Shown here one piece after another: positions 1-37,408 of a stretch of DNA of 37,408 nucleotides. The notes under the pieces were generated by a model. It searched no databases. It was not told the origin of the DNA and saw nothing but the letters and a program-made list of their open reading frames with translations. The first letter of the stretch is position 1. Each line of letters opens with the position of its first letter. The translations under genes and the position numbers were made by a program. The stretch spans positions 1 to 37,408 of the forward strand of contig CAJQNW010000073.1 of the NCBI GenBank assembly GCA_905479765.1, given 5' to 3'. Source of the stretch: an uncultured Tepidamorphus sp. (lineage in GTDB: Bacteria > Pseudomonadota > Alphaproteobacteria > Rhizobiales > Tepidamorphaceae).

Positions 1-2171
1 GCCTCTTCAAGGCTGAGATACGCCCGGCCGACTGCGGCTTCGCCATTTTCGGACACGGACAGAAGCAGCGCCTGATCGGCGAAGCCGGCCAGCAGGTTCG
101 TTTCGTCGTGCCCCGTAACCGAAGGCGCCAGCACGAAAACGACATCGTAGGTCAGCCGCAGCGCTTCGAGGACGGTTTCCATGCGCTCGGAGCCGAGCAA
201 CGCCAACGGATCGTCGGATACATCGCCCGCAGTGATCGTGTGGACGCGCGAGAACCTATCCCGCTGGATGACCTTTTCGAACGGGGCCGCGCCCGCGAGC
301 AGGTCGCTTAGCCCCGGATGCGGCCTTTCGGTCTCGTCGGACGACTCTTCCTCAGGCTCCGCCACCTCGGCCAAAACATCCACGGTATCGAAACAGGCGT
401 CGACGACGACCACGCGGCGGCCAAGTGCGGCGGTCATCCGCGCGATCCGCATGGCGACTTCGTGCTGGTCCTCCAGCTGGCGCACAGCGGTGACAAGAAC
501 GGTGTGAGCGATCTCACCCGAGGACGCCAGGAGGATCCGGTCGCGGATACCGTCCAGTCCAAGCTTGACGGGCTCGAGACTAAACCCGGATGGCTCGCCC
601 GCGTCAGACGACCTATCGTCGGCGGCCCGGTCCGAATCGCGACGGCCGGTGCGGCGCCTGGAGCCTGGGCCTGAACCGGGGCCCGCGCCTGGACCGGTGC
701 CGGGCTTTCCACCGACCGGCGTCGGCAGGTTCGCGTTGACGGGATACTCGCCGACCGACCGGAACAACTCCAATGTAATGACGATGCCGCAACTCAGGAC
801 GATCGAGCCGAAGAGAACGGCGAACAGCGTCGCCAGCGTCTTCGGATAGTAGGGCTCGACGGCCGGCGCGGCGCGTGAGATCAGCCTGGCATCGGCCGGC
901 AGTGCATCGAGGTTTCCGCGCGCCGTCGCATCGCGGTAGCGCGCCAGCAGCGATTCCAGGAGATCGCGTTCGGACTTGGCGTCGCGTTCCAGCGCGCGCA
1001 GTTCGACCTCGCTTTCGTTCGACTGGGCGGCGCGAACCTTCAGCGCATCGATGCTCGCCAGCAGGTCCTGCTCGCGCTCTGCGCCGACGGCGGCGTCGTT
1101 CTCGGCGGCACGGGCGTATTTCACTGCTTCGTCGCGGATCTGCTTGCGCATGTCGCCGAGCTGCGCGGACAACTGCTGCATGCGCGGATGGCGCGGGCCG
1201 AGCGTCGTCGACAGTTCGGCGATCTGCGCGCGCAGGGTTACCTGCTGGGAGACAAGTCCCTGGATCAGCGGCGAATTGAGCACTTCGCTGGACTCAATCG
1301 GCCCGCCGGAGTCGAGCATCTCGCGAATCAAGCGCGCCTTGGCCTGGGCTTCCGACTGCTGGGCGCGGGCGAGCGCCAGTTGCGTCGTCAGTTCGCTGAG
1401 CTGTTGGGAGCTCAGCGTCACCGGCTCGGTGGAACCGCGCAACGTCGAGAACAGGCCATATTTGGTCCGGTAGTCCTCCACCTCGCGCTCGGCCTCGTCG
1501 ACCTTGGTGCGAAGCGTGCCAATCTGGCTCGACAGCCAGTCGCTGGCTTCCAGCGTCGCGTCGCGCTTGGCGGTCTTCTGCATGTCGATGTAGCCATCGG
1601 CGATGGCATTGGCGACACGCGCCGCGACCTGGGGGTTCTCGGAGGAAAACTCGATTGCGATGACACGCGACTGATCGACCTGGAAAACCGAGAGGTTCTC
1701 GTAGTAGCGCGCAAGCACCTTCTCGTCGTTGGTCATGCGGGCGGGATCGCGCGTCACACCGAACAGCGAGAGGACGCGTGCCAGCGCCGAGGCGGAACTG
1801 GCGGGATTGAATTCGGGAAGCTTGTCGAGGCGTTCCTGCGCAATGATCTTGCGGCTGAGGTCGGCCGACAGGATCAGCTGAACCTGGCTGCGGATCGATT
1901 CCTGGTCGAGCAGCGACCTCTCGGTCACATTCGCGGCCGGGCGCGTGTAGGCGGTTTCCTGGTTCTCGACGAGCAACTTCGCGGTGGACCGGTAGAGCGG
2001 CGTCACGCTCGACAGCCACAGGACGGCAAGTCCCGTCGCGATGATGACCGGCAGGACGATCCACAGGCGGGCGTGCCACAGCGCAGCCATCAGCCCGCCT
2101 GCCGAAACGGCTGACGTCGCCTCGCCCCCTGCGGTGGGTGCAAAATCGGTTTGGCGGCTGTGCGACGGCAT
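1..2171 (-). CDS. Wzc/GumC-type polysaccharide chain-length protein with degenerate kinase domain (C-terminus cut by window edge)
   Basis: This frame is open for 723 codons and runs off the left edge, so the ORF track misses it. The only upstream ATG (at 2171) follows GGGGA and an in-frame TGA. It reads as a polysaccharide co-polymerase of the inner membrane, which sets polymer length and couples to a Wza-type exporter. Visible parts are a first membrane helix near residues 30-55, a Wzz-like periplasmic region, a long coiled coil (about 220-420), a proline-rich stretch (PAVEPYYPK) before a second helix near 440-470, then a Gly/Pro linker (PGTGPGAGPGSGPGS). The end resembles a BY-kinase domain: VVVVDACFD sits where Walker A' belongs, and GLSDLLAG and DPLALLGSERM are family-like. 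The Walker A site reads RQLEDQHEVAM with no GKS/T, so ATP use is doubtful. It is divergent from the export lipoprotein gene. The role is inferred; the family call is firm. Confidence 0.9.
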   Translation of the reverse strand, partial: MPSHSRQTDFAPTAGGEATSAVSAGGLMAALWHARLWIVLPVIIATGLAVLWLSSVTPLYRSTAKLLVENQETAYTRPAANVTERSLLDQESIRSQVQLILSADLSRKIIAQERLDKLPEFNPASSASALARVLSLFGVTRDPARMTNDEKVLARYYENLSVFQVDQSRVIAIEFSSENPQVAARVANAIADGYIDMQKTAKRDATLEASDWLSSQIGTLRTKVDEAEREVEDYRTKYGLFSTLRGSTEPVTLSSQQLSELTTQLALARAQQSEAQAKARLIREMLDSGGPIESSEVLNSPLIQGLVSQQVTLRAQIAELSTTLGPRHPRMQQLSAQLGDMRKQIRDEAVKYARAAENDAAVGAEREQDLLASIDALKVRAAQSNESEVELRALERDAKSERDLLESLLARYRDATARGNLDALPADARLISRAAPAVEPYYPKTLATLFAVLFGSIVLSCGIVITLELFRSVGEYPVNANLPTPVGGKPGTGPGAGPGSGPGSRRRTGRRDSDRAADDRSSDAGEPSGFSLEPVKLGLDGIRDRILLASSGEIAHTVLVTAVRQLEDQHEVAMRIARMTAALGRRVVVVDACFDTVDVLAEVAEPEEESSDETERPHPGLSDLLAGAAPFEKVIQRDRFSRVHTITAGDVSDDPLALLGSERMETVLEALRLTYDVVFVLAPSVTGHDETNLLAGFADQALLLSVSENGEAAVGRAYLSLEE

Positions 2172-2350
2172 CGCTGATCGAATCCCCGGTCAATCGAGTC
2201 CGACCTTCGGTCTGATAAGGTAACTTTTGTGTTAATTTCGAGGCCAGATGCCAAGCGGCACCGGGGTTTTTGCTGCCGAGGTTAAGCTTTCTTAACCCTG
2301 TTCGCTTACCAATCCGCAACCATAAACCTGAGTTCACGTCAGCGGGGCCG
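2172..2350. promoter_or_regulatory. Divergent intergenic region of the EPS locus with two GTTA/TAAC inverted repeats
   Basis: This 179-bp stretch separates the divergent chain-length and export genes and should hold both promoters. It is AT-richer than its surroundings. Two inverted repeats built from the same half-site are visible: TAAC-N6-GTTA at 2221-2234 and GTTAAG-CTTT-CTTAAC at 2281-2296. Either could be an operator for a regulator of exopolysaccharide synthesis. The second resembles a CtrA box but has a 6-nt rather than the usual 7-nt gap between its TTAA halves. No -35/-10 pair is assigned with confidence. Confidence 0.5.
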
Positions 2351-2911
2351 ATGTTGCGCGCGTTCACTGCAGTCCTGTTCATCTGTCTGAGTGCCCTCGC
2401 CAGCTGTGCGAGTCCGCCCAAGGTGGACCAGCGCTTCGTCGAGGCCCTGAATGCCCCGTACCGGCTGGATGCAGGCGACAAACTGCGTATTGTCGTGTTC
2501 GACCAGCCGACGCTGACCAACACCTATTCGGTTGCCGACTCAGGCAGCATCGCCATGCCGCTGATCGGCAGCGTCGCCGCCCGCGGCCTGACAACGCAGC
2601 AACTGGAAGCCGCGGTTACCAACCGACTCAGTCAGGGGTTCTTCCGCAACCCCTCGGTGTCCGTCCAGGTCGACACGTACCGGCCGTTCTTCATCCTCGG
2701 TGAAGTCGGCGCGCCCGGCCAGTATCCCTATGTCGCCGGATTGACGGCCCGCAACGCCATCGCCATCGGCGGCGGTTTCACACCACGCGCGACGCAGACG
2801 ATGGTGCAGGTTTCCCGCAACTACAACGGAACGATCGTCGAGGCCCGTGTCCCGATCGATCATCCGATTCGGCCGGGCGACACCATCTACGTTCTCGAGC
2901 GCTGGTTCTGA
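2351..2911 (+). CDS. Short Wza/ExoF-like polysaccharide export lipoprotein
   Basis: This is a 186-aa protein beginning with a lipoprotein signal peptide (MLRAFTAVLFICLSALASC) and a lipobox Cys at residue 19. The signal peptide is why the ATG at 2351 is preferred over the 27-residue longer ORF-track start. The Poly_export domain follows (YRLDAGDKLRIVVFDQP, then GSIAMPLIG), and then an SLBB-like beta-grasp segment (FFILGEVGAPGQYPY) ending in the typical RPGDTIYVLERWF. It is about half the length of E. coli Wza and lacks the region that forms the outer-membrane helical barrel. It may therefore act as the periplasmic part of an export channel with another partner. The glycosyltransferase gene starts 11 nt downstream, which suggests an operon. 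Confidence 0.9.
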   Translation: MLRAFTAVLFICLSALASCASPPKVDQRFVEALNAPYRLDAGDKLRIVVFDQPTLTNTYSVADSGSIAMPLIGSVAARGLTTQQLEAAVTNRLSQGFFRNPSVSVQVDTYRPFFILGEVGAPGQYPYVAGLTARNAIAIGGGFTPRATQTMVQVSRNYNGTIVEARVPIDHPIRPGDTIYVLERWF

Positions 2912-2922
2912 GCCGGCCCGCC

Positions 2923-4053
2923 ATGTCGAACGAACCGCTGAGGATCGTTCATTGCCTCCGCGCCCCGGTCGGCGGACTGTTTCGTCATGTTTGCGACCTG
3001 GCTGAAGCGCAGGCGAACCAGGGCCACCTGATCGGCCTGATTGCCGATTCGAGCACCGGCGGAGACGCGGCGACGGCGCGGCTGGAACGCCTGGCGCCAC
3101 TTTGCCGTCTCGGGATCGAGCGGTTTGCCATGTCGCGAGTGCCGGGACCGGGCGACTTGATGGCCGCAGCGCGAATCGGCCGCCTGGCGGGCGACTGGAA
3201 GCCCGATGTCCTGCATGGCCACGGGGCCAAGGGCGGCGCCTATGCCCGGATTGCCGGCACGCGGCTGCGCGGTAGCGGATACGTCCCGGTTCGCGCCTAC
3301 ACGCCGCATGGCGGCAGCCTGCACTATGCCAAATCGTCTCCGGCGGGCTTCCTGTTCCTGTCCATGGAGAGGTTCCTGGCCCGGCGCACCGACGTATTCC
3401 TGTTCGAAAGCGCCTTCGGCTTGCGCGCTTTCACAGACAAGGTCTGTGCCCCCAAGGGCATCGTCCGTGTCGTTCACAACGGACTGGCGGAAGAAGAATT
3501 CGTCGCGGCTATTCCACTACCAGACGCAGCCGATTTCTTGTTCGTCGGTGAACTGCGGTCATTGAAGGGCATCGATACGCTGCTCGAGGCGCTCCGCCGG
3601 ATCGATGCCCGCCCCGAAGGCCCGTCGGCGGTGATCGTCGGCGCCGGGGCAGACCGCGACCGGCTTGTCGCCATGACACGCGACCTAGGGCTGGAAAGCC
3701 GCGTGCGGTTTCCAGGCGCGATGCCGGCGCGGGAGGCGTTTGCGCTGGGCCGCTGCATCGTCGTGCCGTCCAGGGCAGAGTCGCTGCCCTATGTCGTCCT
3801 GGAAGCGGCAGCCGCGCGATTGCCGATCGTGGCCACCGATGTCGGCGGCATTCCGGAGATATTCGGCGAGCAGGCGGGGCGGCTGGTCAAGCCCGGCGAC
3901 GCCGCCGGACTGGCCGGGGCGATGCAGCGAATCCTATCCAGTCCCGAAGCAGCGCACGAACAGGCCGCCGCGCTGGCCGACGACGTCGCGCAACGGTTTT
4001 CGCTTCAGGGCATGGCGGACGCGGTTCTCGACGCCTACAAGGCCGCGCCTTGA
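2923..4053 (+). CDS. Family 4 (GT-B) glycosyltransferase
   Basis: This 376-aa cytoplasmic retaining glycosyltransferase has a GT-B fold. The N-terminal acceptor domain opens with RIVHCLRAPVGGLFRHV, and the C-terminal Glycos_transf_1 domain starts at about residue 205 (FLFVGELRSLKGIDTLLEAL). The GT4 EX7E motif is seen in ESLPYVVLE, followed by PIVATDVGGIPEIF. It probably adds a sugar to the lipid-linked repeat unit of the polysaccharide; donor and acceptor cannot be read from the sequence. It lies 11 nt after the export lipoprotein gene and about 100 nt before the initiating transferase, so the first two genes are likely co-transcribed. The gap after it holds no recognisable gene. Confidence 0.92.
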   Translation: MSNEPLRIVHCLRAPVGGLFRHVCDLAEAQANQGHLIGLIADSSTGGDAATARLERLAPLCRLGIERFAMSRVPGPGDLMAAARIGRLAGDWKPDVLHGHGAKGGAYARIAGTRLRGSGYVPVRAYTPHGGSLHYAKSSPAGFLFLSMERFLARRTDVFLFESAFGLRAFTDKVCAPKGIVRVVHNGLAEEEFVAAIPLPDAADFLFVGELRSLKGIDTLLEALRRIDARPEGPSAVIVGAGADRDRLVAMTRDLGLESRVRFPGAMPAREAFALGRCIVVPSRAESLPYVVLEAAAARLPIVATDVGGIPEIFGEQAGRLVKPGDAAGLAGAMQRILSSPEAAHEQAAALADDVAQRFSLQGMADAVLDAYKAAP

Positions 4054-4153
4054 GCGACCGATTGGTTACCTGAACGATTAAATCTTCCTAGACTTTTCTG
4101 CGTTATTGCAGGTTTCGGGGGCTTGGAAATCGTGGTGGCGCAGGCATTTTTGA

Positions 4154-5743
4154 ATGAGTTCTTCGAATCCCACACCGATAGGCGACTCCGCAGGCCCGGA
4201 GTCGGAGCCCGATGTCAGCCGAATGAAGGCAGCCGCTGTGGCATCGGCCGGCGCCATGAAACGCCCGAACTTCGGTCCCGCTCCCGCTCCGCTTGGCCCG
4301 GAAGCGTTGCGATTCGCCGACGAGCATGCCGATAAGGCGATTTCCTCGATCGTCGTCGGCGGCTTCGCGCGACTTGCTGAATTCCTCCTGATCACGCTGG
4401 TCGGCTTCGCCACTCAGCTCATCTACGTCTATCCGGCTGAAGGCATGCCTGCGCTTTACCCGGTAGCGATTCTGCTGGGTGCCGGATTGTCGATCGTGGG
4501 TTTCCAGGCGATGGACATCTATACCCCGCACGCCTTGAGGACCTTCGTTCGGCAGAACAGCAAGCTGCTGGTGGCCTGGGTGGCGGTTTTCGCCTTCCTG
4601 TCGCTGATCGCGTTTTTCTTCAAGGTCGGGGATTCCTTCTCGCGGGTCTGGCTGGGCCTGTGGTTCTCGCTCGGCCTTCTGGCGCTGGTGCTGTTCCGCA
4701 TCGGCCTGGCCTTCCTCGTTCGCCACTGGTCGCGCACCGGACGGCTGGAACGGCGCGCGGTGATCGTCGGTGGCGGCGAACCGGCCGCCGAATTGATCGA
4801 GGCGCTGCAGGCCTCGCCGGATTCCGACATCCGCATCTGCGGCGTCTTCGACGACCGAAGCGACGATCGCTCGCCGCCGATCGTGGCCGGCTACCCGAAG
4901 CTCGGCACCGTTGGCCAGCTTGTCGACTTCGCGCGGCGCACCCGTGTCGACCTGTTGATCGTGTCACTGCCCATCAGCGCGGAGACTCGCGTCCTCGACA
5001 TGGTGAAGACGTTGTGGGTGTTGCCGGTGGACATCCGGCTCAGCGCGCACACCAACAAGCTGAGATTCAGGCCGCGCTCCTACTCCTATATCGGCAACGT
5101 TCCGTTCATTGACGTGTTCGACAAGCCGATTGCGGATTGGGACTACGTCCTGAAATGGCTGTTCGATCATGTGCTCGGCGCGCTGCTGCTGATCGCAGCG
5201 CTGCCGCTCATGGCGCTCGTGGCGCTCGCCATCAAGATCGACAGCCGCGGCCCGGTGCTGTTCCGGCAAAAACGCTACGGCTTCAACAACGAGCTGATCG
5301 AAGTCTTCAAGTTCCGCTCGATGTATACCGACCAATGCGACCCGAGCGCCGTCAAGCTCGTCAGCAAGGACGATCCGCGTGTCACCCGGGTCGGGCGCAT
5401 CATCCGCAAGACCAGCCTCGACGAACTGCCGCAGCTCTTCAATGTCGTGCGCAGCGAGTTGTCGCTCGTCGGGCCCCGGCCGCACGCCCTGCACGCAAAG
5501 GCCGCCGACAAGCTCTACGATGCCGTCGTAGACAGCTATTTCGCCCGCCACCGCGTGAAGCCGGGCATCACCGGCTGGGCGCAGATCAACGGCTGGCGTG
5601 GCGAGACCGACACGCCGGAAAAGATCCAGCGGCGTGTCGAGTACGACCTCTACTACATCGAGAACTGGTCGGTGCTGTTCGACCTCTACATCCTGCTCAT
5701 GACGCCCTACTCGCTGCTGACCAAGAAGGAAGGGGCGTATTGA
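4154..5743 (+). CDS. Undecaprenyl-phosphate sugar phosphotransferase (WcaJ/ExoY-type initiating enzyme)
   Basis: This 529-aa polytopic enzyme should transfer a sugar-1-phosphate from a nucleotide sugar to undecaprenyl phosphate, the first step of repeat-unit assembly. After a disordered N-terminus of about 50 residues come roughly four membrane helices. A nucleotide-binding-like CoA_binding_3 domain follows ([19 protein letters not shown], about 195-300). Another hydrophobic helix near 335-355 leads into the catalytic bacterial sugar transferase domain, with [35 protein letters not shown] and [13 protein letters not shown]. These are the hallmark motifs of the polyisoprenyl-phosphate hexose-1-phosphate transferase family. 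The sugar is unknown; glucose or galactose is usual for relatives. The next gene probably starts within its stop codon, implying translational coupling. Confidence 0.95.
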
Positions 5744-7041
5744 CCTCCGCGGCCGGCCATATGCCGCCGGTCGCGTCGGCTCAGGCGGAGGAACACTGGA
5801 GCCGGCTCGACAAACGGCTGGTGCGTCCGCTGCTGTGGGGCACCGTCATGGCGGGCTGCCTCGTCACCTTCGAACCGTCGCCCTACGAGCTGATGTTCCT
5901 GTTCCTGTGCTGGGGCGTGTTCGTTCGCGGGGTCAGTTTTCCGCGGTTCCTGGCGCCGGCATTCCTGTTCCTGACCGTGATGTTCACGGTCGGCGGTGTC
6001 TCATCCGTGCTGCAGGTCGCCCAGGAATCCGACTCGGTGCGGTACGTGGTGATCTCCATGTACCTGACGATCACCACGATCGTCTTTGCCACGCTGGTAA
6101 GCGAGGACCCGCTGGACCGCCTGAAGATCATCCGCAGCGCCTATATCGTCGGCGCGGTCATCGCGGCGACGGCCGGTATCGCCGGATACTTCGACATCGG
6201 CGGCACGCGGGACCTGTTCACGCTCTACAACCGGTCACGCGGCACGTTCAAGGATCCGAACGTCTATGGCCCCTTCCTGGTTTTCCCGGGATTGCTGCTG
6301 GTGCAGGACCTTCTGACGCGACATGGGGCCCGGCTCATCGCCTCCGCGCTGCCGCTCGGTGTCATCCTGATCGGCCTGCTGCTGTCGTTTTCGCGCGCGG
6401 CCTGGGGGCATTTCATCATCTCGACGCTGATCATGGCAGCGCTGATGTTCCTGTTCTCGCCGAGCCGGCGCCTGCGGGTGCGGATGGGGATCGGGGTTTT
6501 GGGGGGCGGGATGATCTTCGCAGGCCTGATCGTCGCCATTCTGGCGGTGCCGCAGGTCGGCAACGTGTTCAAGGAACGCGCGGACCTGAACCAGAGCTAC
6601 GATGTCGGGGAAACCGGCCGGTTCGCCACACAAGCGCGGTCCTTGCCGGACGTCATCGACAATCCTCTGGGACTGGGCCCGCTGCAGTATTCCAAGCGCT
6701 ACGGACAGGATCCCCACAACGTCTATCTGAACGCGTTCGCGTCCTACGGCTGGTTCGGCGCGTTCGGCTACATCACTTTCGTGATCCTGACCTGGATCGT
6801 CGGCATCCGTTTCGCGTTCGTGCGAACGCCCTGGCAGAACTACCACTTCGCTGCGCTGGCGACGTTCCTTCCGCTGTCACTGGAAGGTTTCATCATCGAC
6901 ACTGATCACTGGCGCCATTTCTACCTGATTGCCGGTCTTCTATGGGGCATGTCGGCGGCCGCCGTGCACTATCAGCCGCCGCTGTCGCGCCGCCAGGTGC
7001 CACCCCGCGTGAAGCCCGGCTACTTGCGCGCCGCGATGTAG
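5740..7041 (+). CDS. Wzy/O-antigen-ligase-like membrane protein
   Basis: This is a 433-aa protein with about 10-12 membrane helices and a Wzy_C (O-antigen ligase/polymerase) core: NRSRGTFKDPNVYGPFLVFP, then LLSFSRAAWGHF, a soluble loop, and GLGPLQYSKRYGQDPHNVYL. The DPHNVYLN-type motif is typical of the periplasmic loop of this family. The likely job is periplasmic polymerisation of polysaccharide repeats. I chose the TTG at 5740: it overlaps the upstream stop (TATTGA) and lies 6 nt after a strong AAGGAAGGGG ribosome site. The ATG at 5761 has no such site. The ORF-track start at 5137 lies deep inside the previous gene in another frame and is spurious. Its 3' end overlaps the convergent methyltransferase gene by 22 bp. 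Confidence 0.88.
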   Translation: MTSAAGHMPPVASAQAEEHWSRLDKRLVRPLLWGTVMAGCLVTFEPSPYELMFLFLCWGVFVRGVSFPRFLAPAFLFLTVMFTVGGVSSVLQVAQESDSVRYVVISMYLTITTIVFATLVSEDPLDRLKIIRSAYIVGAVIAATAGIAGYFDIGGTRDLFTLYNRSRGTFKDPNVYGPFLVFPGLLLVQDLLTRHGARLIASALPLGVILIGLLLSFSRAAWGHFIISTLIMAALMFLFSPSRRLRVRMGIGVLGGGMIFAGLIVAILAVPQVGNVFKERADLNQSYDVGETGRFATQARSLPDVIDNPLGLGPLQYSKRYGQDPHNVYLNAFASYGWFGAFGYITFVILTWIVGIRFAFVRTPWQNYHFAALATFLPLSLEGFIIDTDHWRHFYLIAGLLWGMSAAAVHYQPPLSRRQVPPRVKPGYLRAAM

Positions 7042-7835
7042 GCGTAGCTGGTCAGGAACCGCCAGTCGCGGGCCGCCGCGACGCGGTTGGCGAGATTGTC
7101 GATCTCGCGGACGACCGGAATTTTCTCGAAATAGTCGTGATAGTAGAACGGCACCACGATCGCCTCGCGGAACCCGACGCTTTCCAGCATGGGCTTCAGC
7201 TTCTTTTCGCTGCCGTAGGTCCAGTCGTAATGGGCCGGGAACTTCGGATCCTCATCGTCGGTGCGGTGCGGGTAAAGCATCTTGACGATCTTCTGCGACA
7301 CGGCCTCCGGGATCACGATGTTGGCGAGATAGGGCAGCGCGTAGAGCGTCGGCACGAAGGCGATGGCGACACCGCCGGGCGCCAGGATCTCGTTCAGGTT
7401 CCGCCAGGCGCGCCGGCCGTCCTTCACGTGCTCGAAGACCATGCGCGAGAAGGCCAGGTCGTACGCCCCGCGCTTGACCTTCGTCTCGGCCAGGTTGCCG
7501 GAGATATCGAAGCAGGCCTTGGAGAACTCCACCGGGCCGGCGTCCAGCTCTTCCTGGGAGATGTCGTTGATGGTCAGTTCGATATCGAGCGCGGCCGCCT
7601 CGTAGGGCGTGAACAGCGGATCGCGGCCGCCGCCGATCTCGATCAGCCGGCGCAGGCCGAAACCACGCGACAACGCCTCGATGGTCGGCTTGTAGTTGTC
7701 CCAGGCCCATTGCGAGCGGACGTCCGGGTCAAGGCGGGCGAAGAAGGCGTCGAGCGAACTGTCGCTGCTCATGGCGCGGCTTTTGGCGTCGCGTTCCGTC
7801 CGCGCCGACTTGGCCATGGGTTCCACATGCGTCAT
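7020..7835 (-). CDS. Class I SAM-dependent methyltransferase
   Basis: This 271-aa protein has a Methyltransf_11-like Rossmann core. The SAM-binding motif I is LRRLIEIGGGRDPLF near residue 85, followed by an acidic strand end (LTINDIS). The motif IV/post-IV region reads YDLAFSRMVFEHVKDGRRAW, then ILAPGGVAIAFVPTLYALPY. The substrate is unknown; the position suggests a sugar or lipid-linked glycan of the exopolysaccharide. The start is supported by AAGGA 8 nt upstream of the ATG. It is convergent with the polymerase gene and overlaps it by 22 bp. It is transcribed from its own 160-bp upstream region next to the tRNA, so it may be regulated separately from the EPS genes. Confidence 0.88.
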   Translation of the reverse strand: MTHVEPMAKSARTERDAKSRAMSSDSSLDAFFARLDPDVRSQWAWDNYKPTIEALSRGFGLRRLIEIGGGRDPLFTPYEAAALDIELTINDISQEELDAGPVEFSKACFDISGNLAETKVKRGAYDLAFSRMVFEHVKDGRRAWRNLNEILAPGGVAIAFVPTLYALPYLANIVIPEAVSQKIVKMLYPHRTDDEDPKFPAHYDWTYGSEKKLKPMLESVGFREAIVVPFYYHDYFEKIPVVREIDNLANRVAAARDWRFLTSYAYIAARK

Positions 7836-7996
7836 GGTTCGGTTCCTTGCTCGGGAGCCTGCAGAAGGCTGAACCCTAGGTTCCTACACCAAAACCACCT
7901 AACAGATTGCAAACGCTTGGTTAATTGCCCCGTGGCCGAACCGCTCGCCACGATGCCTTCGTTCAAAGGCGAATTGCGGGGTATGAGAAAAGCGAA

Positions 7997-8074
7997 TGGT
8001 CGGAGCGGGGAGATTTGAACTCCCGACCCCTTGTCCCCCAGACAAGTGCGCTAACCGGGCTGCGCCACGCTCCG
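7997..8074 (-). tRNA. tRNA-Pro (anticodon GGG), CCA encoded
   Basis: The minus strand folds as a complete cloverleaf. The acceptor stem is CGGAGCG/CGCTCCG, the D arm is GCGC...GCGC, and the anticodon stem-loop is CTTGT-CTGGGGG-ACAAG with anticodon GGG. The T arm is GGGAG-TTCAAAT-CTCCC. A discriminator A and an encoded CCA follow the acceptor stem (ACCA, read from 8000 to 7997). The 3' end points toward the exopolysaccharide locus. Confidence 0.97.
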
Positions 8075-8335
8075 ACTGCTGAAAAGCACGGTTTTCCTAT
8101 CGGTTCGAGAGCGCCGGCGCAAGGGGCGAAATTCGCAATCCGGTACGAAACGGAAACGTTCGGGACACTTCGGGACTGGGATTACCGAAATGCTTTCCGA
8201 AGTCCTCATCAGACAGCGCGCGATGGGTGCAGCGGGCTTTCGCCAGGAGGCTGCCATTGACCGTCACATTCCGCGGAGGCAGATGACATTGCGGCGATAC
8301 ACTCTTATAACGGGAATATTATTCCGGAGACAACC

Positions 8336-8620
8336 ATGACGAATCACACCCTTCTGAATAAAATCGGGGCCGCGCTCGCTGCCTGGAACGATATGCTGGA
8401 TACCTGCACGCAAGCCGGCATCAAATTCAACGTCACGGACTATGCGGCATGGCCTGGTGCAAATTTCGGCGACGGCTGGGAGGGTGAGGTTCGCCGGAAC
8501 AACGATTGCAGGAAGGTCGAAGATTATAGCCTCATCTTCGAGGGCGAGGAGCGAACTCCTGTCGCGCGGGATACACGGTTCCCGGAAGGCGGGCGGAGCC
8601 AGCCCCGCGCTAAAGAATAG
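8336..8620 (+). CDS. Orphan small hypothetical protein (94 aa)
   Basis: I do not recognise this protein. Support for it being a gene is a clear ribosome site (CCGGAGA) 5 nt before the ATG and a plausible soluble N-terminal half (HTLLNKIGAALAAWNDMLD). The C-terminal third (VARDTRFPEGGRSQPRAKE) is low in complexity and looks like read-through into non-native sequence. It is the only plus-strand gene between the tRNA and bamE. The upstream DNA (about 8280-8350) is noticeably richer in A and T than the neighbourhood. A second open frame without a start follows it, so this could be the 5' part of a broken gene. No function is proposed. Confidence 0.45.
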   Translation: MTNHTLLNKIGAALAAWNDMLDTCTQAGIKFNVTDYAAWPGANFGDGWEGEVRRNNDCRKVEDYSLIFEGEERTPVARDTRFPEGGRSQPRAKE

Positions 8621-8820
8621 AAAGGCCCGCCACGGCGATCGACGATCTCGATGGATCGATCAAGGCATATTGGGCTGCGGTGGGACGAACCTCTGACGGG
8701 CACAACGACAAGGAAATCGCCGTCCTGGCCGACGACGCGTCAAAGCGCAACAAAGCCGCCTTCGACGCGGGGGGTGAATATGTGAACGCCGCCGGGTATG
8801 GCCGCATCCAGACCGGTTAG
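8614..8820 (+). pseudogene. Startless open frame, possible gene remnant
   Basis: Directly after an in-frame TAA at 8611, the frame is open to the TAG at 8818. It encodes a normal-looking stretch (DLDGSIKAYWAAV, then HNDKEIAVLADDASKRNKAA, then [16 protein letters not shown]), but there is no ATG and the first GTG lies 22 codons in. It is in a different frame from the 94-aa ORF before it. One reading is that both are pieces of one or two genes broken by frameshift or deletion. It could also be chance openness in GC-rich DNA. The stop overlaps the MerR gene stop on the other strand. Confidence 0.3.
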
Positions 8821-9422
8821 GCGGCTCCGGCCTGCGTCGTCGTATCAAGCATGCGCTTGCATTCGATGAGCTCGAACAGGGTTGCCTTGAGCTGGCGGAC
8901 GTCGTCCGACGACAACCCCGTCCGGGACGACGCGACGGCGGGCTGGGGCACGGCGACCGCCGGTGCGGCCGGCGCAGGCTCGGCTGCTGGCGGCGCCGCC
9001 AACTGCGGGGAAACCTGCGGAGGGATCTCTGGTGCGGGCTGCCGAGGCGGTGGGGATTGCGTCTCCACCTGTGCGGCAGGTTCCGCCTGCGCGGGAGATT
9101 GCGCTACCTGCTGAACCGGGACGGGTGCCTCCCCGGACTCCGCCTCCAGTTCCTGCCACACCGAGGCGACGTGGCGGACGCCCTGTTCCTTGAGGATGCG
9201 CTGCACCCCCTTGATGGTGTAGCCCTCGCCGTAGAGCAGGAAACGGATACCCTTGAGGAGATTGGTGTCTTCGGGCCGGTAGTAGCGGCGACCGCCGCCG
9301 CGCTTCATCGGCTTGATCTGCGCGAAACGGGTTTCCCAGAACCGCAGCACGTGCTGCGGCAAATCGAGCTCCTCGGCCACTTCGCTGATCGTGCGGAATG
9401 CCTCGGGCGACTTTTCGATCAT
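8817..9422 (-). CDS. MerR family transcriptional regulator
   Basis: This 201-aa DNA-binding protein has an N-terminal MerR winged helix-turn-helix: [25 protein letters not shown], then [19 protein letters not shown] and [15 protein letters not shown], within about residues 9-85. A long Ala/Pro-rich linker (about 100-170) replaces the usual coiled-coil and effector domain. A short conserved C-terminus ([20 protein letters not shown]) follows. There is no cysteine metal-binding loop, so a heavy-metal sensor role is unlikely. A MerR gene of this build downstream of ihfA is common in alphaproteobacteria. It sits 29 nt after ihfA and is probably co-transcribed with it. Its targets are unknown. Confidence 0.92.
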
Positions 9423-9451
9423 ATCGGGAACCGGCTCAGTCCGTTTCGTCC

Positions 9452-9763
9452 TTAGTCAGTCTTGTCGGCAGCGCCGTTGTTGATGCGCTGCTTGAGAACG
9501 GCGCTTGGCTTGAAGACCAGAACCCGGCGCGGCTCGATGGGAACCTCTTCGCCGGTCTTCGGATTACGTCCGATCCGCTCGCCTTTCGCGCGCACCACGA
9601 AGGAGCCGAACGAAGACAATTTCACCGTCTCGCCTTTTTCAAGGCAATCCGCGACCTCGGAGAGCACCAATTCGACCAGATCGGCGGACTCAGTACGAGA
9701 CAGCCCCACAGTCTGGTAGACCGCCTCGCAAAGATCAGCCCTCGTGACCGTCTTTTCCCCCAT
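9452..9763 (-). CDS. ihfA: Integration host factor alpha subunit
   Basis: This 103-aa HU/IHF-family protein bends DNA as an IhfA-IhfB heterodimer in recombination, replication and transcription. The family signature is intact: [40 protein letters not shown], then [20 protein letters not shown]. The NPKTGE beta-arm carries the Pro that intercalates into DNA. The length matches IhfA (about 100 aa). It lies between fabH (114 nt upstream) and the MerR gene (29 nt downstream), all on the minus strand, which is a common alphaproteobacterial arrangement. Assignment to the alpha rather than the beta subunit rests on the sequence and on this context. Confidence 0.95.
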
Positions 9764-9877
9764 CGCCTCTCTTACTCCACATAACCGCCGCCGCGTCGGC
9801 TACGTCCCTGAAGGGAAAACGCTATTCGCTCTAGGGTCGCGGGTCAACCAAGTCTGTTAGCAAAGTCCGGGGCTGCG

Positions 9878-10855
9878 TCACCACCGCAACAGTGCCGCGC
9901 CCCAGGTCAATCCGCCGCCCATTGCTTCCAGCATGACGAGTTGACCCGGCTTTATGCGTCCATCGCGCGCAGCAACGTCGAGCGCCAGCGGTATCGATGC
10001 TGCGGATGTATTGCCATGCAAGTCGACCGTGACGACGACCTTCTCCTCGGGCCAGCCGAATTTGCGCGCGGTGGCGTCGATGATCCGCTTGTTGGCCTGA
10101 TGCGGCACGAACCAGTCGATATCGTCCGCAACGGCGCCGGCGTCAGCCAGCGCTCCATCGATCACGTCCGAAACCATCCCGACGGCGTGACGGAACACCT
10201 CGCGGCCCTGCATCCGCAAATGGCCGACGGTTCCGGTCGTCGAGGGGCCGCCGTCGACATAGAGCTTGTCCTTGTGACGACCATCCGAGCGGAGCCTGGA
10301 CGACAGCACGCCGCGATCATCGGCGTTGCCCGGCTGCTCGACCCCTTCGATCACGATGGCGCCGGCACCGTCGCCGAACAGGACGCAGGTCGTCCTGTCC
10401 TCCCAGTCGAGAATGCGCGAGAACGTTTCCGCGCCGACGACCAGCACCTTGCGCGCGGTTCCTGCCCGGACCATCGCATCGGCTGTGGTGACCGCGTAGA
10501 CGAACCCGGAACACACGGCGTGGATATCGAACGCCGCCCCCTGCTCGATGCCCAGGTTGGCCTGGACCGTCACCGCAGTCGCGGGAAAGGTGTTGTCCGG
10601 CGTCGCTGTCGCCAGCACGACCAGGTCGATCTCACCGGCGTCGATACCGGCGTTCTCGAGAGCTGCCCGTGCGGCACGAGTCGCCAAATCGGAGGTGAAC
10701 TCGCCGTCGGCCGCAATATGACGCTGGCGGATACCGCTGCGCTGGACGATCCAGTCATCCGAGGTATCGACCATTTTGGACAATTCATCGTTGGTCAGCA
10801 CCCGGTCCGGAAGATAGGACCCGGTGCCGCGCACCACGCTACGCAATACTGTCAC
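9878..10855 (-). CDS. fabH: 3-oxoacyl-[ACP] synthase III
   Basis: This 325-aa cytoplasmic thiolase-fold enzyme condenses acetyl-CoA with malonyl-ACP to start type II fatty acid synthesis. The catalytic triad is visible: Cys115 in [10 protein letters not shown], His in [11 protein letters not shown] (near 245-250) and Asn in LHGNTSAAS (near 280). The [15 protein letters not shown] motif is also typical. The start is GTG at 10855 and overlaps the plsX stop by 4 nt (GTGA), so translation is probably coupled. Together with plsX it joins fatty acid initiation to phospholipid synthesis, as in many bacteria. Confidence 0.97.
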
Positions 10856-11916
10856 GAGTCGACTACCTCGGCGGTTTCCGGTGCGACATCGGCCTTGCTG
10901 CTTTGATAATGGCCGACGCCGTCTTCGATCTTTTTCATAAGCCCGTTGCGGGACAGGTGATAGCCGAGCGCGACTGCTGCGGAATATCCTTCCGCGTCGG
11001 TTCCGCCGTGGCTCTTGATTACCATGCCGTTGAGGCCAAGGAAGACCCCGCCGTTCGATTTACGCGGGTCCATCTTCTCGCGCAGCGTGTCGAAGGCGGC
11101 CTTTGCGAACAGGAACCCGATCCGGCTGAGCAGGCTGCGGCGCATGCCCTGGCGCAGATACTGGGCAATCTGCTTGGCGGTGCCTTCGGCGGTCTTCAAG
11201 GCGATGTTGCCGGTGAAGCCCTCGCAGACCACGACGTCGACCGTGCCCTGGCCGATGTCGTCGCCCTCGATGAAACCGGCATAGTTGATCGGGAGCGATC
11301 CCTCACGGAGGATCTGGCCGGCAGCGCGGATGTATTCGAGGCCCTTGACCTCCTCGACGCCGATGTTGAGCAGGCCGACGGACGGGCGCGGGATTCCAAA
11401 CAGCGCGCGCGCCATCGCCTCGCCCATCACCGAGAAACCGACGAGCTGCTCGGCATCCGATCCGATGGTCGCACCGACATCGAGGACGATGCTCTCGCCG
11501 CGCAGCGTCGGCCAGATGGCTGCCAGCGCGGGCCGCTCGATCCCGGCCATCATCCTCAGGCAAAGCTTGGACATCGCCATCAGCGCGCCGGTGTTGCCCG
11601 CCGACACGGCAATATCGGCACGACCGGTCTTCACCGCGTCGAGCGACAGCCACATGCTGGACTTGCGGCGACCGTAGCGCAACGCCTGGCTCGGCTTGTC
11701 GTCCATGCGAACGGAGACGTCGGTGTGTTCGACCGTAGAGACGGCCGCCAGCGCGGGAAGATCCTCGAGAATCGGACGGATGAGCGTCTCGTCGCCGAAG
11801 AACAGGAATTCGCTGTCGGGATAGCGCTCGCGCGCCAGAGCACAGCCTGGAATGACTACTGACGGACCGAAGTCACCGCCCATCGCGTCAATCGAAATGC
11901 GTATTGGAGAGACCAT
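10852..11916 (-). CDS. plsX: Phosphate acyltransferase
   Basis: This 354-aa peripheral membrane enzyme converts acyl-ACP to acyl-phosphate, the donor for PlsY in phosphatidate synthesis. Recognisable family motifs are [19 protein letters not shown] at the N-terminus, [18 protein letters not shown] and [10 protein letters not shown] in the middle, then [20 protein letters not shown]. The ATG at 11916 has a poor ribosome site, but the first family residues follow closely, so the start is probably right. It overlaps fabH by 4 nt and follows the DUF177 gene after 137 nt. In many bacteria rpmF lies between DUF177 and plsX, but no rpmF is seen here. Confidence 0.97.
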
Positions 11917-12053
11917 CAGGCTTTATGCGGCGAAGACCATATTCGCCGGCCACCGCTGGAGCAGCGGCCCTCGGCGCATCAGGCTTCCGGACAATAGCGA
12001 TTTAGGCCATTGAAACAACCGCTTTTTCTCCCTTTCCGTTTCTTTGATACCGA

Positions 12054-12596
12054 TCAGTTCTTGTCGCGATCGGCACGTAGCGAGGCGAGCGCGGCGAACG
12101 CGCCGCTCTTTTCCTCTTCGTCTCCGTTATCGCCTCCAGTCTGGAAGTCGACACCCTGCTTTCGCGGATAGGGATCGAGTCCGATTGCCAGATGTTCGCA
12201 TATCAGGGCGCCAATATCGACGCGTTCGTTGATCAGCGGCTCGACATCGATATCCGGCACTTCGGCTGCTTCCGGCATCGGCCCGGAGAGCCGGGGCGCG
12301 ACGTCCGGCGCGAAATAGGTTTCGACCTCTTCGTCGATGACACCTTCGACCGGGTCGAGCGTCACGACGCAGGACTGCGTGACACGGGCCCTGGCGGTTC
12401 CGCGCACCGCAAGCCCGCGCCCGCGCCAGCGGGTGACCGACAGCGCCGCCGTCATGGATTCGACGGAGGGAATGCCGAGATAATCTGCCAGGCGAAACCG
12501 CTCGTCCGGCGTCGCCTCGATCCTCAGTTCCAGCCCGCCCTCGGGCACCTCATGGCTGGTCACGACCTGCTTCAACGGAAAGGAATTCTCCGACAT
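12054..12596 (-). CDS. DUF177 (YceD-like) protein
   Basis: This 180-aa protein of the DUF177/YceD family is linked in other bacteria to 23S rRNA and ribosome maturation. The ATG at 12596 overlaps the upstream stop by one nucleotide (TGATG); the longer ORF-track start has no homologous-looking sequence. Visible family features are the RGTARARVTQSCVVTLDPVE segment, with the single Cys typical of the family core, and an acidic second half (EVPDIDVEPLINERVDIGAL, then LDPYPRK) ending in the FAALASLR motif. It is translationally coupled to the cytochrome bc1 chaperone gene upstream and precedes plsX. Confidence 0.88.
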   Translation of the reverse strand: MSENSFPLKQVVTSHEVPEGGLELRIEATPDERFRLADYLGIPSVESMTAALSVTRWRGRGLAVRGTARARVTQSCVVTLDPVEGVIDEEVETYFAPDVAPRLSGPMPEAAEVPDIDVEPLINERVDIGALICEHLAIGLDPYPRKQGVDFQTGGDNGDEEEKSGAFAALASLRADRDKN

Positions 12597-13153
12597 CAGG
12601 CCTCTCCCCGATCGATTGCGGTTTCGTCCAGGTCCGGCCAGGCGATGTCGGCCGCAACGATGCGGTCGCCCGCCGTTTCCGACAGCCGGCTTTCGCACGC
12701 CAGCATATAGGCTGTCATCCGATCCAGCGCCTCTTCGGTCGCGGAGCCGGCGAAAAGATTGCGTTCCAGTGCGGCATGCAAGCCCTCGGCGCTCCCGGCG
12801 TCCAGCGCGGCGTCATAAACGCCGGCACGCCCGTAGAAGGCCTCCGCCATGCCACGGACCCGCTTCGGCACGCCCATGTCGCTGACGCCCATTTCGCGCA
12901 GGTTCCGATCCATGTCCCTGAAAAACACGTCGAACAGGCCCTGCGCCAGCGTCCGGCCCTCGGCGCCCTCACCGCGCAGACGGCGCATGACGAGGACGAC
13001 GTGCAATACAAGCATGTCGAATCGCCCATCGGCTGTGTCGGCGACGCCGATCGTCTGGTAAAATGCCGGCTGCCGTGCCTGCGCCACTATCTGCGAATAG
13101 ATGGCGTCGGGACGGTCGTCGGAACGGATGCGTTTGAGCAGTTTTCGAAGCAT
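12596..13153 (-). CDS. Ubiquinol-cytochrome c chaperone (CBP3/UQCC1 family)
   Basis: This 185-aa protein matches the Ubiq_cyt_C_chap family, which includes the yeast Cbp3 and human UQCC1 factors for cytochrome b biogenesis and bc1 assembly. The conserved stretch runs from YSQIVAQARQPAFYQTIGV, through DGRFDMLVLHVVLVMRRL, to AQGLFDVFFRDMDRNLREMG and VPKRVRGMAEAFYGRAGVYD. The presence of a cytochrome bc1 assembly factor fits an aerobically respiring alphaproteobacterium. The gene starts 108 bp from divergent bamE, and its stop overlaps the DUF177 start, so the two form one unit. The precise bacterial role is less studied than the mitochondrial one. Confidence 0.9.
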   Translation of the reverse strand: MLRKLLKRIRSDDRPDAIYSQIVAQARQPAFYQTIGVADTADGRFDMLVLHVVLVMRRLRGEGAEGRTLAQGLFDVFFRDMDRNLREMGVSDMGVPKRVRGMAEAFYGRAGVYDAALDAGSAEGLHAALERNLFAGSATEEALDRMTAYMLACESRLSETAGDRIVAADIAWPDLDETAIDRGEA

Positions 13154-13261
13154 GTCCGGCGTCCTTCACGCCACGAGCGCCATATTAACGTGGTTGCAAT
13201 CGATGGGTCCGCAAGCTAGAGGCGGAAATTGCACGGTTGTGTGCCTGGGAACAAGAACGCG

Positions 13262-13741
13262 ATGCATTTTGTTGATTCAAGACGACCTTCACCCCGCGGT
13301 TTGCTTCGCCGCCAGCTGCTGATCGGCGCCGCGCTGGGCGTTGCCGTCACCGGCTTGTCGGCGTGCAATACGTTCACCACCGTGCAGCGGCACGGCTACG
13401 TCATCTCGCAGGACCAGCTCGATCAGGTCCCCGTGGGATCGAGCAAGGAACAGGTCGACTTCGTTCTGGGAACCCCCTCGACGACCGCCACATTCGGCAA
13501 CGAGGTCTACTACTACATTTCCCAGACCACCGAAACGACCGCTTTCCTGGCCCCGAAAACGACCGACAGGCGGATCCTTGCCGTCTACTTCGATGAGGAC
13601 CGGCGCGTCGGGCGCTTCGCCAACTACGGTCTCGAGGACGGCCGCGTCGTCGACTTCATCTCGCGCTCGACACCGACGACCGGCGCGGAAGTCTCGCTGC
13701 TGCGGCAGATCTTCTCCTCGGCGGTCGGCGAGGAAATCTGA
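13262..13741 (+). CDS. bamE: Outer membrane assembly lipoprotein BamE (SmpA/OmlA)
   Basis: This 159-aa lipoprotein is a probable subunit of the BAM complex that inserts beta-barrel proteins into the outer membrane. A positively charged start, a hydrophobic stretch (LLIGAALGVAVTGLSAC) and lipobox Cys35 form the signal. The SmpA/OmlA domain follows: QDQLDQVPVGSSKEQVDFVL, GTPSTTATFGNEVYYYI and ILAVYFDEDRRVGRFANYGL. The ATG at 13262 is preferred; the ORF-track start is a TTG 11 codons earlier with its ribosome site too close. It is divergent from the bc1 chaperone gene and ends at a strong terminator shared with convergent hppA. Confidence 0.93.
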   Translation: MHFVDSRRPSPRGLLRRQLLIGAALGVAVTGLSACNTFTTVQRHGYVISQDQLDQVPVGSSKEQVDFVLGTPSTTATFGNEVYYYISQTTETTAFLAPKTTDRRILAVYFDEDRRVGRFANYGLEDGRVVDFISRSTPTTGAEVSLLRQIFSSAVGEEI

Positions 13742-13770
13742 TCCGCGCCTAGCCGCAACCTCCGGACACG

Positions 13771-13811
13771 AAAAAGCCCCGCGGAGGCGACCTCCGCGGG
13801 GCTTTGTTTTG
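13771..13811. terminator. Bidirectional intrinsic terminator between bamE and hppA
   Basis: A perfect 15-bp inverted repeat (AAAGCCCCGCGGAGG, loop CGA, CCTCCGCGGGGCTTT) has T-rich sequence on each side: GCTTTGTTTT on the plus strand and TTTTT on the minus strand. It lies 29 nt after the bamE stop and 15 nt after the hppA stop, so it can end transcription from both convergent genes. Confidence 0.93.
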
Positions 13812-13825
13812 TGTCGGGCTTTTAG

Positions 13826-15949
<2,124 letters not shown>

Positions 15950-16010
15950 GTATCCAACCCCGTTTGACTGTTATTTTCTCGAACTCTGGCGAGCCGCGTC
16001 GCTTATTTCA

Positions 16011-16026
16011 AATTTCGCGCGAAATT
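16011..16026. promoter_or_regulatory. Perfect 16-bp palindrome upstream of hppA
   Basis: AATTTCGCGCGAAATT is fully self-complementary and lies 62-77 bp upstream of the hppA start, in the 214-bp gap after the MFS gene. Its symmetry and position suggest a dimeric repressor or activator site. A separate 7-bp inverted repeat (CCGCCCG...CGGGCGG, 16049-16075) next to it could end transcription from the MFS gene, but it lacks a clear T run. No known operator consensus is matched with confidence. Confidence 0.4.
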
Positions 16027-16163
16027 CACGAAGCCCCCGCCCCGATGACCGCCCGTCAGACCGGTTATCGGGCGGAGCTTTGCCAGAAAAGCGGGCAACA
16101 CGCAACCGATCCGGGCCTGTTACGAACAGTCTTCGCCCAAAGGTATGAGAAGAAGAGTGTCCG

Positions 16164-17381
16164 TCAGGCCACAGGTTCGTTGTCGCCCTTGAACCAAAGC
16201 CAGGCAAGCAACACGAAGCACATCGCCACGATCGGAAATATCACCATGTTGACCGACTCCCAGCCGTAAGCATTCAGCATTGCCCCGGACATCAACGCTG
16301 CGACCGCCTGGAAACCGAAGACGAGGAAATCATTGAGGCCCTGGACCCGGGTGCGCTCCTCCGGCCTGTAGGTTTCGGTCAGCATGGAGGTCGCGCCGAT
16401 AAAGCCGAAATTCCAGCCGATACCGAGCAGGATCAACGCGCCCCAGAAATGGGCGAGCGTGATGCCCATCAGCGCGACAACGCCGCAGCCGGCCAGAAGC
16501 GCCAGCCCCGCGGCGATTACCTTTTCATGCCCGAACCGGGCGATCAGCGCACCGGTGAAGAAGCTCGGCGCGAACATGGCGATGACGTGCCACTGGATGC
16601 CGAGCGTCGCGTCGGTCTGGCTGTGGTCGCAGGCGACCATGGCCAGCGGCGTGGCGGTCATGACGAGGCTCATCAGGCCGTAGCTGGCAATCGCGCAGAT
16701 GACGGCGACGACGAAACGCGTCTGACTGACGATCTCGCGCAGCGGCCGCCCGCCCTGCCCGACCTTGACGGGCGCGGGCTTGGGGATGCGCAGGAAGGAC
16801 AGAATCAGGATGACAAGGGCGCCAAGCGCGATCTGCGCCAGGAAGGCGCCCGCGAAGGGGATCGGCGCCAGCGAATCCTTTGTGAAAATGACGATCTGCG
16901 GCCCGATGACGCCGGTGACGACTCCGCCGGCCAGAACCCAGGAGATCGCCTTGGGCCGAAACGCCGCGCTCGCGGTATCGGCGGCCGCGAAGCGATACTG
17001 CTGGACGAAGGAATTGCCGACGCCAGTGACCGCGGTTCCCAGGCAGAGCAGCCAGAAATCCCCGGCGACAACCGCATAGGACGACAGCGCGCCACCGATC
17101 ATGGCGCCGAGCGCGCCGATCTGGAATCCCGGACGCCGCCCGATCAGGCGCATGAGATTGGCGGCGGGAATGGACCCCAGCGCAACGCCGATGATGAAGA
17201 AGGCGACCGGCAGCGTCGCCAGAGATTTGTCTTCGCCGAGCAAATAGAAGCCCGCCAGGCTCGCCATCGAGACGACGATCGGCGCCGAGGCGCCGCCGAT
17301 GGCCTGGGCGGCAGCCAGCACAAGTGCATTGCGCCGGGCCGCGCGGTCGTCGAATTCTTCCGTGATCGGAGCGGTCGTCAT
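16164..17381 (-). CDS. MFS transporter, 12 predicted membrane helices
   Basis: This 405-aa integral membrane protein of the major facilitator superfamily belongs to a group without a known substrate. The first half has the usual loop 2-3 region (GSIPAANLMRLIGRRPGFQI) and the glycine-rich helices of the fold. A conserved FVQQYRFAAADTASAAFRP segment precedes the central loop (RIPKPAPVKVGQGGRP), and the second half includes FIGATSMLTETYRPEERTRV. The last is typical of YfcJ-like efflux relatives. ATG at 17381 follows AGGTGG; the ORF-track start 11 codons earlier is less likely. It sits between thiL and hppA on the same strand, 60 nt after thiL. Whether it serves thiamine metabolism or is unrelated cannot be told from the sequence. 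Confidence 0.88.
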   Translation of the reverse strand: MTTAPITEEFDDRAARRNALVLAAAQAIGGASAPIVVSMASLAGFYLLGEDKSLATLPVAFFIIGVALGSIPAANLMRLIGRRPGFQIGALGAMIGGALSSYAVVAGDFWLLCLGTAVTGVGNSFVQQYRFAAADTASAAFRPKAISWVLAGGVVTGVIGPQIVIFTKDSLAPIPFAGAFLAQIALGALVILILSFLRIPKPAPVKVGQGGRPLREIVSQTRFVVAVICAIASYGLMSLVMTATPLAMVACDHSQTDATLGIQWHVIAMFAPSFFTGALIARFGHEKVIAAGLALLAGCGVVALMGITLAHFWGALILLGIGWNFGFIGATSMLTETYRPEERTRVQGLNDFLVFGFQAVAALMSGAMLNAYGWESVNMVIFPIVAMCFVLLAWLWFKGDNEPVA

Positions 17382-17441
17382 GGGGCCACCTGAAAAGGGT
17401 CCGCAAGACTCCACGGCTGCGCCGCCGGGTCAACCACCAAT

Positions 17442-18515
17442 TCAGCGACCCGAATATGTGCCCCTGTCATGGCTGGCGGCATGGCTGCGGGCATGGCTGC
17501 CGACATGACTGAAGGACCGATTCCCGAAATCCATTTCCAGCCCCGCGGAGTCGACGAATTCAGCCCGACCGCCGTTCTGAGTGACTTCGGCGATTTTCCG
17601 AACCGGGATAGCGGCGCTCGAAGCCGACGCTTCGAAATCCGACGCTTTTTCCGGCGGAACCGTACAGATGATCTCGTAATCGTCGCCGCCTGTCAGGCAT
17701 ATTGGCAGCAGCGCCGGATCGATTTTCACCGCCGCGCCGGCGGCCTGCGAGAGCGGAACGTCCGCTGCCGTGACCCGGGCGGTCACGCCGGACACGGTGC
17801 ACAACTTGTCGAGATCGCCGACCAGACCGTCCGATACGTCGAGCGCGGCGGTGGCGAAGCGGGCGACGGATTCGGCAAGCGCCACGCGCGGCTCCGGCAG
17901 ATGGTATCGCGCCGCCAGATGCGCCCGATGGCTCTCATCGAGGCTGGCAAGCCGCGGATCGTTTTGAGCCACCAGAAGACCGAGTGCGCCGTCGCCGATC
18001 GTGCCGGAGACATAGACGTGGTCCCCTGCCCTGGCGCCGGCGCGGCGGACGATGCCGCCTGACGCGGCGATGCCGAACGCGGTAATCGTGACGATGAACC
18101 GGCCGGAGCGGATGGTGTCGCCGCCATAGAGCGTCGCGCCATAGCGGTCCTGGTCGCTTGCGAGCCCGTCGGCGAAGCGGGCGACCCAGTCCTCCGACCA
18201 GTCGTCGGACAGGCCCAGCAGCACGAGGTAGCCGACCGGAGTCGCGCCCTTGGCCGCGAGATCGGACAGATTCACCCGCAGCGCCTTGCGGGCGATCACG
18301 CCGGCGTCTTCGCCCGGCAGGAAATGGATGCCCTCGGCGATGCCGTCCTTGGTCAGCACCAGATCGGCGCCCGGCGGCGGCGCATAGGACGCCGCGTCAT
18401 CGAGAAGCGAGAACGCGCCGGGCGCGGTCGCCAGCGGCCGGAAATGGCGCTCGATCAGCCCCTGTTCGTCGAGAGACGTTCCGGGGGCCGCTCCGTGCGC
18501 TTCAGAGCCGCTCAT
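17442..18515 (-). CDS. thiL: Thiamine-monophosphate kinase
   Basis: This 357-aa cytoplasmic enzyme phosphorylates thiamine phosphate to thiamine diphosphate, the last step of cofactor synthesis. It has the PurM-like ATP-binding fold. Family marks are FSLLDDAASYAPPPGADLVL near residue 40, ALRVNLSDLAAKGATPVGYL, YGGDTIRSG, ALDVSDGLVGDLDKL and LTGGDDYEIICTVP. These include the aspartates that bind magnesium and nucleotide. The start overlaps the nusB stop by one nucleotide (TGATG). The protein ends in an unusual tail (SHVGSHARSHAASH) with histidines in a repeated Ser-His pattern, beyond the usual family end. Confidence 0.96.
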   Translation of the reverse strand: MSGSEAHGAAPGTSLDEQGLIERHFRPLATAPGAFSLLDDAASYAPPPGADLVLTKDGIAEGIHFLPGEDAGVIARKALRVNLSDLAAKGATPVGYLVLLGLSDDWSEDWVARFADGLASDQDRYGATLYGGDTIRSGRFIVTITAFGIAASGGIVRRAGARAGDHVYVSGTIGDGALGLLVAQNDPRLASLDESHRAHLAARYHLPEPRVALAESVARFATAALDVSDGLVGDLDKLCTVSGVTARVTAADVPLSQAAGAAVKIDPALLPICLTGGDDYEIICTVPPEKASDFEASASSAAIPVRKIAEVTQNGGRAEFVDSAGLEMDFGNRSFSHVGSHARSHAASHDRGTYSGR

Positions 18516-19027
18516 CAGGCCCCGCTTTCAGCCCCGCCGGCGGACGGGAATTCCTTCGGCTGCTCGCGCTTGGCAATGCCGTCGAGGATGGCATTGGTGA
18601 TGCGCGGCTCGTCGCCGTCCTCGAAGAAGGCGCGGGCGATATCGACATATTCGCTGATCACCACGCGGGGCGGCACGTCGCGGCGCTCCATCAGTTCGTA
18701 GACGCCGGCGCGCAGCACGGCACGCAGGGTCAGGTCGATGCGCTTCAGCGGCCAGTCGCGTTCCAGCATCGTGTTGATCTCGGTGTCGACGCGGCGCTGG
18801 AGCTTGACGACGCCTGAAACCAGGTTGCGGAAAAACTTCACGTCGGCGTCGATCAGCTGATCGCCTTCGAGGTCGCCGCCCAGGCGGTGCGCCTCGAACT
18901 CATCCAGCGTGGATTCGAGATCGGCTTCGGCAACATCCATCTGATAGAGCGCCTGCACGGCGGCGAGACGGGCCGCCCCACGCTTGTTGGCTTTTGCCTG
19001 CGGTCGCTCGGTGCGGGCGGTCTTCAC
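18515..19027 (-). CDS. nusB: Transcription antitermination factor NusB
   Basis: This 170-aa all-helical RNA-binding protein works with NusE (ribosomal protein S10) at boxA sites of rRNA operons. Family motifs are RGAARLAAVQALYQMDVAEA at the N-terminus, then DLTLRAVLRAGVYELMERRD and VPPRVVISEYVDIARAFFED in the C-terminal half. The start is GTG at 19027, overlapping the ribH stop as GTGA. The stop overlaps the thiL start by one nucleotide, so the gene is locked into a translationally coupled chain. The ribH-nusB-thiL order is common in alphaproteobacteria. Confidence 0.96.
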   Translation of the reverse strand: MKTARTERPQAKANKRGAARLAAVQALYQMDVAEADLESTLDEFEAHRLGGDLEGDQLIDADVKFFRNLVSGVVKLQRRVDTEINTMLERDWPLKRIDLTLRAVLRAGVYELMERRDVPPRVVISEYVDIARAFFEDGDEPRITNAILDGIAKREQPKEFPSAGGAESGA

Positions 19028-19488
19028 GGTTTCTCACCACGAAGGCTGCGGCGCACGCCAATCATCGCCAAGGCCGCGCGCGCGGCGAAGCCGCCCTTGT
19101 CGCGGCCATCCATCGAGGCGCGGGCGTGCGCCTGCTGCGTGTTCTCGACCGTCAAGATGCCATTGCCGAGTGCCAAATGGTGCTTGATCGACAGGTCCAT
19201 CACGGCGCGGGCGGACTCGCCGGCGACGATGTCGTAGTGGCTCGTCTCGCCGCGAATGACACAGCCGAGCAGCACATAGCCATCGTAGGCGGCGGGGTGG
19301 TAGCGTTCGCCGGCATCGATGGCCAGGGACAGAGCGGCCGGAATCTCCAGGACGCCGGGAACCCAGATGCGGTCGACCCGGGCATCGGCTTCTTCGAGTG
19401 CCGACATCGCGCCTGCGCGCAGGTCCTCGGCGATATCGGGATAGAACACCGCTTCGATGATCAGGATGCGCGGTCCGTCGTGAGTCAT
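19024..19488 (-). CDS. ribH: 6,7-dimethyl-8-ribityllumazine synthase
   Basis: This 154-aa enzyme condenses 5-amino-6-ribitylaminouracil with 3,4-dihydroxybutanone 4-phosphate, the penultimate step of riboflavin synthesis. Typical sequence includes RILIIEAVFYPDIAEDL, VDRIWVPGVLEIPAAL, then YVLLGCVIRGETSHYDIVAGES and LGNGILTVENTQQAHARA. The conserved active-site His lies in ETSHYD. ATG at 19488 gives the usual family length and overlaps the ribE stop as ATGA; the longer ORF-track start lies inside ribE. It overlaps nusB by 4 nt at its 3' end. Confidence 0.97.
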   Translation of the reverse strand: MTHDGPRILIIEAVFYPDIAEDLRAGAMSALEEADARVDRIWVPGVLEIPAALSLAIDAGERYHPAAYDGYVLLGCVIRGETSHYDIVAGESARAVMDLSIKHHLALGNGILTVENTQQAHARASMDGRDKGGFAARAALAMIGVRRSLRGEKP

Positions 19489-20096
19489 GTGTCTTCGGTT
19501 TCCTTGAGCCGGGCGACATAGCGCGCCATCAGGTCGACTTCGAGATTGACCCGGTCGCCCAGGCGCCGGTCGCCCCATGTGGTGACCTGCAACGTATGCG
19601 GAATGAGCGTCACCCAGAAGCGATTTCCGTCAACGCCGTTCACGGTCAGCGACGTGCCGTCGAGGCAGACGGAGCCTTTCTCGGCGATGAAACGATGCAG
19701 CGGCGCCGGCGCTTCGAAGGTGAAACGGGTCGACTCGCCATCCACGTCGCGCCCGACGATCGGCGCGACACCGTCGATATGGCCGGTGACGATGTGACCG
19801 CCAAGCTCGTCGCCCTGGCGCAGCGAGCGTTCCAGATTGATGCGGGTTCCCGCCTGCCAGTCGCCAATGGTGGTGCGCGCAAGCGTTTCGCCGGAGACGT
19901 CGACGGTGAACATGGTTCGGCCGTCGGCGCCGGTTTCGACCGAGGTCGCGGTCAGGCACGGGCCGCCACAGGCGATCGAGGCGCCGAGCGCGATCGAGGC
20001 GGCGTCATAGCCGCAGGCGATCGCGAACCGGCTGACGCCGTCGCCATCCTGCCGCGAGACCACCTCGCCGATATCCGTGACGATACCCGTGAACAT
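19485..20096 (-). CDS. ribE: Riboflavin synthase alpha chain
   Basis: This 203-aa enzyme dismutates two lumazine molecules to riboflavin; in some naming systems the gene is called ribC. It shows the duplicated lumazine-binding fold. The first repeat starts MFTGIVTDIGEV and contains IACGGPCLTATSV. The second has GGHIVTGHIDGVAPI and SVCLDGTSLTVNGV, followed by LIPHTLQVTTWG. The MFTGI start is diagnostic. It overlaps ribH by 4 nt and follows ribD after 24 nt. The ribA/ribB functions needed for the pathway are not in this window. Confidence 0.97.
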   Translation of the reverse strand: MFTGIVTDIGEVVSRQDGDGVSRFAIACGYDAASIALGASIACGGPCLTATSVETGADGRTMFTVDVSGETLARTTIGDWQAGTRINLERSLRQGDELGGHIVTGHIDGVAPIVGRDVDGESTRFTFEAPAPLHRFIAEKGSVCLDGTSLTVNGVDGNRFWVTLIPHTLQVTTWGDRRLGDRVNLEVDLMARYVARLKETEDT

Positions 20097-20120
20097 TATC
20101 TGTTACCCAAAAGAACCCGA

Positions 20121-21230
20121 TTATCGCGACCGCAGGTAGGTCGACATTACATCGTCGCCAAGCTTTGCCTCGTCGACGCGCCTGTATGCCCCGCCGGAGC
20201 GGATCGCGGCAAGGGCCGAACCCGCAGGGATGCCATGCGGGCCGATCTCGACCGCCCCGTCGAAGATCACCGCATGGTCAATCAAACCCGTTTCAGAGAG
20301 ACTTGCCGCGACCGCCGCGCCGCCCTCGACGAGAACGCGGGTGATGCCCTGCCCGGCCAGCGTTTCCAGCACGGCACGGATACCGCCATCGGCCGTCAAG
20401 ACAGCCGCGCCGCGTGCTTCCAGCACTGACTTCCGGGCCGGGTTTGCCTTGCCGCCAGAAACGAGCCAGACCGGAACGTCGGCGGTGTTCGCCAGCAGTC
20501 TCGCCGTTCCCGGCAATCTCAAATCCGTATCGAGAACGACGCGTACCGGCGAGCGGTCGGCCATGCCGGGTAGCCTGCAGGTCAGGTCCGGATCGTCGGC
20601 GAGAGCGGTACCGATACCGACTAATATCGCGTCGTTTGTCGCCCGCAGCATGTGTGACGCGGCGCGGGCGTGCTCCCTTGTGATCGCCACCGGAGCACCG
20701 CCGGGACCGGCGATCATGCCGTCGCGGCTGACTGCCAGCTTCAGCGTGACCCAGGGCCGTCCCGCTCGCACCCGCATGATGTGCCCGGCGTTGACGGCTG
20801 ATGCCTCGCTGGCGCCGACACCGACGACTAATTCGATGCCCGCGTCGCGGAGGATGGCGTGTCCGCGTCCGCTGACGCGGTCGTCGGGATCCTCGGTCGC
20901 CGAAACCACGCGGGAAATACCCGCCTTGACCAGCGCCTCGGCGCAGGGTGGCGTGCGGCCGTGATGCGAACAGGGCTCTAGCGAGACGTAACAGGTCGCC
21001 CCGCGCGCCCGATCGCCTGCTTCTGCCAACGCCTCGGCTTCGGCATGAGGGCGTCCGCCTTTGCGGGTCCAGCCGCGACCAACGACGACCGGCCCGTCCG
21101 GCTCGTGGCGAACGATCAGCGCACCGACCGCCGGATTGGGCCAGGTCTGCCCCAGCTCGCGGCTGCCGAGCCGGATCGCCGCGGCCATGAGGCGCGCATC
21201 GCGTTCGGCGGGTTCGGATGTGGCGGGCAT
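20121..21230 (-). CDS. ribD: Bifunctional riboflavin deaminase/reductase RibD
   Basis: This 369-aa two-domain enzyme deaminates and then reduces the pyrimidine precursor of riboflavin. The N-terminal cytidine-deaminase-type domain keeps the zinc site: His62 and Glu64 in RPHAEAEAL, and Cys87 and Cys96 in EPCSHHGRTPPCAEAL. The C-terminal reductase domain shows RPWVTLKLAVSRDGMIAGPG, ATNDAILVGIGTALADDPDL and ITRVLVEGGAAVAASL. ATG at 21230 gives the normal length; the ORF-track start 47 codons earlier lies within nrdR in another frame. The gene follows nrdR by 16 nt and precedes ribE by 24 nt. Confidence 0.96.
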   Translation of the reverse strand: MPATSEPAERDARLMAAAIRLGSRELGQTWPNPAVGALIVRHEPDGPVVVGRGWTRKGGRPHAEAEALAEAGDRARGATCYVSLEPCSHHGRTPPCAEALVKAGISRVVSATEDPDDRVSGRGHAILRDAGIELVVGVGASEASAVNAGHIMRVRAGRPWVTLKLAVSRDGMIAGPGGAPVAITREHARAASHMLRATNDAILVGIGTALADDPDLTCRLPGMADRSPVRVVLDTDLRLPGTARLLANTADVPVWLVSGGKANPARKSVLEARGAAVLTADGGIRAVLETLAGQGITRVLVEGGAAVAASLSETGLIDHAVIFDGAVEIGPHGIPAGSALAAIRSGGAYRRVDEAKLGDDVMSTYLRSR

Positions 21231-21246
21231 GAGCGGTGCCTGCGGC

Positions 21247-21741
21247 TCAGGCCGCGGGATCGTCCTCGAGGTCTTCGTCGTGACCGGTTCCGTGCCCGGA
21301 CAGCGCGTCAAGAAACTCCTCGAAATCCTTGGCTTCGCGGAAGTTTCTGTAAACCGAGGCGAACCGGACATAGGCGACGTCGTCGAGCGAGCGCAGCCCT
21401 TCCATGACGAGACGGCCTATCGCGTCGGAATTGATCTCGCTCTCGCCCATGCTTTCCAGCCGCCGGACGATGCCGCTGACCAGCCGCTCGATCCGTTCAG
21501 CCTCGACCGGGCGCTTGCGCAGCGCGATCTGAATCGAACGGACAAGCTTGTCGCGGTCGAAGGGCACACGGCGGCCGGTTTTCTTGACGACCGTCAGTTC
21601 GCGCAGCTGGATGCGCTCGAACGTGGTGAAACGGCCGCCGCAATCGGGGCAGACCCGGCGGCGGCGGATAGCGGCGCTATCCTCCGTCGGCCGGGAATCC
21701 TTCACCTGCGTCGCCAAGCTTCCGCAATAGGGGCAGCGCAT
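21247..21741 (-). CDS. nrdR: Ribonucleotide reductase repressor NrdR
   Basis: This 164-aa nucleotide-sensing repressor of ribonucleotide reductase genes has an N-terminal zinc ribbon with Cys3, Cys6, Cys31 and Cys34 ([21 protein letters not shown]). An ATP-cone domain follows ([20 protein letters not shown], and later [15 protein letters not shown]). The length and the MRCPYC start are diagnostic. It lies between glyA (33 nt upstream) and ribD, the usual alphaproteobacterial order. NrdR boxes would be expected near nrd genes outside this window; none is claimed here. Confidence 0.97.
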
Positions 21742-21774
21742 GCCTGTCCTCCGGCTTCCGTTATCCTGCCCGTA

Positions 21775-23088
21775 TCAATCCGCGTAGATCGGAAAGCGTC
21801 GGCACAGATCCACAGCCCTGGCGCGGACCGCTGCTTCCACCGAGGCGTTGCCGTCCTCGGCATTGGCCTTGCGCAATCCATCCAGCACCTCGACGATCAT
21901 GGCACCGATTTCCTGGAATTCGGAAACGCCGAACCCGCGCGTGGTGCCGGCCGGGCTGCCCAGCCGGATGCCGGACGTGATCATCGGCTTTTCGGGATCG
22001 AAGGGGATGCCGTTCTTGTTGCAGGTGATGTGGGCGCGGCCGAGCGATTCCTCGGCTACCTTCCCGGTCAGGCTCTTGGGCCGCAGGTCGACCAGCATCA
22101 GGTGGGTGTCGGTGCCGCCCGAGACGATATCGAGGCCGGAGCCTTTCAGCGTGTCGGCGAGCGCCTTGGCGTTGTCGACGACCTGCTGGGCATAGGCCTT
22201 GAACTCGGGTCGAAGCGCCTCGCCGAACGCGACCGCCTTGGCGGCGATCACATGCATCAACGGGCCGCCCTGGAGCCCCGGGAACACGGCTGAATTGATC
22301 TTCTTGGCAATCGCCTCGTCGTTGGTCAGCACCATGCCGCCGCGCGGGCCGCGCAGCGTCTTGTGGGTGGTGGTGGTGACGACGTGGGCATGCGGGAACG
22401 GGCTGGGATGCACGCCGGCTGCGACAAGGCCGGCGAAATGCGCCATGTCGACCATCAGATGGGCGCCGACCGAATCGGCGATCTCGCGGAACCGCGCGAA
22501 ATCGATGATGCGCGGATAGGCCGACCCACCGGCGATGATGATCACCGGCTTGTGCTCGACAGCCAGCCGTTCGACCTCGTCCATGTCGATCTGATGGGTG
22601 TCGCGGTCGACGGTGTAGTGCACCGCGTTGAACCACTTGCCTGACTGATTGACCGGCGACCCGTGCGTGAGATGCCCGCCGGCTGCGAGGCTGAGCCCCA
22701 GGACCGTGTCGCCAGGCTTGGCCAGCGCCATGAACACGGCCTGATTGGCCTGCGATCCGGAATGCGGCTGCACGTTGGCGAAATCGCAGCCGAACAGTTT
22801 CCTGGCGCGGTCGATCGCCAGGTTCTCGGCGACGTCGACGAACTGGCAACCGCCGTAGTAGCGACGGCCGGGATAGCCTTCCGCGTACTTGTTGGTGAGA
22901 ACCGAACCCTGCGCCTCCAGGACCGCGCGGGACACGATATTTTCCGATGCGATCAGCTCGATTTCGTCGCGCTGGCGACCGAGTTCGTTGTGAATCGCCT
23001 CGGACAGTTCGGGATCGGATTCGCCAACGCCGGTTTCGAAGAAAGCGCGGTTGGCGGACGTGATATCGGACGGATTCGTCACCGACAT
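21775..23088 (-). CDS. glyA: Serine hydroxymethyltransferase
   Basis: This 437-aa PLP enzyme interconverts serine and glycine while charging tetrahydrofolate with a one-carbon unit. Characteristic stretches are [52 protein letters not shown] and the PLP-lysine motif [16 protein letters not shown] with Lys243. [12 protein letters not shown] also matches. ATG at 23088 gives the normal N-terminus; the ORF-track start 39 codons earlier adds a non-homologous leader. It heads the minus-strand run glyA-nrdR-ribD-ribE-ribH-nusB-thiL, and a candidate promoter lies about 75 nt upstream. Confidence 0.98.
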
Positions 23089-23161
23089 GGCAGGTTTCCC
23101 GGTTCTCGAGGACAAAAAGACGCCGCCGGCCGCAGCAGATCCGGCCAGCGGGTTCGCTTGC

Positions 23162-23190
23162 GCAATAGCACAGCTTGCAGGACCGGCCAA
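23162..23190 (-). promoter_or_regulatory. Candidate sigma70-type promoter of glyA
   Basis: On the minus strand, TTGGCC and TATTGC are separated by 17 nt, a reasonable vegetative promoter for a GC-rich alphaproteobacterium. The -10 box ends 73 nt before the glyA ATG. No glycine riboswitch was recognised in the leader. This is pattern matching only. Confidence 0.35.
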
Positions 23191-23225
23191 CCGAGGCTGC
23201 GACATGTTCCGGGTGTGGACGCGAA

Positions 23226-23516
23226 CTAGACGAGGCGCGACGTGCCGGTGTCATTCGGCGCCGGGCGATCGGCTTCGTTTTTCTCGTCTTGCGGGGCCAA
23301 TCGCCGCTGCAGCTTGCGCACCGCCAGGCGGCCGAGCTCGTCCCGAAGGACTTTCGCCGGGCCGAAGACCGTCACTTCGATTCCGCTGGCTGCATCGATG
23401 GCGACGGCGCGCATCTGCGCGCCGACCACCGTGTACTCGAGATAGATTTCGCCCCCTTCGGGAGCGTCCGAGCCACGTTGCCCCCGCTTACGGGAGCCCG
23501 CGTGGCGGCCGGCCAT
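23226..23516 (-). CDS. Small conserved hypothetical protein (96 aa)
   Basis: This 96-aa basic protein has one compact predicted alpha/beta core: [20 protein letters not shown], then [20 protein letters not shown] and [11 protein letters not shown]. It resembles small alphaproteobacterial proteins of unknown function found beside glyA; the DUF6898 name comes to mind, but I cannot confirm it. The ATG overlaps the stop of the upstream L,D-transpeptidase gene by one nucleotide (TGATG), so its translation is coupled to that gene and not to glyA. No signal peptide or membrane helix is seen. The tail ([15 protein letters not shown]) looks disordered. No function is proposed. Confidence 0.75.
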
Positions 23517-24844
23517 CAGATATCGGAGGCCAGCGGAGTCGTGACACCGTCCCGGCCATAGATATCGGGACGGAATTGCATGACGCCGTCATTGGTGGCC
23601 CAGGCCGTGATGTAGGCGAAATAGATCGGCGTCGACTTCTTGAGGCTGACATCGAGCCGCTCGCCGGACCGGACCGCCGCATCGATCTTTGTCCGCGACC
23701 AGTCGCCATTCGGTTCCAGAAGCCAGTCTACGAACTGCCGCACATTCTGGACACGCACGCAGCCGGAGCTATGGAAGCGCGCATTGGTGCCGAACAGGGT
23801 CTGCTGCGGCGTATCGTGCAGGTAGACCGCGTGCTCGTTGGGGAAATTGATGCGGATCGAGCCCAGCGAATTCTGATCGCCCGGATCCTGCTTGAGCATG
23901 TAGTCGACCGCTTCGTCGGTGTTCCAGTCCACCTGGGAGGGATCGAGTTCGTCGCCCTTGCCGTTGAGAATACGGATCTTGTAGCGCGTCAGATATTCGG
24001 GATCCTCGCGCATCTTCGGGATGATGTCCTTGCGGATGATGCTCTTCGGCACCGTCCAGTAAGGATTGAAGCTGATGTACTGGATTTTCTTGGCCAGGAT
24101 CGGCGATTCGCGGTCCTTGCGGCCGACGACGGCGGTGTGCCGGGACGCGACCGTGCCGCCTTCCACCGCCTCGACCTCGGCGGCGGGGATATTGACCATC
24201 ACATAGCGGTCGCCGAGATCGGCCGACATCGCATTGACCCGCACCAGATTGGTGCGCAGCTGGCTGATGCGGACCTCGACGGGAACGTTCATCTGGGCGA
24301 GCGTTTCGTCACGCACCATGCCGTCGGGCAGCAGGCCGTGGCGCGCCTGGAAGCGGCGCACGGCGGCCTCGACATAGGTATCGAAGGTATTGGACACGCC
24401 GGCGGACGCCGACAGATCGCCCGACGCGATCAGGCGCTCGCGCAACGATGCGACGTTGCGGTGCGCCAGCCCGACACGCAGGACCTGGCCGTCGGGAACA
24501 TTATTCCAGCCGCCCCGCGCAGCGATGGCCAGATACGTATCGATGGCCCGCTGGATATTATTGACGGTCTCGGCACTCAACGTCGGCTGACGGGAATCGA
24601 ATGTGAAGCTCAGCGTATCGGAGGACGGATCGAACCGGTCGCTCCACTCGGCGCTGCCGCTGTCGAAGGACGGGAGAGACGGGTCGCCCTGATCGCTTGC
24701 AGCAAGCTGCACGTTGCCGCCGCCCTGAGACGTCAGCTGCTTGAACCAGGAACCGTTCCCTTCGGCGGACGCGCCGACAGGCATTGCAAGAACCGTCCCG
24801 GCCACAGCCAGAACAACCGTATGTTTCAATAGTGTCATCGCCAT
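23516..24844 (-). CDS. Secreted L,D-transpeptidase (YcbB-type, LdtR-linked)
   Basis: This 442-aa periplasmic enzyme should form or edit 3-3 peptidoglycan cross-links or attach proteins to peptidoglycan. It has an N-terminal signal peptide (LLKHTVVLAVAGTVLAMPVGASA), a peptidoglycan-binding module around residues 170-210 (VEAAVRRFQARHGLLPDG), and the YkuD catalytic domain. Its active-site motif is HSSGCVRVQNVR, with nucleophile Cys362. SFNPYWTVPKSI and YLHDTPQQTLFG are typical of the large YcbB-like branch. Start is ATG at 24844, or 24838 two codons later; the ORF-track start 53 codons earlier lacks a signal sequence. LdtR is encoded upstream on the same strand, matching the known LdtR-Ldt link in Hyphomicrobiales. 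Confidence 0.93.
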   Translation of the reverse strand: MAMTLLKHTVVLAVAGTVLAMPVGASAEGNGSWFKQLTSQGGGNVQLAASDQGDPSLPSFDSGSAEWSDRFDPSSDTLSFTFDSRQPTLSAETVNNIQRAIDTYLAIAARGGWNNVPDGQVLRVGLAHRNVASLRERLIASGDLSASAGVSNTFDTYVEAAVRRFQARHGLLPDGMVRDETLAQMNVPVEVRISQLRTNLVRVNAMSADLGDRYVMVNIPAAEVEAVEGGTVASRHTAVVGRKDRESPILAKKIQYISFNPYWTVPKSIIRKDIIPKMREDPEYLTRYKIRILNGKGDELDPSQVDWNTDEAVDYMLKQDPGDQNSLGSIRINFPNEHAVYLHDTPQQTLFGTNARFHSSGCVRVQNVRQFVDWLLEPNGDWSRTKIDAAVRSGERLDVSLKKSTPIYFAYITAWATNDGVMQFRPDIYGRDGVTTPLASDI

Positions 24845-25158
24845 CCGCACCCGCGCCTGAAATACAGTTCCGGGCCCCCGGCTCGCATCCAGTGACCGGC
24901 GCGATTCAATCGCACCGTGCGAACCCCATTTGTTCCCGGTCTCTAACACTTCGTGGGTTAACGAACAACAACCCATCTGGGCGTGAATATGGCGTTCGTA
25001 CAATGGTGGTCCAAGTGCAACAGGTGCGACCTGGAAGACGACAACAGGGATTTTTGCGTCGATCCCGTTGTAATGACTTGGAAATCCGGGCCGGCGGCGC
25101 AGTCAAAACCCGCCGGCAGCCTGTCGCGAAGACATCCGTTTCCGATTTCTCCAGACAA
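24845..25158. promoter_or_regulatory. Upstream region of the L,D-transpeptidase gene with a TGGGTT/AACCCA inverted repeat
   Basis: No gene is supported in this stretch; the short ORFs listed there lack ribosome sites. It should contain the transpeptidase promoter. An inverted repeat TGGGTT-N10-AACCCA lies at 24954-24975, about 110-131 bp before the start, inside the most AT-rich part of the gap (GTTAACGAACAACAACCC). It is a candidate operator, possibly for LdtR, whose gene is just upstream. I cannot match it to a published LdtR site from memory. Confidence 0.4.
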
Positions 25159-25190
25159 AAGCAAAAGCCCCGGGCGGTGCCCGGGGCCTG
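25159..25190 (-). terminator. Intrinsic terminator of the ldtR gene
   Basis: On the minus strand, GCCCCGGGC, loop ACC and GCCCGGGGC are followed by TTTTGCTTTTG, giving a 9-bp perfect GC stem and a T-rich tail. It lies about 37 nt after the ldtR stop. This means the transpeptidase gene probably has its own promoter rather than read-through from ldtR. Confidence 0.88.
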
Positions 25191-25224
25191 CAAAGTCAGA
25201 ACAGCCGTCCCTTTTAAAGGGAAA

Positions 25225-25740
25225 TCAGAGCCGGTAGAGAATCTGATCGGTCCAGAAGCGCTCGAGCTTCTGCAGAGACCGGTTAAGCCGGTCGAAATCG
25301 TCACAGCCGAGACCGCCGACCTTTTCGATCGACTTCAGATGACGCTCATAGAGGTTGGCGATGATGTGGTGAACCTCGTGGCCCTTCTCCGTCAGGCTGA
25401 TCCGCACCGAACGCCGGTCGACCGTGGACCGCTGGTGGTGGACGTAGCCGCCCTCGACCAGCTTCTTCAGGTTGTAGGAGACGTTGGAGCCGAGATAGTA
25501 ACCGCGCGTCCGCAGTTCACCCGCAGTCAACTCCGAATCTCCGATATTGAACAACAGGAGAGCCTGGACGCTATTCACGTCGGCGCGGCCCTCGCGGTCG
25601 AATTCATCCTTAATAACATCGAGAAGACGGCGATGAAGACGCTCAACCAAGGTTAACGCTTCGAGATACCGCGGCTTGATGTCTTCTTCTTCAGCAGAGT
25701 GTGTATCCGCCAAAGCCTGCTTCGCGACTGCTGCGCTCAT
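25225..25740 (-). CDS. ldtR: MarR-family regulator LdtR
   Basis: This 171-aa winged helix-turn-helix regulator belongs to the MarR family. The wHTH core spans about residues 50-120: NSVQALLLFNIGDSELTAGE, LRTRGYYLGSNVSYNLKKL, then the wing STVDRRSVRISLTEKGHEVH. GYYLGSNVSYNLKKLVEGGY closely fits the LdtR subgroup, known in Liberibacter and rhizobia to control an L,D-transpeptidase gene. A transpeptidase gene is indeed the next one downstream. GAGG lies 7 nt before the ATG. A terminator separates the two genes. Its own upstream region is full of short repeats, suggesting autoregulation. Confidence 0.88.
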   Translation of the reverse strand: MSAAVAKQALADTHSAEEEDIKPRYLEALTLVERLHRRLLDVIKDEFDREGRADVNSVQALLLFNIGDSELTAGELRTRGYYLGSNVSYNLKKLVEGGYVHHQRSTVDRRSVRISLTEKGHEVHHIIANLYERHLKSIEKVGGLGCDDFDRLNRSLQKLERFWTDQILYRL

Positions 25741-25789
25741 CTGACTGCCTCACTGTTCGTCTGTGTGGTTTATTCCCCACTTGTCGAGC

Positions 25790-25848
25790 AGCCTAAACGG
25801 GCGAGCCTAAGATGGGCTTAAAAGGCAGGCTTAATTTTCTTGAAAATT
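25790..25848. repeat. Repeat-rich upstream region of ldtR (possible operator array)
   Basis: Within 59 bp there are two copies of AGCCTAA (25790 and 25804), two copies of GGCTTAA (25815 and 25828), and the inverted repeat AATTTTC-TT-GAAAATT (25833-25848). The copies are spaced 14 and 13 bp apart, near one helical turn plus a few bases. They lie about 50-108 bp upstream of the ldtR start. Their role is unknown; regulator binding is the simplest inference. Confidence 0.45.
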
Positions 25849-25864
25849 GAAGTTTCCGAATGAT

Positions 25865-26755
25865 TTACCCTTTACCTCTCAGGAACCTTACTATCCCAGA
25901 GAAATCAACACTTCCGCTGCCTTCGCCGGAAAACAGGCCGTAAATCTGTGCCGCTTCGGCACCGAGCGGCGTATTGGCGCCCGATGCGTTAGCGGCGTCC
26001 TGCGCCAGTTTCAGGTCCTTCAGCATCATGTCGGCGGTGAAGCCTGCCTGGTAATCACGGTTCGCCGGGGACGTCGGAACGGGGCCCGGAACGGGGCAAT
26101 AGGTGGTCAGCGACCAGCACTGGCCGGAGGCGGTCGAGGCGATGTCGAACAGCTTCTGGTGGTCGAGCCCGAGTTTCTCGGCCAGCACGAAGGCTTCCGA
26201 GACGCCGATCATCGAGATGCCGAGGATCATGTTGTTGCAGATCTTGGCGGCCTGGCCGTTACCGGCGCCGCCGGCGTGGACGATCGTCTTGCCCATTACG
26301 TCCAGACAGGGCTGGGCCGCCGCGAACGCTGCGTCCGGTCCGCCGACCATGAAGGTGAGCGTGCCCGCCGTCGCGCCGCCAACGCCGCCGGAGACCGGTG
26401 CGTCGACCATCGCCATGCCGGCTGCTTCAGCGGCGACCGCGACCTTGCGGGCCGTGGCGACGTCGATGGTGGAGGAATCGATGAACAGGGTGCCCGCCTT
26501 CGCTGCCGCGATCAGGCCGTCTTCACCGAGATAGACGCCTTCGACATGGCGGCCGGCCGGCAGCATGGTGACGACGACCTCGGCACCGGCGATCGCCTCG
26601 ACGGCGGAGCCGCAGGCCGTGCCGCCGGCTTCGGCGAGCTTGCCCTTGGCGTCCTCCGACAGGTCGAAGCCCTGAACCTGATGACCCGCCTTGACCAGAT
26701 TGGCGGCCATGGGACCGCCCATGTTGCCAAGACCGATGAATCCTATCGTCGCCAT
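25865..26755 (-). CDS. mmsB: 3-hydroxyisobutyrate dehydrogenase
   Basis: This 296-aa NAD-dependent enzyme oxidises 3-hydroxyisobutyrate to methylmalonate semialdehyde in valine breakdown. The Rossmann start MATIGFIGLGNMGGPMAANL is diagnostic. FIDSSTID, DAPVSGGVGGATAGTLTFMV and the catalytic lysine region GNGQAAKICNNM (Lys171) follow, and the C-terminal domain includes DYQAGFTADMMLKDLKLA. The start has GGGAGA 6 nt upstream. It is the last gene of the minus-strand cluster that also holds mmsA, an acyl-CoA dehydrogenase and the CoA hydrolase, 31 nt after a small membrane protein gene. Confidence 0.95.
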   Translation of the reverse strand: MATIGFIGLGNMGGPMAANLVKAGHQVQGFDLSEDAKGKLAEAGGTACGSAVEAIAGAEVVVTMLPAGRHVEGVYLGEDGLIAAAKAGTLFIDSSTIDVATARKVAVAAEAAGMAMVDAPVSGGVGGATAGTLTFMVGGPDAAFAAAQPCLDVMGKTIVHAGGAGNGQAAKICNNMILGISMIGVSEAFVLAEKLGLDHQKLFDIASTASGQCWSLTTYCPVPGPVPTSPANRDYQAGFTADMMLKDLKLAQDAANASGANTPLGAEAAQIYGLFSGEGSGSVDFSGIVRFLRGKG

Positions 26756-26786
26756 TGTCGTTCTCCCTAAAATGCGTTTCGCGCGC

Positions 26787-27206
26787 CTACTCTTCGGGCA
26801 GGCGCAGGATTTCTCCGGTGTTTTCCGGCGTTCCCGTCCACCAGGCGAGCGCGACGTAGACGACGATCGTCACCAGGTGGAACATCACGATCAGCCAGGC
26901 CGAGCCGAACAGATCGGTGAAGCCGATATGCATGACGAGTTCGGCCACCGCGGAAAACAGCCATGCCGCGACGCCCCAGGTCGCCCCGCACCACAGGCCG
27001 ACGGATGCGACGACCTGGAGAAGCGCGAAATAGACCGTCGCGATCTGCATATGGACCGGCATCGTCTCGAAGCCGGGGCCGAGCACGCCGATGATGCGCG
27101 CCCAGTGCATCAGCCCGTTGACGAAGTAAAACAGCGCCAGCGACCGCAGGTACCAGAGCAGGATCATCGGGGCGAGCGGCGCCGCCTTGGCGAACTGAAG
27201 TGCCAT
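26787..27206 (-). CDS. Small four-helix membrane protein of unknown function in the valine cluster
   Basis: This 139-aa protein has about four predicted membrane helices: LWYLRSLALFYFVNGLMHWA, IATVYFALLQVVASVGLWCG, VAAWLFSAVAELVMHIGF and WLIVMFHLVTIVVYVALAWW. It ends in a short charged cytoplasmic tail (TGTPENTGEILRLPEE). It resembles small inner-membrane proteins of Hyphomicrobiales known only as a DUF (DUF6163 from memory, not verified). Its ATG follows the hydrolase stop with no gap (TAGATG) and mmsB follows after 31 nt, so it is firmly inside the operon. Transport or sensing of a pathway intermediate is a guess that the sequence does not test. Confidence 0.75.
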   Translation of the reverse strand: MALQFAKAAPLAPMILLWYLRSLALFYFVNGLMHWARIIGVLGPGFETMPVHMQIATVYFALLQVVASVGLWCGATWGVAAWLFSAVAELVMHIGFTDLFGSAWLIVMFHLVTIVVYVALAWWTGTPENTGEILRLPEE

Positions 27207-28271
27207 CTAGAGTCGGTCCAATCCGCTCAAGTCGAGCTCGCCGTCACCCAGTGGCGCGAAGAAGGCATCGATATCGGTATCACTGACGCCCGACAGGCTG
27301 TCGGGCTTCCAGTTCGGCGCGTTGTCCTTGTCGACGATGACCGCGCGGACACCCTCGAAGAATTCGTGACCCTTCAGCACCCGATTGACGACGCGGAATT
27401 CGGTGCGCATGCAGTCCTCGAAATCAGCCGTCGCGCCCACCTGCATCTGACGGAGCGCGATCTTCAGGCTCGTCGGAGACTTCTTGCGGATGGTCGCCGC
27501 TGTCTTCGCGGCCCATTCGGCGTCGCCGCCGGTCTCCGAGTCGAGCCGGGACAGTATCTCCTCCACGGTCGATCCGGAAAAGCAGCGATCGACGACGTCG
27601 CGCAGCGCCGGGATGGTCGCGTCCGCAGGCGTTTCGGAAAATGATTCAAGGATCGCGGGCAAGTCTCTGGTTTCGCAGAGCTGTTCGGCGAGGTCCCCGA
27701 ACTTTTCGGACGGGACCGCATGGGTCGCGATGCCGCTCAGGGCCGCGTCGGCCTGGCCGAGCCGCGCGCCGGTGAGCGCCAGCCAAGTGCCGACCTTGCC
27801 GGGCAGGCGCGGCAGGAAATAGGTGCCGCCGACATCGGGGAACAGGCCGATACCGGTTTCAGGCATGGCGAACATCGTGCGGCCGCCGGCAACCCGGTGG
27901 CTGCCGTGTACGGAGACGCCGACGCCGCCGCCCATGACGATACCGTCGATCAGCGCCAAATAGGGCTTGGCGTAGCGCTTGATGTAGGTGTTGAGCCGGT
28001 ATTCCTCGGCGTAGAAGCCCAGCGCCAGCGGATCGCCCGCCCTGCCCCAGTCATAGAGCTGGCGGACGTCGCCGCCGGCGCAGAACGCCTTTTCGCCCGC
28101 CGCCTGCACGACCACATGGGCGACTTCCGGGTCCGCCGCCCATTCGATCAGCTGCGGGTGCAGCGCGCGCACCATGCCGAGCGTCAGCGCGTTCAGCGCC
28201 TTCGGCCGGTTGAGCGTGACGAAACCGGCACGGCCGCGTTTCTCGAACTGGATTTCGGGTTCGCCGGTCAT
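27207..28271 (-). CDS. 3-hydroxyisobutyryl-CoA hydrolase (HIBCH-type crotonase)
   Basis: This 354-aa crotonase-superfamily enzyme releases CoA from 3-hydroxyisobutyryl-CoA in valine degradation. The crotonase core shows FVTLNRPKALNALTLGMV, AFCAGGDVRQLY, then IDGIVMGGGVGVSVHGSHRV (oxyanion hole). The HIBCH-specific MPETGIGLFPDVGGTYFLPR carries the catalytic acid residues. The extended C-terminal half (SPTSLKIALRQM, RTEFRVVNRVLKGHEFFEGV) separates hydrolases from plain enoyl-CoA hydratases. ATG at 28271 is preferred over a TTG one codon earlier. The membrane protein gene starts right at its stop; upstream is a palindromic repeat. Confidence 0.93.
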   Translation of the reverse strand: MTGEPEIQFEKRGRAGFVTLNRPKALNALTLGMVRALHPQLIEWAADPEVAHVVVQAAGEKAFCAGGDVRQLYDWGRAGDPLALGFYAEEYRLNTYIKRYAKPYLALIDGIVMGGGVGVSVHGSHRVAGGRTMFAMPETGIGLFPDVGGTYFLPRLPGKVGTWLALTGARLGQADAALSGIATHAVPSEKFGDLAEQLCETRDLPAILESFSETPADATIPALRDVVDRCFSGSTVEEILSRLDSETGGDAEWAAKTAATIRKKSPTSLKIALRQMQVGATADFEDCMRTEFRVVNRVLKGHEFFEGVRAVIVDKDNAPNWKPDSLSGVSDTDIDAFFAPLGDGELDLSGLDRL

Positions 28272-28302
28272 CAAAACAGCTCTGCTGGAGAAAACGTTTC
28301 GA

Positions 28303-28409
28303 TCGTCATCCCGGACGGCGCATCAGCGCCGATCCGGGATCGGGGAGCCATGGCGGGCGCGGTGGTTCTCCGATCCCGGCTCTCCGCTTCGCTGCGGCCG
28401 GGATGACGA
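28303..28409. repeat. Nested palindromic intergenic repeat, copy 1
   Basis: Outer arms TCGTCATCCCGG (28303-28314) and CCGGGATGACGA (28398-28409) are perfect inverted repeats. Inside them a second imperfect pair is seen: CCGGGATCGGGGAGCC and GGTTCTCCGATCCCGG. The 107-bp unit fills the gap between the acyl-CoA dehydrogenase and hydrolase genes. A related unit lies at 29603-29707 in the opposite orientation. It recalls rhizobial RIME-type mosaic elements in size and nested symmetry. Confidence 0.9.
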
Positions 28410-28434
28410 TGGAGAGGTGTGAGAACAACTACGC

Positions 28435-29574
28435 TCATCGCCCGAAGATCTCCCGGGCCACGATCAGCCGCATGATCTCGTTGGTGCCTTCTAGGATCTG
28501 GTGGACGCGCAAGTCGCGGACGATCTTCTCGATCCCGTATTCCGACAGATAACCGTAGCCGCCGTGCAATTGCAGCGCGTCGTTGGCGACCTCGAAGCCG
28601 ATATCGGTGACGAACCGCTTGGCCATGGCGCAGAGTTTCGTCGCGTCAGGCGCCCTGGCATCCAGCGCCGAGGCCGCCCGCCACAGGAAGGTGCGCGATG
28701 CCTCCAGTTCGATCGCCATGTCGGCGACGCGAAACTGCAGCGCCTGAAACTGGCTGAGCTGCTTCCCGAAGGCTTCCCGCTCCTGCATGTAGGCAATGGT
28801 CTTGTCGAGGGCTGACTGCGCGCCGCCGAGCGAGCAGGCGGAAATGTTGAGCCGGCCGCCGTCGAGCCCGGCCATGGCGATCTTGAAGCCGTCGCCCTCC
28901 TCGCCGATCCGGTTTTCGACCGGCACCCGCGCGCCTTCGAAAATGACGGCGCGGGTCGGCTGGGTGTTCCAGCCCATCTTCATCTCGTTGGCGCCGAACG
29001 TCACGCCTGGCGTGTCGCCCGGGATCACCACGGTCGAGATGCCTTTCGGCCCGTCGCCGCCGGTACGGACCATCGCGACATAGACGTCGGTCTCGCCGCC
29101 GCCGGAGATGAACTGCTTCTGGCCGTCGAGCACATAATGATCGCCGTCGCGCACCGCCCGGGTGCGCAGCGCCGCCGCATCGGAGCCGGCACCCGGCTCG
29201 GTCAGGGCGTAGCTTGCCAGCAGTTCCATCGAGCACAGGCCGGGCAGCCATTTGTGCCGCTGCTCGTCGCTGCCGAACGTGTCGATCATCCACGCCGACA
29301 TGTTGTGGATCGAAATGTAGGAGGACGTCGAGGGACAGGCCGTCGCCAGCGCCTCGAAGATCAGCGCCGCGTCGAGCCTGGTCAGGCCCGAACCGCCGAC
29401 ATCCTCGCGCACATAGACGCCGCCCATGCCGAGCGCCGCGGCGGCGCGAAGCGTATCGACCGGGAAATGCTTCTGCTGATCCCACTCGACCGCGTGCGGC
29501 GCGATCTCGGCAGACGCGAAGTCGCGCGCCATGTCGCGGATCGCCGCCTGTTCCTCGCTTAAAGTGAAGTCCAT
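28435..29574 (-). CDS. Acyl-CoA dehydrogenase, probably isobutyryl-CoA dehydrogenase
   Basis: This 379-aa FAD enzyme probably oxidises isobutyryl-CoA to methacrylyl-CoA, passing electrons to ETF. The N-terminal helical domain starts MDFTLSEEQAAIRDMARDF. The middle domain has LASYALTEPGAGSDAAALRT and KQFISGGGETDVYVAM, and the C-terminal domain has GKQLSQFQALQFRVADMAIE. It ends with ALQLHGGYGYLSEYGIEKIV and HQILEGTNEIMR, where Glu362 is the expected catalytic base, as in human ACAD8. Context (mmsA, mmsB, HIBCH) supports the isobutyryl substrate over other branched or short acyl groups. Palindromic repeats flank the gene on both sides. Confidence 0.92.
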   Translation of the reverse strand: MDFTLSEEQAAIRDMARDFASAEIAPHAVEWDQQKHFPVDTLRAAAALGMGGVYVREDVGGSGLTRLDAALIFEALATACPSTSSYISIHNMSAWMIDTFGSDEQRHKWLPGLCSMELLASYALTEPGAGSDAAALRTRAVRDGDHYVLDGQKQFISGGGETDVYVAMVRTGGDGPKGISTVVIPGDTPGVTFGANEMKMGWNTQPTRAVIFEGARVPVENRIGEEGDGFKIAMAGLDGGRLNISACSLGGAQSALDKTIAYMQEREAFGKQLSQFQALQFRVADMAIELEASRTFLWRAASALDARAPDATKLCAMAKRFVTDIGFEVANDALQLHGGYGYLSEYGIEKIVRDLRVHQILEGTNEIMRLIVAREIFGR

Positions 29575-29602
29575 GACCCACCCCGTTCCGTAAACCTTGC
29601 CT

Positions 29603-29707
29603 TCGTCATCCCGGCCAAGCGAAGCGCGAGCCGGGATCGGAGAGCCACCGCACCCTCCGGTGCTCCCCGATCCCGGATAACCGCCGACGCGGTTTCCGGG
29701 ATGACGA
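29603..29707. repeat. Nested palindromic intergenic repeat, copy 2 (inverted relative to copy 1)
   Basis: Outer arms TCGTCATCCCGG (29603-29614) and CCGGGATGACGA (29696-29707) match copy 1 exactly. The inner pair is CCGGGATCGGAGAGCC and GCTCCCCGATCCCGG. The sequence between left outer and inner arms (AAGCGAAGCGCGAG) matches the reverse complement of the right side of copy 1, so the two units are in opposite orientation. It fills most of the 187-bp gap between mmsA and the dehydrogenase gene. Confidence 0.9.
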
Positions 29708-29761
29708 CGGAGAGGGAGGACCGGGGGCAGCGTGCCCGACCATTGCGGCCGGGCGTATTCC

Positions 29762-31258
29762 TCACCGCATCGTCGGGATGACGAACTCCGCGCCGTCCTT
29801 GATGCCCGAGGGCCAACGCGACGTCACGGTCTTGGTCTTGGTGTAGAAGCGCACCGAGTCCGGACCGTGCTGGTTCAGGTCGCCGAAGCCCGACCGCTTC
29901 CAGCCGCCGAAGGTGTAGTAGGCCAGCGGCACCGGGATCGGCACGTTGACGCCGACCATGCCGACGTTGACGTTCTTGGCGAAATCGCGGGCGGCATCGC
30001 CGTCGCGGGTGTAGATCGCGACACCGTTTCCGTACTCGTGCGTCGACGGCAGGGCGGCGGCCTCGGCATAGGTCTTGGCACGCACCACGGACAGGACGGG
30101 CCCGAAGATCTCTTCTTTGTAGATGGTCATGTCCGGCGTCACGTTGTCGAACAGGCAACCGCCCATGAAGAAGCCGTTCTCGTAGCCCTGCATGGAATAG
30201 CCACGACCGTCGACGGCGAGCTTGGCGCCCTCCTTGACGCCGAGTTCGACGTAGCCCCTGACACGCTCCAGCGCGGCCTTGGTGACCAGCGGGCCGTAGT
30301 CGGCGTCGGCATCATTGGACAGGCCGATCTTCAGCGACTCGACGCGCGGGATCAGCTTGTCCATCAGCGCGTCGGCGGTCTTCTCGCCGACGGGAACGGC
30401 AACCGAAATCGCCATGCAGCGCTCGCCGGCAGAGCCGTAGCCCGCCCCGATCAGCGCGTCGACCGCCTGGTCCATGTCGGCGTCGGGCATGATGATCATG
30501 TGGTTCTTGGCGCCGCCGAAGCACTGGACGCGCTTCCCGTTGGCGGTGCCGGTGGAATAGATGTACTCGGCAATCGAACTGGAGCCGACGAAGCCGATCG
30601 CCATGATGCGCTCATCGTGGAGGATCGCGTCGACGGCCTCCTTGTCGCCGTTGACGACGTTGAGGATGCCATCGGGCAGACCCGCTTCGGCGAACAGCTC
30701 GGCGATGCGCATCGGGACGGACGGATCACGCTCGGACGGCTTCATGATGAAGGCGTTGCCGCAGGCGATCGCCGGCGCGCACTTCCACAGCGGGATCATC
30801 GCCGGGAAATTGAACGGCGTGATGCCGGCAACGACGCCGAGCGGCTGGCGCATCGAATACATGTCGATGCCGGGGCCGGCACCTTCGGTGTACTCGCCCT
30901 TCAGCAGGTGCGGGATGCCGCAGGAGAACTCGACGACCTCGAGGCCGCGCTGGATGTCGCCCTTGGCGTCGGGAACGGTCTTGCCGTGCTCGGACGACAG
31001 AAGTTCGGCCAGGCTTTCCATCTCGGCCTGGGCAAGCTGCAGGAACTTGAACAGCACCCGGGCGCGCTTCTGCGGGTTCTCGGCTGCCCAGGCAACCTGC
31101 GCTTCGGCAGCGTTGTCGATGATCTTCTCGACTTCCGACTTCGAAGCCAGCGCCACCTTGGCCTGCACCTCGCCGGTGTTCGGATCGAATACGTCGCCGA
31201 AGCGGCCCGACGTGCCGTCCACGGTCTTGCCGCCGACAAAATGGCCAATTGTCCTCAT
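29762..31258 (-). CDS. mmsA: Methylmalonate-semialdehyde dehydrogenase (CoA-acylating)
   Basis: This 498-aa aldehyde dehydrogenase converts methylmalonate semialdehyde to propionyl-CoA, ending valine degradation. Key sequence: TPFNFPAMIPLWKCAPAIAC for cofactor binding, FVGSSSIAEYIYSTGTANGK, QCFGGAKNHMIIMPDADMDQ, and the nucleophile Cys281 in GSAGERCMAISVAV. The C-terminus has YTFGGWKRSGFGDLNQHGPD. ATG at 31258 follows AGGAG by 6 nt and gives the normal length; the ORF-track start lies in the divergent LysR gene region. It heads the valine cluster, and a LysR gene starts 88 bp away in the opposite direction. Confidence 0.97.
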   Translation of the reverse strand: MRTIGHFVGGKTVDGTSGRFGDVFDPNTGEVQAKVALASKSEVEKIIDNAAEAQVAWAAENPQKRARVLFKFLQLAQAEMESLAELLSSEHGKTVPDAKGDIQRGLEVVEFSCGIPHLLKGEYTEGAGPGIDMYSMRQPLGVVAGITPFNFPAMIPLWKCAPAIACGNAFIMKPSERDPSVPMRIAELFAEAGLPDGILNVVNGDKEAVDAILHDERIMAIGFVGSSSIAEYIYSTGTANGKRVQCFGGAKNHMIIMPDADMDQAVDALIGAGYGSAGERCMAISVAVPVGEKTADALMDKLIPRVESLKIGLSNDADADYGPLVTKAALERVRGYVELGVKEGAKLAVDGRGYSMQGYENGFFMGGCLFDNVTPDMTIYKEEIFGPVLSVVRAKTYAEAAALPSTHEYGNGVAIYTRDGDAARDFAKNVNVGMVGVNVPIPVPLAYYTFGGWKRSGFGDLNQHGPDSVRFYTKTKTVTSRWPSGIKDGAEFVIPTMR

Positions 31259-31295
31259 GGTCGTCTCCTGATGTCCCTGTTTGTTCGCAACATAT

Positions 31296-31308
31296 CTGAT
31301 TAAATCAG
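31296..31308. promoter_or_regulatory. Palindromic operator candidate between mmsA and the LysR gene
   Basis: CTGATT-A-AATCAG is a perfect dyad centred in the 88-bp gap between the divergent mmsA and LysR starts. Its position and AT-rich symmetry fit a LysR-type regulator site controlling both genes. No experimental consensus is known to me. Confidence 0.55.
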
Positions 31309-31346
31309 CACGACCATCGGCTTGTTTGCCCACTGGTTGTGCGGTT

Positions 31347-32258
31347 ATGTCCATACCCATGTCGCTCGACTGGAACGATCTGCGCTATTTCCTGTCCGTC
31401 GCCCGCACCGGCCGCCTCACCGAGGCGTCGCGGCGGCTGGGCACCGACCACGCAACCGTCAGCCGCCGGATCAAGGCGCTGGAACGGGCGCTGGACGCAC
31501 GGCTGTTCGAGCGTTCGCCGCGCGGCTATGCGCTCACCGACGCCGGCGAGCGGCTGCTTGTCCATGCCGAAGGGATGGAGAGCTCGGCGGCGCACATGCA
31601 AAGCGAGATCGCCGGCGAGAACCTGGCTGTCGGCGGCGCGGTGCGTATCGGCGCGCCGGACGGTTTCGGCACGATCTTCCTGGCGCCGCGCATCGGGGGC
31701 CTGAGCCGCCGGTATCCGGAACTCGACCTGCAGATCGTCGCCATGCCGCGCATCTTCTCCCTGTCGAAGCGCGAGGCCGACATCGCCATCGGGCTTGCCC
31801 GCCCCACCGAAGGGCGGCTGGTATCGCGAAAGCTGACCGACTACCGACTGCACCTTTACGGATCCCGTTCCTATCTTAGCCGCCACGGGCCGATCGAAAG
31901 CCCCGGTGATCTCAGCCGACATGTCGTGATCGGCTACATCCCGGACCTGATCTATTCGCCCGAGCTCGACTATCTGCCCCAGGTGTCTTCGCAGATCAAA
32001 CCCCGCCTGACCAGTTCCAACCTCGTCGCCCAGATGCGCGCGGCCAGCGCCGGCGCGGGCTTGTGCGTCTTGCCCGACTTCATGGCTGTGGAAGACAGCG
32101 ATCTTCAGCCCGTGCTGCCTGCGGAAATCGATCTGCTGCGCACATTCTGGCTGATCCTGCACGCCGATCTGCGCGATACGGCGCGGGTGCGCGCGGTCGC
32201 CGACTTCATCACGGCCGAGGTCGAGGGCGCGCGGGAGCTGTTCATGCCGGCCACGTAA
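31347..32258 (+). CDS. LysR-family regulator, likely controlling the mms cluster
   Basis: This 303-aa LysR-type regulator has its N-terminal HTH at about residues 5-65: MSLDWNDLRYFLSVARTGRL, TEASRRLGTDHATVSRRIKA, LERALDARLFERSPRGYALT. The C-terminal substrate-binding domain begins near residue 95 (GAVRIGAPDGFGTIFLAPRI) with SKREADIAIGLARPTEGRLV. Starts at 31347 or 31359 are equally plausible, as neither has a clear ribosome site; the ORF-track start lies too far upstream, across the operator candidate. Its divergent position next to mmsA suggests control of valine catabolism, perhaps by a pathway intermediate, but this is inference from position. Confidence 0.93.
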   Translation: MSIPMSLDWNDLRYFLSVARTGRLTEASRRLGTDHATVSRRIKALERALDARLFERSPRGYALTDAGERLLVHAEGMESSAAHMQSEIAGENLAVGGAVRIGAPDGFGTIFLAPRIGGLSRRYPELDLQIVAMPRIFSLSKREADIAIGLARPTEGRLVSRKLTDYRLHLYGSRSYLSRHGPIESPGDLSRHVVIGYIPDLIYSPELDYLPQVSSQIKPRLTSSNLVAQMRAASAGAGLCVLPDFMAVEDSDLQPVLPAEIDLLRTFWLILHADLRDTARVRAVADFITAEVEGARELFMPAT

Positions 32259-32369
32259 CCCGGCGACGTGACATTGTGACCCCCAACAGGCGTTTTGAGC
32301 CAAAGCAAGGCGCGTGATAGAGATGCCAGTCTAGACCTTTTCCAGATCCGGGAAGCGGAGAGAGAACCC

Positions 32370-33434
32370 ATGGCCAAGCGCGAGGAATCCCCGATCGGTA
32401 TCGCGGGGGGCAGTTCCAGTGGATCGCCGGGCGGCCAGCGCGGATCCGCGACGCGGCGCGCGGTCCGGCCGCGGCGCAACCGGCGCTCGGATTGGGCCCG
32501 GCGGCTGGTGTGCGAGAACGTGCTCTCCACCAACGACCTGATCTGGCCGCTGTTCGTCGTGGCTGGCAAAGGCGTGCGCGAGCCCGTCGCCTCGATGCCC
32601 GGCGTGGTGCGCTATTCGATCGACGAGGCGGTGAAGGCGGTATCCGAAGCTGCCGGCCTCGGCATTCCCGCGGTGGCTCTCTTCCCCTATACCGAACCGG
32701 CCCTGCGCGACGAGCGCGGCTCGGAGGCGCTTAATTCCGGCAACCTCGTCTGCCAGGCGTGCCGGGCAGTCAAGGACACGGTGCCCGAGGTCGGCATCGT
32801 CACCGATGTGGCGCTCGACCCCTATACCAGCCACGGCCATGACGGGTTGCTCGAGGACGGCCGCATTCTCAACGACGAGACCGTCGAGATCCTGGCCGAA
32901 CAGGCGCTGATCCAGGCGCGCGCCGGCTCCGATATCATCGCGCCGTCCGACATGATGGACGGCCGCGTCGCCGCCATCCGCGAGGCGCTGGAAGACGCCG
33001 GGCTGACCGACACCCAGATCATGGCCTATACCGCCAAATACGCGTCCGCCTTCTACGGCCCGTTCCGCGACGCCGTGGGCTCGTCGGGCACGCTGACGGG
33101 CGACAAGCGCACCTATCAGATGGACTACGGCAATACCGACGAGGCGATCCGCGAGGCCGAACTCGACATCGCCGAGGGCGCCGACATGATCATGGTCAAG
33201 CCCGGCATGCCCTATCTCGACATCCTGGGGCGCCTGAAGGAGAGCTTCGGCATGCCGACCTTCGCCTATCAGGTGTCGGGCGAATATTCGATGCTGTGCG
33301 CGGCCTTCGAGCGCGGCTGGCTCGACCGCGACAAATGCGTGATGGAGGCGCTCACCTCCTTCAAACGCGCGGGCGCGGATGGCGTGCTGACGTACTTCGC
33401 GGTGGAAGCGGCGAAGAAAATCAACGACGCCTAG
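32370..33434 (+). CDS. hemB: Delta-aminolevulinic acid dehydratase (porphobilinogen synthase)
   Basis: This 354-aa enzyme condenses two 5-aminolevulinate molecules to porphobilinogen for haem and related tetrapyrroles. Both active-site lysines are present: Lys223 in MAYTAKYASAFYGPFRDA and Lys277 in MIMVKPGMPYLD. The metal region reads IVTDVALDPYTSHGHDGL with no cysteines, which marks the magnesium-type rather than the zinc-type enzyme. A Gly/Ser/Arg-rich N-terminus of about 40 residues precedes the conserved core. ATG at 32370 follows GGAGAGAG and is chosen over the TTG in the track. It is convergent with the AraC gene, with only 16 nt between them. Confidence 0.97.
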   Translation: MAKREESPIGIAGGSSSGSPGGQRGSATRRAVRPRRNRRSDWARRLVCENVLSTNDLIWPLFVVAGKGVREPVASMPGVVRYSIDEAVKAVSEAAGLGIPAVALFPYTEPALRDERGSEALNSGNLVCQACRAVKDTVPEVGIVTDVALDPYTSHGHDGLLEDGRILNDETVEILAEQALIQARAGSDIIAPSDMMDGRVAAIREALEDAGLTDTQIMAYTAKYASAFYGPFRDAVGSSGTLTGDKRTYQMDYGNTDEAIREAELDIAEGADMIMVKPGMPYLDILGRLKESFGMPTFAYQVSGEYSMLCAAFERGWLDRDKCVMEALTSFKRAGADGVLTYFAVEAAKKINDA

Positions 33435-33450
33435 GCTCCAGAACCTACCC

Positions 33451-34392
33451 CTACCGGAATTTCTCCGCCCTTCGATACGCCCCCGGCCCGATCCCGAAGG
33501 CCGCCGCATAGCGGCGGGTGAAGGAGGCGAGCGAGGCGTAGCCGCAGCGCAGGGCGATCTCGTCGATGCCTAAATCCGTTTCGCGCAGCATCAGCCGCGC
33601 CTTCATCAGGCGCCAGGCCGTCAGGTAGTTGATCGGCGGCACCCCGACCATTTCGGCGAAGCGGCTGGCGAAGCGCGCGCGGGACATGCCGGAGACGCGG
33701 GCGAGTTCCGCGATCGTCCAGGCATGCTCCGGCGCGCGGTGGATTTCCAGCAGCGCCTTGGACAGGTGCGGGTCGGCCAGCGCGGCCATGTAGCCGCTGG
33801 TATTTTCGGTTGTCTCCGGCGTCAGGCGTCGGACGGTCTGGATGAACAGGATTTCCAGAAGGCGGCTGAGCACGCCGTTCATGCCCTGCCCATCGAGATC
33901 AGTTTCCAGCGACAACAGCCGCAGGGCCGCGAGGATCCACGGTTCGTGGCCGATGTCCCGAGCCCTCAACACGATCAGGCCCGGCAGGTGCGAGACGGCC
34001 GGGTGGTTGATCTCCTCGTCGAAGCGGCAGAAGCCGCACAGCAACTGCACCCTGCCCTCGCCTTCGCCGGCGGTCAGCACGCCCGCCGCATCCAGCGCGC
34101 CGCCGGCGATCACATCGCCGAGCGGCACCGCCTGCCGGTCCGGCGCGTCGGCGAGCACGTGGGTCGCGCCGTTCGGGACGATGGCCATGTCGCCTTCGCT
34201 GACCTGGACCCAGTCGCCCGTCCCTTCGATGCCGACAAGGCAGGCGCCGCGGCGGACGTAGTGGAAGCGGATCAGGCGGTTTTCAGGCGGAATGGCAACG
34301 GCGTAGGCGCCCGAGAGATCGGCGCGGAAATAGATGTCGCTCGTCAGGCGCAGCGTTGCGAAGACATCGCTCAGAAGGTCCTGTTTGTCCAT
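33451..34392 (-). CDS. AraC-family regulator with cupin sensor domain
   Basis: This 313-aa regulator has an N-terminal cupin (Cupin_6-like) domain, seen as RLIRFHYVRRGACLVGIEGT, VSEGDMAIVPNGATHVLAD and later FDEEINHPAVSHLPGLIVL. A C-terminal double HTH follows at about residues 205-305: AWTIAELARVSGMSRARFAS, RFAEMVGVPPINYLTAWRLM, then IDEIALRCGYASLASFTRRY. It is divergent from an RhtB/LysE exporter gene, with a 102-bp gap rich in CAGAT/ATCTG half-sites, so it probably controls that exporter. The ligand is unknown; an amino acid or related metabolite would fit the neighbour. Confidence 0.92.
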   Translation of the reverse strand: MDKQDLLSDVFATLRLTSDIYFRADLSGAYAVAIPPENRLIRFHYVRRGACLVGIEGTGDWVQVSEGDMAIVPNGATHVLADAPDRQAVPLGDVIAGGALDAAGVLTAGEGEGRVQLLCGFCRFDEEINHPAVSHLPGLIVLRARDIGHEPWILAALRLLSLETDLDGQGMNGVLSRLLEILFIQTVRRLTPETTENTSGYMAALADPHLSKALLEIHRAPEHAWTIAELARVSGMSRARFASRFAEMVGVPPINYLTAWRLMKARLMLRETDLGIDEIALRCGYASLASFTRRYAAAFGIGPGAYRRAEKFR

Positions 34393-34400
34393 TCTCGCTC

Positions 34401-34485
34401 CAGATTGAGACGATCTGCAAAATTATCAGTACGGGCCATCAAAGACGCCAACCCACCTCGAGGTCAATCTGTGTCGACAACAGAT
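34401..34485. promoter_or_regulatory. Divergent AraC/LysE control region with four CAGAT/ATCTG half-sites
   Basis: Two inverted repeats share one half-site. CAGAT-N7-ATCTG (34401-34417) lies beside the AraC gene start. ATCTGT-GTCGACA-ACAGAT (34467-34485) lies 9 nt before the exporter ATG, overlapping its ribosome-site region. The second could repress the exporter directly, while the first could autoregulate the AraC gene. Binding by the adjacent AraC protein is inferred. Confidence 0.5.
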
Positions 34486-34494
34486 GAGGCAGAC

Positions 34495-35112
34495 ATGACC
34501 TTCGAAATGCTCGTGGCCCTGGTGGGCTTCGCCTTCGTGATGTCGATTTCGCCGGGGCCGGGAAACTTCATTCTGCTCGCCTCCGGCGTGAATTTCGGAT
34601 TCCGGCGCTCCGTGCCGATCGTGCTGGGGATCAGTGCCGGTTTCCTGTCGATGGTGCTGGCGGTCGGCCTCGGACTCGGGCCGTTCCTGCACGAGAACCA
34701 GTCGGTCTATGCCGTGCTGAAGCTCCTCTGCGCGGCCTATGTGTTCTGGCTGGCGCTGAAGATCGCCCGCAGTTCCCCGATGACGAATGCAAGTGCCGAG
34801 AAGCCGGAGCGTCCGATCTCGTTTGTGCAGGCGAGCCTGTTCCAGCTGGTCAATCCGAAGGCCTGGGCCGTGGCGCTGATCGTCACGGTCTCCTACACGA
34901 CGCCTGCCGACTATTTGCCGAGCCTTCTGGCGATGATCGTCGTCTTCGCCGTCGTCAATCTGCCGGCGATCAGCATGTGGGCGCTGTTCGGCGTCGGCCT
35001 GCGGCAACTGCTGAACGATCCCGTCAAGGTGCGTGTCTTCAATATCGCCATGGCGCTGCTGCTGGTCGGATCGATGATACCGGTGCTGCTCGACGTGCCA
35101 ATGTGGTCGTAA
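34495..35112 (+). CDS. LysE/RhtB-family amino acid exporter
   Basis: This 205-aa inner-membrane protein has about six helices and the LysE-family start FAFVMSISPGPGNFILLASG. VNFGFRRSVPIVLGISAGFL and a conserved QLVNPKAWAVALIVTVSY near residue 120 follow. Relatives export amino acids such as threonine, homoserine or other neutral or hydrophobic ones. ATG at 34495 has GAGG 5 nt before its adjacent bases; the ORF-track start at 33724 lies inside the opposing AraC gene and is false. It lies just upstream of a threonine ammonia-lyase gene (52 nt), which hints at threonine or isoleucine-related homeostasis, though this is only context. Confidence 0.92.
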   Translation: MTFEMLVALVGFAFVMSISPGPGNFILLASGVNFGFRRSVPIVLGISAGFLSMVLAVGLGLGPFLHENQSVYAVLKLLCAAYVFWLALKIARSSPMTNASAEKPERPISFVQASLFQLVNPKAWAVALIVTVSYTTPADYLPSLLAMIVVFAVVNLPAISMWALFGVGLRQLLNDPVKVRVFNIAMALLLVGSMIPVLLDVPMWS

Positions 35113-35164
35113 TTCTAAGCGTTTGCCGCTGGACGCGGGGCAATCGCGGCAGTACCACCGCCCG

Positions 35165-36403
35165 ATGAACACCGATCTACCGATAACCCTTGCCGATGTA
35201 ACCGCAGCCGCGGAGACGATCCGCGGCCATGTCCTGCGCACGCCGCTGGTCGCCGCACCCTGGCTTTCGGCGATGACCGGCGCAGACGTCTTCGTCAAGT
35301 ACGAGAACCTGCAGGTCACCAACGCCTTCAAGGAGCGCGGGGCGCTGAACCGGCTGGCGGCGCTGAGCGCGGACGAGCGCAAGCGCGGCGTCGTGGCGCT
35401 GTCTGCCGGCAATCATGCCCAGGCACTGGCTTGCCACGCCGAAAGGCTCGGCATCCCGGCAACCATCGTCATGCCGCGTACGACGCCCTTCACCAAGGTG
35501 GCAAACACCGAGAGCTATGGCGCGAAGGTGGTGCTGGAGGGCGAGACGGTCGGCGAATGCCGGGCGGTCGTCGACGATTTGGTCCAGTCGCAGCACCTGA
35601 CCCTCGTCCACCCCTATGACGATCCCCTTGTGATGGCGGGCCAGGGCACCATCGCCCTGGAGATGCTCGAGGATCAGCCCGACCTCGACTGCATGATCGT
35701 GCCGGTCGGTGGCGGCGGGCTGATCTCGGGAATTTCAGTTGCCGCCACGGCGCTCAAACCGGATATCGAGATCATTGGCGTGCAAACCGCGCAGTACGCC
35801 TCGATGGCGGCCGCGCTCGCGGGTGAGGACGCGACCTGCGGCGGCGACACACTGGCCGAAGGCATTGCCGTCAAAGCGGTTTCCGAGACGGCAATCTCGA
35901 TCCTGACGGCGCTCGGGATCGACGTCATGGTCGTCGACGAAGCGGCGATCGAGCGGGCCATCTATGCCTATCTCGTCGGCCTGAAGACGCTGGCCGAGGG
36001 CGCGGGCGCTGCCGGTCTGGCGGCACTTCTTTCAGAAGCGGAGCGGTTCAGGGGCCGCAAGGTCGGCCTGGTGCTGACCGGCGGCAATATCGATCCGCGC
36101 ATCGTCTCGGCGATCACGGGGCGGGCGCTGGAACGGGAGGACCGGATGGTGACCTTCCGCATCACGCTGCGCGACCGGCCAGGCGAGCTTGGCCGTCTGG
36201 CGGACATCATCGGCCGGGAGGGCGCGAATATCCTGGAGGTGTCGCACCAGCGCCTCCTGCTCGACGTGCCCGTCATGCGGGCGACCACCGACATCACCAT
36301 CGAGACCCGCGACGGCGCGCACGCCGAGCGCATCCGCCGGACGCTGGAGGCCGAAGGCATGGTGGTGACACGGCTGGCACCGCTGCATCACCCGACGTCC
36401 TAG
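35165..36403 (+). CDS. Threonine ammonia-lyase with C-terminal ACT domain
   Basis: This 412-aa PLP enzyme deaminates L-threonine to 2-oxobutanoate (and often serine to pyruvate). The PLP lysine is Lys56 in NLQVTNAFKERGALN. Cofactor-phosphate loop VPVGGGGLISGISVAATALK and GVVALSAGNHAQALA match the fold type II family. A single ACT domain ends the protein (MVTFRITLRDRPGELGRLAD), so it belongs to the one-ACT class rather than the long E. coli biosynthetic IlvA. The ACT domain suggests allosteric control by an amino acid. ATG at 35165 is chosen, as the upstream TTG/ATG options add no family sequence. Anabolic (isoleucine) versus catabolic role is unresolved. Confidence 0.93.
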   Translation: MNTDLPITLADVTAAAETIRGHVLRTPLVAAPWLSAMTGADVFVKYENLQVTNAFKERGALNRLAALSADERKRGVVALSAGNHAQALACHAERLGIPATIVMPRTTPFTKVANTESYGAKVVLEGETVGECRAVVDDLVQSQHLTLVHPYDDPLVMAGQGTIALEMLEDQPDLDCMIVPVGGGGLISGISVAATALKPDIEIIGVQTAQYASMAAALAGEDATCGGDTLAEGIAVKAVSETAISILTALGIDVMVVDEAAIERAIYAYLVGLKTLAEGAGAAGLAALLSEAERFRGRKVGLVLTGGNIDPRIVSAITGRALEREDRMVTFRITLRDRPGELGRLADIIGREGANILEVSHQRLLLDVPVMRATTDITIETRDGAHAERIRRTLEAEGMVVTRLAPLHHPTS

Positions 36404-36462
36404 CGCCGGAATATCGCCGGATTGCCACAAAAAATGCCCGTAAAGCCGCCTATATGAGCCGC

Positions 36463-36567
36463 CAGGGGGATTTTGTTCCAGGAACCCCTGCATTTATGAA
36501 ATGACCGGGGCTTGGATTGCGCCCCGGCCAACGTCATTATGCGCGATTCTGTGACAATCGCGAGGAG
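36463..36567 (+). promoter_or_regulatory. Possibly structured leader of the SLC13-type transporter gene
   Basis: Three successive inverted repeats lie in the 174-nt gap before the transporter gene: CAGGGG/CCCCTG (36463-36490), CCGGGGC/GCCCCGG (36505-36527, 9-nt loop) and CGCGATT/AATCGCG (36542-36562, 7-nt loop). The last abuts the GAGGAG ribosome site. The second could instead be a terminator of the previous gene, though it lacks a T run. I do not recognise a known riboswitch. Confidence 0.4.
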
Positions 36568-36577
36568 CGGCGCGCGA

Positions 36578-37408
36578 ATGGAAGATTTCCACATGTGGGT
36601 TACGTTTGCGGTGATTCTCGCCGCGATCGTCGCCTATGTGAGCGAAAAGGTGCCGCTGGAGGTGACGGCGGTCAGCGTCGTCGTCGCCTTCCTGCTGCTG
36701 TTCCAGATATTTCCCTATCGCGGCCCCGACGGCACGCCGCTGCTTGGCGCCGAGGAACTGCTGGCCGGCTTCGCCAACCCGGCGCTGATAACGGTTCTCG
36801 CACTGCTTGTGATCGGCCAGGGGCTGTTCCAGACCGGCGCGCTCGACGGGTTCGCCCTGCGTGTCGGCCAGTGGGGTGGCGGCCGCACCACCGCGACGCT
36901 TGCCGTTGCCCTCCTGGCGACAGCCTGCCTGAGCGCCTTCATGAACAACACGCCGGTGGTCGTGCTGATGCTGCCGGTCCTCGGCGCCGTCGCCATGCGC
37001 GCGCGCATCTCCGCCAGCAAGGTGATGATCCCGCTGAGCTTCATCTCGATCCTCGGCGGCATGACGACGCTGATCGGCTCGTCCACGAACCTGCTGGTCG
37101 CCGGTGTCGCCCGCGACCTGGGTTACGGCTCGCTCGGGTTCTTTTCCTTCGCGCCCATCGGCGTGGTGCTTGCCGTGATCGGCGGCGTCTACGTGATCTT
37201 CGTGCTGCCGCGCCTGCTGCCGGCGCGAGCCAACATGCTGCAGGAAGTCGGTGGCGGCCAGGGCAAGCAGTTCATCGCGCAGATTCCGGTCGGCTACAAT
37301 CATCCCCTCGTCGGCGCCAGCGCGGTCGCGGGCATGTTTCCCGCGCTGAAGGGCATGACGGTGATCATGGTGCAGCGCGGCGACCATCCGATCCTGCCGC
37401 CGTTCGAG
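36578..37408 (+). CDS. SLC13/DASS-family transporter (3' end cut by window edge)
   Basis: The frame is open for 277 codons from ATG 36578 (preceded by GAGGAG) to the right edge, and the ORF track lacks it because it is partial. At least five membrane helices are visible. Family marks include LITVLALLVIGQGLFQTGAL, ACLSAFMNNTPVVVLMLPVL and the SNT-like motif GMTTLIGSSTNLLVAG, which binds substrate and sodium in DASS carriers. After helix five comes a soluble segment (IAQIPVGYNHPLVGASAVAG) resembling the start of a TrkA_C (RCK) domain, as in the long bacterial permeases of this family. The substrate (dicarboxylate, sulfate or other anion) is unknown. Confidence 0.9.
   Translation, partial: MEDFHMWVTFAVILAAIVAYVSEKVPLEVTAVSVVVAFLLLFQIFPYRGPDGTPLLGAEELLAGFANPALITVLALLVIGQGLFQTGALDGFALRVGQWGGGRTTATLAVALLATACLSAFMNNTPVVVLMLPVLGAVAMRARISASKVMIPLSFISILGGMTTLIGSSTNLLVAGVARDLGYGSLGFFSFAPIGVVLAVIGGVYVIFVLPRLLPARANMLQEVGGGQGKQFIAQIPVGYNHPLVGASAVAGMFPALKGMTVIMVQRGDHPILPPFE

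Follow-up and report, generated by a model that had tools for sequence, protein, structure and literature searches.

The first gene in the window (the whole 37,408-nucleotide stretch of DNA that we analysed) encodes a membrane protein, a Wzz/GNVR co-polymerase that carries a C-terminal BY-kinase fold. We assign a probability of roughly 80% to the reading that this protein is a PCP-2 of a Wzx/Wzy-type pathway whose kinase-like domain is an obligate pseudokinase, acting as a phosphorylation-independent scaffold. An earlier note on this DNA had suggested that a pseudokinase is kept inside the co-polymerase, and this agrees with the motif counts, the tree, the conserved gene order, the predicted structure, and the signs of purifying selection.

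The source genome assembly is 5.0 Mb in 521 contigs and is 85% complete, and the window opens at a contig end. The co-polymerase ORF has 723 codons and is open at that end, without a stop codon; about 35 C-terminal residues lie past it. The C-terminal tail is thus off the contig, and its features are taken from relatives. The match to TIGR01005 spans most of the protein (295 bits, below the cut-off of 411.7). Membership in PCP-2 (the Wzz/Wzc superfamily) is indicated by the N-terminal Wzz domain and by the Wza and Wzy-like neighbours, and the protein probably helps to set the length of a surface polysaccharide. The features of this gene are:

3..2171, minus strand: PCP-2 polysaccharide co-polymerase with a C-terminal BY-pseudokinase domain (Wzz PF02706, 3.9e-8; TIGR01005, 9.5e-88)
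1836..2093, minus strand: Wzz domain, residues 27-112 (Pfam PF02706, over the cut-off)
774..995, minus strand: GNVR-like segment ahead of the second membrane helix, residues 393-466 (PF13807, 17 bits, below the cut-off of 27.7)
3..578, minus strand: BY-kinase-fold pseudokinase domain, about residues 532-723, with its C-terminus cut
450..482, minus strand: lost Walker A site, RQLEDQHEVAM (from an alignment of 95 homologs)
387..413, minus strand: what remains of Walker A', VVVVDACFD (the first Asp is there, but the second acidic residue is not)
120..143, minus strand: Walker B site, VVFVLAPS (Leu in place of the acidic residue)

Homology to BY-kinases extends across the whole C-terminal domain, as seen both by comparing a profile to the PDB and by comparing predicted structures. 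TIGR01007 matches residues 542-708 only below its cut-off (3.2e-14, 53 bits vs. 108). When a domain profile built from 24 relatives was compared to the PDB, BY-kinases ranked first (1e-28 to 1e-16): the matches were BceF (9.7e-29), VpsO, Etk, CapAB, and Wzc, followed by MinD/ParA proteins. For the domain from L004, which is the nearest complete relative, AlphaFold2 gave a model with a pLDDT of 87 and a pTM of 0.84, which is poorly defined at the termini and in an insert near residues 61-80 but nowhere else. Foldseek with this model found Wzc (3la6, E = 7.6e-12), with VpsO, CapAB, and Etk also among the top matches. The earlier note had proposed a comparison with Wzc, ExoP, and CapB structures, and both searches match Wzc, CapAB, and their kin. 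A chance likeness to kinases is ruled out by the profile and fold searches. The conserved residues away from the active site include PGL.DLL.G and RD..SR.H.I..G.

Although the fold is kept, the catalytic motifs are not. The strings that the earlier note quoted (GLSDLLAG, DPLALLGSERM, VVVVDACFD, RQLEDQHEVAM, and VVFVLAPS) are all present in the ORF, and its reading of two of them holds. The P-loop site has no GK[ST]: when 95 homologs are aligned, AVR--QLEDQHE of the window protein lies opposite P-GEGKST of the paralogs. The Walker B-like strand lacks its acidic end, with leucine instead. We counted motifs in the 58 aligned rows of the window's clade and in the 37 rows of paralogs. Walker A, as judged by alignment column, is found in 0/58 clade members and 23/37 paralogs. 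The Walker B aspartate is present in 26/58 vs. 34/37, the DxD of A' in 11/58 vs. 30/37, and the first A' aspartate in 52/58 vs. 35/37. A tail with at least 3 tyrosines occurs in 15/37 paralogs and in none of the 58 clade members; no tyrosine cluster was seen in any clade tail that we inspected (the window's own tail lies beyond the contig). The EX2RX2R motif is absent from the window protein, but because a simple pattern for it matches only 9/37 paralogs (and 3/58 clade members), its absence discriminates poorly. The window protein shares its domain architecture and fold with Wzc, Etk, VpsO, and ExoP, which are PCP-2a proteins with an active BY-kinase. In contrast to these active kinases, it lacks Walker A, the Walker B acid, and the DxD of A', and its relatives lack the tyrosine tail. 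The window's domain is therefore predicted not to bind nucleotides. Because the first A' aspartate is kept in 52/58 clade members and the Walker B aspartate in about half, some residual ligand binding may remain within the clade.

To place these losses, we built a tree from the membrane and periplasmic part alone (residues 27-475), so that the columns of the trait itself were excluded. This was a quick search, and the midpoint root is for drawing only. The tree separates 46 order-wide rows, none of which have Walker A, from 37 rows, of which 23 have it (SH-aLRT 98). Among the best class-wide matches to the domain from outside the order, most have GEGK[ST] and tyrosine-rich tails, and so does the homolog from Azospirillum lipoferum. 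The best explanation is that the change from a BY-kinase domain to an obligate pseudokinase took place in an ancestor of the order-wide clade, as judged from these sequences. In the other half of the tree, Walker A was apparently lost several more times, in ExoP-like paralogs from the same order (L128, L137, L127, L136, L145, L146, L148, L152, and others).

Could a sequencing error or a frameshift conceal a normal kinase? The contig does belong to a fragmented, 85%-complete assembly, and the earlier note had raised the possibility of a hidden GKT motif. However, the frame is open, with neither a stop nor a change of frame in the gene. Also, the motif is missing from the homologs in L004 (73% identity) and L005 (59% identity), which are from the same genus, and the loss is seen in independent genomes from the genus, the family, and the order alike. 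Because same-genus relatives with complete genes miss the identical motifs, we reject the frameshift, whose probability seems negligible. A decaying relic that is devoid of function is a less remote idea, but still an unlikely one. The domain is the fastest-changing folded part of the protein (63% identity with L004, vs. 82% in the periplasmic part), and the P-loop region is hypervariable among relatives. On the other hand, the domain is under purifying selection, albeit weaker than on the periplasmic part: dN/dS is 0.25-0.51 in the domain and 0.15-0.32 in the periplasmic part, with dS near saturation in some comparisons. The full predicted fold, the conservation of residues away from the active site, the retention of the domain across distant families, and the nearly fixed C-terminus also argue against a relic.

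BY pseudokinases have been proposed to be scaffolds that steer PCP assembly by binding, free of phosphorylation (PMC12004946). By analogy, a scaffold is the most likely role for the window's domain. The domain would keep the kinase fold but would not undergo ATP-driven autophosphorylation of a tyrosine tail; instead, it would hold or free PCP subunits through protein contacts, and the same contacts would hold or free the Wza, Wzy, and PGT partners. Alternatively, the pseudokinase might act with a separate active BY-kinase, which the earlier note had also considered, either by forming a heteromer with it or by being its substrate. A stand-alone BY-kinase with an intact P-loop (AGCGKS) is indeed encoded in the genome (L033; G000 contig C371, 1324-2100), so that part stands. 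Cooperation is the weaker part: the kinase gene is on another contig, unlinked to the window's cluster, and adjoins its own PCP. Furthermore, the tails of the relatives offer no tyrosine cluster to phosphorylate, and for EPS of Myxococcus xanthus, the pseudokinase was argued to be independent of active BYKs (PMC12004946). We consider a joint system to be quite improbable. The genome thereby has a further PCP system, which is split into the apparently active BY-kinase on C371 and its separate PCP.

The phosphorylation-independent scaffold has precedents, some of them close. The ortholog from Sinorhizobium meliloti Ak57 (LZK74_22825; CP090106.1, L278) is 34% identical to the window protein. As in the window, its neighbours are divergent Wza-GT4-PGT-Wzy genes, and it adjoins COX15-argC-rpsI-rplM. 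It keeps a remnant of the P-loop (PGGDEGSTA), and the protein ends in FPDRRAA. (CP090106.1 is labelled as the 3.7 Mb pSymB of S. meliloti, yet it carries rpsI, rplM, COX15, and argC, and is probably a mislabelled chromosome.) This argC is presumably SMc01801, and counting from it leads to SMc01795. LZK74_22825 should then be SMc01795, a name that is assigned by position only. SMc01795 was described as a PCP-2 and a BY pseudokinase in one polypeptide, and further fused PCP-2/BY-pseudokinases are Mlr8439, BCETI_6000729, and VV1_2305 (PMC12004946, after Cuthbertson et al. 2009). Because the position of the ortholog corresponds to that of SMc01795, which is named in PMC12004946, the window protein belongs to a recognised kind. 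Both are single-chain Wzz/PCP proteins with a C-terminal BY-kinase fold and without Walker motifs (for the window protein, loss of the tyrosine tail is judged from relatives), and we see no fundamental difference between them; the P-loop is erased in the window, as compared to the remnant in S. meliloti. In other words, fused PCP/pseudokinases were already described and, by its sequence, the window protein is another member.

In EcpK/EpsV from M. xanthus and HfsB/HfsA from Caulobacter crescentus, a PCP-2 is likewise combined with a BY fold that lacks the Walker motifs and the tyrosine tail and is a proposed scaffold, but in both of these the pseudokinase is a protein of its own, not fused to the PCP. 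PssP2 from Rhizobium leguminosarum is a rhizobial PCP that is kinase-like but reportedly neither has the specific motifs nor is phosphorylated (PMC4182512). It differs in its length (586 amino acids) and in its location in the Pss-II region, and we liken it to the window protein by description only. Fused pseudokinase co-polymerases were previously mentioned as single examples; they now form an order-wide orthologous group in the Hyphomicrobiales, with conserved neighbours. Therefore, PCP cycling without phosphorylation should be testable in S. meliloti or Bradyrhizobium. Also, annotations of such proteins as "exopolysaccharide transport" or "tyrosine autokinase" do not imply kinase activity.

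The proteins of the clade tend to end in two alanines (AA), for instance at these sites:

L004, 3760-3765: AA end in the nearest complete relative
L278, near 11119-11124: AA end in S. meliloti Ak57
L213-L277: loci with further examples, clade-wide

We found the AA end in 81 of 105 distinct clade proteins and in 39 of 57 clade representatives (below 55% identity to each other). Among the other long ORFs at related loci, 14 of 291 have it (Fisher p = 5e-26 vs. the representatives, which ignores their remaining relatedness and uses background ORFs that were picked mechanically). Among the paralogs in the tree, 2/37 have it, and none of the 23 with Walker A do. The same-genus protein from L005 ends in VA. 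In the 57 representatives, the final two positions have alanine at frequencies of 0.88 and 0.77, but the frequency falls to 0.26 at the third position from the end and to 0.07-0.21 deeper in the protein, and it is 0.15 overall, which rules out a general richness in alanine as the cause. A cause at the nucleotide level is unlikely, as all four alanine codons and all three stop codons occur. The 10-20 residues ahead of the AA end vary, and the structural model shows the end as disordered.

ClpX needs the C-terminal AA of the ssrA tag and of CtrA from Caulobacter, and FtsH also takes nonpolar C-termini. The tmRNA of the source genome encodes the tag ANDNYAPVAQAA, which likewise ends in AA. Because AA matches the end that ClpX requires, and because FtsH takes nonpolar C-termini, a degron is plausible. 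We tentatively speculate that the clade exchanged its tyrosine tail for an Ala-Ala degron, so that assembly would be controlled by proteolysis by ClpXP or FtsH and not by phosphorylation; this seems doubtful, and a motif that binds some other partner would be indistinguishable from it. Our literature search found no paper that links fused pseudokinase co-polymerases to a C-terminal degron. The new part is the AA end in place of the lost tyrosine tail, with a possible function as a degron, and it offers a specific idea, cheap to test, of what took the place of tyrosine phosphorylation.

The genes beside the co-polymerase are consistent with a Wzx/Wzy-type pathway:

2351..2911, plus strand: Wza/OPX-type polysaccharide export protein, the divergent neighbour (PF02563, 1.8e-23; conserved synteny)
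2923..4053, plus strand: GT4 glycosyltransferase (domain match; conserved synteny)
4154..5743, plus strand: initiating polyprenyl-phosphate sugar-phosphate transferase (PGT), UppE/HfsE type by gene content (PF02397, 8e-63; PF13727)
5740..7041, plus strand: Wzy-like polymerase/O-antigen ligase family protein (PF04932, 1.2e-11)
7020..7835, minus strand: methyltransferase, tied to the cluster in near relatives only

Across 38 loci, the co-polymerase is divergent from the GT4, PGT, and Wzy-like genes in nearly all cases, and Wza lies between them in most; an adjacent Wza was not detectable at some of the Bradyrhizobium-type loci. In a near relative (L170), a polysaccharide deacetylase (7011-8063) lies 3' of the co-polymerase. 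Its start sequence recurs in L169 (about 14700-15692) and L171 (13049-14107), and a deacetylase is probably located just past the window's left end. In G001, a COX15/CtaA gene is downstream of the co-polymerase. Polysaccharide deacetylases are also known from holdfast modification.

UPP clusters contain uppC, for a protein of the Wza type, and uppE, for an initiating transferase of the WbaP type (PMC12727192). When compared by type only, the window's genes fit the UPP core (uppC/Wza, uppE/PGT, and a GT), with the Wzy-like gene as an extra. This gene content makes a polar adhesin of the UPP/holdfast class a possible product. Other proteins of the cluster have characteristic ends as well: nearly all orthologs of Wza (the window gene ends at 2911) have WF, FF, or LF at the C-terminus, and the PGT (gene end 5743) and its orthologs have a fixed AY. 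Beyond the methyltransferase, the window contains a tRNA-Pro (GGG) at 7997-8074 on the minus strand.
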